From contig JACPAV010000003.1 of assembly GCA_016180645.1 (NCBI GenBank), forward strand, positions 62,001 through 126,000: a stretch of DNA of 64,000 nt, read 5' to 3'. Both the position numbers and the translations under genes were made by a program. The notes below the pieces were generated by a model, which was not told where the DNA came from, did no database searches, and was given only the letters and a program-made list of their open reading frames with translations. Positions within the stretch are counted from its first letter, which is position 1. Each line of letters opens with the position of its first letter. The DNA is from Nitrospirota bacterium (GTDB lineage Bacteria; JACPQY01). Below are positions 1-64,000 of the stretch, piece by piece.

Positions 1-48
1 TCGCGGATCATTCCGCAACACGCCGGAACCCGTTCGGAGGCCTTGTGA
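1..48 (+). CDS. 3' end of an upstream gene (partial, unidentified)
   Basis: An open frame runs in from the left edge and stops at a TGA that overlaps the GTG start of cobS as GTGA. Only 15 codons are visible, too few to name a family. The coupling to cobS suggests another corrinoid-biosynthesis gene, but that is inference from position only. Confidence 0.35.
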   Translation, partial: SRIIPQHAGTRSEAL

Positions 49-809
49 CGGCCATTCGCACGCTGACCATCCTTCCATCCCCCGGCGCGGATGCCGTGAA
101 ACTCTCGGATGCGCTCCCCTGGTTTCCCATCGTGGGCTTGGCGTTGGGAATGCTGCTCTACGCCGGGATCCGGATGCTCGATTTCATGGCGGGCGACCGC
201 TGGCCGGAAGGCATCGCCGCGGCAACGATCGTGGCCGGAACGATATTGACCGGCGGCCTGCACCTGGACGGCCTGGCGGATTGGGCCGACAGCCTCGGCG
301 GCGGGGGCAACCGTCAAAGAATGCTGGACATCATGAAGGACTCGCGGACGGGAGCGTTCGGTGTCATCGCCGTGGTGAGCGTCATCCTGCTGAAATGGAT
401 CGCGCTCTCCCGGCTGATTTCGTTGCACCTCGCCATTTGGATGGTCGCCGCCTACGTTGTATCGAGGTGCATGCAGGCGGATCTCGCGGGCCGCTTGCCC
501 TACGCGCGGATCGACGGAACGGCCGCCCCGTTCATCCACCCGGCCGGCATGGCTCGCCGCGCCGTCATTCTTGGCTCCGGCCTGTCGATCATGCTCCTCC
601 TCTGCGGATTTGCCGGAGGCGCGATTTTTCTGGTCGGTGGGCTGGCAGCGTGGCTGTTCGGACGATGGTGCCTGCTCCGCCTTGCCGGGGTCACCGGGGA
701 CCTCCTCGGAGCGTGCAGCGAATGGACCGAAGTTTTGACCCTCTTCCTCTGCGCCTTCGCGGGCGAAAAAATCATCCCTTGGAGTCGATCACTCTGGTCG
801 CTCCCATAA
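45..809 (+). CDS. cobS: Adenosylcobinamide-GDP ribazoletransferase (cobalamin synthase)
   Basis: CobS joins adenosylcobinamide-GDP to alpha-ribazole (or its phosphate), the last step of the nucleotide-loop pathway of cobalamin synthesis, in the cytoplasmic membrane. The 254-residue product has the family length. It carries the diagnostic GGLHLDGLADWADS block near residues 72-85, with the acidic residues expected to bind metal, followed by several hydrophobic segments. The start is GTG, overlapping the stop of the preceding frame. The btuFCD transporter genes and cobO lie close downstream on the same strand, so the product probably serves salvage of imported corrinoids. No cobalamin riboswitch lies between it and the next gene; the sequence upstream is outside the window. 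Confidence 0.95.
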   Translation: MTAIRTLTILPSPGADAVKLSDALPWFPIVGLALGMLLYAGIRMLDFMAGDRWPEGIAAATIVAGTILTGGLHLDGLADWADSLGGGGNRQRMLDIMKDSRTGAFGVIAVVSVILLKWIALSRLISLHLAIWMVAAYVVSRCMQADLAGRLPYARIDGTAAPFIHPAGMARRAVILGSGLSIMLLLCGFAGGAIFLVGGLAAWLFGRWCLLRLAGVTGDLLGACSEWTEVLTLFLCAFAGEKIIPWSRSLWSLP

Positions 810-852
810 GTAAAACCGTAAAGATTCATATGCTACGAAAGGAGAATCAAAC

Positions 853-2019
853 ATGAGAAAACTCACATCCCGTCTTGGCTTAATCCTATTTACCGCATTC
901 CTGCTGGGCATCGGATGCGCGGAGAAGGAGAAAACCGGCGGCCTCGCCCCCTCGAAGGGCGCGGTCATCGTCACAACGGATTTCGGCGGAAGCGGAACCG
1001 TGGCCTCGCTGAGCCTCGGTCCCGACCCCGCCCTTTGGAGCCTGAGCGACAAGCTCGAACTGGTCTCCAGCGATCCTACGGTCCGCGTTTTCGGGTCGAG
1101 GGTCTACGTGATCAATCGTTTCGGAGCCGACAACATTCAGTTGCTCGACCCGAACAACAATTATCTCACCGCCGGTCAATACTCCATCGGCAAAGGGGCC
1201 AATCCGCATGATATCCTTGAGCTCAGCGCGACGAAGGCTTACGTCACGCGGTTCGAGCCACCCTACGATGACATCCTGATCGTGAATCCGACCACCGGAG
1301 ATGAGCTGGGTACGATTTCCCTCAAGGGGGTGTCCGGTCTCAACAAAACGTCCACGCCCCGACCGCACCAGATGATCAAGGTGGACGACCGGGTCTACGT
1401 GATCCTTCAGAATCTCGACAGTGCTTTTTCGGAGACGGGGAACAGCCTCCTGGCCGTCATCGATCCGGCGTCGGATGCCCTGATCGATGCGGATCCTGCC
1501 ACTCCCGAAATCGATACCATCGACCTCGGACTCAAGAACGCGAGTGGAAATGCCCTCTACAAAGATGAGGTCTTCATCGCCGGGGCGGGCGACTACCTCG
1601 CTCAGAATCCGGCGGCGGAAGCCGGCGTCGTGGCGGTGAATGTAAAGACGCATGCCGTTCGCACGATCATCGGCGGTGCCGCGCTTTCCGGAAGACCGGG
1701 AGAGGATTTGGCCGTCACGGAGTCCGGCCGAGGTTATCTCGCCGTTACCGATTCCGCCTACCCTGCAACGTTCAAACCGTCCCTTCTGGAATTCGACGCC
1801 GCGACAGGATCCTTGGGCGCGGCCATATACACGGGCAGCTCGACGGCCTCCGCCCTTCAGTCGTTCGAATTGGACAGCCGAGGCCACCTCTTGATCCTGG
1901 ACCGCGATCCCGCGAACCCCGGGGTGGTGGTTGTGGACACGAAAACCCGCGCCACCATTGGGGATCGGTTTCCCACAAGCATTCCCCCGGCCGCCATCGC
2001 AATCGTATCGGAGGAATGA
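853..2019 (+). CDS. Surface-type lipoprotein with beta-propeller-like repeats, in the B12 uptake operon
   Basis: The 388-residue product starts with a basic N-terminus, a hydrophobic core and a Cys near residue 22 (FLLGIGC), which looks like a lipoprotein signal although the residue at -3 is not ideal. The mature part repeats short beta-strand units of the kind 'RVYVINR... IQLLD' and 'AYVTRF... ILIVNP', spaced 45-60 residues apart, typical of YncE-like beta-propellers. A clear AAAGGAG ribosome-binding site precedes the ATG. It lies between cobS and btuF. By analogy with BtuG of Bacteroides, a surface beta-propeller lipoprotein that binds vitamin B12, it may capture corrinoid for the transporter. 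That role is inference; the fold assignment is moderately sure. Confidence 0.7.
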   Translation: MRKLTSRLGLILFTAFLLGIGCAEKEKTGGLAPSKGAVIVTTDFGGSGTVASLSLGPDPALWSLSDKLELVSSDPTVRVFGSRVYVINRFGADNIQLLDPNNNYLTAGQYSIGKGANPHDILELSATKAYVTRFEPPYDDILIVNPTTGDELGTISLKGVSGLNKTSTPRPHQMIKVDDRVYVILQNLDSAFSETGNSLLAVIDPASDALIDADPATPEIDTIDLGLKNASGNALYKDEVFIAGAGDYLAQNPAAEAGVVAVNVKTHAVRTIIGGAALSGRPGEDLAVTESGRGYLAVTDSAYPATFKPSLLEFDAATGSLGAAIYTGSSTASALQSFELDSRGHLLILDRDPANPGVVVVDTKTRATIGDRFPTSIPPAAIAIVSEE

Positions 2020-2023
2020 TCGC

Positions 2024-2872
2024 TTGAGGTGCTTTGCCGTCGTCGTCGGCCTTCTCCTCTCGTGGATGGGGCCCGCCCGATCCGAGGCCGCGGAGCAATC
2101 CGCCCCGACCCCCCCCCGAAGGATCGTGTCGCTTCTTCCATCAATCACAGAACTCATGTTCGACCTCGGAGCGGGCGACCGGGTCGTCGGGATCAGCGAC
2201 TATTGCATGGTGCCCGCCGGCAGCGGACCCTTCCCGCGCGTCGGCGGGCTTATCCCCAATCTGGAGATGATCGCGGAGCTCCGCCCCGATCTCATCCTGG
2301 CCGACACTTCACAGGCCCAGGGTCTGAAGCGCGCCCGGGAAATCGGCCTCCGGGTCAAGCTGACGGATTCCACCCGGGTCGGGAGTCTCGACGATTTGTT
2401 CAACCTCATCGTAGACATCGGCACGGCCGTCGGGCGGACGGTCGAGGCCCGCAAGGTGGTGCAGGGCATGAAGGAGAGATTGAAACAGTTGGAGAACAAA
2501 CTCGCCGGCAAACGCGCAACCACGGTTCTGTCCGTATTGTGGTGGGAGCCGCTCATGGTCGCAGGCCGGAGAAGTCTCCAGAATGAAATCATCCGGAGTG
2601 CCGGCGGGGTGAATGTGGCCGCTCACATGGAGAAAAGCGGGTCCTCCGTCTCGGACGAGTTCGTTATTCAGAAGAACCCCGACGTGATCATCGTGCCCGA
2701 GCCGCAGGATCTGGCCATCGCGAAATCGCGCCCCGGCTGGAGTGTGCTTTCCGCGGCGCGCACGGGCCGCGTGGTGGCTGTGAAGAACAACCTCATCGGC
2801 CACTACGGGCCGCGCCTGGTGGAAGGCATCGAGGAGCTGGCCAAGGTTCTTCACCCGGAGGAGAAGTGGTGA
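2024..2872 (+). CDS. btuF: Periplasmic corrinoid-binding protein of an ABC transporter (BtuF-like)
   Basis: This is the substrate-binding component for vitamin B12 (or a related corrinoid) import, acting in the periplasm. The TTG at 2024 is preferred over an upstream ATG. A GGAGG lies 9-13 nt ahead of it, and the product then begins with a proper signal peptide (MRCFAVVVGLLLSW...) ending near residue 25. The mature part has the PeriBP_2 features: 'RIVSLLPSITELMFDLG' at the N-terminus, 'GDRVVGISDYC', and 'NLEMIAELRPDLIL'. The stop overlaps the btuC start region. A siderophore or other metal chelate cannot be excluded from sequence, but neighbouring cobS and cobO favour corrinoid. Confidence 0.88.
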   Translation: MRCFAVVVGLLLSWMGPARSEAAEQSAPTPPRRIVSLLPSITELMFDLGAGDRVVGISDYCMVPAGSGPFPRVGGLIPNLEMIAELRPDLILADTSQAQGLKRAREIGLRVKLTDSTRVGSLDDLFNLIVDIGTAVGRTVEARKVVQGMKERLKQLENKLAGKRATTVLSVLWWEPLMVAGRRSLQNEIIRSAGGVNVAAHMEKSGSSVSDEFVIQKNPDVIIVPEPQDLAIAKSRPGWSVLSAARTGRVVAVKNNLIGHYGPRLVEGIEELAKVLHPEEKW

Positions 2873-3882
2873 TGCCGCCCTCTTTGAATCTCAGGATGAA
2901 ATTGTTTCGCGTCGTGCTCGTGATGGGAGGAGTCCTCGTCCTCGCGGCTGCGGCGGCCGTCACGGTCGGCACCGTGGAAATAGGTCCGGCCGACATTCTA
3001 CGGTCTCTTCTCTTCCCGGACCCGGCCGGCAATTCCGCGAGGGACCTGATCATCCGTCAGCTCCGACTGCCGCGCGTCGTCATGGCGATCATCGTCGGGG
3101 CGTCGCTCGCCTCCGTGGGGGCCTCGCTCCAGTCGCTCCTTCGGAATCCACTCGCCGATCCATACCTCCTGGGGGTATCCAGCGGCGCGGCCCTCGGCGC
3201 GGTGATCGGAATTGAAATCGGGGTGGGAGCGTCAACGGGCTTCGCCTTCGCGGGCGCTCTGGCCGCCACTGTGCTCGTCTTCGTGCTCGCCACCCGGCAC
3301 CATCGACTCGATCCGCAGACTCTGCTTCTGGCCGGAGTGGTCCTCAATTCCATTCTCGGCGCCGCGATGACCCTCGTGATGATTTTCCTTCAGCCCCATC
3401 AGATCCAATCGGTGGTCTACTGGCTGCTGGGGAACATCCGGCCCGCGGGATGGGCCCCGTTGGCATTTCTTTCGCTCGGGCTGATCGTGGGGTTCGGGCT
3501 CCTTTTTTCGCAGGCGCGGGCATTGGACCTCCTCGCCCAGGGCGAGGAATCCGCGCGACAGTTGGGGGTGCGGACGGAGCGGTGCAAGGTCATCGTCCTC
3601 TTCGCTTCCGCGCTGCTCACCACGCTCGCCGTGTCGTTCAACGGCCTCATCGGGTTCGTCGGATTGATCGTTCCCCACGCCGCGCGATTCTTGTTCGGAC
3701 CCGACAACCGCCTGCTCGTTCCCGCCTCGGCCCTTCTGGGCGCAGGGGTTCTGGTATGCGCGGACACACTCGCGCGGACGGTTCTTTCGCCCACCGAACT
3801 GCCCGTGGGCGCATTGACGGCTCTCGCGGGCGGCCCCTTCTTCCTTCTCCTCCTCCGCAAGGGACGACGAATTCTCCCATGA
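2866..3882 (+). CDS. btuC: Corrinoid ABC transporter permease (FecCD family, BtuC-like)
   Basis: This is the inner-membrane permease of the BtuCDF-type importer. The 338-residue product has about ten hydrophobic segments and the FecCD signatures 'RQLRLPRVVMAIIVG', 'NPLADPYLLGVSSGAALGA' and 'GLIGFVGLIVPHAAR'. Start codons at 2866 (GTG) and 2872 (ATG) are both possible. A GGAGGAG at about 2857-2863 sits better before the ATG, which overlaps the btuF stop. The gene ends in an ATGA overlap with btuD, so translation is coupled. Confidence 0.92.
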   Translation: MVMPPSLNLRMKLFRVVLVMGGVLVLAAAAAVTVGTVEIGPADILRSLLFPDPAGNSARDLIIRQLRLPRVVMAIIVGASLASVGASLQSLLRNPLADPYLLGVSSGAALGAVIGIEIGVGASTGFAFAGALAATVLVFVLATRHHRLDPQTLLLAGVVLNSILGAAMTLVMIFLQPHQIQSVVYWLLGNIRPAGWAPLAFLSLGLIVGFGLLFSQARALDLLAQGEESARQLGVRTERCKVIVLFASALLTTLAVSFNGLIGFVGLIVPHAARFLFGPDNRLLVPASALLGAGVLVCADTLARTVLSPTELPVGALTALAGGPFFLLLLRKGRRILP

Positions 3883-4748
3883 TCCCACCACCTCTGAAAT
3901 CTCAAACCTCGAATGTCAATTCTCAGATGGGTGGTGGGACGCCCCCACCCCCGGAGATCGTCCTGGATCACTTGCGCTACTCCCACTCGCGGCCGGGACG
4001 ATCCTTCTCCACGCCGCTACTCGATGAGATCACCCTTTCCATCCGGCCCTCCGAGACGGTTGGGATCGTCGGTCCAAATGGAACCGGCAAGACCACATTG
4101 CTCCGATTGATCTCCGGGGTGCTCCGTCCTCTCGCCGGTCGAATCATCGTCGGCGGCCGCGATCTTCACCACTGGAGGCCCCGGGCTCTGGCTCAGACCA
4201 TCGCCGTCATGCCGCAGGAATTCTCCGTGATGTTTCCCTACACCGTGGAAGAGATCGTCCTAACCGGCCGCGCGCCCTATCGCAACGGCCTCGGTTGGGA
4301 AACGGAGGAGGACTACTCCATCGTTGACAAAGTTCTCGAGCGGACGGACCTTGGAAACCTTCGGCGCAAGCCCTTCCCCGACCTTAGCGCCGGCGAGAAG
4401 GGCCGCGTTCTGCTCGCGCGCGCGCTGGCTCAACAGGCCCCGGTCCTGCTCCTTGATGAGCCGACCGAGAGCCTGGACCTGCGATACCGGGTGCGTCTGT
4501 TGGATAAAATCATGGAACTCCGTGAGACTCGCGGCATGACGCTGGTCATCGTATCCCACGACGTCAACCTGATCGCCGAGTACTGCCCGCGGGTCATCTT
4601 GCTCCACGGCGGCCGCGTGGTCGGCGATGGTCCGGTGGATTCAACTCTCACCCCGGCTACGCTGAAGGAAGTTTTCGAGGTGGACGTGATCCGGGGCGAA
4701 CATCCCCTGACCCACTCCCCCCATTTCTTCCTCGCTCCCCGCTCATGA
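3879..4748 (+). CDS. btuD: Corrinoid ABC transporter ATP-binding protein (BtuD-like)
   Basis: This is the ATPase subunit driving corrinoid import with BtuC and BtuF. The ATG at 3879 overlaps the btuC stop (ATGA). The frame is open far upstream, but only this start fits operon structure and protein length (289 residues). Walker A is GPNGTGKTT, the ABC signature is LSAGEKGRVLLARAL (the variant usual in iron-complex/B12 ATPases), Walker B is VLLLDEPTESLD, and the switch His lies in IVSHDVN. About 25 extra residues rich in Pro and Gly precede the ABC domain, which is unusual and may be a linker or mark a later true start. Confidence 0.92.
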   Translation: MIPPPLKSQTSNVNSQMGGGTPPPPEIVLDHLRYSHSRPGRSFSTPLLDEITLSIRPSETVGIVGPNGTGKTTLLRLISGVLRPLAGRIIVGGRDLHHWRPRALAQTIAVMPQEFSVMFPYTVEEIVLTGRAPYRNGLGWETEEDYSIVDKVLERTDLGNLRRKPFPDLSAGEKGRVLLARALAQQAPVLLLDEPTESLDLRYRVRLLDKIMELRETRGMTLVIVSHDVNLIAEYCPRVILLHGGRVVGDGPVDSTLTPATLKEVFEVDVIRGEHPLTHSPHFFLAPRS

Positions 4749-4753
4749 CTTTG

Positions 4754-4809
4754 GTAGCCGCGGCCTTTAGGCCGCGCGCCCAGTCGCAGGCTGAAGCCTG
4801 CGGCTACCC
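4754..4809. repeat. Palindromic intergenic repeat
   Basis: Nine-base outer arms (GGTAGCCGC at 4754-4762 and GCGGCTACC at 4801-4809) enclose two inner hairpins, 4761-4776 and 4786-4803. The element lies just past the btuD stop and can fold as a branched structure. A related sequence with the same 'ggct-aagcc' hairpins lies at 8519-8584, so this appears to be a dispersed REP-like family. It may also end transcription of the btu operon. Confidence 0.7.
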
Positions 4810-4829
4810 TGCCATGCCGCTAGGAGCTC

Positions 4830-5291
4830 CTACCCCTTCCCGGTCCCTTCCTCAATCGGAGGCAGGCCGAGCGGAGCGCGAAGTTTGGGATACGCGGCGC
4901 CCAGGAGGTACGTTCCCACTAGAGCGCCGGCCAGAGCCGCGATCGCGTAGACTTTTCCCTCGCCCATGTTCACAAAGATCGGACCGGGGCACATGCCGGT
5001 GATGGACCAGCCTATTCCGAAAAGAATTCCCCCGACGAGATTGCCGCGATGCCTCGGCTTCGGCTTGATGCCCAGCGGTTCTCCGCGGACGGTCTTTCCG
5101 TATCGCTTGAGAAGCCACAATCCCGGTGCGGTCACGATCACCGCCGTCCCGATGATTCCGTAAAGCTGAAAGCTCCTGAAGAGAAACATGTTCTGGATGT
5201 AGTCGTAATCCGCCGCCCCACTCCGACTCAGCACGAGCCCGAACGCAACGCCGAGGACGAGATACACTAAAACCATCCGTCTACGCTCCAA
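4830..5291 (-). CDS. YeeE/YedE-family membrane protein (DUF6691-like), second half of a pair
   Basis: The 153-residue membrane protein has four hydrophobic segments and a GMCPGP Cys motif near residue 100, as in the C-terminal type of split YeeE/YedE proteins. The family includes thiosulfate/sulfur-compound transporters. The pair in this window is the short two-gene form common beside sulfur-metabolism genes. Its start overlaps the end of the preceding gene by 11 nt, showing one operon. The substrate is unknown; a role in taking up a reduced sulfur species is inference from the family. Confidence 0.82.
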   Translation of the reverse strand: MERRRMVLVYLVLGVAFGLVLSRSGAADYDYIQNMFLFRSFQLYGIIGTAVIVTAPGLWLLKRYGKTVRGEPLGIKPKPRHRGNLVGGILFGIGWSITGMCPGPIFVNMGEGKVYAIAALAGALVGTYLLGAAYPKLRAPLGLPPIEEGTGKG

Positions 5292-5787
5292 GAAGCAACC
5301 GGTAGATCAGGTTCGTCACCACGGCGCCCGCCGCCATGAAACTCACCGTGGACACAATGCTCCCGATTTCAAAATTCGAAATCCCGAAGATGCCGTGCCC
5401 GCTCGTGCAGCCGCCCGCCAATCGCGTTCCAAAGCCGATGAACAGACCCCCCACGAACATCCAGGCGATCTTGGCCGCGTGGCTCGATCCGATGAAGGTG
5501 TCGAACATCCCCAGTGCCCACAACGGATCCCACGTCCCGCTTAGATTGCTCGAAAGCACTCCGGCCAACACCAAGCCGACGAGAAACGGTAATCGCCAGT
5601 TCCCCGCCCCCTTCAAGTCCGGTTTCTGGAAGAAAGGCAGTCGGCTCCCCAAGGCGCACAAATTCTCGAAGCCCGTGGAAATCCCAAGGCTGCGATTGCT
5701 CACGAAGAGCAGCCCCAGCGTGATCAACCCAATCAGCGCGCCCGCCACCGCCCAATGGAGCGGTTGAACGCCGTGAAGAATCAGCAT
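5281..5787 (-). CDS. YeeE/YedE-family membrane protein, first half of a pair
   Basis: The 168-residue product has four to five hydrophobic segments with the family's Cys motifs: a Cys in 'ENLCALGSR' near residue 45 and 'GGCTSGHG' near residue 130. In characterised YeeE, such cysteines guide thiosulfate through the membrane. It is followed directly by its partner gene with an 11-nt overlap; together they correspond to one full-length YeeE. It is divergent from cobO, with about 90 nt between them that can hold promoters for both. Confidence 0.85.
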   Translation of the reverse strand: MLILHGVQPLHWAVAGALIGLITLGLLFVSNRSLGISTGFENLCALGSRLPFFQKPDLKGAGNWRLPFLVGLVLAGVLSSNLSGTWDPLWALGMFDTFIGSSHAAKIAWMFVGGLFIGFGTRLAGGCTSGHGIFGISNFEIGSIVSTVSFMAAGAVVTNLIYRLLLGA

Positions 5788-5875
5788 GTCGCCATTGTGT
5801 CAGTGGAGGGAGTAAAATACCAGATGGTCATTCCCTTTCGTTGTGATGTGAACGGGAAAACAGTACAGTACGCCG

Positions 5876-6403
5876 ATGCCTGACAAGGCGCATGGGATCA
5901 TCGCCGTCTATTCGGGGAACGGCAAAGGGAAGACCACGGCGGCCCTCGGCTGCGCCCTCCGCGCGCTGGGACACGACATGAAAGTCCTCGTCGTCGAGTT
6001 CGTGAAACACATCGGGCGCAGCGGGGAACACAAGATCGCTGAAAAAATCGGCAACTTCAGTTTCTATGCCCCACCCGATCCATCCGTGGCGCTGGGATCA
6101 CCGCAGGACCGCGAGGATCTCCGGGCCAAGCAGGCCTGGGAATTTGCCAAGGAGAAGATCCACAGCCGTGAATTCGACATGATCATCCTGGACGCCATCA
6201 ACAACGCCATCGACGCCGGCCACCTCGAAATCAGCGACGTCATCAATCTCATGCGCGCCAAGCCAAGGGCGCTGCACCTCTTCCTGACCGGGAAGAACGC
6301 GAAGCCCGAAGTCATCGACCACGCCGATCTCGTGACGGACATGCAGGCCGTGCGCCACCACAACCAGCGCGGCATCAAGGCCCAACGCGGGATTGAATTC
6401 TAG
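5876..6403 (+). CDS. cobO: Corrinoid adenosyltransferase, CobA/CobO type
   Basis: The enzyme transfers the 5'-deoxyadenosyl group of ATP to the cobalt of reduced corrinoid. The 175-residue product has the CobA/CobO P-loop (GNGKGKTT, residues 15-22), the conserved 'HHNQRGIKAQRGIEF' C-terminus and 'LTGKNA' near residue 137. The stretch usually read as VLDEI, where the acidic residue sits in the Walker-B-like strand, is here ILDAI (about residue 103), so one conserved Glu is missing. Together with cobS and btuFCD it completes the import, adenosylation and nucleotide-loop route for salvaged corrinoids. Confidence 0.93.
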   Translation: MPDKAHGIIAVYSGNGKGKTTAALGCALRALGHDMKVLVVEFVKHIGRSGEHKIAEKIGNFSFYAPPDPSVALGSPQDREDLRAKQAWEFAKEKIHSREFDMIILDAINNAIDAGHLEISDVINLMRAKPRALHLFLTGKNAKPEVIDHADLVTDMQAVRHHNQRGIKAQRGIEF

Positions 6404-6499
6404 TGCGGCGTTGAACATGTCCTGCAAGAGATCCCTCACTCACGCGCCGCACGGTAGCCCCGCTCCCATGCCGGAATTCCGAATAAAGGCGGGGCGTAT

Positions 6500-6560
6500 G
6501 TACCGTGTTGACGCCGGAAGCCCGTACAGGGAATCTTGCGGGACTTACTCAACACGGTAC
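6500..6560. repeat. 12-bp perfect inverted repeat with 37-nt loop
   Basis: The arms GTACCGTGTTGA (6500-6511) and TCAACACGGTAC (6549-6560) match perfectly. The element sits between the convergent cobO and TPR genes and lacks a T-tract on either strand, so it is a weak candidate for an ordinary terminator. It may be a small palindromic element. Confidence 0.55.
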
Positions 6561-6565
6561 TAGCT

Positions 6566-6925
6566 TCAGGTTTTCGTTTGAGCCGAACGCACTTTCTCCT
6601 CCCGGATTTCCTGGGTCCAGCTTTTGGTGCGAGCGAGTGCGCCCTCGTGTTCGGCTTCCTTCGTCATGCCCTTCTTCTGATAGATGATGGATAGATTGGT
6701 GTGCGGAAGGACGGCATCCGGGGTGGCCTCGGCCCATTTCTTCGCCGCTTCGAGCGCATCGTCGAGCCGATCCAAACGGATGAGCGCCTGTGTCAGTCCT
6801 TCCAAGACCTCGGGATCACCCGGCTGAATCCGCAGTGAGGCCTCGAAGGCGGCCACCGCATGAGCGAACCGGTCCTCCAAGAGGTGCTCCATACCCTCCA
6901 TGTAGAGCTGATCGCGATCGGCCAA
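6566..6925 (-). CDS. Small TPR-repeat protein
   Basis: The 119-residue soluble protein is built from about three tetratricopeptide-like helical pairs (residues 8-40, 41-74, 75-105) with the usual small/large residue pattern, for example 'A-x-x-A-F-x-x-x-L-x-I-x-P'. There is no signal peptide. TPRs mediate protein-protein contacts, and the partner is unknown. It follows the DUF59 gene by 13 nt and is probably co-transcribed with it. Confidence 0.75.
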   Translation of the reverse strand: MADRDQLYMEGMEHLLEDRFAHAVAAFEASLRIQPGDPEVLEGLTQALIRLDRLDDALEAAKKWAEATPDAVLPHTNLSIIYQKKGMTKEAEHEGALARTKSWTQEIREEKVRSAQTKT

Positions 6926-6938
6926 GACGATGCCCCGA

Positions 6939-7247
6939 CTACTCTTCGATTCCCAACCTTTTTTTGCCTTCCGGAGTGATCATCGAAGGATGCCACTGGG
7001 GTTCCCAAACCACGTCCACGTTGACCTTTGTGACGCCGGGAACGTTCATGGCCGTATCCTGCACCATGCCCGGGAGCATCTGCGCGGCCGGGCACCCCTG
7101 CGTAGTCATGGTCATCTTGACGTTGACTTCGGAGCCTTCCCCGATCAACGCGACATCGTAAATGAGACCGAGATCCACGATGTTCACGGGGATCTCCGGA
7201 TCGTAAACGCCTTTCAGCGATTCCATCACTTCTTCTTTCGTCGGCAT
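6939..7247 (-). CDS. MIP18-family (DUF59) metal-sulfur cluster assembly factor
   Basis: The 102-residue product matches the SufT/PaaD/MIP18 family: 'VYDPEIPVNIVDLGLIYDV' at the N-terminus, 'TTQGCPAA' with the conserved Cys near residue 52, and 'VWEPQWHPSMITPEGKKRLG' at the C-terminus. Members help mature Fe-S proteins in the cytoplasm. A good ribosome-binding site (GGGAGGTAACC on the minus strand) precedes the ATG. It is coupled to the TPR gene and lies 18 nt downstream of the MFS gene, so the three may form one transcript. Confidence 0.9.
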   Translation of the reverse strand: MPTKEEVMESLKGVYDPEIPVNIVDLGLIYDVALIGEGSEVNVKMTMTTQGCPAAQMLPGMVQDTAMNVPGVTKVNVDVVWEPQWHPSMITPEGKKRLGIEE

Positions 7248-7265
7248 GGTTACCTCCCTGCCTGA

Positions 7266-8510
7266 TTAGGATGGCATTCTATCAATTTGCCCCCGCCCTC
7301 TCAACGAAGACCGGAATACCCAGAGCACACCCAGTCCGGTAACGACGAGCAGGCCCGCAACCGAGTGATAGGCGCCGGTGAAGCCCAGCCTCGCCACGAG
7401 CACGCCGGTGAAAAACTGACCGGAGGCGTGCCCCACGTCCGTGACCGAACCGAACAGTCCCATCGCCGATCCGAGGGCGTAGGCTTTGCACAAGTCGGCC
7501 ACCTGCGCCGAGGTGGACGTGTGCGTAATGGCTTCCCCCACACCGTAGATCAGCGCCAGTGCATAGAGAGGGATCAATCGCGAGGCGAACGGCAAGGCGT
7601 AGAAAGCTCCGGCAGAGAGCCCCAGGCCGGCCACGATCATCAGAACACGGCTTGAACGATCGGAAAGCCTGCCCATGAGCGGGCGGGAGACAAGCGATGC
7701 AAGCGATTGGACGCCGAAAAACAGGCCGATCGCCGCCGGCGGGTGTCCCAGCGAGGCCGCATAGAGTGGGACAAATGCTTGGAGTGCGCCCAGCGCAAAA
7801 AGCTGCACGGACTGCGCGGAGCAGATCATCATGACCTGGCGATTGAAAACGATTTCCCTGAGTCCTGACCCAAATCGCCTCCGGATCTCCGTTCCGATGG
7901 GCAGCTTCGGCGAAGGCTGCATGGCCCTCTCCGCACCGTTCGCCGAAGGACCCGAAGCGCGAACGAACAGCACGGCCAGGGCAAAGGCCACAAGTCCCGA
8001 TATTCCGCAGAGCAGGTACGCGGATGTAAATCCGTACTGGCTTAGCGCGACGCCTCCAAGGGCGGGCCCGATGGATTTCCCCGTTTGAACGCAGGCGGTG
8101 TACCACCCGATGCCCTCGGCACGCCGATCCTTGAAGAGGCCTGCGACCACCGCCATCGCCGTGGGACCGTACACCGCGGTGGAGAATCCGTGAAGGGTGC
8201 GGAGCACGAGGAGCGATTCCGGAGAATCGGCCACGAAATAGAAGAACGGCGTGAAGGCGAAGAAACAAATGCCGGCGAGGACCACCCACCGCCGCCCGAC
8301 CACATCCGAGATCACTCCGGAGGGCAGCTTCACGAAAATCCCCACGGCGGTCGACGCCGCCATAATCAGACCGATCGTCTCCGGCCCTGATCCCAAGTCC
8401 TTCGCCAGGAGCGGAGTCATGGGGGTGCGCGACCACTCGTAGCTCATGAACGCGAAGAAGGCGACGGAGCAGAGGAGGACGAAGGGGTTCATGGATCTGA
8501 GGCCATCCAA
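7266..8510 (-). CDS. Major facilitator superfamily transporter
   Basis: The 414-residue inner-membrane protein has about 12 hydrophobic segments. It carries the MFS loop 2-3 motif as 'GVISDVVGRRWVV' (about residues 60-75) and a related 'GRLSDRSSRVLMI' in the second half. It resembles drug/sugar-type MFS exporters, but the substrate cannot be read from sequence. A dispersed repeat lies just upstream. Confidence 0.85.
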   Translation of the reverse strand: MDGLRSMNPFVLLCSVAFFAFMSYEWSRTPMTPLLAKDLGSGPETIGLIMAASTAVGIFVKLPSGVISDVVGRRWVVLAGICFFAFTPFFYFVADSPESLLVLRTLHGFSTAVYGPTAMAVVAGLFKDRRAEGIGWYTACVQTGKSIGPALGGVALSQYGFTSAYLLCGISGLVAFALAVLFVRASGPSANGAERAMQPSPKLPIGTEIRRRFGSGLREIVFNRQVMMICSAQSVQLFALGALQAFVPLYAASLGHPPAAIGLFFGVQSLASLVSRPLMGRLSDRSSRVLMIVAGLGLSAGAFYALPFASRLIPLYALALIYGVGEAITHTSTSAQVADLCKAYALGSAMGLFGSVTDVGHASGQFFTGVLVARLGFTGAYHSVAGLLVVTGLGVLWVFRSSLRGRGQIDRMPS

Positions 8511-8518
8511 AGAATGAC

Positions 8519-8584
8519 GCGGGCTGAAGCCACGCGGCTACCCAAGAGTCGAATCCGAGGTAGGCGCAGGCTTAAGCCTGCGGA
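8519..8584. repeat. Second copy of the REP-like intergenic repeat
   Basis: The region contains 'GGGCTGAAGCCACGCGGCTACCC' type arms and the hairpin 'GCAGGCTTAAGCCTGC' near 8567-8583. These are the same building blocks as the element at 4754-4809, though more diverged. It lies between the HemW-like and MFS genes. Confidence 0.5.
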
Positions 8585-8633
8585 CATCTTGCACGAAAGT
8601 TTCATTCGGCCATATGCCCAGGGAGTCAAACGT

Positions 8634-9779
8634 TCAGAACAGCTCCCGGAAGAGGGCGTCGGAAAACAGGCGTCCGTGCGGAGTCAGGGTGAGGCTGTCG
8701 TCTCTCTGCGCGAGCCAACCATTCGACTCCCCTCTTTGGAAAAGTCCGGGAAAAGCATGCCTGGGATCTGTTTCGAACCGCTCATGGAACTCCCGGATCG
8801 ACACTCCGAAATCGCGCCGCAGGCCCAAGTAGAAGAATTCCTGCATCTTATCCTCTCGATCGATGACTCTTCCCTGCGCGATGCTGAGGCCGTTCCGTTC
8901 CACCTGATTCAAGTACTCCTCCGGTAATGCCGTATTCTCACATCGCCGGCCGCCCCAGAGCGAATGCGCACCCGCGCCGAGTCCGAGGTACTCCCGCCCC
9001 GGCGTCCAATAGAGGAGGTTATGCCGGCACTCGAAGCCGGGTCTCGCGAAATTGGAGATCTCATATTGACGATACCCGTTCGAGGTCAACACGTCCCAGG
9101 CACGTTGCGCCATTTCCGCGGATTCCCCATCTTCCGGGAGGGCCAACCGGCCCGAAGCGAGGAGAGAAATCAGCGGCGTGTCGTCCTCCGGAGTCAGGAG
9201 GTAGAGCGAGAGGTGCGGCAGCCCGAGGCCGACGATCTCCTTGAGCTCCTCGGTCCACGCATGGGGTGTCTGTCCGGGCCGCCCGTAGATAAAGTCCATA
9301 GAGAGGTTGCGAACACCGGCTCGTTTCGCTCCCTCCGCGAGGGTCCACGGATCAAGCGAGCGCGTCCGCCACAATCTCTTCCGATCATTCTCGTACATCG
9401 ATTGCATGCCGAACGAGAAACGATTCACGCCGGCGGCCTGAAGATCGTCCAGCTTGGCGATGGATTCGGCTTCCGGATACATTTCGATGGTGATCTCCGG
9501 CTCCGACACGGTGGCGTTCAGGTCCCACAGACCCCGGATCATGCGCTCGATGGCGCGCTGCGAAAATAGCGAGGGGGTGCCGCCGCCGAAGTAGATTGAG
9601 GCCAACCCACGCCCCTCGGAAGTTCCTCCCGCAAGGCGATGGGCGGCTTCCCTCAGAATGGCCTCGGAGTAACGCGCCTCCGGCAGGTCCGGCCGCAGGT
9701 ATGTGTTGAAATGGCAGTAGGGACACCTGGACTTACAGTAAGGGATATGAACGTAGACACCAAACTCCCGGTCAGTCAT
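8634..9779 (-). CDS. hemW: HemW-like radical SAM protein
   Basis: The 381-residue product begins with the radical SAM cluster motif CKSRCPYCHF (about residues 15-24), where the extra C-x2-C-x-F pattern is typical of HemN/HemW. It then has 'IYFGGGTPSL', 'SFGMQS' and the HemN C-terminal domain with 'YEISNFARPGFECRHN'. HemW proteins bind heme and are thought to act as heme chaperones. Earlier annotations call them oxygen-independent coproporphyrinogen oxidase, but the longer N-terminus of true HemN is absent here. No heme genes lie nearby. Confidence 0.9.
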   Translation of the reverse strand: MTDREFGVYVHIPYCKSRCPYCHFNTYLRPDLPEARYSEAILREAAHRLAGGTSEGRGLASIYFGGGTPSLFSQRAIERMIRGLWDLNATVSEPEITIEMYPEAESIAKLDDLQAAGVNRFSFGMQSMYENDRKRLWRTRSLDPWTLAEGAKRAGVRNLSMDFIYGRPGQTPHAWTEELKEIVGLGLPHLSLYLLTPEDDTPLISLLASGRLALPEDGESAEMAQRAWDVLTSNGYRQYEISNFARPGFECRHNLLYWTPGREYLGLGAGAHSLWGGRRCENTALPEEYLNQVERNGLSIAQGRVIDREDKMQEFFYLGLRRDFGVSIREFHERFETDPRHAFPGLFQRGESNGWLAQRDDSLTLTPHGRLFSDALFRELF

Positions 9780-9825
9780 GAGGATACAATGCAGATACGG
9801 AACGGCTCTTGCAATCGAGGAGGGA

Positions 9826-10272
9826 CTACTCCGGCATCCCTCCCGGCACGTAGTGGATGTACTGATTCATCAGGCGGATTTCCTCGTCCTTCTTCTCCAT
9901 CTCGAAAAATGTGATGTCCCGGATGGAGACGATGCCGATGAGATGGTCACCCTTCACAAGGGGCAGGTGGCGAATGCCCGCCTGGCGCATCCGGCTGAGA
10001 CAGACGTCGTAGTCCTCATCGGCATCGGCGAGGAGGAGGTTGCGTGTCATGATCGATTCGACCGGCGTCTTGTTGGGCTCGCGCCCTTCAGCCACAACTT
10101 TGTTCATGATGTCGCGTTCGGTTACGATGCCTACGAGCCGATCGCCCTCCAGCACCGCCGCCGCCCCGACTTTCGAGGCCGCCATCGTCTTTGCCGCATC
10201 TTGGGCCGTTTGTGAAGGCGACACGTGAATGATGGCCCGCTTCCTCAACACTTCGCCAATTTTGGTCCCCAT
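9826..10272 (-). CDS. Two-CBS-domain protein
   Basis: The 148-residue cytoplasmic protein consists of two CBS motifs (about residues 10-60 and 75-125), each with a 'GIVTERDI' or 'GIVSIRDI' strand-helix element. CBS pairs bind adenine nucleotides and act as energy-sensing modules. No catalytic domain is attached, so it probably regulates a partner in trans. There is a GGGGGTTGAGATG-type start context. It lies alone between the HemW-like gene and an FGE-type lipoprotein. Confidence 0.9.
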   Translation of the reverse strand: MGTKIGEVLRKRAIIHVSPSQTAQDAAKTMAASKVGAAAVLEGDRLVGIVTERDIMNKVVAEGREPNKTPVESIMTRNLLLADADEDYDVCLSRMRQAGIRHLPLVKGDHLIGIVSIRDITFFEMEKKDEEIRLMNQYIHYVPGGMPE

Positions 10273-10380
10273 CTCAACCCCCTTTTCGATTGTTTACGCT
10301 CACCCTTGTTCTACTAAGGATGATCGCCAGGGTCAACAAAATTGAACAGTCGCAGGGACTCGGGAAAGCCGATCAAACGA

Positions 10381-11427
10381 TCACGGCGTCCTGGCGCAAC
10401 GGAAACCCAGGTTTCTGAACATTCCCGCGGGACTCTTGTCCACGCGGTCTGAGGATCGCGCGTAGTCGGAGCCGGTGTCCCATGCTCCGCCTTTGTAGAC
10501 ACCGAAGGCGCCCGTGGCCGGCCCCGTGGGATCGGTCGCCGGCGCCGAACCGTAGTAGGCTGAATCGTACCGGTCGCTCACCCACTCGAAGACGTTTCCA
10601 GCCATGTCCAAGATTCCGTAAGGGGACGCGCCGGCCGGGTAGGAACCGACCAGCGATGTATCGCCCACACAGTAATCCTTGCCATCATGAAAATTCAGTT
10701 TCGTGCAGTCGGCTCCCGAGGCAAAGGGGGCGCTGGTGGACATCGCCCCACCCCAGGGGTAGGGGCGCAGGTTGCAGTTGGCAACATTCCCGGTGCCGGC
10801 AGAATCGGCGACGCTGCATTGGCCGCCGGCCAGCCCGACGAGGCTTCCATCCGCCGGACCCCGCGCCGCCTTTTCCCACTCCGCCTCCGTTGGGAGTCGG
10901 CGACTTTTCCACGTGCAGTACGCGGCGGCATGATCCCGAGTCACATAGATCATGGGGAAGTCATCGTAGGCAGAATTCCCGTAGTACGAATCTCGCGTAT
11001 TCGACTTCTCAATCAAGGGCGCCGTGCAGGCCCCTGCCGCAACGCACCCCTTGAAATTCGCGTTGGTCACTTCGTATTTTTCAGTGTAGTACGCGGAGAG
11101 CGTGACAAGTCGGCGAGGAGTCTCTTCGGGATTCCCTTCTCCCGTCTTCGATCCTTGGACGAACGTTCCGGCGGGGACGGCGATCATGCAGTCGTAGGCT
11201 TCCTTCACGCAGCATTCGAAGGGCTGGTTGTTGCAGGAAAAAAGCGACGTCGTACCAGTGGAGGCGGCTGGCTCGATGGTGTTTCCGTCCTCGGTTCCGA
11301 CCTCTTCGGCAGGCGCCGGCCCACCGGATACTCGATCCGACGATGCGTCATCCGAGCAGGACCCTGCGCACAAGCCGCCAAGAACAGCGACGAGCGTGAT
11401 GTGTTGGATGCGGAATCCGGAGACCAT
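10381..11427 (-). CDS. Lipoprotein with a formylglycine-generating-enzyme (SUMF1/FGE) fold
   Basis: From the ATG at 11427 the product opens with a lipoprotein signal (hydrophobic stretch ending in LCAGSC). The frame continues upstream to 11523, but that would bury the signal behind 32 residues, so the shorter start (348 residues) is preferred. The domain has FGE-sulfatase marks: 'VPAGTFVQGS', 'RRLPTEAEWEKAARG' and 'DMAGNVFEWVSDRYDS', then 'RNLGFRCAR' at the end. Extra Cys residues and the cell-surface location argue against a true sulfatase-maturing enzyme. Related surface proteins are used as binding or structural modules. Function is unknown. Confidence 0.85.
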   Translation of the reverse strand: MVSGFRIQHITLVAVLGGLCAGSCSDDASSDRVSGGPAPAEEVGTEDGNTIEPAASTGTTSLFSCNNQPFECCVKEAYDCMIAVPAGTFVQGSKTGEGNPEETPRRLVTLSAYYTEKYEVTNANFKGCVAAGACTAPLIEKSNTRDSYYGNSAYDDFPMIYVTRDHAAAYCTWKSRRLPTEAEWEKAARGPADGSLVGLAGGQCSVADSAGTGNVANCNLRPYPWGGAMSTSAPFASGADCTKLNFHDGKDYCVGDTSLVGSYPAGASPYGILDMAGNVFEWVSDRYDSAYYGSAPATDPTGPATGAFGVYKGGAWDTGSDYARSSDRVDKSPAGMFRNLGFRCARTP

Positions 11428-11604
11428 AGGAGGCCGGTGAACGGGTTCGGGCGGGTCTTCCGAAGATTCTCGGTTCAAAACACATTCGCTCCCCTTGAGC
11501 ATCTCCATGCCGGATTCCAGCATCTTATCCGTTGATGATTCTATGTCAAACGCAACGGACCCGTCTTCCCCTCACTTCATGATCGTGATAACCTCCCCTT
11601 CACC

Positions 11605-11678
11605 GCGCCTGTAGCTCAACTGGATAGAGCGACGGCCTACGGAGCCGTAGGCTGGGGGTTCAAATCCCTCCAGGCGCA
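11605..11678 (+). tRNA. tRNA-Arg (anticodon ACG)
   Basis: A full cloverleaf can be drawn: acceptor GCGCCTG/CAGGCGC, D-stem GCTC/GAGC, anticodon stem ACGGC/GCCGT around loop CTACGGA (anticodon ACG, decoding CGN), a five-base variable loop, and a T-arm with loop TTCAAAT and one G-T pair. CCA is not encoded. The A34 is expected to be edited to inosine by TadA. Confidence 0.95.
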
Positions 11679-11841
11679 CTTCCGACACTAGCTTTGAGGC
11701 AGTGGAGTCCGCCGAAACCGCCACGGTCCGCCCGTGGCCAATGACTCCTACGGGGCTGAAGATCCGTGGGAGCCGTTCAACGCCCAACGAGGGCAATCAA
11801 CCCCGAAGCGAGTCGGATTTTTTGTTGGAGGAGGTTGACGA

Positions 11842-13077
11842 ATGGAAAACACCTACGCGATCGCCGCCGTCTGGATCGGCCTCGCCCTCGTGGCCACGTT
11901 TCTGGGGACCCGTCTCCGCATTTCGAACGCCCTCATGGAAATTGTCATCGGCATCGCCGCCGGGGCCGGGGCGACCCACTTTTTCGGTCCCGACGCCCTG
12001 GGCGCCAAACTCCCCTGGCTGACCTTCCTGGCCGGAACCGGCGCGGTGGTCCTGACGTTTCTCGCGGGCGCCGAACTCGATCCGGGCACCATGCGCACGA
12101 AGTGGAAAGAAGTGTCGCTGGTCGGCCTCGTGAGCTTCGCGGCCCCGTTTCTCGGCTGCGCAGCCATCGCACGGTTTGTCCTCGGATGGTCGCCCCATTC
12201 AAGCTGGCTCGCGGGCATCGCGCTCTCAACCACCTCGATGGCGGTCGTGTACGCCGTCATGCTGGAGACCGGCTTCAATCGAACGGAATTCGGAAAAGGC
12301 ATTCTCGGCGCCTGCTTCGTGACGGATCTCGGAACGGTGGTCGCTCTGGGGCTAATGTTTGCTCCCTTTACATGGAAGACCGGCGTGTTCGTCCTCGGCT
12401 CCGTCGCGGCTTTCATTCTGCTTCCTCTCGTCACCCCGCACCTCATCAATCACTACGCAAACCGGACCGCGGCGTTCCGCACCAAATGGGTCCTGTTCAT
12501 CCTCTTTAGCCTCGGCGCGCTCGCCCTCTGGGCGGGCAGCGAGGCCGTTCTCCCCGCCTACATCGCGGGGATGCTGCTTTCGAAAGATCTCTCCGCCGAT
12601 CATCAGTTCATCAGGAGGCTGCGCACGCTCACCATCGGCTTCCTCAGCCCGTTCTACTTCCTGCGCGCAGGGTCGCTTGTTTCGGTCCCGGCCCTTATCG
12701 CGGCACCGCTGGTTTTCCTCGCCCTTTTCGGCGGAAAAATCGCCACGAAAATATTCGGCCTCGTCCCGATCGTCGGCCTCTTCAGGCGAAACCCCAAGGA
12801 GCGCTGGTACTACACGCTGCTGATGTCCACCGGTCTGACCTTCGGCACGATCTCGGCGCTGTTCGGTCTCACGCACGGCATCGTGACACAGGATCAATAC
12901 TCACACCTTGTAGCGGTCGTCATCGGCTCAGCCGTGGTGCCGACGCTGGTCGCAGGCGCGGTATTTCTGCCCCGCCATCTCCTGACCCCCCAGGTGACGG
13001 CCCGCCTCGCGGCGGATGCGGAAGCCGTGAAGGCGCGGCGGGACCTCCAGCCACCCGAACCCCCGGAGGAGGGATAG
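11842..13077 (+). CDS. Cation:proton antiporter (CPA2, Kef/NapA-like membrane domain)
   Basis: The 411-residue membrane protein has about 12 hydrophobic segments. 'FLAGAELDPGTMR' (about residues 73-85) and 'GACFVTDLGTVVALG' (about residues 154-168) are the discontinuous-helix regions of CPA2 exchangers, the second including the Asp expected for ion binding. It has no C-terminal RCK domain and ends in a short charged tail. GGAGGAGG stands 8 nt before the ATG. It probably exchanges Na+ or K+ for protons; ion preference is unclear. Confidence 0.87.
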   Translation: MENTYAIAAVWIGLALVATFLGTRLRISNALMEIVIGIAAGAGATHFFGPDALGAKLPWLTFLAGTGAVVLTFLAGAELDPGTMRTKWKEVSLVGLVSFAAPFLGCAAIARFVLGWSPHSSWLAGIALSTTSMAVVYAVMLETGFNRTEFGKGILGACFVTDLGTVVALGLMFAPFTWKTGVFVLGSVAAFILLPLVTPHLINHYANRTAAFRTKWVLFILFSLGALALWAGSEAVLPAYIAGMLLSKDLSADHQFIRRLRTLTIGFLSPFYFLRAGSLVSVPALIAAPLVFLALFGGKIATKIFGLVPIVGLFRRNPKERWYYTLLMSTGLTFGTISALFGLTHGIVTQDQYSHLVAVVIGSAVVPTLVAGAVFLPRHLLTPQVTARLAADAEAVKARRDLQPPEPPEEG

Positions 13078-13287
13078 CGCCGAATCCATCGGGAGCCGGA
13101 CGTTCCGATCTCCCTATGCGGATGACCGGGCGACCGGTTTCGGCGAGAACGATCCACGCGGTTTCCTCTGGACCGAAACTCCAAAATAGGGAACTCGAAG
13201 AGAGCCGGCATCAGGCCCACCGATAAGTCTGCCTGCGCGGCGCCTCCTGGTTTGTAGGCCCCGCGAAGACGTGGTAGGTGTGCGGAC

Positions 13288-13491
13288 ATGAGGAAGGGGA
13301 GCGGACGGGTCTTGGAGAAGGGTGCGGAGATTGCGACCCAGATTGGACTGGCGGCCGTCATCGGGGGGGTTGCTGACGCGGTCGTGGACGGTTCGCGGAA
13401 GGCCGTCGACCTGTACGGGGTAGGTATCGGGGTTGTGCTTCTCGTGCTTGCGCTGTGGTTGACGAGCAAGATCGATGGTGGTAGCAATTGA
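13288..13491 (+). CDS. Small membrane protein, unknown
   Basis: The 67-residue product has a charged N-terminus, a weakly hydrophobic Gly/Ala-rich segment (residues 18-35) and a strong transmembrane segment (residues 45-60) ending in charged residues. I do not recognise the family. It is followed after 2 nt by a 38-codon membrane-protein frame, and this pairing is the main support that both are real. Confidence 0.5.
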   Translation: MRKGSGRVLEKGAEIATQIGLAAVIGGVADAVVDGSRKAVDLYGVGIGVVLLVLALWLTSKIDGGSN

Positions 13492-13493
13492 GT

Positions 13494-13610
13494 ATGGACA
13501 CGGCGAGTCTGGTTCTTTTCGCAGCCTTTACGGGGGCCCTGCTCTTTGGAGTCGGACTTGCCCTGTACGCGGTCTACGTCACCCGGAAGAAACCGACCCC
13601 TCAAAGCTGA
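13494..13610 (+). CDS. 38-residue single-span membrane protein
   Basis: The frame begins ATG 2 nt after the stop of the preceding small gene. It encodes a short N-terminus, one hydrophobic segment of about 24 residues (LVLFAAFTGALLFGVGLALY), then a basic tail (TRKKPTPQS), the inside-positive layout of a small membrane subunit. The size recalls accessory subunits such as CcoQ/CcoS, but there is no oxidase nearby and no specific match, so the function is unassigned. Confidence 0.45.
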   Translation: MDTASLVLFAAFTGALLFGVGLALYAVYVTRKKPTPQS

Positions 13611-13755
13611 CGGTTCTTTCCTTCACTCTTTTTCCGGCGACGAAAACAGCCCTCTGAATTCCGCCGCCTTGTTCTGCCGGCATGCGGTTGCCCCCACGCA
13701 TGGGCGGTGCCTATTCCGCTCGAAACGCGAGACAGACCGGCCGATCTCGCGATCC

Positions 13756-14667
13756 CTATCGCAAGCGGGTCTTCTTGATGACGCCTCCCTCGGCGTCCGA
13801 CAACGCGTGACAGGTCACGAAGGCCTTCTCGTCCAGCGATCGAACGATTTCCTTCACCCTTCCGACCTCCAATCGAGTCACGACGCACAGCAGAATGTCC
13901 CGGCCCTCCCGATGCATTCCTCCATACCCTTGAAACGCCGTGACACCGCGGCCCATCTCGCCGGTGATGGTTTGCCGAATCGCATCGCTCTGCCGGGAGA
14001 CAATGGTGACCGCCGTGAACTCCTCCAAGCCGTAGAGGACGAAATCGAGGGTTTTGGCGGCAGCCATGTACGTGAGGATGGAATAGAGCGCCGCTTCCAC
14101 CCCAAGGACCGACATGGCCACGAGAAACAGCACGACATTGAAGCCCAGGATGAGGTCGCCCACTCTCAGCGCGTGAATACGCCGGCTGATCAAAAGAGCG
14201 GCAATCTCCGTGCCGTCAAGGACCGCCCCTCCCCTCACCGCAAGCCCGATGCCCGCGCCGAGGAAAAAGCCGCCGAATACCGCGGTCAGCAGCTTATCCG
14301 GGGTGACATCAGGGTAGGGAATCAAGGCGACGGCTGCGGCGAGGCCCGCGATGGCAACAACGCTTCGCACGGCGAAGGCCCGCCCGATGTATCGGTACCC
14401 CACGGCAATGAAGGGCAGGTTGACCACCGGCAGCCAGAACGACAGGGGTAGCGGCGTAATTTTCGAGACCAACATGGAGACGCCCGTCACGCCTCCGTCG
14501 ATAAAATTGCTTGACCGCAGAAACCCATTCAGCCCCATACCGGCCGAGAGGACCCCCAGCCCGATGACTGAACCGTTCAGCAGTTCGCGCAGGCTACGTC
14601 TCCAATAACGATCCAGATTCCCGATTTTCACGCCGACCACGCAATCAAATCTTCTTCTCCACGTCAA
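13756..14667 (-). CDS. YitT family membrane protein (YitT + DUF2179)
   Basis: The 303-residue protein has an N-terminal membrane region with repeated segments (residues 28-200), including 'SNFIDGGVTGVSMLV' and 'LGAGIGLAVRGGAVLDGTEI', the hallmark of YitT. It ends in a cytoplasmic DUF2179 domain (about residues 215-300) with 'VTAFQGYGGMHREGRDILLCVV'. The family is widespread and its transport role is not firmly defined. A hairpin at 14672-14691 lies just upstream. Confidence 0.88.
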   Translation of the reverse strand: MTWRRRFDCVVGVKIGNLDRYWRRSLRELLNGSVIGLGVLSAGMGLNGFLRSSNFIDGGVTGVSMLVSKITPLPLSFWLPVVNLPFIAVGYRYIGRAFAVRSVVAIAGLAAAVALIPYPDVTPDKLLTAVFGGFFLGAGIGLAVRGGAVLDGTEIAALLISRRIHALRVGDLILGFNVVLFLVAMSVLGVEAALYSILTYMAAAKTLDFVLYGLEEFTAVTIVSRQSDAIRQTITGEMGRGVTAFQGYGGMHREGRDILLCVVTRLEVGRVKEIVRSLDEKAFVTCHALSDAEGGVIKKTRLR

Positions 14668-14671
14668 TCAT

Positions 14672-14691
14672 GCCGAGCCTGAAGGCTCGGC
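14672..14691. repeat. Intergenic hairpin
   Basis: GCCGAGCC (14672-14679) and GGCTCGGC (14684-14691) form a perfect 8-bp stem with a TGAA loop. It lies between the YitT start and the end of the KefB-like gene. There is no T-tract, so it may be a REP-type hairpin. Confidence 0.45.
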
Positions 14692-14858
14692 TGCACGCTT
14701 TTCGCTTTGTAGCGGGCCCTTCAGTGTCCGCGTCCCCGTCTGCGAATCCGCACTTTCTCACGAACCTGCCCGGAACAACACCAGCGCATCTTCAATGCAG
14801 GGACCGGACGAGGTGAAAGGTGAGGATGTGCGTCCTGGATGCGGGCGCCGAAGCGCCT

Positions 14859-16682
14859 TCAGGGAAGCGCTTCTTCGCGGGAGGAGATCACGCCCCGCGC
14901 CGCCTCCTGACCACGTTTGTAGCTTTCGAGCGATTCTTGGCCCCCCAATCCGGCTTCGATGGCCGGCACCAATGCCGTGGCCGTCTCAATCCGGGCGAGG
15001 TAGACGTAATTCGCTCCCGCCCGGTACATCGACGGTACGGAATCCAGAGTCACGGCGTTCACGATGATCATGGCCGTGGGGTTGAGATGGCGGAGATTCC
15101 TGGCGAGCTGGGTGTTTGAGGTGCCTTTCAAGACATCGTCTTGAATGGTGCAGATGATCACCTGCGCCTGATCGATACCCAGGTGATGCAGCGATTCCGT
15201 GTTGGAGATATCGCCGTATTTCACACGGGCCCCCGTGGCGGAAATCTTGGCATGCAGGGCCACGTTAAAGTCGATCACCAACATTCTTTTCAGCATTTCA
15301 GGGCGTGTTCGCTTGATTTCGTGCAATAGGGACGAAGCGACGCGGTGGAAACCGAGCAGGACCACCTCGGGGGATTCCTCTTCAGAGGCCGATGCGTGGA
15401 TAACGGGCGGTATCTTGAAACCGAGAAGAGAAAGCAGTGATCCCAAACGGTCGTGCAGCGTATCGGCCACGACGAAAAGCGCGGGCGTACCGAGCGCTGT
15501 AATCACGAATCCGAAGATGACGGCGCTGACCATCCTGCTCTCAAGGTGATCGAAGCCGAGCCCCAGATATGCGATGACCAAACAGAATTCCGAGATCTGA
15601 GCGAGCTTGGTCGCTCCGACGAAAGCGTTTCGGCGGTCCAGGCCCGTGAAGTACATGAGTGGGAAGAACACGACGTATCGGGCGAGAACGCAAATGGCTC
15701 CAAGGATCGCGGCCCAAATAAGGATGTCGATGCTCTCGGGTCGGGGAATGCCCATCCCCAGGCCGACAAAGAAAAGAGTCACGAAAAAGTCGCGCACGAC
15801 GGCCACTTTTGTGACCACTTCGTGAGCATAAGGGAGGCCGGCGATCGTCGCTCCGGCGATAAGCGCGCCCATTTCCATGGTGACCGAAAGGTGCAGATGA
15901 ATTCCGATCAGTGCCAGAATGTGCTCCAGATTGGCGCCGAACGCACCCAATCCAAAGCACCAGCCTGTCGCCACCACCAGCATGAGCTCGGGCGTCTTCG
16001 CGATCCACTTGAAGGCCGTAGGCAGGACGTATTTGGCCAGGAGGATGGACGTCAGCAGGACGATGCCGATGCCCAGAAATGTTAGACCGACCGTTCCCAT
16101 CTCCGGGTTCTGGAAATTGGGCTGTACCGCCAGTACAACGATGGACCAAATATCTTGGAAAATCAGGATGCCGAGTCCGACGCGGCCCACCACCGTGTCC
16201 ATCTGATATTTCTCCTGAAGCAGTTTGACCACAAGAAGGGTTGAGGACGCCGCCACCGTGAACCCGACGTAGATCGGCACATAGGTGCCGGAAACCATTG
16301 ACCAACCGGTGGACCTTAGGGCCAGAGTTACCGCGTATCCAAAGGCAACGCACAACGGGAATTGAAGGAGGCCCGAGAGGATGAGCGTCTTGCCGCTCTC
16401 GAGCAGTTTCTTGACGTCCATTTCCAGCCCAATGACAAGAAGCAGGAGGGTCAGGCCCAAGCTGGCGATAGTTTCGATATTGCCCTTGTCGGTGACGAAC
16501 CCGCCGACTTCCGGCCCTACGAGGACGCCGGCCACCAGGAAGGCAGCGATCGTGGGTATCTTCAGGCGAGTGAACAGAACGCAAAGAATCCCCGACAGGA
16601 TGAGGCAAAACCCAATATCCTGCACAAGCGGCGCCGGACCCCCGGCACTGCTCAACAGATAGTGGAGAGGCGGAAAGCTCAA
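14859..16682 (-). CDS. Monovalent cation:proton antiporter with RCK domain (KefB/CPA2-like)
   Basis: The 607-residue protein has a CPA2 membrane domain (about residues 20-410), with 'FLVAGVLVGPEVGGF', 'LLLLVIGLEMD' and 'GILIFQDIWSIVVLA', followed by a TrkA-N-like nucleotide-binding domain (about residues 435-560). The usual GxGxxG turn is replaced by 'VVLLGFHRVASSLL', so NAD(H) binding may be altered. It probably mediates K+ or Na+ efflux in exchange for protons, with ligand gating. It is monocistronic. Confidence 0.88.
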   Translation of the reverse strand: MSFPPLHYLLSSAGGPAPLVQDIGFCLILSGILCVLFTRLKIPTIAAFLVAGVLVGPEVGGFVTDKGNIETIASLGLTLLLLVIGLEMDVKKLLESGKTLILSGLLQFPLCVAFGYAVTLALRSTGWSMVSGTYVPIYVGFTVAASSTLLVVKLLQEKYQMDTVVGRVGLGILIFQDIWSIVVLAVQPNFQNPEMGTVGLTFLGIGIVLLTSILLAKYVLPTAFKWIAKTPELMLVVATGWCFGLGAFGANLEHILALIGIHLHLSVTMEMGALIAGATIAGLPYAHEVVTKVAVVRDFFVTLFFVGLGMGIPRPESIDILIWAAILGAICVLARYVVFFPLMYFTGLDRRNAFVGATKLAQISEFCLVIAYLGLGFDHLESRMVSAVIFGFVITALGTPALFVVADTLHDRLGSLLSLLGFKIPPVIHASASEEESPEVVLLGFHRVASSLLHEIKRTRPEMLKRMLVIDFNVALHAKISATGARVKYGDISNTESLHHLGIDQAQVIICTIQDDVLKGTSNTQLARNLRHLNPTAMIIVNAVTLDSVPSMYRAGANYVYLARIETATALVPAIEAGLGGQESLESYKRGQEAARGVISSREEALP

Positions 16683-16823
16683 GAGTTTCCCACTGGAGGC
16701 TGCCGTTGATACCCGCTGCGCAGGGAGACAATGCGGACCGCCTGTCCAAATGTGACCTGGATCCGTGCGGGTTGCACTGCTGAAGCTGTCACCTGTTCCA
16801 CCGTCGGTTGATCTTGATGCGAA

Positions 16824-17054
16824 TCAGATGTTGAAGAACAGGTTGGTTTGCGGGCGAAGTGCGATTTGGAGGAGTTGCTTCAGAGCGTCCCCTTCGAACC
16901 ACACGCCCTTGCAGTCGGGGCATTTCATGAGCGGGATGTTTTCATAGGTCTTCTCATCCAAACCGATTCCGCACTTTGGGCATGAGGCGGTTTTGGGCAG
17001 TGGCTTTACGAGCCGCGACCGACGGGGCTTTTGCGGGCGGCGGGAGCGGCCCAT
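16824..17054 (-). CDS. Small zinc-ribbon protein (zf-TFIIB type)
   Basis: The 76-residue protein has a basic N-terminal tail (residues 1-22) and two Cys pairs, CPKC at about 25-28 and CPDC at about 45-48, the second followed by KGVWFEGDAL. That is the pattern of the 'zf-TFIIB' zinc ribbon found in many small bacterial proteins of unknown role. The ATG overlaps the stop of a 36-codon membrane-protein gene by one base (TGATG), so the two are co-translated. Confidence 0.8.
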   Translation of the reverse strand: MGRSRRPQKPRRSRLVKPLPKTASCPKCGIGLDEKTYENIPLMKCPDCKGVWFEGDALKQLLQIALRPQTNLFFNI

Positions 17055-17164
17055 CAGAATCGCCGGACGAGTTCACGAAAACCCCAGACCACCCACGCGA
17101 GGGTCACCAATCCAAGAATGACTCCGCCCAGGGGAGCCTCGGAAAGCCACGCGCGTGAAGACAT
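17054..17164 (-). CDS. 36-residue single-span membrane protein coupled to a zinc-ribbon protein
   Basis: The frame begins ATG (MSSRAWLSEAPLGG) and has one hydrophobic span of about 18 residues (VILGLVTLAWVVWGF). It ends in a basic RELVRRF tail, and its TGA overlaps the ATG of the zinc-ribbon gene. Length, topology and one-base coupling make a real gene likely. Its function is unknown; it might anchor the zinc-ribbon protein at the membrane. Confidence 0.55.
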   Translation of the reverse strand: MSSRAWLSEAPLGGVILGLVTLAWVVWGFRELVRRF

Positions 17165-17299
17165 GGGCGCATGCTATAGGCGGCTCGTTCGGTCACACAA
17201 TCCCATGAAATCACGCGCATGGGAGCCGATGAACTACCATGGAATGGGAGACGGAATGCCCTCTCCCACGGGGGGGGGTGTGGGTCTGCGCTCGCGGCG

Positions 17300-17953
17300 C
17301 TATTCGCGAATAGGTCTGCCCATCGCTCTGCTCACGGCTTCCGTTTTCGAGTTAACCTGAAGTTTCTGGTAAAGGTTCTTGATGTGGCTCTGTACGGTTC
17401 CGAAGGAGATTTTGAGCGTGTCGGCGATCTGCTTGTAGGCGGACCCACGGGCGAGAAGTTCCAAGATTTCCCTTTCCCTTCGCGTGAGGAGCGTGGTGGG
17501 TGTCCCGGTGGCGGTGTTTCTTCGGAACTCCTCCAATACGCGTTTGGCAATGACGGGAGACATCGGGGCTCCGTCATGCTTCGTCAGGGTATCGAGGGCG
17601 GCGACGATGTCTTCCGGAGTCGAGTCTTTCAATAGGTATCCGCTCGCGCCCGCCTTCAGGGACTCGAACACGGCCTCGTCACGGTCGAAAATCGTCAGAA
17701 CAATGACTTCGACATTGGGCGACTCGCTCTTGATTTTGCGTATCGCCTCGATGCCGTTCATTCCGGGCAGGCCCAGGTCCATCAGCACCACATCCGGCTT
17801 AACTCGGGGCAGGAGCGCCATGGCTTCCTCCGCAGTCGACGCTGACCCGGCAACCGCATACTCGGTTTGTTGATCGATGAACAAGGCGAGCATCAGCCTC
17901 GTGAGCTTCTGATCCTCCACGATCATGACTCGGCCGGCCTCGGACACGGTCAC
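17300..17953 (-). CDS. NarL/LuxR-family response regulator
   Basis: The 217-residue product has an N-terminal receiver domain (acidic pair 'VEDQ' near residue 12, phospho-acceptor Asp in VVLMDLGLPGMNG near residue 60, Lys in LLKDST near residue 110) and a C-terminal LuxR-type HTH ('LTRREREILELLARG', 'IADTLKISFGTVQSHIKNLYQKL'). The start GTG lies inside the 3' end of the kinase gene (4-nt overlap), so the two form a cognate pair. The targets are unknown. Confidence 0.95.
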   Translation of the reverse strand: MTVSEAGRVMIVEDQKLTRLMLALFIDQQTEYAVAGSASTAEEAMALLPRVKPDVVLMDLGLPGMNGIEAIRKIKSESPNVEVIVLTIFDRDEAVFESLKAGASGYLLKDSTPEDIVAALDTLTKHDGAPMSPVIAKRVLEEFRRNTATGTPTTLLTRREREILELLARGSAYKQIADTLKISFGTVQSHIKNLYQKLQVNSKTEAVSRAMGRPIRE

Positions 17954-20184
17954 GCCCTTCCCACGACCACTTCAACCCGGGTCCCGGTCCTTGGTTCAGA
18001 AGCAATCTGCAGGACACCGCCAACGGTCCTCGCGCGGTGGAGCATGTTTTCCAAACCCGTGGACAGGGATCCATTCAACCTTTCCGGATCGAATCCCACG
18101 CCGTCGTCCTGGATCGCCAGTCGGAGGCGGCCATCCTCTCGACTCCAATGGACGATCACGCGTTTGGCGGCGGCATGTCGAATGACGTTGGACAGCGCTT
18201 CCTGGAAAATTCGCGACAGGTGCAAGCGTAGTTCGGGGCGAAGCGCGCTGGAATCGCGGGTTCCGGCGGCGTCGGGCGGATTCTTGAATTCAAGTTCGAT
18301 TCCCAACGGAGTGAGGCTGTCGGCGGCATATCGCTTGAGCCAATCCAGAAAATCCTGATCCGTCTCCTGGGACCGAAGGGACCAACTGACCGTTCGAACT
18401 TCCTCCAGGCCTGACCGGGCCCGTTTTTCGATCAGCCCGAACAACTGCTCCACATTCGGAACCCGGCTCGGCACTCCGGCGCCTGTGTTCTTGAACGACT
18501 GGGCGAGAAGGATAATGTTGGTCAATTCCGAGCCGACCGTGTCGTGGATCTCCCGGCCGAGTCGTTCTCGACTCCGCTGCTCCCCTTCGATGGCCGCATC
18601 GTACTCCGACCGTTCGATGAGAAGTTCGATCAACAGACCCGCTTTCCCCACCAGTCGGGTGAGACTGTCCAGCGATTCCCGGTCGTATAACCGACAGTCC
18701 ACTCGGGGTCCGATACCCACCACGCCCAGAACTTGGCCATTGCGGTCGAGCATGGGCGCGAACGCGGCATCGAGAAGCGAAGGGCTCACTCCATCAAGGT
18801 CGTGCACCTCAGCCAGAAGCATCGCGCGTCTCTGAATCTTGAGCCGGGCTTCCAGTGTCAAATGATGTTTCGAAAGAGTCGCCTCGGCCTCGGCGCGACC
18901 ATCCTCATCGCCGAACCCGTATCTTCGCGGCGCCCCACTGGGCCGGCGAATCCACGCCACCAGCCACGCCGGCTGGAACAGTCGATCCAGAGCCCCTCGC
19001 AATTGAACGACAACCGCATCGGGTTCCGTCGCATCGAACAACCGCGTCTGTTCCATCTCGACCGCCTGCGGGCGGGGACTCTCCTCTCCACGCAACAGGC
19101 GACGGGCCACGATGAGCAGCTTCTCGCGTTGAAGGTAGAGCAGAGAGACCACAATGCCGCTGGCGGCGAGGCCGGACATCATGACGGACCGGCGATACAG
19201 GCCGACCGGCACGTGCGTGTGGGAAAGGATGAGAAAAAGCGCGCCATAAATGACGGCCAAGACAAGCAGACCGGTGATGATAGCGATGCTGGATTCCAGC
19301 AATCGATTCACCCGGACAATTCTCCAGGACTCCACCGCCAATCCCATTGCGATGGGAATCGGCAGCAGGACAAGGAGATTCCACTCCTCATCGAGGAGCG
19401 ATGCTTCACGCAGGACAACTCTCGGGACGTGGAGAAACACGGCGAGCGTCAGGCTGGCCGCAAGGCCGATGAAAATCCACTCCATGCGGGTTCGGTTCAC
19501 CGCCAAGGGCGCTCGGAGATACGTATCGAACAGGAGGATGACGACCAAGGGCAGGCCCACGGTCCAAAGCGCCCAGAAGAGGAGCGGCGAATCCCAACGG
19601 AACAATACGGCCGTCGCCAGAATGATGTACGCCCTGAGAGCCCACGTAAGAACGGGAAGCCTTCGCAAGGGAATACGGGGGGAGGGGAAGATGCTGAGGA
19701 AGCGAATCAACTCGACAATCGTCAGGCCCGCCGCAAAGTTGCCGGTGGCAAATATGGCCGCAAAGAGCCGAGTCTCAGGAATGGCGTTCTCCGAGTAGGC
19801 CGGCCACCACGTCAGCGCCATGAGTGCGCCTGCCCCGGCAAATTCCATGAACACTTTCCGCGTGAGTTCCGAAGCTCCGCGAAGGTAGACGAGAAGTCCG
19901 GTGAGAAAAAATGCAAGTACGATGAGGAGTCGTATGTTGTAGCTCGACCCGAAACGATGACCGCCCCCCGGCTGGGAGGGGTGGAGGACCGCTCGATAAG
20001 ACCTTCCCTCCCGCTCGACAACGACTCCGAGATCGCCGCTTTTCTTAACCTTCTCGAACAAAGCCGCCTGACTGTCGAGCCACTCACGAAGTCGAGACCG
20101 CGAAAGGAAATGAGCTCCCCGACCCCCAAATGGGAGCGACAGCTCGGCGTAGCCGTGGGCGAATCCTACCGGTGAATCGAGCAC
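17950..20184 (-). CDS. Membrane sensor histidine kinase (HisKA_3 type)
   Basis: The 744-residue kinase pairs with the downstream NarL-type regulator. Layout: about 80 N-terminal soluble residues, multiple hydrophobic segments to about residue 350, a GAF-like region (about 390-520), a HisKA_3 dimerisation helix with the phosphorylated His in LGREIHDTVGSEL near residue 540, and an HATPase domain whose G1 box is DDGVGFDP. The start is GTG. The N-terminal soluble part has no recognisable sensory domain, and the signal is unknown. It lies 40 nt downstream of a hydrolase gene. Confidence 0.92.
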   Translation of the reverse strand: MLDSPVGFAHGYAELSLPFGGRGAHFLSRSRLREWLDSQAALFEKVKKSGDLGVVVEREGRSYRAVLHPSQPGGGHRFGSSYNIRLLIVLAFFLTGLLVYLRGASELTRKVFMEFAGAGALMALTWWPAYSENAIPETRLFAAIFATGNFAAGLTIVELIRFLSIFPSPRIPLRRLPVLTWALRAYIILATAVLFRWDSPLLFWALWTVGLPLVVILLFDTYLRAPLAVNRTRMEWIFIGLAASLTLAVFLHVPRVVLREASLLDEEWNLLVLLPIPIAMGLAVESWRIVRVNRLLESSIAIITGLLVLAVIYGALFLILSHTHVPVGLYRRSVMMSGLAASGIVVSLLYLQREKLLIVARRLLRGEESPRPQAVEMEQTRLFDATEPDAVVVQLRGALDRLFQPAWLVAWIRRPSGAPRRYGFGDEDGRAEAEATLSKHHLTLEARLKIQRRAMLLAEVHDLDGVSPSLLDAAFAPMLDRNGQVLGVVGIGPRVDCRLYDRESLDSLTRLVGKAGLLIELLIERSEYDAAIEGEQRSRERLGREIHDTVGSELTNIILLAQSFKNTGAGVPSRVPNVEQLFGLIEKRARSGLEEVRTVSWSLRSQETDQDFLDWLKRYAADSLTPLGIELEFKNPPDAAGTRDSSALRPELRLHLSRIFQEALSNVIRHAAAKRVIVHWSREDGRLRLAIQDDGVGFDPERLNGSLSTGLENMLHRARTVGGVLQIASEPRTGTRVEVVVGRA

Positions 20185-20224
20185 CCTTGCAAGGCCCCGA
20201 TTCGCTACCCGGCGGAAACCGGCC

Positions 20225-20851
20225 TCACTGAGCTGCCCGGAACCGCGGAAGGAGCTCGTCCAGAGCAGCCGGAATGTCTCCCTCCCGGCCCGACCAGAAA
20301 TGATCCGCGCCGCCTACCACGTGAACCCTCGCGCCGAGTGAGGCGGCCAATCCGTCCACGATGTCTCGAAGACAAAAAGCGTCTTCAGACCCGTAGACAA
20401 TCCCCACGTTCATCGGTGCCGGCGGGGGATCCCAAGGCGAGATGATCGAGACGGGGGGCGAGATCAGGATCAGCGATTCCGCCCGTCCCCCAACCCGCGC
20501 AAACCGAAACGCCACCCATGCGCCGAAGGAATAGCCCACCACCGTCACCCGCTTGACGCGATATTCGCGGCGCACATAGTCCACCACGGCCGCCAGGTCC
20601 GCTTGCTCTCCATCCCCGTTGTCGAATGTCCCCTCGCTTTGCCCGACCCCTCTGAAGTTGAACCGGACCCCAAGGCACTTGGCCTCTTTGGCCCAGTCAT
20701 ACGCAGCCATGACGACGCCGTGGTTCATGTCGCCGCCATACTGTGGGTGTGGGTGACACACGATCACCGCCTCGGCAGGGCTCCCCGGATGAGCCTCGAT
20801 CAGGGCTTCCAGTTTTCCCGCGCTCTTGATGAACAGCTTCCTCTTGATCAT
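20225..20851 (-). CDS. Alpha/beta hydrolase (COG2945-like)
   Basis: From the ATG at 20851 the 208-residue product starts directly at the fold (MIKRKLFI); an upstream start at 20923 would add a disordered basic tail. It has the COG2945 marks: 'CHPHPQYGGDMNH' near the oxyanion region, 'FNFRGVGQSEG', the nucleophile elbow GYSFGAW and a late 'GGADHFW' containing the catalytic His. Substrate unknown; cytoplasmic. Confidence 0.85.
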   Translation of the reverse strand: MIKRKLFIKSAGKLEALIEAHPGSPAEAVIVCHPHPQYGGDMNHGVVMAAYDWAKEAKCLGVRFNFRGVGQSEGTFDNGDGEQADLAAVVDYVRREYRVKRVTVVGYSFGAWVAFRFARVGGRAESLILISPPVSIISPWDPPPAPMNVGIVYGSEDAFCLRDIVDGLAASLGARVHVVGGADHFWSGREGDIPAALDELLPRFRAAQ

Positions 20852-20996
20852 GGGGTCTCGACGACCCGATCCTCCCCCCGCCGGCCTGGAAGCGCAAGAA
20901 GATTTTGCTTGCCTTTTGCGCATCCTGTATTAAAGTCGTCCCACAAAAAACATGAGTGGTGGGAGTGATGAATCAGTCCAAAAATAGGAGGACAGA

Positions 20997-21158
20997 ATGG
21001 CAGGCAAGAGACTACCTTTCGGTGGCATGACGATTAATTTCGGCGGCCAATCGAAAAGCATCGAGGCCGTTTTCGGCGCGAAACCGGTGACCCCCGCTGA
21101 AATGAACAAGAAGCTGTGGGCTTACGTGAAGGCTCACAAGCTCGTCAAGAAAGGGTAA
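20997..21158 (+). CDS. 53-residue SWIB/MDM2-like mini-protein
   Basis: An AGGAGG at 20987-20992 stands 4 nt before the ATG, one of the best ribosome-binding sites in the window. The product is 53 residues. The second half, 'VTPAEMNKKLWAYVKAHKLV', matches the start of the SWIB domain, whose first helix reads K-x-L-W-x-Y-I-K-x-x-x-L. It is basic (pI clearly high by composition) and stops after the first SWIB helices. SWIB proteins in eukaryotes sit in chromatin complexes, and bacterial homologues, as in Chlamydia, are linked to DNA. The role here is unknown. Confidence 0.75.
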   Translation: MAGKRLPFGGMTINFGGQSKSIEAVFGAKPVTPAEMNKKLWAYVKAHKLVKKG

Positions 21159-21197
21159 GTCGACCGCAATTTCTTCCCCAGGGCGTCCTCGCGCATC

Positions 21198-22949
21198 GTG
21201 CGGGAGGATGGCCTTGGGGAAACTTCCACCGCCCCCCATCACCGCGCCGTGATGGGTGCGCGAGATCCATCCCCGCGAGTCCTCCCTCTCTCGGAGGCCA
21301 CTCGTCGTTTCGTCCGTCCTTCGATCCAGATGTACCTCGGCGGTTATCCGTTTCCCCACGCCGCCTGCCATGAAATCTTCCGACGGTTCAAAGGCCGGAA
21401 GCCGGGCTTCACTGTCATCGTCACGTCCGCCACTTCCGTAAATCTGGCCCCGTGGGTCCGAAATGGACTCATCCGCAAACTCATCAGCTCTTTCAACGGC
21501 GACGGCATGCCCTACCCCGCTCCCAATCCGGTCTACACAAAAGCCTACCGTGAGGGCTCGCTCATCTTTGAACACTGGACGATGCTCACCACGGTCCTCC
21601 GGCTTTGGGCCGGCGCCCTTCGCATTCCCTTCCTCCCGATGCACTCCGTCATGGGAAGCAGCCTCGAACAAGGCGCGCCGAAATCCTACGCCCGGCTCCG
21701 CAACCCCTTCGGCGGGGGCGAGGTCGGATTGGCCTCAGCCCTCGAACCGGACTTGTCTTTCATCCATGGAGTCGTGGGTGATCGATATGGAAGGGTGGTC
21801 CTTCCCGTTCCCTACGGCGTGCACGTCTACGGCGCGCTGGCAGCCAAACAGGGAGTGATTGCCACGGTGGAAAAAATCATCTCGCCGAAGCAGATGGACC
21901 GCTACACCCACCTGACCATGCTCCCACCGGACCTCGTCCTCGCCGTCTGCGAGGCGCCCTTCGGCGCCCATCCCGCCCCGATGATCTCTCCCGGCGTCCG
22001 CGAGGTGGAAAGCTACGGCGAAGACCCCGATTTTGTTCTCGATGTGCGCCGCGCCTGCCGGGAGGATGCAGCCTACGATGCGTGGATCAATCGCTGGATT
22101 CTCTCGGCGCGCACCCCCGCCGAGTACGCACGCCGTTTGGGACGTCGTCGATTGGCGGCACTCCATCGGAAGACGCTTCCCGAAACATGGAAGACCGGTC
22201 TCCGCGCCATGGCCGCCGTTTCCGAAACGCCCACGCCGCAGGAGAAGATGATTCTTGCGGCCAGCCGGATCATCAAGGAGCGTGCCCGGCAGCATGGTCA
22301 TCAATGCGTTCTCGCCGGAGTGGGCGCCTCTCACCTTGCCGCCTTCGTCGGATACCGTTCGGTGCGCCGGCCTTCCTTCAAGCTCATGGTCGAAATCGGG
22401 ACATACGGGTTCGTGCCCGTCGAGGGCGATCCTTTCATTTTCCATTCCCGGAACTTCGCCACAGCCATGCTGAACACGGACATCCTCACGGTTCTGGGCA
22501 TGTGTCTCCCCCATCCAAAACTTCGGAGCCTCGGCGTCCTCGGGGCCGCCCAAGTGGACCGTTTCGGCAATCTGAACAGTTCCCTGATCCCCGGCGACAA
22601 ACCGTTTTTCTTGGGCTCCGGCGGAGCCAACGACGTCGCTTCCCTCTCCTCCGCCGTCATCGTGGTGGCCGAACAGTCCAAACAACGCTTTGTGGAGCGG
22701 GTCCCCTACATCACCTGTCCGGGCGCGCGCGTCGTGTGCCTCGTCACGCAGCTGGGCGTGTTCGAGCGCCGCGGACGGTCCTTCGTACTGACCGCGCTAC
22801 AACCCGGCGTGGAAGTGGCGGATGTTCAAGCCGCGTGCGGATGGAAAATCCGCGTCGCCCCCCGCCTTCGCCGACTGCCCCCGCCGAGGCGGGACGCGCT
22901 TCGGCTCCTCCGGCAATTCGACCCGCCGCGCTTCTTCCTCGGAAAGTGA
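21198..22949 (+). CDS. Fused family I CoA-transferase (GctA/GctB-like)
   Basis: The 583-residue product looks like the alpha and beta subunits of a glutaconate/IpdAB-type CoA-transferase joined in one chain. The first half (about 35-330) has the subunit A layout, with 'TSATSVNLAP' and 'MHSVMGSSLEQGAPKSYARL'. The second half (about 350-580) has the subunit B marks 'LGAAQVDRFGNLNSS' and 'SGGANDVASLSSAVI'. The Glu in 'MVEIGTYGF' is a candidate for the acyl-carrying Glu. The GTG start at 21198 has no strong ribosome-binding site; an ATG at 21252 is an alternative. Its stop overlaps the next start (GTGA). Substrate unknown. Confidence 0.82.
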   Translation: MREDGLGETSTAPHHRAVMGARDPSPRVLPLSEATRRFVRPSIQMYLGGYPFPHAACHEIFRRFKGRKPGFTVIVTSATSVNLAPWVRNGLIRKLISSFNGDGMPYPAPNPVYTKAYREGSLIFEHWTMLTTVLRLWAGALRIPFLPMHSVMGSSLEQGAPKSYARLRNPFGGGEVGLASALEPDLSFIHGVVGDRYGRVVLPVPYGVHVYGALAAKQGVIATVEKIISPKQMDRYTHLTMLPPDLVLAVCEAPFGAHPAPMISPGVREVESYGEDPDFVLDVRRACREDAAYDAWINRWILSARTPAEYARRLGRRRLAALHRKTLPETWKTGLRAMAAVSETPTPQEKMILAASRIIKERARQHGHQCVLAGVGASHLAAFVGYRSVRRPSFKLMVEIGTYGFVPVEGDPFIFHSRNFATAMLNTDILTVLGMCLPHPKLRSLGVLGAAQVDRFGNLNSSLIPGDKPFFLGSGGANDVASLSSAVIVVAEQSKQRFVERVPYITCPGARVVCLVTQLGVFERRGRSFVLTALQPGVEVADVQAACGWKIRVAPRLRRLPPPRRDALRLLRQFDPPRFFLGK

Positions 22950-24028
22950 TCTCCTCCGCGCATCGTTGGCTTGAGGCTGCATCCCTCGTGGTCCTCTGCA
23001 CCCTGGCCGGATGCGGCGAGTCTCCCGCAAGGCCAATCCCACTCCCCGAAGGCAAATCCTTCGCCCTCGCGTTCATCGACGAAAGCGACAAGGCTTCCCT
23101 CGCGGCGGTCCGCCCCGTGTACGATGCGTTCATCGCAGCCGGATTCCGCCCCACCCTCGCCGTGTGGACGCACCGCCCCCGCTTCGATCACACCCAGGAC
23201 GGTCCGTTCGATGAAGCCCGCACGCCGGGCCACGGCGTGTCACTCGAAGATGAGGCGTGGAGAGAGTACCTCCGGCAACTCAACCTGCGCGGTTTCGAGA
23301 TCGCCTCCCACAGCGCGTCATCCGGCGACGACCCGCGCGAGATGATGAAGGATTCGTTTGAGAACCACCTGGCCTGGTTTGGCCATGCTCCCCGGATCTT
23401 CACGCCCCATCACTACAACCTCGAAACCCCGTACTCCACGGGAGACCTCTGGAGCTTCCCCTTCTCCATGATGGTAAATTGGACCGTCGGACGGGCATCG
23501 GAAGGGAGCCGGACGAATTCCCCTTATCGCTGGGACGATTCGTTCAGACGCTACATTCTTTACGCGAAAGGATGGGGAGTCTGGGGCCTCAACACCTTCG
23601 CTCGGATGCCGGGGATGCCCGCCCGCCCGACGGGTAGCGCAGAAGGTCCCGCTTGGTTCGCATGTACAAACGGCTACGCGCCGTCCCGATTGCCCGAGCT
23701 TTTCTCGGAGGTCCAATTTGAAAAGCTAGCTCGCGAGAAAGGCGTGGCCATCCTGTGCACCCATTTCTCAAGTTTCACCGAAAAGATGCCATCGGGAAAT
23801 TACGTCTTGCGGCCCTTCGCGCGGGATTTGATCGACTGGCTCTCCCGGCATCCTGATGCGTGGGTCGCTCCCGCCGGAGAGGTCCTGGATGCCCTCGCGC
23901 GGCAATCGGGGCGTCACCCGCCCACGTGGCGCGAACAGTCGGGCCTCTTTTCAGACGGACTCCGGAACTACCTGTTCCTCAATAAGCCGTGGACGCGGCG
24001 CTATCTCTCAACTCCGGGTGGTTCCTGA
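22946..24028 (+). CDS. Lipoprotein with NodB-like polysaccharide deacetylase fold
   Basis: A GTG at 22946 overlaps the CoA-transferase stop and begins a lipoprotein signal ending in CTLAGC (Cys near residue 23). The 360-residue product has NodB-like elements: an acidic pair after the first strand ('FIDESDKAS'), 'FEIASHSASS' corresponding to the H-S-x-x-S/H motif, and a C-terminal 'THFSSFTEKM'. The His set is not canonical, so activity on sugars is uncertain. It sits on the cell envelope. Its last 50 nt overlap the convergent DNA methylase gene. Confidence 0.72.
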   Translation: MISSAHRWLEAASLVVLCTLAGCGESPARPIPLPEGKSFALAFIDESDKASLAAVRPVYDAFIAAGFRPTLAVWTHRPRFDHTQDGPFDEARTPGHGVSLEDEAWREYLRQLNLRGFEIASHSASSGDDPREMMKDSFENHLAWFGHAPRIFTPHHYNLETPYSTGDLWSFPFSMMVNWTVGRASEGSRTNSPYRWDDSFRRYILYAKGWGVWGLNTFARMPGMPARPTGSAEGPAWFACTNGYAPSRLPELFSEVQFEKLAREKGVAILCTHFSSFTEKMPSGNYVLRPFARDLIDWLSRHPDAWVAPAGEVLDALARQSGRHPPTWREQSGLFSDGLRNYLFLNKPWTRRYLSTPGGS

Positions 24029-25235
24029 GTAGTTGCCTCTCCTCCCGTCGAACCCGACCAGCCAGTTCGTCCGCGGAGGTCCGGCAGCGGCGGCGTGTGT
24101 CCAGCACGACGATGTATTCGACATTCATCGGTTTCCGCGAGAATCGCTGAGAGCTGACGCGGTATCGCTTGTAGCCGCGGAGCACCACATCCACGCGGCC
24201 CCGTTCTGCATTCGCCCGCAGAATCTCTTCCAAAGGGATCAGGCCGTCCGTACTGTAGCTCGTCAAGATCGTGTGAGCTTTTAGCGAGTGCACCAAATTT
24301 CGATACGCCGCGACCGTCTCACCTCGATAATTGTAGGCGCTCCGCCGTTTTGTCCGCCAGTCGGTCCGAATGGCCGATTTCGTGCCCCGTGTGATCCGGT
24401 TCGGAACGCTGGGCTTGTCCCACAGGGCGATGGAGTTCAGGACATGGTAGTTGCTCCCGTACGGATGTTGGTTGTAAGGCGGATCGAGATAGGCCACCGC
24501 GACCTCGTTCTTGATCTCCTTGGCAAGTGACTCGGAATCCTGGCACGTCGCGGCGTTCTCGAACCCATTGTCGTGGAACACCGCGGGAGTGAGCCGCAGG
24601 TCCGTGGCGATCCGATAGAGCGCCGTTTGGGTCTGACCTCCCCACCCCTTGTGAAATCCCTTGAACACCCCGCTCGTATTGCTTCGATAGCACGCCTGGT
24701 ACAGCAGCGGCGCGAGCAGACACGCTTCTTCTGTCTCGTTGATAAGCCCGGTCTCCCGCCATTCCTGGATCGCGGACCGGATCGCGTCGATCCGAACCCC
24801 GTTTTTCCTCATATAGAACATGCGGTCGGCTGAGACATCGTACTTTTCATCCGACCTGGGGCACAGATGCCCCGTAACCCATCCCTTTTTCGGGCGGAGC
24901 GAGTTCAGTTCTTCCAGTGCTGCCGCATAACCTCTGAGCCGTTTGAACTTTGGCACTTGATTGCAGGCCACGTAAGTCGTGTTGATGGGCTTTGTGTACG
25001 GCTCCCAATCGTTCGCGATCACCCGGAACCCGAGCTGCTTGGCGAATCGGGATACGACACCGCTTCCGGCGAAAAGATCAAGGAAGGTTTCACCGTGACG
25101 AACCGGAACATAACCCACCGCCTCTTGAATGAGATCCAGGAGCTTCCGCTTGCTTCCGATATAAGGGATGAGCTGATTGAAAACGTAGTCGTCCGTCCGC
25201 GCCGCCGCGTGCCGCGTCGGATCGTACACCGTCAT
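23979..25235 (-). CDS. D12-class DNA adenine-N6 methyltransferase (orphan)
   Basis: The product (about 418 residues from the ATG at 25235; in-frame ATGs at 25259 and 25277 are alternatives) has the motif order of Dam-like D12 enzymes: 'IPYIGSKRKLLDLI', the AdoMet motif 'LDLFAGSGVVSRFAKQ', then the catalytic DPPYNQHPYGSNYH. It methylates adenine N6 in an unknown target. No restriction endonuclease gene is adjacent, so it may be an orphan or a phage-type enzyme. The gene runs 50 nt into the convergent lipoprotein gene. Confidence 0.9.
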   Translation of the reverse strand: MTVYDPTRHAAARTDDYVFNQLIPYIGSKRKLLDLIQEAVGYVPVRHGETFLDLFAGSGVVSRFAKQLGFRVIANDWEPYTKPINTTYVACNQVPKFKRLRGYAAALEELNSLRPKKGWVTGHLCPRSDEKYDVSADRMFYMRKNGVRIDAIRSAIQEWRETGLINETEEACLLAPLLYQACYRSNTSGVFKGFHKGWGGQTQTALYRIATDLRLTPAVFHDNGFENAATCQDSESLAKEIKNEVAVAYLDPPYNQHPYGSNYHVLNSIALWDKPSVPNRITRGTKSAIRTDWRTKRRSAYNYRGETVAAYRNLVHSLKAHTILTSYSTDGLIPLEEILRANAERGRVDVVLRGYKRYRVSSQRFSRKPMNVEYIVVLDTRRRCRTSADELAGRVRREERQLLRNHPELRDSAASTAY

Positions 25236-25364
25236 TCGCGCCGCGCCGCGCCCATCCATGATGATTCCCACGTGCATAGTTCGGCCCGGCACGTCTGTCA
25301 ACCGGGAACTACCGGAGGCCCGCAAGCGTTTGCCGCGCATCCGGCCGATCTGTAAGATGCGCGG

Positions 25365-26684
25365 ATGAAATTCCCAGCCGGTGGAATGTCCCGCGAGCGC
25401 GTTCTCACCACCATGAAGGAGATGGGAGCCCAGGATGCCAACTGGAGAGACGGGCGAACGTGGAGCCTGGTTTTCTTCGCGGGGCAGGATGTTCTGGACG
25501 TCATCAAGGAAGCTCACGCCATGTTCATGTCCGAAAACGGGCTCAGTCCGATCGCGTTCCCGAGCCTGCGCCGGTTCGAAGCCGAGGTCGTGGCCATGAC
25601 CGCTTCGATGCTGGGCGGCGGACCCAACGCCGCAGGCACGATGACCTCCGGTGGCACCGAGAGCCTCCTCATGACGGTGAAGGCGGCGCGGGAACGCGCA
25701 CGGGCCGAGCGGAATGTGACTCAGCCTGAAATGATCCTCCCCATCACCGCGCATCCCGCGTTCCAAAAGGCTGCCCACTATTTCAACGTGAAGCCCGTCT
25801 ACATCCCCCTTCGCGATGATCTCCGCGCCGATGTTGACGCCGCCCGCAAGGCGGTCAACGGGAATACGGTCCTCATGGTGGGTTCCGCTCCAGGCTATCC
25901 TCACGGCGTGGTCGATCCGATTCGGGAACTCGCCGCCATCGCACAGGAAACCAACATCAGCTTTCACGTGGACGCCTGCCTCGGCGGTTTCCTGCTCCCG
26001 TGGGTGAAAAAACTGGGATACGCCATCCCCGATTTCGATCTGAGCGTGCCCGGCGTCACGTCGATCTCCGCGGACATCCACAAGTACGGCTACGCCGCGA
26101 AAGGCGCCTCCACGATCATCTACCGCGACGAAGCTTTGCGACGACACCAGTTCTTCGTTCACATGGATTGGCCCGGCGGGATTTATGCGTCCCCCAGCAT
26201 GACCGGCACGCGTCCGGGCGGTGCGATTGCCGCGGCATGGGCCGTAATGAATTACCTGGGGGAAGAGGGCTATCTCCGCCTCGCCAAGACAATCATGGTG
26301 ACCGCCCATCGATTGATGAACGGGATCCGTGAAATTCCTGAATTGAAATTGCTCGGCCGGCCCGACATGAGCGTGTTTGCGTTCAATTCAGATCGCCTGA
26401 ATGTGTATCAGCTCGGGGAAGAAATGGAAAAACGCGGCTGGAGGCTGGATCGGCAGCAATTGCCGCCAAGCCTCCACATGATGGTCACTCCGGCCCATGA
26501 AACCATCGTCGAACCTTTTCTCTCCGATCTGAAGGCCTGCGTGCAAACCGTGAAAGCTGCGGGAGATACGCCCGTCACAGGCCAGGCTGCATTATACGGA
26601 ATGGTGACGTCGCTGTCCGACAAAGGCCCGGCGAGAGAAATGGTGCTGGATTTCCTGAACCAGCTCCTGAAACCGGGAGACTGA
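25365..26684 (+). CDS. Sphingosine-1-phosphate lyase-like PLP enzyme
   Basis: The 439-residue fold-type I PLP protein has 'TSGGTESLLMTVKAARE' (phosphate-binding loop), 'HVDACLGGF' (Asp to pyridine N) and the Schiff-base Lys in SADIHKYGYAAKGAS near residue 242. The HKYG-x-x-x-KG form is typical of S1P lyases rather than glutamate decarboxylases. S1P lyase cleaves long-chain base phosphates to a fatty aldehyde and phosphoethanolamine. Here it leads a tight operon with transporters, an amidase and a thioesterase. The N-terminal membrane anchor of eukaryotic S1P lyases is missing, as in other bacterial forms. Confidence 0.85.
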   Translation: MKFPAGGMSRERVLTTMKEMGAQDANWRDGRTWSLVFFAGQDVLDVIKEAHAMFMSENGLSPIAFPSLRRFEAEVVAMTASMLGGGPNAAGTMTSGGTESLLMTVKAARERARAERNVTQPEMILPITAHPAFQKAAHYFNVKPVYIPLRDDLRADVDAARKAVNGNTVLMVGSAPGYPHGVVDPIRELAAIAQETNISFHVDACLGGFLLPWVKKLGYAIPDFDLSVPGVTSISADIHKYGYAAKGASTIIYRDEALRRHQFFVHMDWPGGIYASPSMTGTRPGGAIAAAWAVMNYLGEEGYLRLAKTIMVTAHRLMNGIREIPELKLLGRPDMSVFAFNSDRLNVYQLGEEMEKRGWRLDRQQLPPSLHMMVTPAHETIVEPFLSDLKACVQTVKAAGDTPVTGQAALYGMVTSLSDKGPAREMVLDFLNQLLKPGD

Positions 26685-26693
26685 TCCGGTACC

Positions 26694-27416
26694 TTGAGCA
26701 TTCCCGTCCTCGGCATTGTTGCGGTTGCCCACGCCGTCGAAACGATCACCGGTTTCGGCGCGACGATCATCGCGCTGTCGGCCGGGGCGTTTTTTCTTCC
26801 TCTGGATTCGCTCGTTGTCGCCCTGGTCCTCGTGGGATGGCTCCAGAGTCTCTGGCTCGTAGCGCGTGGCTTCCGCCACGTGGAATGGAAGTTTCTCCTT
26901 TACCAGGTTCTCCCGCTCTGCGGAATCGGTTTCCCCTTGGGAATTTTCGGGTTCGCGAAATTCCCGCAGCACCACCTCAAGACGGCCCTCGGCCTCTTCG
27001 TCGTCGCGGTGGCCGCCATGGAACTCCTTCGACTCCGCCGGGAAAAGGTCACCTCCAAGGAACTCCCTTTTGCAGCTCGCGCGGGACTCCTCGCCGCCGG
27101 CGGTTTTTTTCATGGTCTATTCGCCACCGGTGGACCCCTGGTGGTGTACTTTGCCAGCCGGGCCATTCTGGACAAGTCGCGTTTCCGTTCGACGCTCTCC
27201 GCCCTCTGGCTCATTCTCAACTCCATTCTGATCCTTTCCTACCTCGCCACCTCGCGCCTTCAACGCGAACCCGCCCTTCTTGCCGCGTCGCTCCTGCCCG
27301 CGCTGGCGATCGGGATTCTGGCCGGCGAGCAGCTCCATTCGCGGGTGAACGAGGTGGTCTTCCGAATCCTGGTCCAGGTTGTCCTGATCTTGACCGGCGC
27401 TTTCCTGCTGGCATGA
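26694..27416 (+). CDS. TauE/SafE-family sulfite/organosulfonate exporter-like protein
   Basis: The 240-residue membrane protein has seven to eight hydrophobic segments, 'ETITGFGATIIALSAGAFF' at the start and 'FFHGLFATGGPLVVYFASR' in the middle, the two half-repeats of TauE/SafE. Members export sulfite, sulfonates or other small anions. The start is TTG, 9 nt after the S1P-lyase stop; the next gene starts 7 nt after its stop. Substrate unknown. Confidence 0.85.
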   Translation: MSIPVLGIVAVAHAVETITGFGATIIALSAGAFFLPLDSLVVALVLVGWLQSLWLVARGFRHVEWKFLLYQVLPLCGIGFPLGIFGFAKFPQHHLKTALGLFVVAVAAMELLRLRREKVTSKELPFAARAGLLAAGGFFHGLFATGGPLVVYFASRAILDKSRFRSTLSALWLILNSILILSYLATSRLQREPALLAASLLPALAIGILAGEQLHSRVNEVVFRILVQVVLILTGAFLLA

Positions 27417-27423
27417 TCCCACG

Positions 27424-28542
27424 ATGATCACCGCGGAATCAGGGCTGCAAATCGCGATCCTCCTCGCCGTACCCGCCTGTCTCACCTGGCTGGAGCCTAG
27501 AGTTAAGATCGTCAAGACTTTCAGCCCGGTGGTTCTTTGCTACGGGGCCGGGATTGTGCTCGCGAATCAGCCGTGGATGGCATTCGACCGGCCCGTTTCC
27601 CTCGGTCTGGGCCAGGTCGCCATCGCCTTCGCCATCCCACTCCTCCTTTTCTCCGCGGATCTTGTCGGATGGCTGAAGCTCGCCCGAACGACCGTTATCG
27701 CCTTCGGATTCGCCATCCTATCCGTGGGTGTGATCTCCGCCGCCGCTCATTTCGTTTTCTCGGACCGGGTGGCCGACAGTTGGAAAATCTCCGGAATGCT
27801 GGCCGGAGTCTACACCGGCGGAACCGTCAACATGGCAGCGATTGCCACGGCGTTGAAAATCCCCTCCGAAACCTTCATTCTGGTCAACGCATCGGACATC
27901 ATCGTGACCAGTTTCTATCTCCTGTTCCTGGTGACCCTTGCGGGGCGAGTCTTTGGAATGGTGCTCCGGCCATTCGCCTTCTCCACGGCGACGGGCGCGA
28001 CGGAAGAAACGGCTCGAGAACCTGCCCGTGTATGCCACCTGATCATGGGGGTGGCTCTCGCCTTGGCCGTCGTTGCCGGAGGGTGGGCCATCGGCCAACT
28101 CATCCCCCAGACCAGCCGTGAACCGGTCATGATCCTCGGCATTTCATCGCTCGCCGTAGTCGCATCCCTCATTCCGCGAGTTCGACGCCTCCCCGGAACA
28201 AATGCGACTGGGACGTTCGCCCTCCTGGTATTCTGCATCGCGCTCGGCAGCACGGTGGATATGAAGCAAGTGCTCTCCTCAAGCCCCGTGCTGCTCGTCT
28301 ACACGGCCTTCGTCGTCGCGGGTTCCGTACTCCTCCACTTGATTCTCTGTGCCGTTGCCCGGATAGATAGGGACACCATGATCATCACGTCCACCGCTGG
28401 AATTTACGGACCCGCCTTCATCCCGCCTATTGCCGCCGCCCTCGGAAACAAGGAGATCATTCTTTCCGGAATTGCGACCGGCCTTGTGGGCTACGCCGTG
28501 GCGAACTACTTCGGGCTTGGCCTGGCATGGATGCTCCGATGA
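27424..28542 (+). CDS. DUF819 family membrane protein
   Basis: The 372-residue protein has about ten hydrophobic segments, with 'GVYTGGTVNMAAIATAL' (about residues 127-143) and 'CIALGSTVDMKQV' matching DUF819 (YjcL-like). The fold is related to secondary transporters with inverted repeats, and the substrate is unknown. The stop overlaps the next start as ATGA. Confidence 0.85.
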   Translation: MITAESGLQIAILLAVPACLTWLEPRVKIVKTFSPVVLCYGAGIVLANQPWMAFDRPVSLGLGQVAIAFAIPLLLFSADLVGWLKLARTTVIAFGFAILSVGVISAAAHFVFSDRVADSWKISGMLAGVYTGGTVNMAAIATALKIPSETFILVNASDIIVTSFYLLFLVTLAGRVFGMVLRPFAFSTATGATEETAREPARVCHLIMGVALALAVVAGGWAIGQLIPQTSREPVMILGISSLAVVASLIPRVRRLPGTNATGTFALLVFCIALGSTVDMKQVLSSSPVLLVYTAFVVAGSVLLHLILCAVARIDRDTMIITSTAGIYGPAFIPPIAAALGNKEIILSGIATGLVGYAVANYFGLGLAWMLR

Positions 28543-29762
28543 GAGGGAGGTTCCCGCGCCTCCTGTTGCTCATCGGGTTCATCACGGCCACGGTGGCCGT
28601 GCAGCAAGCACGGGCCGGATTCACCGAAACGGCCCCGAAGGGCGTCTTCCTGATCGATGAGAGCATCAATTTTTCCCGCGTGGACTCGATGTTCGACAAT
28701 CGGGGACGCCCTCGCCCCCTTGCGGACGATCTCGTGCGGTACGAACCGGGCGGCGGCCTCCAGGGCGTGATCACGGTGGACGCGGTGTCACGGTACACCA
28801 TCCTCGTCAATCAATTGCACTACGGCCTCACGCCGTCCATGACCCTCGGTGTGGGCATCCCCGTGGTCGTCGAAACGACCATCGACCCGGGGCTCGGGTG
28901 GATCCCCGGCGACTACCAGCCCGGCCTCGGCCGCTCGTACAACGAACAGGATTTCTGGGAATGGGCCGCCAGCATGGGGCAGCCGCGGCCGGGAGCTATC
29001 ACCGGCAACAAAGGGGTGCTCGCGGACTCGTTTGTCGGCGTTCGCTATCGCTTCTCTGATCGTTTCCCGTGGTTTGCGGAGCGGTCGCTGGCCTCCAGCC
29101 TCACGGTTTTCGGCGCCATCCCTACGGGGCGCCCACCTGAACCCGAGGAAGTGGTCGCCTCCGGTACAACCGCCTGGGATCTTCACTTTCAGGGTGAATA
29201 CGGTACCCACCTCGCGGTAGATAAGAATTTCCCCGGATGGCTGGATGGACGATGGTCCTTCGGCGTGGATACCTTTTACGAAATGCTGATCCCTCATGAA
29301 TACACAACGCCCACCGGATCGGAAAATCCGCTCATCCTCACGCAATCGCCGTATGCAGGGGCGACGTACGTCCTCGACCCCGGGGATTTTCTAGGGCTCT
29401 CGCTCCAAACCGAGTTCGTAGCATGGCGGGGGGCCCCCAGGGCAACGTGGCTGAACAGACGGGACCCGGCCGCGGCCGACCGCTTTCCGCCCATCCTGCA
29501 ACTGGGAATGAGGTACACGTTCAACGCCTTGGGCCAATCCGATTGGCAATCCGATTCCGAAATCTGGGAATGGGATCGGGAGAAACTCTGGCGACCCGGT
29601 TACAAGAATATCCTGACCCCCCAGATCACCCTGAGCCTGCTTCGCGTGGGAATCCCCCTCCAAGCGTACGCGTACTACAGAAACATCACATGGATCCCGG
29701 GGAAGAATTCGCGCGCCGTCGACACCTTCATCTTCGGAGCCCGCGTCCCGCTCAAGTTTTGA
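28539..29762 (+). CDS. Predicted outer-membrane beta-barrel protein
   Basis: The ATG at 28539 overlaps the DUF819 stop and gives an N-terminal signal peptide cleaved near residue 30 (QQARAG). An ATG 12 nt earlier is possible. The mature protein is rich in amphipathic beta-strands and Gly/aromatic residues ('YGLTPSMTLGVGIPVV', 'FVGVRYRFSDRF') and ends in '...FGARVPLKF', a C-terminal Phe strand typical of outer-membrane proteins. It resembles the 'MetA-pathway of phenol degradation' transporter type. In this operon it may be the outer-membrane channel for the substrate. Confidence 0.75.
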   Translation: MRGRFPRLLLLIGFITATVAVQQARAGFTETAPKGVFLIDESINFSRVDSMFDNRGRPRPLADDLVRYEPGGGLQGVITVDAVSRYTILVNQLHYGLTPSMTLGVGIPVVVETTIDPGLGWIPGDYQPGLGRSYNEQDFWEWAASMGQPRPGAITGNKGVLADSFVGVRYRFSDRFPWFAERSLASSLTVFGAIPTGRPPEPEEVVASGTTAWDLHFQGEYGTHLAVDKNFPGWLDGRWSFGVDTFYEMLIPHEYTTPTGSENPLILTQSPYAGATYVLDPGDFLGLSLQTEFVAWRGAPRATWLNRRDPAAADRFPPILQLGMRYTFNALGQSDWQSDSEIWEWDREKLWRPGYKNILTPQITLSLLRVGIPLQAYAYYRNITWIPGKNSRAVDTFIFGARVPLKF

Positions 29763-29763
29763 C

Positions 29764-32322
29764 ATGCGCCTCCCGTTCATCTCCTCCATGTCACGACCTA
29801 CGGCTTGCGGCTTACGGCTCACGACTCACGGCTCACGACTCACGATTTACGGCTTGCTACTCACTCTCACAACGTTTTCCTGCGGTGCCACCTCCTACCT
29901 TTGGTACCGCTTGGCCCCCGACTACCCGCGAGACCGATCCGAAACCCTGGCCATCGAAGGACTATCCGACCCGGTGGAAATCTATCTCGACGCCTATGGC
30001 ATCCCCCATATTGAAGCGAAGAACGAGCCGGACCTTGTCCGGGCCACCGGCTTCATGCAGGCGCGGAATCGGTTCTTCCAAATGGACGTGCTGCGCCGAA
30101 TCGCCCGAGGCCGGCTCTCGGAACTCGTGGGCGAACAGAAACTCTTTTCCGGGACCACCGTTGAATTCGATCGCACCATGCGAAGCTGGGGCCTCGAAGA
30201 GGCGGCCCTCGCCGAAAACGGTACCATGACCCCCGAGACGAAGGCGATTCTGGAAGTGTTTGCACAAGGCGTGAACGCAGGACTGAAACGCCATCCCCCC
30301 ATCGAGTACCGCATGCTCCGTGTAGAACCGGAACCCTGGACCACGGTCGACTCCCTCGCACTCGGCTATTTCAACGGGTGGACCGTTTCACACAACTGGC
30401 ACCAGGAAACATCGAGGCTCCTCCTGGCCCTTCACGGCGGCATCGATCGGGCGGAGAAGATCTACGGATCTTCACCCTGGAGCAGCGGATACTCGCTCCC
30501 CACCTCCGGTCCACCGCGTCCACTTCCCCCGGCCATCGTGGATGGGGTTCGTCAGATCTTTCCATCCCGCCCGTTTTCATCCCATGGACATGCGCCAGAG
30601 CATGCCGCAAACAGGTTCGATCTGTCCACCGTTTTCCCCTCCGCCGCAAGCAACTCCTGGGTTGTTTCCGGCAATCGGTCCTTTTCCGGCAAACCCATCG
30701 TGGCCAATGACCCCCATCTCGTTCACCTCCTCCCCTCCATTCTGTTTCAGCAGCACCTCACGTGCCCGGGGCTGGATGTCATCGGCGCAACGCTCCCTGG
30801 AGTTCCGTACGTGCTCACCGGACACAATCGGAACGTCGCCTGGGGAACGACATCTTCAGTGGCGGATGTGATCGATCTCTACATCGAGCGCACGGTGCCG
30901 GGCGACCCCGCGCAAGTGGAGGGGCCGGCCGGCAATTATGCGTTGACCCGGCAGGACATCGACATTCGAGTTCGCCGGGGGTCGAAACTGGAATCACGTC
31001 GATTCATCCTGCGGAAAACACGCAACGGCCCCCTCCTGAATGACGTGTATCCGGGTCTCCTGCCCGAGTGGGCTCCTCCGGTATCCATCCACTGGGACCT
31101 TTCCGGCACCTCCGCGGGGCTGGATGCCCTCCGGGGGGCCAATCGGGCAACCACGGTGGCAGACCTTTATGCCGCCCTCCTGGGGTTCCCGTCGCCCCCT
31201 CAGGCTTGGAGCACCGCGGACCGCGAAGGCCGGATTGCCTTTTTCACGACGGGACGAATTCCCATCCGGCCCCACCACTTGGGCACTTTCCCCGTGCCGG
31301 GCTGGACCGATCGCTATTCATCGTCGGGCGCCCTCAGCGGTGAGTCGATGCCGTTCGGCATGGATTCACCCGAAGGCTTCTTCGCGCACGGCAACAACCT
31401 CGTTCAAGATCCGCTGCGCACGGATGGCTTCCTTCAAATCGACAGCGCCCCATCTTATCGCGCTGAGCGGATCTCGGAGTTGATTCGGCAAACGCCACGG
31501 CACGACCGAGCTTCCTTTGCCGCCATTCATTCGGACGTCTACCTTATACGGGCCAAGCGGCTTCTTCCCCACTTTCTTGCCGACCTCGATGCGCTCCGTG
31601 GAGAGAGCACGATGGCAACCGCCGCTGTGGATCTTCTTCATCAATGGGACCTCCGGGCAACCACCGATTCGTCCGCCACCACCATTTTCTTCGTGACCTA
31701 CCGCGAGGCCATCATCGAAGCGCTTGGCGACGAGGTGGACGAGCGCGGGCTGGAGTTCATCCTCTCCCAACGCTATTCCACCAATGTCACCGATGAATGG
31801 GTCGAAAATCCCGACCACGTGGTGTGGGACCACCGCGGCACTCCTAAGATCGAACACAGGGCCGAGGTAATCCGTGCCGCATTCCGCCGCGCGCTGCTCG
31901 ATCTTTCCAGGAGCCAGGGAAGGGACCCGGCGACATGGCGATGGGGTCGCCTCCACGATCTCAACACCAAACATCTTTTTGGATCGAAAAGACTTCTTGC
32001 CGGTTTCTTCAACCTTCCCCGCGAGGAAGCTCCCGGCGCCCTCGATTCCGTCTGGAAAGCCCATTTCGACCTGGGCCAACCTGAGACTCCGTTCCGAGAC
32101 ATGGCCGGCCCGGCCTATCGAATGATCGTCGATCTCGCGGACATGGACCATGCGTCATGGGTAGTGGACACGGGCGCTTCCGGCTGGCCCGGCTCGCCCC
32201 ATTATGGCGACCAACGGCCCCGCTGGCTCAAGGGGGAGTACCTCCCCATGATGGCGAACTGGGTGGAGATCCGATCCTCCGCCACCGCCAGGCTCAGCTT
32301 GCGGCCCGGCGACTCCCGATGA
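29764..32322 (+). CDS. Penicillin-acylase-family N-terminal nucleophile amidase
   Basis: The 852-residue precursor is in the family size range. After an N-terminal hydrophobic segment come 'DPVEIYLDAYGIPHIEAKNE', 'RNRFFQMDVLRR' and the alpha-chain, a linker, and the autocleavage point before Ser296 in S-N-S-W (residues 296-299), the counterpart of the S-N-x-W nucleophile of penicillin G acylase. The Asn of 'HNRNVAWG' follows. It hydrolyses N-acyl amide bonds in the periplasm; substrates of relatives include N-acyl homoserine lactones and lipid amides. The signal segment is encoded by a 7-nt degenerate tandem repeat. ATGs at 29764 and 29788 are both possible. Confidence 0.85.
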   Translation: MRLPFISSMSRPTACGLRLTTHGSRLTIYGLLLTLTTFSCGATSYLWYRLAPDYPRDRSETLAIEGLSDPVEIYLDAYGIPHIEAKNEPDLVRATGFMQARNRFFQMDVLRRIARGRLSELVGEQKLFSGTTVEFDRTMRSWGLEEAALAENGTMTPETKAILEVFAQGVNAGLKRHPPIEYRMLRVEPEPWTTVDSLALGYFNGWTVSHNWHQETSRLLLALHGGIDRAEKIYGSSPWSSGYSLPTSGPPRPLPPAIVDGVRQIFPSRPFSSHGHAPEHAANRFDLSTVFPSAASNSWVVSGNRSFSGKPIVANDPHLVHLLPSILFQQHLTCPGLDVIGATLPGVPYVLTGHNRNVAWGTTSSVADVIDLYIERTVPGDPAQVEGPAGNYALTRQDIDIRVRRGSKLESRRFILRKTRNGPLLNDVYPGLLPEWAPPVSIHWDLSGTSAGLDALRGANRATTVADLYAALLGFPSPPQAWSTADREGRIAFFTTGRIPIRPHHLGTFPVPGWTDRYSSSGALSGESMPFGMDSPEGFFAHGNNLVQDPLRTDGFLQIDSAPSYRAERISELIRQTPRHDRASFAAIHSDVYLIRAKRLLPHFLADLDALRGESTMATAAVDLLHQWDLRATTDSSATTIFFVTYREAIIEALGDEVDERGLEFILSQRYSTNVTDEWVENPDHVVWDHRGTPKIEHRAEVIRAAFRRALLDLSRSQGRDPATWRWGRLHDLNTKHLFGSKRLLAGFFNLPREEAPGALDSVWKAHFDLGQPETPFRDMAGPAYRMIVDLADMDHASWVVDTGASGWPGSPHYGDQRPRWLKGEYLPMMANWVEIRSSATARLSLRPGDSR
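29793..29862. repeat. Degenerate heptanucleotide tandem repeat inside the amidase signal region
   Basis: About ten units follow the pattern acgRctY (acgacct, acggctt, gcggctt, acggctc, acgactc, acggctc, acgactc, acgattt, acggctt, gctactc). The unit length, 7, is not a multiple of 3, so gain or loss of one unit would shift the amidase reading frame unless compensated. The repeat lies directly after the first start codons. Confidence 0.8.
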
Positions 32323-33119
32323 GTTCTCCCGAGTCGTTCTTTGTCCCGCAAGGGCCGCGATTCGTCGCCACGGAACTCACCCGCGGGCCGTGGAGCCCCG
32401 ATCACCAACACGGGGGACCGAGCTCGGCACTACTCGCGCGCGCGATCGAGAGGCTGCCGTCGGATGGTCCAGTCTTCCAAGTAGCCCGCATGACGGTCGA
32501 GTTTCTGCGTCCGATTCCCATAGCCGAATTCGAGCTCCGGACGGAAATCGTCCGCTCAGGGAAGAAGACCCGAATCGTCACGGCTTGGCTGGAAACGAGC
32601 GGCAAGCGCATCGTCCAGGCCACGGGACTCTGCATCCGGCGGGCTGACGTCCCCGTGCCTGCCGTGCCCGTGCCGGCCGTGGAGCCTCCCATTCCGTCGC
32701 CCGAAGAATCCGCCGTGTTCCAATTCCCGTTCTTCATGGATTCCGTTGGATATCACACCGCGATGGAAGGACGACTCGCGCGCGGGGTCTATGGTCAGGG
32801 CCCCACCAGTATGTGGATGCGGATGCGAGTCCCGGTGGTCCCGGGAGAAACGCCGTCTCCCGTTCAGCGCGTCATGGCCGCAGCTGATTCCGGCAATGGC
32901 GTGAGCGTGGTGCTGGATGTCTTCAAATACACCTTCATCAATCCGGATCTGACCGTCTATCTTCATCGGCCCATGGAGGGCGAGTGGGTTTGTCTGGATG
33001 CCGCCACCATCCCCGAGTCCAAAGGCGTCGGCCTCGCCGATACGCGCCTGCACGACTCCCGCGGCCCCATCGGCCGCTCCGTCCAGAGCCTCATCCTTGA
33101 GCGGCGGCCAGGCGGATGA
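32319..33119 (+). CDS. Acyl-CoA thioesterase-like protein (TesB/4HBT_3 double hot-dog)
   Basis: The ATG overlaps the amidase stop (ATGA). The 266-residue product has the double hot-dog layout of TesB-like thioesterases: 'GGPSSALLARAIERL' in the first hot-dog and 'DSGNGVSVVLDVFKYTFINPDLTVYLHR' region in the second, ending in 'VGLADTRLHDSRGPIGRSVQ'. It would release fatty acids from CoA esters in the cytoplasm and is the last gene of the operon begun by the S1P-lyase homologue. A 24-nt stretch from its 3' end recurs at 33852. Confidence 0.85.
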   Translation: MSSPESFFVPQGPRFVATELTRGPWSPDHQHGGPSSALLARAIERLPSDGPVFQVARMTVEFLRPIPIAEFELRTEIVRSGKKTRIVTAWLETSGKRIVQATGLCIRRADVPVPAVPVPAVEPPIPSPEESAVFQFPFFMDSVGYHTAMEGRLARGVYGQGPTSMWMRMRVPVVPGETPSPVQRVMAAADSGNGVSVVLDVFKYTFINPDLTVYLHRPMEGEWVCLDAATIPESKGVGLADTRLHDSRGPIGRSVQSLILERRPGG

Positions 33120-33221
33120 AATCGTCAGGTGTCTCTCAGTCCTGATTCCCCGCCAGTGCGAAGTCGTGCCGCTGTACACCTACCCGCGAAAAAATGTACA
33201 ATTGACTGCAAAGGAGGACCA

Positions 33222-33434
33222 TTGGAGCCAAAAGCGGAGGATCCACTAGATCTGACTTCTGTCTTGCGTGAGGAGCACAGTGGCAAATGGGTCGCTCTGA
33301 CGCGCGACTACTCGCGTGTTGTTGCATCAGGAGAAAGCATGGCCGAGGTTTCTCACAAGGCTGAAGGCCAGGATTTCGTGATGATGCTGGTACCGGACTT
33401 TGACCGCGCCTTCGCACCTCAATCTCAAGTTTAG
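33222..33434 (+). CDS. DUF5678 domain small protein
   Basis: A TTG at 33222 with AAGGAGG five bases upstream is preferred over an in-frame start at 33129, which has no such site. The 70-residue product has the DUF5678 pattern: 'HSGKWVALTRDYSRVVASGES' region, then a charged helix and a hydrophobic 'FVMMLVP' strand. Its 3' end overlaps the next gene by 35 nt. The pairing of a small DUF5678 protein with a retropepsin-like protein resembles a toxin-antitoxin layout, but no activity is known. Confidence 0.75.
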   Translation: MEPKAEDPLDLTSVLREEHSGKWVALTRDYSRVVASGESMAEVSHKAEGQDFVMMLVPDFDRAFAPQSQV

Positions 33435-33846
33435 GTACTGCAAAGTACCGTGCAACCCGTCCAAAGCGCACCCCACGAGGACATTTATTTGGATGCCGCT
33501 GGTCGAGATCAAGCTTCGTAGGGGCAAGCTCCAAACGGCACCATTCAGGGCACTCGTGGATACAGGCGCAGACTACTGCCTTTTTCCCACCGATGCGGCG
33601 GTCGCTATTGGAATTGATCCTGTGGAGAACGAACGGGAGGTGCCCATCGGCGGAATTGCCGGCCAAGTAAAGGCCAATTTCCACTCCGCGAGCATCGTGC
33701 TGGGCGGCCATGAGATTCCGTGTGACGTCGGATTCGCCCAGCAGCCGTTCAATACATGTTTGCTCGGCCGCGAGGGTTTTCTGAACAATTTCGCAGTGAC
33801 CTTCGACGCCATCAGAAACGAAATCACTTTCAAGTCCAGAAGCTGA
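33400..33846 (+). CDS. Retropepsin-like aspartic protease (clan AA)
   Basis: The 148-residue protein contains the retroviral-type aspartic protease motif ALVDTGADYCLFP (about residues 49-61; Asp-Thr-Gly catalytic), a flap-like 'IGGIAGQ', and a late 'CLLGREGFLNNFAVTFD' replacing the usual I-L-G-R-D strand. Such proteases act as homodimers. The TTG start at 33400 lies inside the DUF5678 gene. It forms a two-gene unit with that protein, which may be its substrate or regulator (inference). Confidence 0.8.
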   Translation: MTAPSHLNLKFRYCKVPCNPSKAHPTRTFIWMPLVEIKLRRGKLQTAPFRALVDTGADYCLFPTDAAVAIGIDPVENEREVPIGGIAGQVKANFHSASIVLGGHEIPCDVGFAQQPFNTCLLGREGFLNNFAVTFDAIRNEITFKSRS

Positions 33847-33848
33847 CG

Positions 33849-33890
33849 AATGGCCCCATCGGCCGCTCGGTCCAACGTTCAGGATCGTTG
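33849..33890 (+). pseudogene. Remnant of a thioesterase 3' end
   Basis: 24 nt starting at 33852 (GGCCCCATCGGCCGCTCG...) encode GPIGRSVQ, the same peptide as the 3' end of the thioesterase at 32319-33119 (33063-33086), with two synonymous differences. Similarity fades after that. It starts right behind the retropepsin stop. The likely meaning is that the DUF5678/retropepsin module sits between an intact and a decayed homologue of the same gene end. Confidence 0.6.
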
Positions 33891-34352
33891 CGGAACCTTG
33901 ACGAGTCGTCCCCCTTCACCTTCGCCCGGGGAATCCGTCATTCACCTCCCGTCTGGCCATGCCTCCTGAGAAGAGTGATTGGCGTCATGTTGCCATCCTA
34001 CGGGCAATCACGCTCCGTGAGGGTTCGGCCAAATGTTTTGCATGGCGACGACTTGCCCCTCAACCAGAACGGGCAGGACCAAAGTCGAAAGTCCTGATCC
34101 TACAGCCTTGTCGCGCGATATCGGCGGTGCCATAATAGGTAAGGTTGTGAACGGCAAGATGACCGGTGAAATCTTTCTGGAGAATACTGAAAGCAACCTT
34201 TCCAAGCCGACGTGTACGCCCTCCTACTCAAGTTCCAAAGTCCGTAGATTGAAATGCGCTTCAACTTGATGATTCCTCGCGGCTTGCCGCGGGGAGGTTC
34301 ATTTGTTTCGTGAAGGTTCCATCGCGAAGATAGACTCGCAGATATTGGGGAG
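33891..34352. other. Non-coding stretch with decayed frames and one hairpin
   Basis: About 460 nt without a convincing gene. A short frame at 34033-34269 has no ribosome-binding site or recognisable domain. A hairpin lies at 34275-34294. Confidence 0.5.
34275..34294. repeat. Palindrome CCTCGCGG-CTTG-CCGCGGGG
   Basis: An 8-bp stem with one G-T pair and a CTTG loop, followed by 'aggttcat'. The sequence looks like a dispersed intergenic hairpin of the sort found in many genomes. It may also serve as a transcriptional terminator, but there is no T-tract. Confidence 0.5.
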
Positions 34353-36062
34353 ATGAGCCGCACCAAGCGTGTCCTCGCAATTCTCTCCGTTGTTCCTATC
34401 CTGAATTGCGAAGGAGATAAAGATTCGCTGGAGGCTCCGTCTCCAGATGTGTCGACAAGCATTCGTGAGCTGGCGGCATTCCCATCCGAAGATGCGCTCT
34501 ACTCCCGATATCCCGACCGCAAGAGAGGCAGGTGCAGGCCGATGGACGGGCCAGCCTCGGCCGCGGCCATTGAGTTGACGTTCAGAAGCTCACACGAGAT
34601 ACGCTTGGAAGAGGAATTGGCTGGCCAAATTGAATGCGCAACCAATCTCGTGAAGGATCTATTTCCCGAGTTTCGTAGTGCCAAGCCGCTTATTCGGTTT
34701 CAGCCTAGCGAAATCCTGCTCCGGTTGAAATCGGGATTCGGCCCGATGCTCGACAACGGTACGGTTGCTGAGCCGGCCTCGGCGCTTGGACAATTCTTAT
34801 CAACGCTTCCGGTCAAGCAATCACGACAACTTCCGATCTCATCCAATCTTTTCATGCTCGAGTTCAACGAGCCACTGAACGGCTACGAGCTCGCCAAACA
34901 GCTTAGATCGTTGCAAGAAGTTTCAGACGCCTCACCCAACTTCCTGGTGCTGAACGGCCCGGACCTTGGGATCGGCCACAAGGGCAATCACTACTACGTT
35001 GTGGTCAAGACGTGCTCGCAAGACGGCCGCATTCAGTGTTCCAGTGAAATGTTCACGTACTTCGTCGTTAATGAAGCCATGACGGAAGTGGTTCGAGTCG
35101 GACATCTGGGGAGCATAGAGCGGCCGCTGGTCCCGCTCTGGAACATCCCCCCTGCATACCCTGCCACCGCGTTCAAGGATGCCGACCAGTTGTTTGAGAC
35201 GCTTCAGTCCTCCCCGTTCTGGTGGGTGCGTCTTCATGCCGCTGAGGTGGTCGGCCAACTTCTTGTTCTTGATTCGCCGAGCACCGCCGTAGATTGGGAC
35301 CGGCAATCCGGACAACATACCGCGTACGATTCGCTTCGGGCCCAAGTGCTCGCAAGGCAGCCGCAAGCTCTATCCATTCTGAGCTCCGCGGCAGAGGACT
35401 CGGACGAGGATGCTCAGAAGAGCGCAAGAACGTGGCTTGGCGAGATGGATATTACTCAAAATCAAGATTGGCGTGAGGTGGTCGATTTGGGCTTCAGGTC
35501 CCTCGGCCAAATTGCTCTGGCGCGAGCATTCAGGGGTTCCGGGAAGGGCAAAACCGCCACCGGTGCATATGAGATCAGGGTAACGAAAGACCGTTTTCTG
35601 GGAGATTGCCCGGCCGAAACCCTCTTGGCCACAGACTTCCAGATCAACCTTGGGCTGTCGCTAGAGGAAGCCGAACTGTACGTACGAAAGAGATTGGAAG
35701 GCTGCTCGGGAGATTGCGGGAGTGGTTCCCTTGAGATTGTGCAGCAAGGGGGTCAAATAATACTGAAAGCGGTTGCGGATGATGATGAAGATGCCTATGG
35801 CGGCGTGGAGGCGAACGGCACATTTTTCGTAACCATTCCCGACCACGTGGAATTTGATTCCCCTGCGAATTCGCACATCACCCAATGGCGCGGTGAGATC
35901 GCAGATGGCCGGATCAAGGGAAGCGCCCGATCCCGGCTACATCGCGATCTCGAACACGCATTTATAGAGCAATGTGATCGCACTCAGGGGGTGTGCATCG
36001 CCAAGCTCCTTCCACCGATTGATTGCACGGCTCTGGTTGAATTCGAGGGCAAGGTGAAGTGA
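34353..36062 (+). CDS. Unknown 569-residue lipoprotein-like protein, paralogue A
   Basis: No known family recognised. The N-terminus is a probable signal peptide ending near ILNC (Cys 19; Asn at -1 is unusual for a lipobox). It is clearly paralogous to the convergent gene at 36946-38655. Shared blocks include 'ELTFR-S-x-x-I-R-L-E', 'PLWNIP-x-x-Y', 'SSP-x-W-W-x-R-x-H-A-x-E-V-x-G-x-L-L' and 'YDSLR', then a helix-rich stretch resembling HEAT repeats. The C-terminal 170 residues differ between the two. Base composition is visibly less G+C-rich than the metabolic genes around it, which suggests transfer. Both proteins have exactly 569 residues by the starts chosen. Confidence 0.65.
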   Translation: MSRTKRVLAILSVVPILNCEGDKDSLEAPSPDVSTSIRELAAFPSEDALYSRYPDRKRGRCRPMDGPASAAAIELTFRSSHEIRLEEELAGQIECATNLVKDLFPEFRSAKPLIRFQPSEILLRLKSGFGPMLDNGTVAEPASALGQFLSTLPVKQSRQLPISSNLFMLEFNEPLNGYELAKQLRSLQEVSDASPNFLVLNGPDLGIGHKGNHYYVVVKTCSQDGRIQCSSEMFTYFVVNEAMTEVVRVGHLGSIERPLVPLWNIPPAYPATAFKDADQLFETLQSSPFWWVRLHAAEVVGQLLVLDSPSTAVDWDRQSGQHTAYDSLRAQVLARQPQALSILSSAAEDSDEDAQKSARTWLGEMDITQNQDWREVVDLGFRSLGQIALARAFRGSGKGKTATGAYEIRVTKDRFLGDCPAETLLATDFQINLGLSLEEAELYVRKRLEGCSGDCGSGSLEIVQQGGQIILKAVADDDEDAYGGVEANGTFFVTIPDHVEFDSPANSHITQWRGEIADGRIKGSARSRLHRDLEHAFIEQCDRTQGVCIAKLLPPIDCTALVEFEGKVK

Positions 36063-36120
36063 GCGCTTACTCAAATCGAAACAGAGATTCCCAGCCTCTA
36101 CCAAGGAGCAGCATCGCTCT

Positions 36121-36603
36121 TCACTCATAGGTAAACTCTCGTTCTGAGTATTGAGCAGCGGAGCCTTCCTCGGAAGCGGGCCGGAACATGGTCCACTGCC
36201 TGTATCTTTCTCCTGCCACCAAAACGGTTTCATCGACTGTAGACCCACGAGGACTGTCCTGTACACAACCGCTGGGAACCATCCCGAACCGTAACCGTGT
36301 GCCTGGATCGGTCGAATAAGGTTCAGACGGACAGAGAAAGTGCCAGACCTTCACCGGGTAAATTGTGGATAGTTTGCCAGACTGCTGGGTGACGAGTCTG
36401 CTCATTCCCAACTCTGTGACCTTGTAGCGACTGCTGAACACGAAGAAGAGTGCACCGACTTTGTCTACTACTATTTTCTCTGGTACGGAACGAGTGTTCT
36501 CCTCCCCACAGCCGCCGTAGATAAGGCTCGCGACCCAAGAAGCGAGCAGACAACACAGGCAAATAGCCCGTCCCGCTCGAGACCTCAAGGCTCGCGACCC
36601 CAC
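36121..36603 (-). CDS. Unknown 160-residue lipoprotein
   Basis: The N-terminus is basic (MGSRALRSRAGR), then hydrophobic with a YGGC lipobox near residue 32. The mature part has several Cys/Tyr-rich strands and no recognisable domain. It lies between two paralogous lipoprotein genes and points the same way as the second. A shared role at the envelope is inference from position. Confidence 0.5.
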   Translation of the reverse strand: MGSRALRSRAGRAICLCCLLASWVASLIYGGCGEENTRSVPEKIVVDKVGALFFVFSSRYKVTELGMSRLVTQQSGKLSTIYPVKVWHFLCPSEPYSTDPGTRLRFGMVPSGCVQDSPRGSTVDETVLVAGERYRQWTMFRPASEEGSAAQYSEREFTYE

Positions 36604-36945
36604 TCTTTGATCGGCGTCAGATGTGGAGGATTCGGGCGGGGTTGATTGTGGACTCCAAGGGGCCAGCTACGGGCCCGTGTGCCAGGACCTCCTTTGCTGC
36701 CCATGGGAGAATACTCTACCTGGGCGATCATGGATGGTCAACACTTACACCAGCCATCGCCCGGTAGCGATTGGGGGCAAGTCGGCAGCAATGCTTGATT
36801 TGGGCCTCGCGGCCGCTGGTACCGCTGCGTGCGATTTCACCGGCCCCTTCCGGCCCGCACCGTCACGTGGCCTGTGCCTTGGCTGTCCGAGCGCAGTGAT
36901 GAGGATAACCCTTCCACACTTACCCGCTGGAGAATAGATAGAAAT
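36604..36945. other. Non-coding gap between lipoprotein genes
   Basis: A frame of 104 codons (36623-36937) exists, but its composition (no ribosome-binding site, Cys and Pro scatter) does not look like a gene. Nothing else is supported. Confidence 0.4.
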
Positions 36946-38655
36946 CTATTTATTCGGCTGGCCGCACATGTCGATCGGCTCAGCGTACTTCGCAAACAAC
37001 GCGCTAACGGTATTCTCCAAGGCCAGTTGGGCTGGGGTCATCGGCACATTCTGTTCTCGTTTCGGACCGTAGGCACAAAACTGACGGATGGACCGTATCT
37101 TGGATTCGTTCGGCCTATAGGTCCCGGACTCAAAGGTCCCCGGTGTGAAGCCGTTCGGATCGTACGCAACGCTCCGTTGTGAACATCCATCACACACACA
37201 AGACAGTTCCTTCTCGGCCCTCGGGCCGATATTTTCCACAGCCCCAACCAAAGACTGAACGTCCGTAGCACTAACAATAGCGGAGGCCGTGGGAGTGTAG
37301 TATCCGGAGCGTTCGGCGACATAGATGGCTGCGCAACCGTCCGTGCGGATTTGGAAACGACTCTCACGCTTACCTTTGCATCGACCGCTGTCCCAAGCAA
37401 ATACAAGCTTGTCACCGCCAAGGATAACGCAGGTGGTCAGTTTCTTGAGCCAGTCCTCAGAAGATCGCATCACATCGGCATCCATGTCGGACTTCGCGGC
37501 TTCCAAGATGGCCATGCCCTCGTTTCTCCGGGCTCTCGTTTCGTCCCGAAGTCTGTCATACGTCGAACGGTCGGAACCGGGCCAGTCGTCATAATCACTG
37601 CCGCTTGTGGGGTCATCGATCCGCAATAGCTTCCCCATGACTTCGACGGCATGCCGGCGCGCCCACCAATCAGGTGACGAACCGGCCTTCTCAAATATTT
37701 CTTCCGCACTTGAGTACGCCCGGACAGAGTAGGATTCGGGAATATTCCACAAGGGGATCTTCCCGATCGGAGGCTCTGGAAGATTGAACAAGGTCGTGAT
37801 GGTTGGGCCTCGGGCCTCCAAGAACACGACCTCGCTCGCAGCCTCGTTGAGGAGAAAATAGAAATAATCTTCATTGATGCAGCCGGCCGGGCAATCGCCC
37901 GACCCCGACTTGTAAACGACGTGGTACCGATTGTTCTTCCGTAATAGATATGTGTCAGAGCTGTCTCCTCCAACAACATTGAGGGTCACACTTCTTGCTC
38001 CGGTTGCCTCCTTGACCTTCTTGGCAAGATACGGCAGGTTCAGAGGCTCCTCGAACCATAGGACGAGGTACGGAAGGTTCTGCGTAAGCCGATAAATACT
38101 CTTGAGAGGGTATTCTTTGCTAAAGACCTGAAGCGCCGTCCAGACGGCCTTGCGTTTTTCCTTTTCCTCCGTGCCCGGTTCAAAAAACTCGTTCGGGAAC
38201 TCAAGAACCAACTCGTCATGGCTCCATCTTGGCCGGGCGAAAGGATCATCGAAGGCTGGGAAAAGCTTCCCGATGAGAGACAGTGCGCAATCGATCTCAT
38301 TCGCAAGCGTCCCTTCCAAACGGATCTGGGTACTATTCCTAAAGGTGAGTTCCCTGACGGTGTCAGAGTAGGGCGGACCTGCTGGAGTACACGTCCCCTT
38401 TCTCGTGATCGGTAGGTCTGTAGGCCTGAATCCGAGAATCTCCTCAGGCTTCCACGGTGTCTCTGGTTGAGGAGGGTCTTGGGGGCGTGGCGGCTGGACC
38501 GGACCTAATGAGTCTGCTGACGATGACGGCTCGGCAGGCTGCGACGCGAAGGCATCGGGGCCAGGGTCATTGGTATGCTCCGATCGATCAGTCGGGTTAC
38601 TGCAGTGGGCTGAAAAGACTCCAAGGAGCAATCCCACTCTAAGCCAACGCTCCAT
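36946..38655 (-). CDS. Unknown 569-residue lipoprotein, paralogue B
   Basis: From the ATG at 38655 the product starts with a lipoprotein-like signal (MERWLRVGLLLGVFSAHC). An in-frame TTG at 38691 gives a less plausible N-terminus. After a Pro/Ser-rich linker (about residues 20-70) comes the region shared with the gene at 34353: 'ELTFRNSTQIRLEGTLANEI', 'PLWNIPESYSVRAYSSAEEI', 'SSPDWWARRHAVEVMGKLL', 'TYDRLRDETRARR'. A Cys-rich C-terminal part is not shared. Function is unknown. The two copies converge with a third lipoprotein gene between them. Confidence 0.65.
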   Translation of the reverse strand: MERWLRVGLLLGVFSAHCSNPTDRSEHTNDPGPDAFASQPAEPSSSADSLGPVQPPRPQDPPQPETPWKPEEILGFRPTDLPITRKGTCTPAGPPYSDTVRELTFRNSTQIRLEGTLANEIDCALSLIGKLFPAFDDPFARPRWSHDELVLEFPNEFFEPGTEEKEKRKAVWTALQVFSKEYPLKSIYRLTQNLPYLVLWFEEPLNLPYLAKKVKEATGARSVTLNVVGGDSSDTYLLRKNNRYHVVYKSGSGDCPAGCINEDYFYFLLNEAASEVVFLEARGPTITTLFNLPEPPIGKIPLWNIPESYSVRAYSSAEEIFEKAGSSPDWWARRHAVEVMGKLLRIDDPTSGSDYDDWPGSDRSTYDRLRDETRARRNEGMAILEAAKSDMDADVMRSSEDWLKKLTTCVILGGDKLVFAWDSGRCKGKRESRFQIRTDGCAAIYVAERSGYYTPTASAIVSATDVQSLVGAVENIGPRAEKELSCVCDGCSQRSVAYDPNGFTPGTFESGTYRPNESKIRSIRQFCAYGPKREQNVPMTPAQLALENTVSALFAKYAEPIDMCGQPNK

Positions 38656-39015
38656 CCTTTGGATTCTGCGCCAGCTATCTGGCCCTTGCAAGAACGAGCT
38701 TGACCTTGGCCGCGAGCCGCCTTGATAACCGGGGGCCGGGCTACGTCAACATGAAACGTCAAGATTGGGGGCGTAATCCGCACAAACTCGGAATTCGGGG
38801 GCCTGCCGGCCTGTAGACCGCGTTGACGGCCTTTCCGCACTCCTCCGCTCCTCCATCCCTCACCCAGCGTGTGCATCGACCCTCCGAGCGTGTATGACGA
38901 GCAATCCCTTTCCATGGGGCCATGCAAGGTAGTGGCGAGAACCAGCAAACACCTCAGGTCCCTTTGAAGGGCACTACAGGGAAGGGGGACCCCAAGTTAG
39001 GTTTGGAGTTCGGCC
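38656..39015. other. Intergenic stretch upstream of the lipoprotein gene
   Basis: About 360 nt with no supported gene. It must hold the promoter of the minus-strand lipoprotein gene and the 3' end region of the VOC gene. I see no clear motif. Confidence 0.35.
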
Positions 39016-39690
39016 TTACGAGCCCCGTCGGGTCAATTGCTTCTGAATCCGGGCGAGGAGACGGTTCGCGGCGGGCAGAGGGCGCCAGGGAATTCCAAAG
39101 AGCCGGTAGTCGATAAACTCCACGTACAGACCGATCTCGCTTCGACAGTCGATGTACGCAAAATCCACATAGAGGGCAGGACCCGCCACGCGGACTTGCC
39201 CGCGAACCGCTGTGGGAAAGCCTGCGAGAATGAACTCCCGCTCCCTTTCATCGACATGGTGATCCAGGACGCCTACGTGATGCAGAATGAATCGGCCCCC
39301 CGCATCGATGGCGTCCGAGTAGAAAGTGGATCCCTCGCCTGCCCCGAGAAGTTCCACCTCATACCCATTCCTCTGCGCCAAGGCGATGTGGCCGCGGAAG
39401 GTTCGGGGTTGACCGCGCTCGTCCCACGGCCACACCCTGCCTTTGAGTTCCAGGAAGGGGCCGAATCCTGCCGGAGAGAGCACGTTGATCGCCTCTTGCA
39501 TATCCCTGACTGCAATTCCGTATTGCCAGATGGAATTGAGCCCCATTTTCTTGCAGAAACCGGGGTCCAGAACATCTCTCCATTCGGGCACCTCGCCCCG
39601 ACGCAAGATCGCATCGAAATCATGCATAGATTCCATTTCACCCGTGGCCACGTGGGTCACGGTAGCATGAACGAGTCGGTGGAAAAACAC
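39016..39690 (-). CDS. VOC-superfamily (glyoxalase-like) protein
   Basis: The 224-residue cytoplasmic protein has two beta-alpha-beta-beta-beta units of the vicinal-oxygen-chelate fold: 'IWQYGIAVRDMQEAINVL' (about residues 53-70) and 'LHHVGVLDHHVDEREREFI' (about 137-155). A possible metal ligand set is the His of the second unit and Glu residues in 'YEVELLG' and 'LYVEFIDYR'. Relatives include methylmalonyl-CoA epimerase-like and dioxygenase-like enzymes. The specific reaction is unknown. Confidence 0.75.
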   Translation of the reverse strand: MFFHRLVHATVTHVATGEMESMHDFDAILRRGEVPEWRDVLDPGFCKKMGLNSIWQYGIAVRDMQEAINVLSPAGFGPFLELKGRVWPWDERGQPRTFRGHIALAQRNGYEVELLGAGEGSTFYSDAIDAGGRFILHHVGVLDHHVDEREREFILAGFPTAVRGQVRVAGPALYVDFAYIDCRSEIGLYVEFIDYRLFGIPWRPLPAANRLLARIQKQLTRRGS

Positions 39691-39768
39691 ATTCCAAAGC
39701 GAGAAGCGTTCAAAGGATGAACTCGATTCCTAGATTGAATGATTTACGCTAAACTACCGTCCATCGTC

Positions 39769-39842
39769 GCGCCTGTAGCTCAACTGGACAGAGCGCTAGC
39801 CTCCGGAGCTAGAGGTTCCCAGTTCGATTCTGGGCAGGCGCA
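39769..39842 (+). tRNA. tRNA-Arg (anticodon CCG)
   Basis: Cloverleaf: acceptor GCGCCTG/CAGGCGC, D-stem GCTC/GAGC, anticodon stem CTAGC/GCTAG around CTCCGGA (anticodon CCG), T-stem CCCAG/CTGGG with TTCGATT loop. CCA is not encoded. Its acceptor and D-arm match the tRNA-Arg(ACG) at 11605. Confidence 0.95.
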
Positions 39843-40148
39843 CTTTCATCACCATCGCGGGCATCCTGGCCCGCCGTCAAAGGTTGAAAGTACCGTCGCC
39901 ATCACGGCGACAGCACTCGCTTCGTCATGCCGACCTTCCATGGTCGGCGCATGTAAGAAGCGAGTGCGGCTCGCTTCACGCTCGACCGCATCTTTCCACT
40001 CACCGCGGGCGTCCCCGAGCCGCGATGAAGCACCACAGCCAAGGTCGGGCATGCCCGCCGGCCGCTCCGGAAGGACCACGGGTGGGGACAGAACGGGGGC
40101 AGATTTTGAGAGGTTGACAGGCCATTTTGATATGGCTATTCTAGCCCG
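39843..40148. other. tRNA-antitoxin intergenic region with stacked palindromes
   Basis: Several palindromes lie between the tRNA and the antitoxin gene: 'cgggcatcctggcccg' near 39857, the long hairpin at 39913-39967, and 'gggcatgcccgcc' near 40045. Accumulated palindromes next to a tRNA 3' end suggest repeat insertion. The Phd/PIN promoter must lie in the last 100 nt. Confidence 0.5.
39913..39967. repeat. Long imperfect hairpin
   Basis: Outer arms GCACTCGCTTC (39913-39923) and GAAGCGAGTGC (39957-39967) match perfectly. An inner stem CATGCCGACC pairs with GGTCGGCGCATG, which has two extra bases. It is not within a gene. Confidence 0.65.
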
Positions 40149-40445
40149 ATGAGAAAAGCCTCGGTCACGGAGACGAAGAACAGACTGAGCGCCCTCCTAG
40201 AACGGGTCCGCGCGGGAGAATCGGTCGTCATCACCGACCGACGCATCCCCATAGCCATATTGGAACCCGTGCGGTCCGGGGACAATCGCCTCCCCTCCGA
40301 TGCACGCCTGGCGAGGCTTGAACGCGCGGGCGTGATTCACTCCGGTGCGCGCAGGATTCCGGAGCGGTTGTTCGACATGCCGACCGCGAGGGCGAAGGGG
40401 AGCGCAGTCAAAGCCCTGCTCACGAACCGCGAGGAGGACCGCTGA
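40149..40445 (+). CDS. Phd/YefM-family antitoxin
   Basis: The 98-residue product has the Phd/YefM N-terminus (KASVTETKNRLSALLERV, residues 3-20) with 'VVITDRRIPIAILEPV' strand pair, which binds DNA and represses its own operon. The C-terminal 40 residues should contact the toxin. Its stop overlaps the PIN toxin start as CTGA. Confidence 0.85.
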   Translation: MRKASVTETKNRLSALLERVRAGESVVITDRRIPIAILEPVRSGDNRLPSDARLARLERAGVIHSGARRIPERLFDMPTARAKGSAVKALLTNREEDR

Positions 40446-40879
40446 AGTTCTGGGACAGTTCGGCCCTGGTACCCCTTCTGGTCGAGGAGAAGACGACCTC
40501 GGCTCTGCGCAGCCTTGGAAAGCGCGATTCAAGCGTGCTGGTCTGGTGGTCCGCCCGAGTGGAATGCTCCGCCGCCTTGGCTCGGCTCGTGCGGGAGAGG
40601 AAATTGGAACGCGGCGAAGAACGGATCGCCCTTCAGAACCTTCGAAATCTTCAAGAGAGCTGGATGGAGGTCCAGCCGACCGAAGCCGTGAGAGAGGCGG
40701 CAGTCCGCCTGCTGAGGATACACGGGCTAAGGTCTTCCGACTCCCTTCAACTTGCGGCGGCCCTCGTGGCAAGCGAGTACCGGCCGACGACCTTGGAATT
40801 CGTTTGCATGGATGAGCGACTTTCCATGGCAGCAGATCGCGAGGGCTTCCCTCTCGTCAGGTTGGACTCTCACGACTGA
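40442..40879 (+). CDS. PIN-domain toxin (VapC-like) with probable CTG start
   Basis: The 145-residue PIN domain begins 'KFWDSSALVPLL', the standard first strand with its catalytic Asp, only if translation starts at the CTG at 40442. That codon overlaps the antitoxin stop and has GAGGAGGA at 40431-40438 ahead of it. The nearest conventional start (GTG 40535) would remove the first 31 residues and the catalytic Asp. Other acidic positions: Glu in 'WWSARVECSAA', Asp in 'SSDSLQLAAAL', Asp in 'VCMDERLSMAA'. VapC toxins cut RNA, often tRNA. Confidence 0.85.
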   Translation: MKFWDSSALVPLLVEEKTTSALRSLGKRDSSVLVWWSARVECSAALARLVRERKLERGEERIALQNLRNLQESWMEVQPTEAVREAAVRLLRIHGLRSSDSLQLAAALVASEYRPTTLEFVCMDERLSMAADREGFPLVRLDSHD

Positions 40880-40957
40880 TCTCGACTCCGGATCAAGGCC
40901 CGGACCCGGTCCCGAAGCAAAGAGAAATCTTTTCCGGGTAGTGACTCAGTTGGGAGC

Positions 40958-40984
40958 TAAAGTTCACGTGAAACTTGCCGAACT
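40958..40984 (+). promoter_or_regulatory. Candidate sigma-28 (FliA) promoter
   Basis: TAAAGTTC, 11 nt, then GCCGAACT. The flagellar sigma-28 consensus is TAAAGTTT-N11-GCCGATAA; the -35 box fits 7 of 8, the spacing is exact and the -10 box fits at its GCCGA core. It lies 50 nt upstream of a FlgM-like gene. Confidence 0.65.
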
Positions 40985-41034
40985 ACTCTAATGTGGCTTG
41001 AAGTTTGGTGGTTACGAAATAAAGGAGATTTGAA

Positions 41035-41355
41035 ATGGCAAATGATATCAGTAGGATAGGTCAGGCCCCCCCGCCTCCCCCAGTTCCCCCGAGTGGAGGA
41101 GGCCGGAAACCTCCCAGCACCCCGCCCTCCGGCGGCAGCGATTCAGGCGACCGCGTAACTCGAACGACCCCGGACTACACGCAGAAAACCAATTCCATCC
41201 CGGAAGTCCGCACCGACCGGGTACAGGAAGTCCGCCGGCAGATTGACAAGGGAAATTACGAAGTCGACAGCAAGGAAGTCGCCGACAAGTTGGTTCGAGA
41301 CACGCTGAAGGATCTCGTGGCGCCCGACCTCGCCTCCAAGGTCACCGGGCGCTAG
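41035..41355 (+). CDS. flgM: FlgM-like anti-sigma factor
   Basis: The 106-residue protein has a disordered Pro/Gly/Ser-rich N-terminus (residues 10-40) and a C-terminal FlgM-type segment: 'TDRVQEVRRQIDKGNYEVDSKEVADKLVRD' region, matching the anti-sigma-28 pattern 'R-x-x-K-V-x-x-L-K-x-x-I-x-x-G-x-Y-x-V-D-x-x-x-I-A-x-K'. FlgM binds FliA until the flagellar hook is complete. A strong AAAGGAG lies 7 nt before ATG and a sigma-28 promoter is upstream. No flagellar genes are in the window. The C-terminus converges on the acyl-CoA dehydrogenase gene with a 10-nt gap. Confidence 0.7.
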   Translation: MANDISRIGQAPPPPPVPPSGGGRKPPSTPPSGGSDSGDRVTRTTPDYTQKTNSIPEVRTDRVQEVRRQIDKGNYEVDSKEVADKLVRDTLKDLVAPDLASKVTGR

Positions 41356-41365
41356 TTACGCGGGT

Positions 41366-42532
41366 TCAGAACCCCAGCCGCTTCGCGATCACCTCTTTCA
41401 TGATCTCCTGAGTGCCGCCGCCAATGGGCAGAATCCTCGTGTCCCGATAAAGCCGCTCCACCACGAACTCCCGACTGTAGCCATACCCTCCGTGTAACTG
41501 CACGGCGTCGTAGCAGACCTTGTCCGCTACTTGGCAGGTGAAGTTCTTCGCCATCGAGACTTCCGCCACCACTTCCTCTCCCGCTTCGTACCGCGCGGCG
41601 ATCCGGTAGGTGAATTCGCGCGCGACATTCACCGCCGTGGCCATGTCCGCCAGTTTGTGCCGCGTCACCTGAAAACCTGTGAGTGGCTTCCCAAACGCCT
41701 TGCGCTCCCGCACGTAACTCAAGGTCAGATCGTAGGCGAGCTGCGCCGCGGCCACGGCGGCGATGGAAATGCCGAGCCGCTCCCCCTGAAAATTGACCAT
41801 GATGCCGTAGAAGCCCTGATTCTCCTCGCCCAGCAAATTCTTGACGGGAACCCGGCAGTCCTCGAAAGCCAGTTCGGCCGTATCGGACGACCACCAACCC
41901 ATTTTCTTGATGCTCTTGGATACGCGAAACCCCGGAGTTCCCTTCTCGACGACAAGCAGACTGATTCCCGGATACCCCGGTCCACCCGTCCGCACCGCCG
42001 TCGTCACAATATCCGCCCGCACGCCGCTGCTGATGAACGTCTTTGCCCCATTCACCACATAGAAATCCCCATCGCGAACCGCCTTGGTCTGAATGCTCGC
42101 CACATCGCTCCCTGCATTCGGCTCCGTTACAGCGAGTGCCGCGATCCTCTCTCCCCTCAGCACGGGCGGAACCCATTTCCTTTTCTGCTCTTCCGTTCCA
42201 AGCCGCACGATCGGGGGCAGCCCGATCCCGTGGGTGCCGAGTCCGACCTGAATTCCCATCGCCCCGCATCGAATCAGCTCTTCGGCAACCACGAACACGC
42301 CGAAAATATCCATCGGATGGCCCCCGTATTCTTCGGGGAATCCCACCCCCAGAAGCCCAAGCTCTCCCGCCTTTCGGTATACCTCGCGGGGAAATCCGGC
42401 CTCTTCCTCCCACTGATCCACGTGCGGGGTGATCTCCTTCTCCACAAACTTCTTGACCGTCTGGCGCAAGACTTCATGTTCCTCTGTGAAGTACTTCTGG
42501 TACGACATGCTCGAACCTCCTTCGGGTGACAT
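41366..42532 (-). CDS. Acyl-CoA dehydrogenase
   Basis: The 388-residue flavoprotein has the family layout: N-terminal helices, the FAD-contact motif 'LAVTEPNAGSDVASIQTKA' (about residues 130-150), and the C-terminal 'LHGGYGYSREFVVERLYRD' (about residues 350-368). It oxidises an acyl-CoA to a trans-2-enoyl-CoA and passes electrons to ETF. The catalytic Glu position was not settled by eye. AGGAGG lies before the ATG. It is divergent from an alpha/beta-hydrolase and an enoyl-CoA hydratase gene, which fits a fatty-acid degradation locus. Confidence 0.95.
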   Translation of the reverse strand: MSPEGGSSMSYQKYFTEEHEVLRQTVKKFVEKEITPHVDQWEEEAGFPREVYRKAGELGLLGVGFPEEYGGHPMDIFGVFVVAEELIRCGAMGIQVGLGTHGIGLPPIVRLGTEEQKRKWVPPVLRGERIAALAVTEPNAGSDVASIQTKAVRDGDFYVVNGAKTFISSGVRADIVTTAVRTGGPGYPGISLLVVEKGTPGFRVSKSIKKMGWWSSDTAELAFEDCRVPVKNLLGEENQGFYGIMVNFQGERLGISIAAVAAAQLAYDLTLSYVRERKAFGKPLTGFQVTRHKLADMATAVNVAREFTYRIAARYEAGEEVVAEVSMAKNFTCQVADKVCYDAVQLHGGYGYSREFVVERLYRDTRILPIGGGTQEIMKEVIAKRLGF

Positions 42533-42650
42533 GAGGGATTCGTGTAACCTCCCCGCTCAACCGTGTCAACCCGGCCAATCGGCCGGTCAGATCCCCGGAG
42601 GCATTCCGCTTGCACACGCACTCGATCTCTGCACAGAATGCGTCGGTCCA

Positions 42651-43565
42651 ATGAATCGTATCGTCCGTGCACTGTTTCTCATTTCCCTGCTCCCTGCCTG
42701 TACCCAGACGCCGGATACTTCCGGAAAGCAGTTCATGGACGTGGACGGCGTCCGGATTCACTACGTCCAGTCCGGCGCCGGGGAGCGGACTCTGGTCATG
42801 ATTCACGGATACGGCGCGGGGGCCTTCACGTGGAAAGGAATTCAGGACCGAACCCCGCCGGGATACACCACGTATGCCCTCGACCTCCCCGGCTTCGGCT
42901 ACTCGGACAAGCCCGCGAACTTCGAATACGGCCTCCCCGCATTCTCCAGTATCGTCGCCCGGTTCCTGGAGATCGCCTGCCCGCCCAAAACCATCCTCGT
43001 CGGAAACTCTATGGGCGGCGCCGTTTCCATCTGGACGGCGGCGAGCCGGCCCGACCGGATTGCGGCCATTGTGGCGATCGATTCGGCCGGCGGCGGACAT
43101 CCACCCGGTTCGCTCCCGGCCATTTTCAAAGTCATTCAAATGCCGACGATCGGCCCCCTTCTGCTGCGCCTGCCTTCCCGTCCGCTCATGCGGAATACGC
43201 TGGAGGAGGTGTATGCACACGATGATCGCATTACGAAGGATCTCATCGACCTGTACTACCAACCCACCCGGTTTCCCGGCGCCGCCCTCGCGTGGCATCG
43301 GACGCTGGCCGATCTCATGGGGCGAACCGAACGCGGCGAAGTCGCCGCCCGGATGGATCAGGTTAAGCAACCGGTCTTCCTCATGTGGGGAGATCAAGAC
43401 ACGTGGACCCCGCCGTCCGGGGCGGATGTCTTCAGATCCCACATGCCGCACGCCATATCCAAGGTGTATTCGGAACTGGGACACGTGCCCCAGGAGGAAG
43501 ATCCCGCACGGGTCGTGCCCGATCTCTTCACCTTCACGGACGGAATCTTTTCATCGCACCCCTAA
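42651..43565 (+). CDS. Alpha/beta-fold hydrolase, lipoprotein
   Basis: The ATG at 42651 gives a lipoprotein signal (MNRIVRALFLISLLPAC, Cys near residue 17). The fold shows 'MIHGYGAGAFTWKG' (oxyanion loop), the nucleophile elbow GNSMGG near residue 120, a late Asp in 'MWGDQDTWTP' and the His in 'ELGHVPQEEDP'. It is therefore a membrane-anchored esterase or lipase type enzyme acting outside the cytoplasmic membrane. It is followed closely by an enoyl-CoA hydratase gene (17 nt gap). Confidence 0.88.
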   Translation: MNRIVRALFLISLLPACTQTPDTSGKQFMDVDGVRIHYVQSGAGERTLVMIHGYGAGAFTWKGIQDRTPPGYTTYALDLPGFGYSDKPANFEYGLPAFSSIVARFLEIACPPKTILVGNSMGGAVSIWTAASRPDRIAAIVAIDSAGGGHPPGSLPAIFKVIQMPTIGPLLLRLPSRPLMRNTLEEVYAHDDRITKDLIDLYYQPTRFPGAALAWHRTLADLMGRTERGEVAARMDQVKQPVFLMWGDQDTWTPPSGADVFRSHMPHAISKVYSELGHVPQEEDPARVVPDLFTFTDGIFSSHP

Positions 43566-43582
43566 GGAAGTCCCTTTGCACG

Positions 43583-44305
43583 ATGGACACCTTCGCCACG
43601 ATCCAAACCGAGATGCTCGACGGGGGGATCGGCCTCATCCGGTTGAACCGGCCGGAGAAACGCAACGCCCTCTCGATCCAGGTGCGGCGCGAGATCTCGT
43701 CGTGCCTGGACCAATGGAAATCGAACGAAACCGTCCGCCTGGTCGTGTTCACGGGAAACGGCACGACCTTCTGCTCGGGATTCGACCTCAAGGAATTCAA
43801 CGAGCCTTCGTGCTACCAGGAACTCTTCGAATCATCCGCCCGCTATCATCGGGACGTCTGGTTCTTCCCCAAGCCCACCCTTGCGGCGATCAACGGTCCC
43901 GCGTTTGGAGGCGGCTTCGACCTCGTCACGCTCTGCGACCTTCGCCTCTGCTCCGAGTCGGCCGCCTTCGGCCATCCTGAAATCAAATTCGGCGCCCCTC
44001 CGCTCTTCTCGCCCCTCCGCTGGATCGTCGGGAACGGCCTGGCGCGCGATCTATGCCTGACCGGTCGGAGAATCGACGCCAAGGAAGCCCGAAGGATCGG
44101 CCTCGTCAGCGAAATCGTGCCCGACGCCGATCTGATGAACCGCGCCACCGCCATCGGCCGCTCGATCCTCGAAGCCCCGGACCAGGCGCTGACGACGACT
44201 AAACGCTACATGGCCGGTGCGTCGAACGATGAATTCGAAACGTCGTTCCGGGTCGAACACGACGAGGTTTTCAAGGAGCACCTGCTCAGTCGTCAGCATC
44301 GCTGA
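43583..44305 (+). CDS. Enoyl-CoA hydratase/isomerase family protein
   Basis: The 240-residue crotonase-fold enzyme has 'IGLIRLNRPEKRNALS' near residue 15, the oxyanion-hole loops 'GTTFCSGFDLKEF' and 'NGPAFGGGFDLVTLCD', and 'HPEIKFGAPPLFS' in the catalytic region. The Glu pair expected for hydration is not obvious: the segment after 'FGHPEI' carries only one acidic residue. A hydratase, isomerase or other crotonase activity is possible. Together with the acyl-CoA dehydrogenase it points to a fatty-acid or aromatic-CoA pathway. Confidence 0.9.
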   Translation: MDTFATIQTEMLDGGIGLIRLNRPEKRNALSIQVRREISSCLDQWKSNETVRLVVFTGNGTTFCSGFDLKEFNEPSCYQELFESSARYHRDVWFFPKPTLAAINGPAFGGGFDLVTLCDLRLCSESAAFGHPEIKFGAPPLFSPLRWIVGNGLARDLCLTGRRIDAKEARRIGLVSEIVPDADLMNRATAIGRSILEAPDQALTTTKRYMAGASNDEFETSFRVEHDEVFKEHLLSRQHR

Positions 44306-44358
44306 ACAAACGGGGATCCCCCTCCTTTGTAAGGAGGAGTCGAGGGAGGTAGGAGTTC

Positions 44359-44475
44359 AGAGCCTCTAACAGAATGCGTAGGGGAGGGTCTTCAGACCCT
44401 CCCGACAAGAGGGAGCAACCAAGAGGGAGCATCTGAAGATGCTCCCCTACGAATCGGCATTCTGTTAGAGGCTCT
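44359..44475. mobile_element. Small palindromic element with 19-bp perfect terminal inverted repeats (MITE-like)
   Basis: AGAGCCTCTAACAGAATGC (44359-44377) and its exact complement (44457-44475) bracket two hairpins, 'gagggtc-ttca-gaccctc' and 'gggagcatct-ga-agatgctccc'. A further pair, 'gtaggggag' and 'ctcccctac', joins them. The right arm touches the stop codon of the SDR gene. At 117 nt it has no room for a transposase, so it would need a helper. Confidence 0.75.
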
Positions 44476-45110
44476 TAGTACGCTAGGACCGGCGACTGGC
44501 GGACGTAGCGTGACCCTTGAACGCAATCCCGAAGAATGAAATGCGCCACATCAGCCCGGGAGATGAACCCGTGGTGAATCGAACCATCCGTTGCAACTCG
44601 ATAATTTCCCATCGATCGCCCGTTCGTCAGGATCGGCGGCTGAACGATCACCCAATCCCTGTCCGATCTCTTGATGTCGGCCTCCATGGTTTCCTTGTCT
44701 CGAAGCGCCCGGCGAATAACCGTTTGATAGAACGGCTTCAGGAACCATGCGAGCGACTCGCGTGTCGGGCCCACTCCTAACGCGGAGACGACCACAAACC
44801 GTTTCACGCCCTGCTTATTCATCGCCTGGAGGATCCATTTCGTTCCCTCCGAGCAAACGTTGGAGTGCTTCCAAGGGCGAGTCCCCAGCGAGGAAACGAC
44901 CGCATCGTGTCCCTTGACAGCATTGGACACAGCCGCATCATCGAACGCGTCCCCTCGAAGAACGGTCAATCCGTCGCTCTTGCCTCGGGGCACGAAGGGA
45001 CTTCGCGAAAACGCCGTAACCTTGTGGCCGGACTCCAACGCCTGTTCCACGACCGCCCGTCCCGTTCCTCCCGTGGGACCGAAGACGATGATCTTGAGCT
45101 TCGCGGTCAT
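44475..45110 (-). CDS. NAD(P)-binding atypical SDR
   Basis: The 211-residue Rossmann protein has the atypical SDR turn GPTGGTGRAV near residues 12-20, 'SLGTRPW' and 'VVVSALGVG' strands, in the NmrA/HSCARG-type family. Such proteins bind NADP(H) and act as reductases or redox sensors. No partner is nearby. Its stop codon abuts the palindromic element. Confidence 0.85.
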   Translation of the reverse strand: MTAKLKIIVFGPTGGTGRAVVEQALESGHKVTAFSRSPFVPRGKSDGLTVLRGDAFDDAAVSNAVKGHDAVVSSLGTRPWKHSNVCSEGTKWILQAMNKQGVKRFVVVSALGVGPTRESLAWFLKPFYQTVIRRALRDKETMEADIKRSDRDWVIVQPPILTNGRSMGNYRVATDGSIHHGFISRADVAHFILRDCVQGSRYVRQSPVLAY

Positions 45111-45178
45111 GATGAAGCCAAGTATACCTGATCGAATGGGGTTGCGCAGACCTTCCCCTGAGTCATAAGATCCCCACC

Positions 45179-46171
45179 ATGCAGCACGAAATCCGATCGA
45201 AAGGCCCCCTGCTACGGCCCGACGGCCGGCTCGTTGAGAAAGGCTGGTCCCGGCGGCCGTTCAAAGAATTCAACCCTCTGAAAGCCCAACGCCTGAGGCT
45301 GAAGGAATGGGACTACCTGGGCATTTTCGATGGCGACCAATTCATCACCGTCATGATCGCCCACCTGGGATACCTTGCGATTGGAGCCATCCAAGTTCTG
45401 GATCTGAAATCGAAACAGAAAGTAGTCGAGCGGATGGCCCCTTCTCCCCTGGGCTTCGGTTGCCTCATGGCGAAATCGAGCGAGATGGGAACGTCCAGAC
45501 TCCATCTGCCGGGGCACCTTGTCCAGTTTGAACACAGCCCGATCGGACGGGAGATCCGAGGCCGATGGCCGGGAGTCGATGTGGAGCTTCACGCCGATCC
45601 CCTGCCTCGCGGCCACGACAGCATCGTCATGCACACGCCCATCGGAGACAGGGGGTATTACTACAATCACAAGACGAGCGGACTTCGCGTCACGGGATCC
45701 ATCCACCTCAAAGGGAAGTCGATTCATCTGGGGAAGGCGGCCTTGGCCACACTCGACTGGGGGCGCGGCGTCTGGGAAAGAATCACGTTCTGGAACTGGG
45801 CGACCGCCTGCGGTTACCTCGGCGATGGACGCTCCATCCGGCTCAACCTCGGCTGCGGCTTCGGCGATCTTTCAGCCGCAACAGAGAACTGTTTTCTTGT
45901 GGATGGCAAGATCGTGAAGCTGGGTAACGTGACTTTCGAATACGATGTCGAAAACCTGGAACGCCCGTGGCGTATGCAGGGGGATGACGGATCCCTCGAT
46001 CTCCAACTCCAGCCGCTCTATCTGAATACCAAGAAAACGCATCTCGGGTTCGCCTGGAGCCGTCTTCACCAGGTCTTCGGGGAGTTCAACGGAACAGTCC
46101 GCCACGGCAAGCAGACGATCCGGATCAAAGGACTCAGAGGCTGGGCTGAAGAGCATCGCGCCCATTGGTAG
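45179..46171 (+). CDS. DUF2804 family protein
   Basis: The 330-residue protein has the DUF2804 blocks 'PFKEFNPLKAQRLRLKEWDY' region (about residues 27-45), 'YYYNHKTSGLRVTGSI', 'LDWGRGVWERITFWNWATA' and 'TKKTHLGFAWSRLHQVFGEF'. DUF2804 proteins are lipocalin-like beta-rich proteins related to tocopherol-cyclase/AttH-type folds; their ligand is unknown. No signal peptide. Confidence 0.88.
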   Translation: MQHEIRSKGPLLRPDGRLVEKGWSRRPFKEFNPLKAQRLRLKEWDYLGIFDGDQFITVMIAHLGYLAIGAIQVLDLKSKQKVVERMAPSPLGFGCLMAKSSEMGTSRLHLPGHLVQFEHSPIGREIRGRWPGVDVELHADPLPRGHDSIVMHTPIGDRGYYYNHKTSGLRVTGSIHLKGKSIHLGKAALATLDWGRGVWERITFWNWATACGYLGDGRSIRLNLGCGFGDLSAATENCFLVDGKIVKLGNVTFEYDVENLERPWRMQGDDGSLDLQLQPLYLNTKKTHLGFAWSRLHQVFGEFNGTVRHGKQTIRIKGLRGWAEEHRAHW

Positions 46172-46231
46172 GGCGGCGTCCCTGCCGCCGATATCGCGGT
46201 ACGGGCACGTCCTGCGCCCGCACCGCGCCCA
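46172..46231. repeat. Stacked hairpins after DUF2804 gene
   Basis: GGCGGC-gtccct-GCCGCC (46172-46189), then an imperfect stem GCGGTaCGGGC / GCCCGcACCGC (46196-46228). This is a REP-like or terminator region. Confidence 0.5.
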
Positions 46232-46271
46232 TCGGGTTGAAAAGTATTCGCGGGCGAGATAAACCCGCGTC

Positions 46272-46583
46272 ATGGATTCCGTTTTGGGCCGGATCAAGCA
46301 GCTTGTCCGGCGTGGGCGATACTTGTTCTCCCGAAAAGCAGAGGGCGAAATGGATCAGGACAAACTTGAGACATTCAACGTGGTCGAGTCGATCCTGAAT
46401 GCCGACAGGATACAGAAAGTGCTCCGCTCAAGGAACCCGGATCGGCAGAAGAAACGCGAAATGCTCTACGTCATTCACTCCCCTTCCGATGATGGCACAT
46501 TCATTTACACGAAGGGAACCATCCGGGGGACAGGGGAAAATGCGACCTACTATTTTTTCATCTCATCGAAGGTGCTAGAATAG
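46272..46583 (+). CDS. DUF4258-like toxin-type protein
   Basis: The 103-residue basic protein contains 'TFNVVESILNADRIQKVL' and 'MLYVIHSPSDDGTFIYTKG', with a late beta-strand 'YYFFISSKVLE', matching DUF4258, a BECR-fold RNase-like toxin family. It is followed 4 nt later by a YgiT-finger protein, the usual partner order of DUF4258/YgiT pairs. Toxicity is inferred from the arrangement. Confidence 0.65.
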   Translation: MDSVLGRIKQLVRRGRYLFSRKAEGEMDQDKLETFNVVESILNADRIQKVLRSRNPDRQKKREMLYVIHSPSDDGTFIYTKGTIRGTGENATYYFFISSKVLE

Positions 46584-46587
46584 GCTC

Positions 46588-46857
46588 ATGATTCTTGACG
46601 AGTGTCCAAATTGTGGGAGCAAAAAGGTCAAGTACGTGATTTCGGACTACACCATTCGGCTCGCTAGGAATCACCGTGTGAAAATTCCTGCATTGAGGCG
46701 CTTGCGGTGTCTGAAGTGCCGGGAAGAAGTGTTTGATCCGGAGGCGATGCAGGTACGAGACCACTATCTCTCCAAGGACCCGGTCTGGCAGGCCGGGCGC
46801 CGCGCCCTCTCGAAGAGGACGGCCAATCGGCGGCGGTCCGTGGCGCAAGCCGCCTGA
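46588..46857 (+). CDS. YgiT-type zinc-finger protein (MqsA N-terminal-like antitoxin)
   Basis: The 89-residue product has C-x2-C pairs 'ECPNCGSKKV' (residues 5-14) and 'RCLKCREEVFDPEA' (about 42-55), the zinc finger of MqsA/YgiT antitoxins, with no C-terminal HTH. Length is within the range of the short YgiT class. An IS3 element begins 3 nt after its stop, so a longer C-terminus may have been removed. Confidence 0.75.
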   Translation: MILDECPNCGSKKVKYVISDYTIRLARNHRVKIPALRRLRCLKCREEVFDPEAMQVRDHYLSKDPVWQAGRRALSKRTANRRRSVAQAA

Positions 46858-46875
46858 AGTGACCAGCCCCCCTGT

Positions 46876-47742
46876 TTAGTGCCACCCGTGATGAGAGTAT
46901 AGGGGCTGCTCGTCGGGTGGTCTAGTTGTGATTCCGTACGGCACCGGGACGACCGTTTCCGGTGCCGGCGGTTTGTATCCGAGCGCACTGTGCGGCCGGA
47001 TCGTGTTGTAGTGGATTCTCCATCGTTCGATCAGGACCTGAGCCTCCTTCAGCGTGTAGAAGATCTCGCCGTTCAAGAGTTCGTTCCTGAGCTTCCCGTT
47101 GAAGCTCTCGTTGTATCCGTTCTCCCAAGGGGATCCGGGTTCAATGAACAGGGTCTGGACCCCGATCTGGGCCAGCCAGTTCCGCACGGCGTGGGCCGTG
47201 AATTCGGGACCGTTGTCGCTTCGGATGTGCTCGGGAACGGCCCGCGTGAGGAAGAGCCCTGCCAGAACTTCCAGGACAGCCTGGCTGTCCAGCGTGCGCT
47301 CCACCTTGATCGCCAGACACTCCCGCGTGTACTCGTCCAGGACGGTCAGCATCCGAAGCGGCCGGCCGTCATGGGTGTAATCCTGCACGAAATCGTAGCT
47401 CCAGACGTGGTCCCGATGGGCCGGCCGCAGCCGGATGCACGACCCGTCGTTGAGCCAGAGTCGGCCTCGTCGGGGCTGCTTCCGGGGCACCTGGAGCCCC
47501 TCCTGACGCCAGATCCGTTCCACCCGCTTGTGGTTGACCCCAAAGCCCCGGTTCCGCATCAGCGCCGTCACCTGCCGGTACCCATACCGGCCATACTGGG
47601 CCGCCAGCTCAATCACCTCTCGCTCCATCCGGGTCTCCTCCAAGCTCACGCGCGGTGCGTAGCGATAGCAGGTCCGGGAGATCTCCAGGGTCTGACAGGC
47701 CCGGCGCTCTGAAACCCCGATCTCCCGTCGCACATGCTCCAC
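46876..47742 (-). CDS. IS3-family transposase OrfB (DDE integrase domain)
   Basis: The 288-residue product has an HTH_21-like N-terminus and the rve DDE core: first Asp in 'VWSYDFVQDYTHDG', second in 'IRSDNGPEFTA', and Glu in 'ENGYNESFNGKLRNE'. In IS3 elements OrfB is normally made as an OrfAB fusion by frameshifting. The ATG is 23 nt past the orfA stop, so independent start or frameshift are both possible. Confidence 0.93.
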   Translation of the reverse strand: MEHVRREIGVSERRACQTLEISRTCYRYAPRVSLEETRMEREVIELAAQYGRYGYRQVTALMRNRGFGVNHKRVERIWRQEGLQVPRKQPRRGRLWLNDGSCIRLRPAHRDHVWSYDFVQDYTHDGRPLRMLTVLDEYTRECLAIKVERTLDSQAVLEVLAGLFLTRAVPEHIRSDNGPEFTAHAVRNWLAQIGVQTLFIEPGSPWENGYNESFNGKLRNELLNGEIFYTLKEAQVLIERWRIHYNTIRPHSALGYKPPAPETVVPVPYGITTRPPDEQPLYSHHGWH

Positions 47743-47765
47743 ACACTGCCTCCGACGTACCGCGC

Positions 47766-48047
47766 TTAAAAGTTTCCCGAGGCGGCCTCTTTCAGGATCG
47801 CCTTGTCCAGGCTCAGGTCCGCCACCAGCTTCTTGAGCCGGGTATTCTCCACCTCAAGCTCCTTCAACCGCCGGGCTTGTACGACGGTCATCCCGCCGTA
47901 CTCCTTGCGCCACCGGTAGTAGGTCTGCTCGGTGATCCCGATCTTGCGGCATACGACGGGAAGACCCGCCCCCTGAGCCAGCTCAATCTCCGCCTGCCTC
48001 AGCTTGCCAATGATCTCTTCCGCTCGGTGTCTGCGCCTCTTGGCCAT
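47766..48047 (-). CDS. IS3-family transposase OrfA (HTH_8/IS3 type)
   Basis: The 93-residue product has 'AEEIIGKLRQAEIELAQG', a helix-turn-helix ('CRKIGITEQTYYRWRKEYGG') and a leucine-zipper-like 'RLKELEVENTRLKKLVADL' tail. It binds the element ends. Confidence 0.92.
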   Translation of the reverse strand: MAKRRRHRAEEIIGKLRQAEIELAQGAGLPVVCRKIGITEQTYYRWRKEYGGMTVVQARRLKELEVENTRLKKLVADLSLDKAILKEAASGNF

Positions 48048-48233
48048 GTTTCGCCTCCTTTTCCAGGCCCAAGCCTAACATTCCACTCGGACCTAATTAA
48101 AGAGGGCAGGTCACCAAACGGCGGTTTGTCACTGATCAGCGCTGATTTCAATCACCGTTCCATGGGGGATATTCCCCATTTTCTTATCGGGCCATTGGAA
48201 CACAATATAATGAGATCCAGAGGGGAGGTTCGC

Positions 48234-49160
48234 ATGGAGATCCCAGAGGGAAACCGAGTGGAGAAGGACCGTCCAAGAGTCCTCATCGTCGACGACGATC
48301 CAGATTGCCGCCGAGTCCTCACCATCCACCTTACGGAACAGGGCTACGATATTTCCGAGGCCACGGAGGGTGACCAAGCCGTGCGTTCCGTCGATCGCGA
48401 CGGCGCGGACGTGGTTATTCTCGAAATCCTGTTAAAGGATTCGGATGGCTTCGAGGTCCTGGAGCGACTCCGGGCAACCGAAGCAACTCCAAGTGTCATT
48501 CTGCTCTCCTCCTCCACCGGCGTCGACTACCGTCTGAGAGGACTCCACGCCGGCGCTTCCGATTACATCACCAAGCCGTTTGACGCGAGCGAAGTGGCCG
48601 CACGGGTTGCCATCGTTCTGAGACAGCGTTCCGAGATCCATAAGGCCCGATCAGAGGCGGCCCTCGATCCGGCGAGCGGTCTCTTCACCCGCTCCTCCTT
48701 CGAACGGCTGTTCCACCAGGAGGTCGCCGTTGCCAAACGGTACCGGCAACCTGTGGCTCTCGTTCTCTTGGATGCCGATGGACTCGTCAAGGTCAACAGC
48801 CGCTTCGGTTGGATCATCGGGAACCACTACATCGAGGCCCTCGGCAGCGCGATCGCCGAAACGTGCCGAGCTTCGGATATCGGAGCCCGGTTGGGCGGTG
48901 GCGAGTTCGGAGTCTTACTGCCCGAAACCAACATGGCGGGGGTCGCCCAGTTTCTCATCCGCCTGTGGCAAACCCTGGCCACCGCGCGCGTCCACATTCC
49001 TTTGGGGCGCCACTCCATCAAAGTTTCGGCTTCCATGGGATATGCCGTCTTCGGCGCCCACGCCGAGGACGCGGCAGCACTGTGGAACGCCGCCGTTGAA
49101 TCCCTCGCTCACGCGAAACAAATCCCCGGCGTCTCCACCGAGCGGCGGCTGAGCGCTTAA
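48234..49160 (+). CDS. REC-GGDEF protein with altered catalytic residues
   Basis: The ATG at 48234 follows GGGGAGG and gives a 308-residue product. The receiver domain (about 12-128) has the VDDD acidic cluster and the conserved Lys (ITKPF), but the phospho-acceptor position reads Glu (VVILEILLKDSDG) instead of Asp. The GGDEF domain (about 150-300) reads GGGEF, losing the metal-binding acidic residue. It would be expected to be neither phosphorylatable nor an active diguanylate cyclase; a c-di-GMP receptor or protein-binding role is possible. It lies next to the IS3 copy. Confidence 0.85.
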   Translation: MEIPEGNRVEKDRPRVLIVDDDPDCRRVLTIHLTEQGYDISEATEGDQAVRSVDRDGADVVILEILLKDSDGFEVLERLRATEATPSVILLSSSTGVDYRLRGLHAGASDYITKPFDASEVAARVAIVLRQRSEIHKARSEAALDPASGLFTRSSFERLFHQEVAVAKRYRQPVALVLLDADGLVKVNSRFGWIIGNHYIEALGSAIAETCRASDIGARLGGGEFGVLLPETNMAGVAQFLIRLWQTLATARVHIPLGRHSIKVSASMGYAVFGAHAEDAAALWNAAVESLAHAKQIPGVSTERRLSA

Positions 49161-49180
49161 CGCGCTGCTTCGTGCAACTT

Positions 49181-49867
49181 TCAATGGCCCCGCAAGCCAC
49201 CGCCGGTAAGGTGCAGGATCACCAACAACAGCGCCAAGCCAACGGCGTGGATGCCGACCACGTACGCCCAGCGTGGAGTCCTGACGGCTGATTCCCGGCC
49301 TGGACTAACCCTCGAGTCGTCATCAGAAACGGGAATGGTGGGCCCGCCAGCCACGAACTCCGCAGGCCGCTCGTGTGACTTGCGTCGCCCGTACGGGGTC
49401 ATGCCCCATGGCTTGTATACCGACAGTGCCGCGGCTGCGAGCAATACGAGCAAGCCACCCGCAGCGTGGACCACGAGTTGAATTCGCAGCGCACGAACAT
49501 CGGTCGTGGCAAATGTCGTCTCTGCCGCAATACCTGCCATCCGGCTTACTGCCTGCATATGTTGCAGCAGGATCAAGGCGGCGCCAGCAGTCAGCAGAAA
49601 CTTCACCAAGATCCACCAATGCCGGAACAGGCCCCACCGAGTACCCAGCGCCTCGACGAGCCCGGCCAACAGAGCGGCGAGACTGAAGGGAACGATAACG
49701 ATCCAGCCGACCAACTCCATCGAGAGGTAGGCGGCACGACCAAGCTGGGCATCGTCGCTGGTCAGACCGGCTACGGCGAGACAAAGGTAGGCAGCGACCG
49801 CGCCGAGCCATCCGACCGACGAGACGACATGCGTCGTAAGCGTGAACTTGCGGAGGCTTGGATTCAT
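49181..49867 (-). CDS. DUF2269-like membrane protein
   Basis: The 228-residue protein has about five hydrophobic segments with an early 'LTTHVVSSVGWLGAVAAYLCL' and a charged C-terminal loop before the last span. It converges with the REC-GGDEF gene (20 nt apart). The family is uncharacterised and may be heme-associated because of a conserved His in the first span. Confidence 0.65.
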   Translation of the reverse strand: MNPSLRKFTLTTHVVSSVGWLGAVAAYLCLAVAGLTSDDAQLGRAAYLSMELVGWIVIVPFSLAALLAGLVEALGTRWGLFRHWWILVKFLLTAGAALILLQHMQAVSRMAGIAAETTFATTDVRALRIQLVVHAAGGLLVLLAAAALSVYKPWGMTPYGRRKSHERPAEFVAGGPTIPVSDDDSRVSPGRESAVRTPRWAYVVGIHAVGLALLLVILHLTGGGLRGH

Positions 49868-49985
49868 GACTATGACTTCTCCATGCGGGGAAAGACTCCT
49901 GCTGCTGAGGCCGGGTCATTCATAGTCGCATCCATGAAGGTGTGTTGGAACGTGAGCATGGAGGTGCTCAACGGCCACGAACCGC

Positions 49986-50237
49986 CTATCGGGCAACTTG
50001 ACGCTTTCTGCCCGTGACCTTCCTCAGCCGCAATTCCTTTTCCAACATTTCCCACTCCATGAGGTCGGCCAGGGTTGAAAAATCGGATGAATCACAGGTC
50101 AGCCTCTTTGAAAACGTAGACAGCTTGTCACCATGCTTTCTTTCGAACTTCTCAATCTTCTTCTGAATCACAGAAAGCGACAGACGCTCGGTGTCCAGTA
50201 TCCGTTGTTTGCCGGCGTTCTCGGTCAACAGTCTCAT
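49986..50237 (-). CDS. Small protein coupled to TumE-like gene (putative antitoxin)
   Basis: The 83-residue, Lys/Glu-rich helical product (RILDTERLSLSVIQKKIEKF region) has a C-terminal 'MEWEMLEKELRLRKVTGR'. It has no HTH. Its ATG overlaps the stop of the gene upstream (ATGA). Size and coupling suggest an antitoxin partner. Confidence 0.55.
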   Translation of the reverse strand: MRLLTENAGKQRILDTERLSLSVIQKKIEKFERKHGDKLSTFSKRLTCDSSDFSTLADLMEWEMLEKELRLRKVTGRKRQVAR

Positions 50238-50506
50238 CGCTTCAAGATTCCTTCCAACAGTGGAGCAATTTCGCCCGCAACGGTTCTCGCCTTTGCAGCC
50301 GCTCCCACCGAGTCCATCACCGCCGTCTGCATCTTCACATGAACATGGGGCATGAAGATCTTCCGTCCCTTCCTCAACTCATGGCTGTCGAATCGGATTT
50401 CATCGTACCATGAACCCCGTTGTCGATAAAGGCGGACATGGAATTCGCCGGTAGCCGGCTCTGAAGCATCGGCAATGATCGAAAGCTTCCACTCATCGTG
50501 TGGCAC
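50234..50506 (-). CDS. TumE-like (DUF6516) putative toxin
   Basis: The 90-residue product starts 'WKLSIIADASEPATGEFHVRLYRQRG', then 'DEIRFDSHELRKGRKIFMPHVHVKM'. The 'DSHE...PHVHV' pattern resembles the DUF6516/TumE toxin family. Toxin precedes antitoxin, as in TumE-TumA. Identification is tentative. Confidence 0.5.
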   Translation of the reverse strand: MPHDEWKLSIIADASEPATGEFHVRLYRQRGSWYDEIRFDSHELRKGRKIFMPHVHVKMQTAVMDSVGAAAKARTVAGEIAPLLEGILKR

Positions 50507-50559
50507 GGCTCAATAGTAGGCGTACAACGGTGGAAATCGAGGAGAATCCTCATGAAGTG

Positions 50560-50634
50560 ATGGGGCGAGCCCTTTCAGAAACCTGTCGCGCTTCGAACTG
50601 TGGCGGCCGCCAGGGCCACGGGGAATTCGGCGTG
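50560..50634 (+). pseudogene. Fragment of a GGDEF domain gene
   Basis: About 25 codons read 'ALSETCRASNCGGRQGHGEFGV', close to 'AIAETCRASDIGARLGGGEFGV' in the REC-GGDEF gene at 48234. Nothing of the rest of the domain is present. It lies between the TumE-like gene and metH. Confidence 0.6.
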
Positions 50635-50650
50635 AGCGGCGAGAGATGTC

Positions 50651-53600
50651 CTACCTGCCGGCTGGAGTGTACCCCAAATTCGGTGAGAGCCAGCGCTCGA
50701 TCTCCTCGACCCGCATCCCCTTCCGCCGCGCGTAGTCTTCGATCTGGTCGCGCCCGACCTTGCCCACATTGAAATACCGCGACTCCGGGTGCGCAAAGTA
50801 GAATCCGCTCACCGACGCCGCCGGCATCATCGCAAAGCTCTCCGTGAGTTCGATGCCGGTGCTCCGGGTAGCGTCGAGGATTTCGAACAACGTCCGCTTC
50901 TCCGTGTGATCGGGACACGCCGGGTACCCCGGAGCCGGACGAATCCCGTGATACTCCTCACGGATGAGCGACTCGGCGGCAAGGTGTTCCTCCTTCGCGT
51001 AGCCCCATAATTCTTTTCGCACCCGCTCGTGCAGGAATTCGGCGAAGGCTTCTGCAAGCCGGTCTGCCAGCGCCTTGCCCATGATGCTCCGGTAGTCGTC
51101 GTGCTCCTTCTCAAATCGCCGGACCAGCTCATCCAGCCCGATCCCCGCCGTCACCGCAAAACAACCGAGGAAATCCTGAACGCCGGATGTCGCCGGCGCT
51201 ATGAAATCCGCGAGCGAGAATTGCGGCTGGCTCGCATCCTTCGCCGTCTGCTGCCGGAGGAAGCGGAACACCGCGCTCACAGATTTTCGGTCGCCCTCCC
51301 GGTACACTTCCACGTCGTCCCCCACGCTGTTCGCGTGGAAAATCCCGGCCACACCCTTCGCCCTGAGCCACCGACCGGATTCGATGCGATCCATAAGCGC
51401 CTGCGCGTCGGCAAACAGTTTCCGCGCCTCGGCGCCCGCAGCCGGGTCCTCCAGGATCGCCGGATAACGCCCCTGCATCTCCCAGGTCTGGAAGAACGGC
51501 GTCCAATCGATGTAGCGCCGCAGTTCCGAAATCGAAGGTTCGACGGCGCGGAGGCCCACGAAGGCGGGCTTGGGGATTCCATTCCGTCCCCAGGTGAGCG
51601 CAAGGCGTCTCGCCCGCGCCTCCCCCAACGTGAGCAGGGGCCGCGTCTCTTTCTCCCGATACAGACGCCGAACCTCCTCGTACTCACCATGAATCTTTGA
51701 AACGAACTTCTCGCGGTCCGAGCCAAGCAGACTCCCGACCACGGTCACGCTTCGGGACGCATCCAGCACATGGATCACGGGCGCCTCGTAAGCCGGTCCG
51801 ATCTTGACGGCTGTGTGAACGCGCGACGTCGTGGCTCCCCCGATAAGGAGCGGCAGCTTCCAACCGTCACGCTGCATCTCCTGCGCCACATGGACCATCT
51901 CATCCAATGAAGGCGTGATGAGCCCCGAGAGGCCGATCAGGTCCGCTTTCTCCGCGCGCGCCGCCTGAAGAATCTTCTCGCACGGCGCCATCACGCCGAG
52001 ATCCACCACCCGATAGTTGTTGCACCCCAGCACCACGCCCACGATGTTCTTCCCGATGTCGTGAACGTCGCCCTTGACCGTGGCCATGACGATCGTCCCC
52101 GCGTTTCGCGCCTCCGCTCCCTGCTCCGCCTTTTCCTTCTCCAGGAAAGGCGTCAGGTAGGCCACCGCCTTCTTCATCACCCGGGCGCTCTTGACCACTT
52201 GGGGCAGAAACATCTTGCCGGAGCCGAACAGATCGCCGACCACACTCATCCCCGCCATGAGAGGACCTTCGATCACCGCGAGCGGTCGACCATATTTTTT
52301 GAGGGCTTCTTCCGTGTCGCGCTCGATGTGCTCCACGATGCCCTTCACGAGCGCATGCGACAATCTTTCCTCAACCGAACCTGATCGCCACTCCGCCTCC
52401 CCTGCTTTGACCTTCCCTTTCTTCCTCAACGATTCGGCAAACGTCACCAGCCGCTCGGTCGCATCGGGACGCCGGTTGAAAAGGACGTCCTCCACAAGCT
52501 CCAGGAGCGGTTTGGGGATTTCCTCATACACCCCAAGCTGTCCCGCGCTGACGATCCCCATGTCCAGTCCAGCCCGAACGGCGTGGTAGAGAAAAGCGGT
52601 GTGCATCGCCTCCCGCACCGCGTGGTTTCCGCGGAAGGAAAACGAAAGGTTGCTGATGCCTCCGCTCACGCGGGCATGAGGGAGATTCGCCTTGATCCAG
52701 CGTGTCGCTTCGATGAACGCCATGGCGTATCCGTTGTGTTCCTCGATGCCCGTGGCAACGGTCAGGATATTCGGATCGAAAATGATGTCCTCCGCCGGAA
52801 ACCCGATCTCCTCCGTGAGGATGCGGTAGGCCCGGCGGCAGATTCCGATCTTTCGCTCCAGCGTGTCGGCTTGCCCCTTTTCGTCGAACGCCATGACCAC
52901 CACGGCCGCCCCGTACCGGCGCACGGTTTTCGCCCGGGCCTTGAACGCCTCCTCTCCCTCTTTGAGGCTGATCGAATTCACGACCCCTTTTCCCTGAAGG
53001 CACTGGAGACCGGCTTCGATGACCGACCACTTGGATGAATCGACCATGATGGGGACACGCGCGATGTCCGGCTCCGAGGCGACGAGGTTGAGGAAGCGCA
53101 CCATCGCGGCCTGCGAATCGAGCATCGCTTCATCCATGTTCACGTCGATGACCTGGGCGCCGCTGTCGACCTGGTCCCGCGCCACCGAGAGCGCCTCTTC
53201 GAAGCTTCCGGCAAGAATGAGCTTCGAGAACTTCGGCGATCCCGTGATGTTTGTTCTCTCCCCGATGTTCACGAAGTTCGAGTCCGACCGCATAACGAGC
53301 GGTTCAAATCCGCTTAGCCGAAGCGTCCGCGGGATGGATGGAATCGCGCGCGGTTTCTTTCCCTTGACCGCCTCCGCGATGGCACGGATGTGCGCCGGCG
53401 TGGTTCCACAGCAGCCGCCCACCATGTTGATCAGCCCGCTCTCGGCGAATTCGGCCAGGATGGACGCCATCTGCTCCGGCGTCTGATCGTACCCTCCCAG
53501 CTCGTTCGGAAGCCCGGCGTTCGGATACGCGGTCAAATACACGCCGGCCAATCGCGACAAATCCCCAAGGTGTGGCCTCATTTCTTTCGCCCCCAGCGCG

Positions 53601-54355
53601 CAGTTCAGGCCCACGGAGCAGAGTTCGCCATGCGAAATGGAGATCCAGAAGGCCTCGGCGGTCTGACCCGAAAGCGTGCGCCCACTTTTGTCGACGATGG
53701 TCCCGGACACCATCAGCGGCCGGCGCTCCCCTCTCTCGTCGAACACTTGGTGGGCCGCAAAAATCGCCGCCTTGCAGTTGAGGGTGTCGAACACCGTCTC
53801 AATCAAGAGAAGATCGACCCCCCCCTCCATCAAACCGCGAATCTGCATTGCATAGGCTTCCACGAGCCGGGCGAACGTCACGGCTCTGAACCCCGGATCG
53901 TTTACGTTCGGCGACATCGAGGCCGTCCGGTTGGTCGGGCCGATCGCCCCGGCCACGAACCGCGGCCGATTCGGATCGTCCTTGGTGAACGCGTCGGCCT
54001 CCGCCCTTGCGAGTTTCGCCGCCGCCACGTTCAGCTCGTGCGCAAGAGCCTCCATGCCGTAGTCCGCGAGCGAAACGGCATTCGAGTTGAACGTATTCGT
54101 TTCGAGGATGTCCGCCCCGGCTTCGAGGTAGAGCCGGTGAATCCCGCCGATGATGGACGGCTGCGTGAGCGATAGAAGATCGTTGTTTCCCTTCAGATCC
54201 CGGCCGTGATTGGCGAATCGCGCCCCCCGGTACTGCGCCTCCGTCAGCTTGTGCGTCTGGATCATCGTTCCCATCGCGCCGTCGATGATCATGATCCGCT
54301 TCGAAAGAATCCCCCGGAGAAGATTCTCCACCGTTTCCCCGTCCCGCCCGATCAC
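50651..54355 (-). CDS. metH: Cobalamin-dependent methionine synthase
   Basis: MetH transfers the methyl group of methyltetrahydrofolate to homocysteine via methylcobalamin. The 1,234-residue product has all four modules in order: homocysteine domain (about 1-325, zinc Cys in 'GLNCALG' and '[11 protein letters not shown]'), pterin-binding domain ('[14 protein letters not shown]', about 345-620), cobalamin cap and Rossmann domain ([10 protein letters not shown] with the cobalt-binding His, near residue 750), and the AdoMet reactivation domain (about 900-1234, '[15 protein letters not shown]'). It is the likely main consumer of cobalamin imported by the genes at 1-6.4 kb. Its GTG/ATG region overlaps thiI by 4 nt. 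Confidence 0.97.
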
Positions 54356-55569
54356 GCCGCCGACTCCGCCTGCTCCAGCACCCCGCCGGATCTCACGTCG
54401 ACGACCGTCCTCTCCGCAAACGCCCGCTCCACCGGGTCCGCGAACGGCAGGGCCGATTCCACCCTCTCCGCCTCAACCTGAACGGGCCGCGTTTCGGGGT
54501 GTTTGGCCACGAACAGCGCGCAGCAGTCTTCGTAGGGAAGGATGGACGTCTCGTATGTGCCAATCTTCCTCGCCCGCTCGATGATTTCCGATTTGTCGAA
54601 TCCGATGAGCGGTCGGAGGATGGGGACACTCACCGCCGATTGAATGACGCCGATCGAATCCAGTGTTTGACTCGCCACCTGCCCGAGACTCTCGCCCGTG
54701 ACAAGTGCTTTCCCGTGGATCTCACCGCAGACCTTCTCCGCAATCCGGACGAACATCCGGCGCATGAGGGTGATCCGCATTGCCGGCGGCGCAGAAGCCC
54801 AGATGAGTTGCTGGAGCGGTGTGAAATTGATGATGTGGAGCCTGCGGGGACCGCCCCATTCGGAGAGGATTCGGCAAAGATCCTTCACCTTCTCCACCGC
54901 CTGAGGATTCGTGAACCCCGGCGTGTCGAAATGGATCGCGTCGATTTCAAGACCCCGCTTGAGGCCGTACCAGATCGCCACCGGACTGTCGATCCCGCCC
55001 GAAATCAACGCCAGCGCTCGGCCACTGGTTCCGACCGGCAATCCACCGGCACCATTGGGGTCGTCCACGTAGACCACGGCGCCCTTGTACCTCACTTCCA
55101 CCTTCAGACAGATCGCCGGATCGTGGACATCAACACGAAGCCTCTCGAATGTCTTCAGCAAATGCTCCCCCAACAGTCGATTCATTTCCAGGGAACGCAT
55201 GGGAAAGGTCTTGTCCACCCGACGCGCCTCGATCTTGAACGTCACCCGATCTTCCGGCCGGCCCTTCAGAGCATCGTCGATGATCTGCTCGGACGCAGGA
55301 ACCATCTCCGCCCACGCTTTGCCCGTCCGATGCGATCCCACGGCGCTCATCAGGCCGAAGACTTTCCGCGCACGGTTGGCCGCGCCGCCGAGATGGTCAA
55401 CGCGGCCATCAAGGGGTGAGACGTAGAGGCGGCGATCACCCTTTTCGAAATCCCAATCCCCGAGCGGCCGGAGCGCTTCCTTCACGTTTCCCATCAGCCT
55501 TTTCTCGAAAAAGGGCCGGTTGTCACCCTTGAGCACAAGTTCGCCCATCTTCAGAAGCAGAATCTGCAT
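54352..55569 (-). CDS. thiI: tRNA 4-thiouridine synthetase ThiI
   Basis: ThiI adenylates and thiolates U8 of tRNAs and feeds sulfur to thiamin synthesis. The 405-residue product has an N-terminal ferredoxin-like plus THUMP region (about 1-170) and the PP-loop SGGIDSPVA (near residue 190), with '[11 protein letters not shown]' downstream. The C-terminal rhodanese domain with the persulfide Cys found in E. coli is absent, as in many bacteria, so a separate sulfur carrier is needed. It is translationally coupled to metH. Confidence 0.95.
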
Positions 55570-55634
55570 GCTGTGATCCTCACCCGCCCGGCCCGAAATG
55601 GCAAGGCGGTGGCGCCCACCACGGTAATTGCGTC

Positions 55635-55654
55635 ATTCCCGCGAAAGCGGGAAT
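55635..55654. repeat. dRS3-like palindrome
   Basis: ATTCCCGC-GAAA-GCGGGAAT, an 8-bp perfect stem, is followed by 'ccaga', matching the widely dispersed repeat known in Neisseria as dRS3 and seen in many other genomes. It lies upstream of the thioesterase gene. Confidence 0.6.
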
Positions 55655-55741
55655 CCAGACCCCGATTGGCCCCCCCCCCGTCCAAACCCAAGCGACGGGA
55701 CATGCCAAACCCATCCCGCTGTGCTACCCTCCCCGGTCGCG

Positions 55742-56218
55742 ATGCTCCGATATCACTTCAGACTCCTCTGGGTTTACCTGGTCTATCGGTTCCGGCCGAA
55801 CCGGTCGGCGGTCACCCGGTACTCAGCGAAGGTTCGCTATCGGGACTGCGACATCAACGGCCACATGAACAACGCAGTCTACCTTTTCTACCTGGACGAG
55901 GCGCGCTTCGACCACTTCTTCCGCTCCGGACTTTTTCACCGGCTTCGCGAAGTGAAAGCGAGGCCCGTCGTGGGCCGCGTCGATATCTCCTACCGCCGCG
56001 AACTCCGCCCGCGGCAGCGTTTCACCATCGAGTCCTTCACCGAATCGATCGAAGGAAAACTGGTCTACGTGCGCCACAACTTCTACGTCGGCGCCACCCT
56101 CCACGCCTCCGCCAACGCCGGCCAACTCATCCTCCAGAACGGCAAAGTCATCGACCCCTCGTTCCTCACCGACATGATCCATCATCCCCAGTTGACACCC
56201 GCCGCCCTCTCTAAATAA
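55742..56218 (+). CDS. 4HBT-family thioesterase (THEM6-like)
   Basis: The ATG at 55742 gives a 158-residue hot-dog protein. An N-terminal hydrophobic stretch is followed by 'VRYRDCDINGHMNNAVYLFY', where Asp and the N-H-M-N-N block form the 4HBT active site, then 'RPVVGRVDISYRRELRPRQRF' and a C-terminal 'DMIHHP'. It probably hydrolyses acyl-CoA or acyl-carrier thioesters. Its C-terminal third recurs as a diverged fragment at 57957-58142. Confidence 0.88.
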   Translation: MLRYHFRLLWVYLVYRFRPNRSAVTRYSAKVRYRDCDINGHMNNAVYLFYLDEARFDHFFRSGLFHRLREVKARPVVGRVDISYRRELRPRQRFTIESFTESIEGKLVYVRHNFYVGATLHASANAGQLILQNGKVIDPSFLTDMIHHPQLTPAALSK

Positions 56219-56219
56219 C

Positions 56220-56266
56220 CGGTGACAGTATACTCTAATTGGTCGTAATAGAGTATACTGTCACCG
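56220..56266. repeat. 17-bp perfect inverted repeat after thioesterase gene
   Basis: CGGTGACAGTATACTCT (56220-56236) and its exact complement (56250-56266) enclose a 13-nt loop. It begins 1 nt after the stop codon. The stem is long for a terminator and has no T-tract; it may be a recombination or transposition footprint. Confidence 0.7.
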
Positions 56267-56342
56267 AATATACTTGGTCGAATGTCTTGCTCATAAGGGA
56301 TGAAGGGCATCAAAGATGACCACGGAGCCTCCGACGCTAAGT

Positions 56343-56600
56343 TCAGGCGGCTCTGACGAAAGTGAAAACCGGCTTGGGCTTGGCTCCCCCACGGACCCTC
56401 ACGACGGCGACTTTCCCCTGCTTGCGGCGTTCTCTCAGGATGCGTTGGTTGATTTCGTAGAGGAGCTTGTCGTCCTCCGGCAGGAAAACCAGGTCGGCAG
56501 CGGGTGGGATCTTGTCGAGCACTTCAGGATGGGCAAAGGCGAACAAGAGGAACTCGCGCAAGAGATCAAGATTTTTCCCAACGACTTCATCCTCTCTCAT
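56343..56600 (-). CDS. DUF5647-like small protein
   Basis: The ATG at 56600, preceded by GGGGGAG at good spacing, gives an 85-residue product with 'KNLDLLREFLLFAFAHPEVL' and 'IPPAADLVFLPEDDKLLYEINQRIL', the pattern of DUF5647. An upstream in-frame start at 56717 lacks such a site. The family often sits beside toxin-antitoxin genes. Function unknown. Confidence 0.65.
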   Translation of the reverse strand: MREDEVVGKNLDLLREFLLFAFAHPEVLDKIPPAADLVFLPEDDKLLYEINQRILRERRKQGKVAVVRVRGGAKPKPVFTFVRAA

Positions 56601-56768
56601 CGAGTCATCTCCCCCTCGTATCCGTTCCGGTGCCCTCGCCATGATGTCTTCATATCCTGTGTAACAGATAGGTATGCGATTGTGAAGTCTGTAGGGGTAC
56701 ATGCCATCGCTTGACACGCGCCGTCCTCTCTGCGTGAATCATTTTGTTTTGTGGTACTCTGACTCGGA

Positions 56769-57185
56769 ATGATTTTCGCGCAGGTCGTTACGAGAGTGAT
56801 CCGGGAGAAGCCTGTAGCGAAGGTTCTGACGAAGCTACACCGATCAACAGCCGCAGGCGGACTTCTCCAAGTGCCCTACCTCATCCCCTATGATTATTTC
56901 TTGGCCGACATGCCGGCGCTCCTGAGGGACCGTGACCAAGCACCCATCCTACAATTTCACCGCGTCTGGACGCTTGACCAACGTTGCCGATTGCAATACG
57001 CGAAGGACCCGTTTTTCTTTTCCGGGCAGCCGGATTTTTCGCAGATGCTGTGGAGCGAACCCCGTTCGTTCCCCATCACGTACACACGACCCGGAGAAGG
57101 CAGTTTTGAGGTGCAATACCCTCCCGCGATCGTGGATGCTTGCGAGTTCTGCCTCCCGGAATATAATCATTATCGAGATCAATAA
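56769..57185 (+). CDS. Unknown 138-residue protein
   Basis: Cytoplasmic, with no signal peptide and an aromatic-rich centre ('VPYLIPYDYFLADMPALL', 'QFHRVWTLDQRCRLQYAKD'). I do not recognise it. The stop is 2 nt before the start of the putative antitoxin gene, so it heads a three-gene unit with the PIN toxin. Confidence 0.5.
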   Translation: MIFAQVVTRVIREKPVAKVLTKLHRSTAAGGLLQVPYLIPYDYFLADMPALLRDRDQAPILQFHRVWTLDQRCRLQYAKDPFFFSGQPDFSQMLWSEPRSFPITYTRPGEGSFEVQYPPAIVDACEFCLPEYNHYRDQ

Positions 57186-57187
57186 CG

Positions 57188-57421
57188 ATGGCGGCTGTAC
57201 GCGAGGTCAACGAAGTCGAGCAATTCAAGTTCCGGTTCCCGAAGGAAAAGAAAGTCACCCGACGGCGGGCCGAGGAATTGCGCAAGCTCTACCTGGTGAA
57301 GGGACCGCAGCAACGCTTTCCGGGTCTCTCGCCGGTAGAGACCTTAAAGCGTTTGTCGGGTCTCTTTGAGTTGGGCGGCGATGCGGTACAGGACACGCTC
57401 AACTACGAAGAAAACCCGTAG
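57188..57421 (+). CDS. Putative antitoxin of PIN toxin
   Basis: The 77-residue basic product has an N-terminal helix with 'FRFPKEKKVTRRRAEELRKLY' and a C-terminal acidic tail ('LFELGGDAVQDTLNYEENP'), as expected for an antitoxin that wraps the toxin. No standard DNA-binding motif was recognised. It starts 2 nt after the previous gene and lies 11 nt before the PIN gene. Confidence 0.55.
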   Translation: MAAVREVNEVEQFKFRFPKEKKVTRRRAEELRKLYLVKGPQQRFPGLSPVETLKRLSGLFELGGDAVQDTLNYEENP

Positions 57422-57432
57422 CAAACCGTCTC

Positions 57433-57879
57433 ATGGCGGACGCTATTCTCGATACCAACATCCTGGTCGGGCTTCTCGTCAGGGACGACAGGCAACATCC
57501 CGAAGCCAGGCGGGTCATGAGCGCCTTGCCCCAAGATGCCACCCTCCTCTACTTGGACGTGGTGATGATGGAAGCGATAGGAGTTCTCCAGCGCAAGACG
57601 GAGAAGAAGCTTCAAGGTCGGCCCAAACAGGACCTGGCCGTGGCGATGGATCGGCAACTCAACGGCCTTGAAACGCAGGTTCCCACGGGTACGATTGTGC
57701 GTACGATGGCCGAGTGTGAACGGCGCTACGACGACATTGTTACCATGGTCAGGCATGAAGGCGTCCTCAATTTCGTGGACGCGTGGATCGCGATTTGGGC
57801 CCAGACGCACCAAGTGCTTTCAATCGTCAGCCTCGACCAGGATTTCGATCAGGTATCGTGGCTGACCCGGATTAAATAG
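57433..57879 (+). CDS. PIN-domain toxin (VapC-like)
   Basis: The 148-residue PIN protein has catalytic acidic residues in 'AILDTNILVGLL' (Asp near residue 7), Glu near 'VVMMEAIGVL', Asp in 'FVDAWIAIWA' and a late 'SLDQDFDQV'. It belongs to the VapC ribonuclease group. Confidence 0.85.
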   Translation: MADAILDTNILVGLLVRDDRQHPEARRVMSALPQDATLLYLDVVMMEAIGVLQRKTEKKLQGRPKQDLAVAMDRQLNGLETQVPTGTIVRTMAECERRYDDIVTMVRHEGVLNFVDAWIAIWAQTHQVLSIVSLDQDFDQVSWLTRIK

Positions 57880-57956
57880 GTCAGGCGACGCAATAACGGA
57901 TTTCTCAAGAGCGGGTGGGTGCGCCGCCCCCTGAGTGCGAATAAGGTGCACGGTCT

Positions 57957-58142
57957 ACGGTCGTCTCCCACGTTTCGGTCGGCGACACCCTCCACGCCTC
58001 CGCGAAAGCCGGCCAACTCATCCTTCGAAATGGAAAAGTCCTCGATCCCCTGTTCCTCAATGACATGATCCACCACCCCGATTCACTTGCCCGGGCCGAC
58101 TCGCTGAAGGGTCCTTCGTCCGGCACCAAGATCGTTCCGTAA
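57957..58142 (+). pseudogene. 3' fragment of a thioesterase related to the one at 55742
   Basis: 62 codons without a start, in which 'VGDTLHASAKAGQLILRNGK' and 'VLDPLFLNDMIHHP' follow the C-terminus of the intact gene at about 80% amino-acid identity over 34 residues, then differ to a TAA. The TA unit at 56343-57879 is thus bracketed by an intact and a truncated copy of the same gene end. Confidence 0.8.
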
Positions 58143-58466
58143 GGATTTATCCCTCTCCTGCATTCGTTTCCTTGAGACCCAAGGGCATGAGAAACACTCC
58201 CTCGCGCAGTCCTTGGCTCGATCCGCCGAGGGCTTGCATTGGAAACCGGGTTCTGGTAATCTGGACACTTCGATTCAGTTGAGTATGGAAATCAGTCATT
58301 CAGTGGAAACCCTATAAGGGTCTTTGAGTTCCCACCAGGAGAGCGACTCATCTCACTCCCTTCGTGTTTCGGGATCCGCAAAGCCAACCTGCAGGGATAT
58401 TTCTATGCCGGCCCTACCCTATCGAGAGCCGGCGCAACAAGCCTTTAACTTAAGGAGGTAGAAAAG
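58143..58466 (+). promoter_or_regulatory. Long leader region of the RRM gene
   Basis: About 320 nt without a gene. A small hairpin (ACCCT-ata-AGGGT, 58309-58321) is followed by less G+C-rich sequence, and AAGGAGG stands at 58452-58458 before the RRM start. Long leaders are common for cold-induced RNA-binding proteins; no specific riboswitch is recognised. Confidence 0.35.
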
Positions 58467-58826
58467 ATGGGAAACAAGCTGTACATCGGAAACCTGCCCT
58501 ATGACGTGAGTGAGGATGAATTGAACAGCCTCTTCAGCCAGGCCGGCAGTGTTTCCTCCGTGAAGATCATCAGTGATCGATTCACAGGCAAGTCCAGGGG
58601 CTTCGGATTCGTGGAAATGGGTAACGACGAAGAAGCGTCCAAGGCCGTCACCCAGTTCAACGGCTATACGCTGAAGCAGCGCGAGCTGAAGGTCAGCGAA
58701 GCCCGGCCCGAAACCCGTGACCGCGATGGTCGCGGCGGCGGCGGAGGTGGCGGCGGCCGAGGCGGTTTTGGCGGCGGCCGAGGCGGCTACGGCGGCGGGG
58801 GCGGAGACAGGGGAAACCGCAGATAA
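58467..58826 (+). CDS. Glycine-rich RRM RNA-binding protein
   Basis: The 119-residue protein has one RRM: RNP2 LYIGNL (residues 5-10) and RNP1 RGFGFVEM (residues 44-51), followed from about residue 80 by an Arg/Gly tail (RGGGGGGGG...). It is similar to cyanobacterial and deltaproteobacterial cold-inducible Rbp proteins, which bind RNA as chaperones. Ribosome-binding site AAGGAGG eight bases ahead. Confidence 0.95.
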   Translation: MGNKLYIGNLPYDVSEDELNSLFSQAGSVSSVKIISDRFTGKSRGFGFVEMGNDEEASKAVTQFNGYTLKQRELKVSEARPETRDRDGRGGGGGGGGRGGFGGGRGGYGGGGGDRGNRR

Positions 58827-58878
58827 CTCCCCCTGCCGGTCACGATCCGTTCGGGATCGGCATTTCAAGAGCGATTTC

Positions 58879-60930
58879 TTAGCGTCTCGGGCCGCCGAAG
58901 CGGCGGCCCGAGACGAACCATTCCCAGTACGAACGCATCTGCGCGGCGTCCGTCAATGCCGCAAACTCCTTCCAGCGTGCAACCATTTCTTTCCGGACGT
59001 GCCCGTACCCTCGGACCATGCCGCCTCCGTCGATCGCAAGCCGCGCTGCTTCCGGGGAGATCGCCGTGCACCGCTTCACGTGCCGGATGAAGTCGTCTGT
59101 GAGGCCCGTCTCCATCTCGAATCTGAAGGAGTACGGGCGCAGGGGCTTCAACCAGGTCATGGCTTTGAGGAGCATGAATCCGAGAAGCCGGCTGGTGTGC
59201 AAGCCCGTTTGGATCGACCATCCCTTGTGACCGATCATTCGATGGACCCAGCCACCGAGCCATCTCGGCAACAGCCCGTAGAATTCGTCGATCTCCGGCT
59301 TGAAGAAATCCTTGATGTCGTAGACGGAACCATCCGGAAGGCCGAAATATTCCTCGATCCGATCCAGCCGGCGGCGATCGGTCTTTAATTCCGCCACGCG
59401 GATCACGTCCTCGTAACACATCCGAGTGGCCAGCACCCGGCAGAATTCCGTGGCCACCTCTTCGGCCATCGGCGACCCTTTCTCCCGCGCTTCGCCCAGC
59501 ACCTCACGTACGCGACCGAGGTAGAGCCGCACATAGTTCAACGATTGGTACTCTGCCAACTGCCGAGCCGCTTCCAGGAGAATGGGGCGCACCCCAGCTC
59601 CCGCCAGGGATTCAACCTCCGCCATGGCCGCCGTCCAGCGGGCATCCGGAGGTTCAGGCAAAGACGTCCGATTCGGCGCACCCGTGGCCCGCCTCACATC
59701 ACTCCCACTGGGAATCATTCCGCCACCTACATGAAAATCCCGGAGGTTCCGGTCCACCTCGACTCCCACCCTCCGGATGGCCTCCTCGCAGGAAGAGCGG
59801 GATAGCGGCAGATACCCCGCTGCCGCCAAGGCACCCAACAAATGGGCGTTGGTCAGGCGACCCCCGAGTGCCCCAGCGTAAGCATCCAGCAATAATGCCC
59901 CGTGCGAATTCTCCTGTATGAATCCCTCGAATCGTTCAAGCGTGTAGGCATCCGATTCGAGGGAGAGCTTCTCGAACGTCGTGTAGTACCGGAAGTTGCT
60001 CGAAAGCAGATACGTCTCCGGTCCGCCGTACCCTTCTTCGAGCGCCCTGAGCAGTTCGAGAAATTCGTGGGCCACGATGAGGTGGACCCTTCCCTTTTCG
60101 GGAAATGGATTGAACCGGGCGTCCGGCCGGTCGGAGATCTCCATGTAGGACAGAGTACGCCCGGCGCGTTGCGACAGGCCCGGCAACGCCATGACATTTG
60201 GAAACAGCCCTTCGCCCAATGCAGCCATCGAAAGCCACTCGAGAAGCACCCCCGATCCAAGACCGCCAATGGAAGGAACGTAGATCCCCAAAGGAAATCG
60301 GAACGACACCGAGGGCGGGAGGCTGAATTCATTCCGGTACTGGGAGGCGGCGGTCCCCGCTCCCTCCGTCGCACCGTTCCCGGCCAACGCGCGAATGAGA
60401 TGCCGTCGAAACCAAGACCGTTTGTGCTCCACCCATCCGGGGTTTTCGACCCGATCCACCTGGAAAAAGGAAGGACAAAGCCGCGCTACGTGCGCCACCT
60501 CCCCACACAGCCCGCACCCCACGCACGTCTGATCGATCCACGCGATCTTGTCCGCCCGCAGGGGATTGGGATTGTTTCGAACGGTGAGAGACGGACAGCC
60601 GTTCAAAGAGATACAGGAATGGTCGCCTGTACAGACGTCTTCATCTACACCCAACCGCCGCTCCACCCAGCGGCCACCGCCACGTACCGTATCCCCTCTC
60701 AACTTCTTGAGTTCGCGGCCCGCCTCCAAAGCGCAGGCCGCGTCGGAGATGATGACCTTCAACTCCTTGCGGCGACTTTCGAATGCCTCCTCGAAAACGT
60801 CCACGGACTTCTCCACATCATAGGGATCGATCGTTCGGATCCACTTCACTCCCATCCCCTTCAGCGTTTTTCGAATGGACAGCGGGGGCTCGCGGCGCAG
60901 CGGGCGGAGACGATGGAAGGGATTCTTCAA
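58879..60930 (-). CDS. 2-oxoacid:ferredoxin oxidoreductase, C-terminal half (TPP end, ferredoxin, IorB-like and DUF6537 domains)
   Basis: The 683-residue chain starts with the tail of the TPP domain ('IRKTLKGMGVKWIRTIDPYDV', residues 20-38). It continues with a two-cluster ferredoxin region with Cys in 'CTGDHSCISLNGCP' and 'CVGCGLCGEVAHVARLCP' (about 110-180), an IorB-type gamma domain ('GIYVPSIGGLGSGVLLEWLS', about 225-430) and a DUF6537-like end ('RGYGHVRKEMVARW'). The TTG start overlaps the stop of the other half (TTGA). Together the two chains resemble the fused indolepyruvate ferredoxin oxidoreductase of many Proteobacteria. Confidence 0.85.
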   Translation of the reverse strand: MKNPFHRLRPLRREPPLSIRKTLKGMGVKWIRTIDPYDVEKSVDVFEEAFESRRKELKVIISDAACALEAGRELKKLRGDTVRGGGRWVERRLGVDEDVCTGDHSCISLNGCPSLTVRNNPNPLRADKIAWIDQTCVGCGLCGEVAHVARLCPSFFQVDRVENPGWVEHKRSWFRRHLIRALAGNGATEGAGTAASQYRNEFSLPPSVSFRFPLGIYVPSIGGLGSGVLLEWLSMAALGEGLFPNVMALPGLSQRAGRTLSYMEISDRPDARFNPFPEKGRVHLIVAHEFLELLRALEEGYGGPETYLLSSNFRYYTTFEKLSLESDAYTLERFEGFIQENSHGALLLDAYAGALGGRLTNAHLLGALAAAGYLPLSRSSCEEAIRRVGVEVDRNLRDFHVGGGMIPSGSDVRRATGAPNRTSLPEPPDARWTAAMAEVESLAGAGVRPILLEAARQLAEYQSLNYVRLYLGRVREVLGEAREKGSPMAEEVATEFCRVLATRMCYEDVIRVAELKTDRRRLDRIEEYFGLPDGSVYDIKDFFKPEIDEFYGLLPRWLGGWVHRMIGHKGWSIQTGLHTSRLLGFMLLKAMTWLKPLRPYSFRFEMETGLTDDFIRHVKRCTAISPEAARLAIDGGGMVRGYGHVRKEMVARWKEFAALTDAAQMRSYWEWFVSGRRFGGPRR
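58883..58915. terminator. Long G+C hairpin at the 3' end of the ferredoxin oxidoreductase gene
   Basis: CGTCTCGGGCCGCCG and its exact complement (15 bp) are joined by AAG. It is within the last codons of the minus-strand gene and 57 nt past the RRM stop. It may serve as a bidirectional terminator; the T-run is missing on both sides. Confidence 0.5.
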
Positions 60931-62537
60931 CGGCCGTTCCTGCCGACGGGTGAAGACGACGGACGCACAACGGGCGGCGTGGATGCGTTAGGCTGATGCC
61001 CCGTCATCGCGGTGAAATGGTTGTAAAACAGGACCAGGATGCCGTCGTGATGGTTCTGAAGCGAATGGGCCACGCTGGTGGTCAACCCGCTGTGCCAAAA
61101 CGTGCCATCCCCCATGAAGGAAATCGTACGCGCACCCGCAAGCTTCCCGAGCGCCCCGGCGTTTGCCAAGCCACTCCCCATCCCCGTGATTTCTGCCCGT
61201 AGATTGAAGGGGGCGACGTTCCCCAGCATGTAGCAGCCGAGGTCCGAACTGTAAATGAAGCGGGCCTCCGGATGGCGGCGCCTGAAAATCTTGACGGCCG
61301 AGAAAATCGGCCGCTCCGGGCATCCCGTGCAGAAAGTCGGCACGCGCTCCGGAACGGGGAGCGGCGACCGTACCTCCTCGGGGGGGCGCGGCTCGATGCG
61401 GAAGAACTCCGTCAACGCCCGTCGCACATGTTCCGGGTGGATCTCCCCGATTTCCGGCACCATCTCCTTGCCCACGAGCCGCGTGCGGATTCCCTTCACC
61501 TGCGCGGCCGTGCGAATGTCTTTCTCCACCAGATTCGGCATGCCCTCCTCGATGATCAGGACCCTTTCTTTCCCCTCGAGAAAGTCCCAGATTTCGTCCT
61601 CCACGAGGGGGAACAGCGCATGGAGGGATAGGACGGGACACCGGATTCCGAGATCCTCCATCGCACGCAGAACGACGTTGGTGAGGATGCCGTGCGTGAT
61701 GATGCCGACCCTGCCGTTCCCATTTGAGAATCCCATCACGGGATTAAGCTGATTCCGGCGGATGAACTCCACGGCGCCCGGAAGACGGACGGTGAATTTT
61801 TCGAACTCCTGCCGCTGGGTGTAGGGCGGTAGCGGGATCTTTTCGTACAGTTCGCGGCGGATTTCCGGGCTTCGGGGGAATCGATTGCGTTCCGCCTTGA
61901 CGACGCCCGTCATGTATCCCAGTCGCGCGCGCACCAGCACAATGACCGGCGTCCCCGCCGCCTCGGAGAGCTGAAAGGCCGTCTTGATGCATTCCGACAC
62001 GTGTTGGAGGCTCGCGCCGGGATCGAGCAGCGGAAGGCCGAACTGGTGGGCGTACGACAGCGTCTTTTCCGCGACGATGGTATTGTTGCACCCGTAGTCC
62101 TCGCCAACGAGGATGACGGCCCCGCCCGTGACGCCGGCCGATGCCACGTGGGCGACGATGTCAGCCGCGAAATTGAGGCCGAGAACCTTGAAAGCTACCG
62201 CTCCGCGAATCCGGCTGCTGATCGAGGCCCGAAGGGCTGCCGCCGCCGAGGCTTCGTTGTTCGATTCCTCGATCACGACTCCCCGATCGGCAAGCCGCTG
62301 CTTCACGCGATGGACCACGTTGGTCACCGCCGAGGTCGGAGAGCCCGGAAAACTGGTGAAATACGAGATCCCACTTTCAAGGAGCGCCTTCACCACCACG
62401 ATCGCCCCCCCCCCGAAGAATCGACCCTCCTCCTGGAACAGGAGTTTCTCAGGGGATTTGTCGAACAGGACTTCCCCTCCGACGAGGCCTCGTTTCTCCT
62501 CGAATTCCCTCAGTTCAATCGCCATCCGTTCCTCCAC
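60927..62537 (-). CDS. Indolepyruvate-type ferredoxin oxidoreductase, N-terminal half (IorA-like)
   Basis: The 536-residue chain covers the pyrimidine-binding domain (residues 40-240; 'SFPGSPTSAVTNVVHRV', 'SNNEASAAAALRASI'), domain III (about 270-370) and most of the TPP-binding domain ('FCTGCPERP', 'FMGDGTFWHSGLTTSVAH', 'YNHFTAMTGHQPNAS'). It ends in a Pro-rich linker and stops where the partner starts. It would decarboxylate aryl or branched 2-oxoacids to acyl-CoA, reducing ferredoxin. Confidence 0.88.
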   Translation of the reverse strand: MEERMAIELREFEEKRGLVGGEVLFDKSPEKLLFQEEGRFFGGGAIVVVKALLESGISYFTSFPGSPTSAVTNVVHRVKQRLADRGVVIEESNNEASAAAALRASISSRIRGAVAFKVLGLNFAADIVAHVASAGVTGGAVILVGEDYGCNNTIVAEKTLSYAHQFGLPLLDPGASLQHVSECIKTAFQLSEAAGTPVIVLVRARLGYMTGVVKAERNRFPRSPEIRRELYEKIPLPPYTQRQEFEKFTVRLPGAVEFIRRNQLNPVMGFSNGNGRVGIITHGILTNVVLRAMEDLGIRCPVLSLHALFPLVEDEIWDFLEGKERVLIIEEGMPNLVEKDIRTAAQVKGIRTRLVGKEMVPEIGEIHPEHVRRALTEFFRIEPRPPEEVRSPLPVPERVPTFCTGCPERPIFSAVKIFRRRHPEARFIYSSDLGCYMLGNVAPFNLRAEITGMGSGLANAGALGKLAGARTISFMGDGTFWHSGLTTSVAHSLQNHHDGILVLFYNHFTAMTGHQPNASTPPVVRPSSSPVGRNGR

Positions 62538-62639
62538 GGGCTGCGGCCCGAAGGTCCCTCATGCCCCACTTCCCCATTATATACCTCTGTGGTCCACAAG
62601 TACGAGAGGGTCCACCTCTCCCGGGGATATGGAAAAACT

Positions 62640-63101
62640 TCAGATCGAAAGAATGAATTCGCGGCCGGCCAGCCTCAGTCGATAGGCGTCGGCCTCAAAG
62701 TGAATGTGCCCGGCGAGGCGGTAATACGCCGCGCGGCTGAATCGAGCCTCAAACCGGCCTTCGCGCACCTTGCAGTAGGGGACGTGGTCGTTGGAGAAGC
62801 GGATGGTTTCGGGATGGAGGCCTTCACGGCTCCCGTCATTGAGCACCACGGTGCCGGTGCCCGACCCTGCTCCCGGGATTTCGATGTCATTCACGATGAA
62901 CGCGGCATCCGCGATGGTGACGGGCACTTCGAAGAGGCCCGCCTTGACCACGGCATTTCCCTTCTCGTTTCGAGTGAGACTCTTGTAGAGGTAGCGGGAA
63001 ACACCGGGATGTTTAACCGGCTCCCCTCGGACCCACCAGCGGCCGTCCGGCGATATCGCCAGGGTCAGATCGGCGTGATCGTGAATGAAGAGCGCCGGCA
63101 T
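62640..63101 (-). CDS. DUF1285 family protein
   Basis: The 153-residue protein starts 'LTLAISPDGRWWVRGEPVKHPGVSRYLYKSL', with 'FEVPVTIADAAFIVNDIEIP' in the middle and a C-terminal beta-rich lobe, which is the DUF1285 pattern. Structures of this family show two small domains; the function is unknown. It lies 12 nt after the permease gene and is likely in the same transcript. Confidence 0.88.
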   Translation of the reverse strand: MPALFIHDHADLTLAISPDGRWWVRGEPVKHPGVSRYLYKSLTRNEKGNAVVKAGLFEVPVTIADAAFIVNDIEIPGAGSGTGTVVLNDGSREGLHPETIRFSNDHVPYCKVREGRFEARFSRAAYYRLAGHIHFEADAYRLRLAGREFILSI

Positions 63102-63113
63102 GATCTTCCCACC

Positions 63114-63914
63114 TCACGACCGTCCGAAAACGGAATACATCCAATCGCCCAGTCGGTTGAAGGAGTAGGCCGTGAGGCAGAGGAACAGGCTCGGGAAGAG
63201 AATCAGATGGGGATAGAATCGAAGGGCCGTCCACCCCTCGTTCGCCAGGACTCCCCAACTCGAATTCGGCGGGGCCAGGCCGATGCCGACAAAGCTCAGG
63301 TACGATTCCGTGATGATCGAGGCGGGAATTCGAAACGTCAACGTGACGATCAGGGTCGGCCAGGTGTTCGGGAGAATGTGACGAGTCAGAATTCCCAACA
63401 TGGAGACACCGGTCGCCCGTGCCGCCTCCACGAACGGCTCGTGCTTGAGCTTGAGGACCTCACCACGGATGACGCGGGATACGGTCACACTGTTGACCAA
63501 TGTGAGAGCCAGAAACACCCCGAACATATTCCGACCGAAGAACACCAACAGCAGGATGCAGATGAGCATGTCGGGCAGCGAATAGAACACATCGAGAAAT
63601 CGCATCATGAGCTCGTCGATTCGGCGCCCTGAGTACCCGGATATTCCACCATAGACCATACCGAGGACGGTGGCCGCCACAGCCGATACCGTTCCCACCA
63701 CCAGCGAAACCCGCGCCCCGTAGAAAATCCGGCTCATGAGATCACGACCGACGAAATCGGTCCCCATGAGATGTTTCGAGTACGGGCCCCGGAGAATGGC
63801 CTCCAGATCCTGGGAATCAAAACTGAACGGCGAAAGCACCCCGGCGAATACCGCGATCCCCACCATCAATGCGAGAAAGATGCACGGCATGACCGGAGGT
63901 CGGTTGTTCTTCAC
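63114..63914 (-). CDS. Opp/Dpp-family ABC transporter permease (DppC-like)
   Basis: The 266-residue inner-membrane protein starts with a short cytoplasmic tail and has six hydrophobic segments. The permease signature 'FVEAARATGVSMLGILTRHILPN' (EAA loop, about residues 164-186) and 'LMGTDFVGRDLMSRIFYGARVS' identify the C-type permease of dipeptide/oligopeptide/nickel importers. The GTG start overlaps the stop of the next gene upstream (GTGA). Confidence 0.92.
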   Translation of the reverse strand: MKNNRPPVMPCIFLALMVGIAVFAGVLSPFSFDSQDLEAILRGPYSKHLMGTDFVGRDLMSRIFYGARVSLVVGTVSAVAATVLGMVYGGISGYSGRRIDELMMRFLDVFYSLPDMLICILLLVFFGRNMFGVFLALTLVNSVTVSRVIRGEVLKLKHEPFVEAARATGVSMLGILTRHILPNTWPTLIVTLTFRIPASIITESYLSFVGIGLAPPNSSWGVLANEGWTALRFYPHLILFPSLFLCLTAYSFNRLGDWMYSVFGRS

Positions 63915-64000
63915 GTCCGCCCCCTCAGCCTGGGATCCACGATGGCCAGCAGGACGTCGGCGATCAGATTCGCCACGATGATCACAACGGCCAAGACCAG
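63911..64000 (-). CDS. Opp/Dpp-family ABC transporter permease (DppB-like), 3' end only
   Basis: The last 29 codons read 'VVIIVANLIADVLLAIVDPRLRG', the typical C-terminal membrane segment and tail of the B-type permease. The rest is beyond the right edge. It is coupled to the C-type permease gene by a GTGA overlap. Confidence 0.88.
   Translation of the reverse strand: MVLAVVIIVANLIADVLLAIVDPRLRGRT

Follow-up and report, generated by a model that had tools for sequence, protein, structure and literature searches.

Diverged copies of host gene ends beside toxin-antitoxin and defence modules of a Nitrospirota bacterium suggest entry by recombination with neighbouring genes

How small chromosomal toxin-antitoxin (TA) and defence modules move without transposases is a long-standing puzzle. 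The locus described here poses this question for a block of putative TA genes that is bounded on one side by an intact thioesterase gene and on the other by a diverged copy of the last third of that gene, an arrangement that calls for an explanation of how the block came to be there. The window under analysis has a length of 64,000 nt and corresponds to positions 62001-126000 of its contig, which belongs to a 4.7-Mb draft genome of 65 contigs (97% complete, 2.6% contamination) that was probably assembled from a metagenome.

The thioesterase gene, its 3'-end copy and the module between them

Alignment and Pfam searches confirm the central claim of the preliminary description of this locus, namely that a TA block is located between a full 4HBT thioesterase gene and a diverged copy of its last third (Table 1). 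Alignment of the two copies gives a 102-nt core in direct orientation (56087-56188 and 57978-58079, 84% identity), from which a gapped match extends back to ~56062/57943 with 80% identity over 127 nt. In a direct-repeat scan of the 332-kb contig, this pair ranks near the top among pairs that are isolated and non-paralogous. The reading frame is preserved in the copy, the encoded peptides being VGATLHASANAGQLILQNGKVIDPSFLTDMIHHP and VGDTLHASAKAGQLILRNGKVLDPLFLNDMIHHP, and past the 102-nt match the remnant continues for 20 more codons to its own stop at 58142. The direct repeats flanking the insert thus measure 102-165 nt, i.e., on the order of 100 bp. Because the changes between the two copies are mostly synonymous (NG86; Table 1), the remnant appears to have diverged inside a working gene and not to be a decayed target duplication.

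Table 1. Features of the focal locus and of the second locus at 32-34 kb (positions in the window).
Feature	Position	Strand	Evidence
Acyl-CoA thioesterase, unrelated to the focal one	32319..33119	+	Pfam 4HBT_3 + 4HBT_3C
23-nt repeat, gene copy	33063..33085	+	Direct-repeat scan
DUF5678 protein and retropepsin-like aspartyl protease	33129..33846	+	Pfam DUF5678 E 3e-6, gag-asp_proteas E 1e-8
23-nt repeat, remnant copy	33852..33874	+	22/23 identical
4HBT thioesterase gene, complete, 3' end repeated	55742..56218	+	Pfam 4HBT_2 E 1.2e-17
Gene-side copy of the repeated 3' end, 102-nt core	56087..56188	+	84% identity to 57978-58079, 113 bits
REP-like palindrome, directly 3' of the thioesterase stop	56220..56266		Hairpin z -7.0; dozens of genomic copies
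DUF5647 protein	56343..56717	-	Pfam DUF5647 E 3.6e-15; dicodon model favours start at 56600
ORF of 138 aa, family unrecognised	56769..57185	+	No Pfam hit; low dicodon score
Putative antitoxin, 77 aa	57188..57421	+	Position before the PIN gene; no Pfam hit
Putative PIN-domain toxin	57433..57879	+	Pfam PIN PF01850 E 4e-12
Remnant of a thioesterase 3' end, diverged and in frame, to its own stop	57978..58142	+	dN 0.092, dS 0.569 vs gene

The last two genes of the module form a putative VapBC-like type II TA pair, as predicted from the PIN domain and the gene order only. The PIN protein is encoded by a single copy in the genome, and no homologues of it were found in a same-family genome or on plasmids. 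The 138-aa ORF that precedes the pair has a weak coding score and may be spurious. The REP-like palindrome behind the thioesterase gene has 18-bp arms and is dispersed genome-wide; the genome also contains seven Y1_Tnp transposase genes, one of which is found ~130 nt from a copy of the palindrome on contig C28. A role of this palindrome as the insertion agent is unsupported, as it is a dispersed repeat that is missing at the remnant and located beyond the stop codon, and it is probably a passenger.

The preliminary description had also reported the same arrangement at 32-34 kb, behind an unrelated thioesterase. The repeat at this second locus is real, and so is the lack of relationship between the two thioesterases, but the repeated sequence is far shorter than the focal one. 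Its two copies are 789 nt apart, the gene copy being located in the coding 3' end, ~34 nt before the stop codon. Since the genes enclosed encode a DUF5678 protein and an aspartyl protease, the label of TA cluster is not established there.

From the two loci it had been proposed that the 3' ends of thioesterase genes have a special role, with TA genes expected behind thioesterases in relatives. No consistent TA neighbour was observed in the one same-family ortholog and ten distant homologues compared: the ortholog (53% identity) has a different neighbourhood with no TA genes behind it, and a single locus among the distant homologues has a nucleotidyltransferase-like ORF nearby, as judged by eye. 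Targeting of thioesterases in particular is therefore not supported, the more so as the genes affected elsewhere in the genome are unrelated, and the link to thioesterases is regarded as a coincidence. These other targets include HsdS (twice), HsdM, HsdR, a helicase, LpxH, an acyltransferase, an alcohol dehydrogenase and a DUF499 ATPase, some of them named by reading of the sequence without Pfam.

Gene-end copies across the genome and the genes they enclose

The wider analysis covered 2.8 Mb of the genome and was based on dicodon-model gene calls and on direct repeats separated by 200-6000 nt. In a segment test, each of 1775 genes with a length of 450 nt or more was compared with the 5 kb on either side of it; partial matches that were isolated and scored 45 bits or more were sorted by the part of the gene that they touched. 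When run at a loose E of 0.02, this test returned mostly noise, with the last segment downstream already at the top, and the 45-bit version was used. Direct copies located downstream of their gene fell at its 3' end in 14 cases, internally in five and at its 5' start in three, while random placement predicts 1.1 at the 3' end; direct copies located upstream fell at the 5' start in seven cases, internally in ten and at the 3' end in three, with 0.9 predicted at the start. The excess over random placement is thus ~12-fold for 3'-end copies downstream and ~7-fold for 5'-start copies upstream. Among the inverted controls the facing gene end was touched in 1/7 and 0/7 cases, i.e., without excess, and the effect is therefore limited to outward copies of gene ends that have the same orientation as the gene. 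Some of the counted hits are of other kinds, namely the integrase/tRNA element on C28, a very local repeat on C19 and, at the 5' starts, paralogues or dispersed repeats; once these are set aside, the counts come closer to 11 and 4. The process is at work at gene starts too, more rarely than at 3' ends.

Three candidate cases were dropped, namely C28:5251, which is the integrase/tRNA element, C4:179044, in which the mismatches have no codon pattern, and C7:79635, in which the repeat is a member of a second dispersed palindromic family. This family (~97 nt, AGAGCGTCTAACAGAA...) is 85-99% alike across contigs and mostly intergenic, with sites at C6:47458, 52414 and 53480, C7:12979, 79635 and 80735, and C18:72841, 76917 and 81592. 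The same scan applied to 550 kb of E. coli K-12 found one terminal copy in 367 genes, compared with 4.3 expected at the rate of the present genome (P 0.07), and the density observed here can therefore not be called unusual. In that E. coli sequence, the last 84 nt of cynR (357791-358690) are repeated at 95% identity ~117 nt downstream, with no module between the copies.

Several loci illustrate the range of arrangements. At C15:24756-29923, two AAA-ATPase modules stand in series behind one HsdS gene, and each of them ends in a separate diverged remnant of the HsdS end. The three gene ends resemble one another at 87-90% and are about equally diverged, and their similarity ends at the stop codon, a pattern that would be expected if each module came with, or displaced, a different allele. 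A mirror case is found at C3:292560-295014, where an AbiEi/AbiEii pair separates a helicase gene from a copy, located upstream, of the gene's first 32 nt; the five differences between these copies are all at third codon positions. Similarly, at C10:77737-80282 a HEPN/MNT pair is flanked by an LpxH-like gene and, on the upstream side, by a 96% copy of the first 176 nt of this gene plus its leader. Nested repeats occur at C9:51172-56386, where an HSDR_N gene is found behind the end of an alcohol dehydrogenase gene and a BrnT/BrnA-like pair (by eye) is in turn enclosed by a 94-nt segment of the HSDR_N gene and its 91% identical copy. At C4:38030-42881, a LarA-like gene has a 98% copy of its 3' end, with an exact word of 99 nt, on the far side of a 3.3-kb stretch that contains a large lipoprotein gene; this is the youngest-looking case and the only one with clearly non-defence cargo.

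How the copies diverged was assessed in 20 gene-end alignments, which were hand-picked from the scans before codon positions were counted. Mismatches at codon positions 1, 2 and 3 numbered 74, 59 and 170 at near-equal numbers of sites (chi-square p ~1e-19), corresponding to mismatch rates of 28.7% at third positions vs 12.4% and 9.9% at the other two, with few frame-breaking gaps. Pooled NG86 estimates over nine loci (172 codons) gave a dN of 0.086 and a dS of 0.614. From the third-position excess and the resulting dN/dS of 0.14 it follows that the remnants diverged under purifying selection. On these sequence comparisons, the two copies look like two functional alleles, unlike what an unconstrained spare duplication would leave.

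The 36 ORFs enclosed between such copies were classified by Pfam, except for the 705-aa lipoprotein on C4, which was judged from its translation, and they were compared with 36 length-matched random genes, six of which were judged by eye. On a strict reading, 17/36 enclosed genes belong to TA or defence families vs 2/36 controls (p 1e-4), the families being PIN, RHH, HEPN, MNT nucleotidyltransferase, AbiEi/AbiEii, Fic, HSDR_N, AAA_21-type ATPases and DUF4276. At least one TA or defence gene is present in 11 of the 18 modules. Between the gene-end copies the modules are of foreign-like composition, with a lower GC3 (0.686 vs 0.726 in length-matched genes, p 0.009) and a lower coding score (p 0.001), while the target genes are native-looking. 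Of the 22 PIN genes in the genome, only about 3 are found in or at modules for which bounding remnants could be detected, and this is therefore one route of acquisition and not the sole one. The genome-wide geometry, the enrichment in TA and defence genes and the purifying selection on the remnants support the earlier proposal that one common process inserts TA modules and deposits a remnant of the gene end beyond them. That this scar is present at well over a dozen unrelated genes suggests that such defence genes gain entry through recombination with the end of the host gene next to them.

Possible routes of entry

Ordinary tandem duplication, which the preliminary description had itself named as the alternative to its reading, would imply that the thioesterase gene was once present twice, that both copies diverged under selection, and that the second lost its 5' part by TA insertion or deletion. 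True tandem paralogues are indeed present in the genome, and both the direct orientation and the purifying-selection divergence would be accounted for. However, terminal copies either span 2-26% of the gene or are tandem paralogues (one at 0.41, the others at 0.62-1.0), without the continuum that random erosion predicts, and the duplication would have to recur at many unrelated genes, each time leaving a short terminal piece and, in 11/18 modules, TA or defence genes. We therefore consider this explanation unlikely. Still less probable is site-specific integration at gene ends in which a trans-acting recombinase serves an element that brings its own substitute for the gene end, in the manner of prophage e14 at icd. 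Elements of this sort hold diverged in-frame gene ends that are kept under selection, and the genome contains one integrase/tRNA element of such a kind (C28:5251). However, the ORF list and Pfam reveal no integrase among the ORFs of the focal module, which leaves room for one in trans, and the targets, which share no sequence relationship and extend to gene starts, form a range that one recombinase could hardly serve.

The codon-position pattern speaks against insertion with a long target duplication (~100 bp), as described for restriction-modification systems, followed by decay of the spare copy. The length of ~100 bp and the direct orientation of the focal repeats match the published description (PMC3874152), but a spare copy should drift without codon bias, whereas the mismatches gather at third positions with few frame-breaking gaps; we regard this explanation as very unlikely. 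The least credible alternative is an artefact of metagenome assembly, in which alleles of two strains were joined. The draft is fragmented into 65 contigs, has 2.6% contamination and is probably metagenome-assembled, and the copies do resemble alleles. However, the longest exact word shared by the focal copies is 18 nt, and it is shorter than 30 nt in 17/20 alignments, below the k-mers usually employed in assembly; moreover, the scar is found at many loci and with a biased gene content.

The arrangement is most simply explained by recombination of an incoming allele with the resident one, the gene end serving as the anchor, and with moderate confidence we interpret the focal block as a TA/accessory module that was probably gained in this manner at the end of the neighbouring host gene. 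The incoming DNA would derive from a diverged relative, in which the module was located behind the end of the same gene. Pairing of the incoming gene end with the resident one would lead to integration, in which one allele completes the gene while the last ~100-165 nt of the other are displaced to the far side of the module. Either of the two copies may be the foreign one, and the origin of one allele from a donor is itself inferred. Two routes can be envisaged. Entry could occur by a single crossover of a circle, or of a partly degraded and recircularised fragment, as modelled for the tips of Rhs proteins; single-crossover entry of a circular intermediate yields exactly the product seen. Alternatively, entry could proceed by homology-facilitated illegitimate recombination (HFIR). 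When DNA with homology to the end of lacZ was transferred in E. coli, 56/60 aberrant integrants carried gene-end duplications, which measured 109-950 bp in the clones sequenced and were ascribed to a single crossover of recircularised molecules (PMC3240628). At the focal locus, resident DNA appears to have been duplicated rather than deleted.

Relation to known systems and significance

The arrangement resembles several described systems without coinciding with any of them. Displacement of the C-terminal tips of Rhs proteins has been proposed to occur by recombination of a circular intermediate (PMC2935791), and HFIR has been proposed for arrays of T6SS immunity genes (PMC5361080). As in these systems, a full gene is followed by displaced 3' fragments in direct orientation with accessory genes between them, and serial fragment arrays at one gene are found at the HsdS locus on C15, although not at the focal locus. 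In the Rhs and T6SS cases, however, the anchor is a polymorphic toxin gene with an exchangeable tip, whereas the anchors here are ordinary or defence genes whose two ends code for almost identical peptides, and the cargo forms a module independent of them. Restriction-modification systems are described as inserting with a long target duplication (Nobusato 2000 and Furuta 2010, as cited in PMC3874152). They share with the present modules the presence of TA-like selfish units without a transposase between direct repeats of ~100 bp, but the repeats here differ as coding alleles do (dN/dS ~0.14), which those of a fresh duplication would not. In HFIR, as here, one homologous end anchors DNA bearing unrelated genes (PMC3240628; PMC2884548), although HFIR proper usually deletes resident DNA, which in the present case appears to be kept and duplicated. 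Finally, a TA pair of Microcystis is located behind MaOC1 between 152-bp direct repeats (PMC7935541). Both are chromosomal TA pairs directly behind a gene and within direct repeats, but the Microcystis repeats are identical, begin 14 bp past the stop codon and hold inverted repeats, whereas those described here are diverged coding sequence.

A further reading, which we put forward tentatively and hold to be doubtful, is that TA and defence modules spread in this lineage as integrase-free cassettes, for which the end or start of the adjoining host gene serves as the homology address. A circle released by recombination between the two gene-end copies would then re-enter at the same gene in any relative. 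If this were true, the diverged gene-end remnant would be a general and searchable footprint of recombination-borne TA mobility. A remnant that has diverged as coding sequence can be read from a single genome, names the anchor of the recombination and can be counted anywhere. If the process is general, the share of TA acquisition that takes place via homologous recombination at gene ends would thus become measurable.
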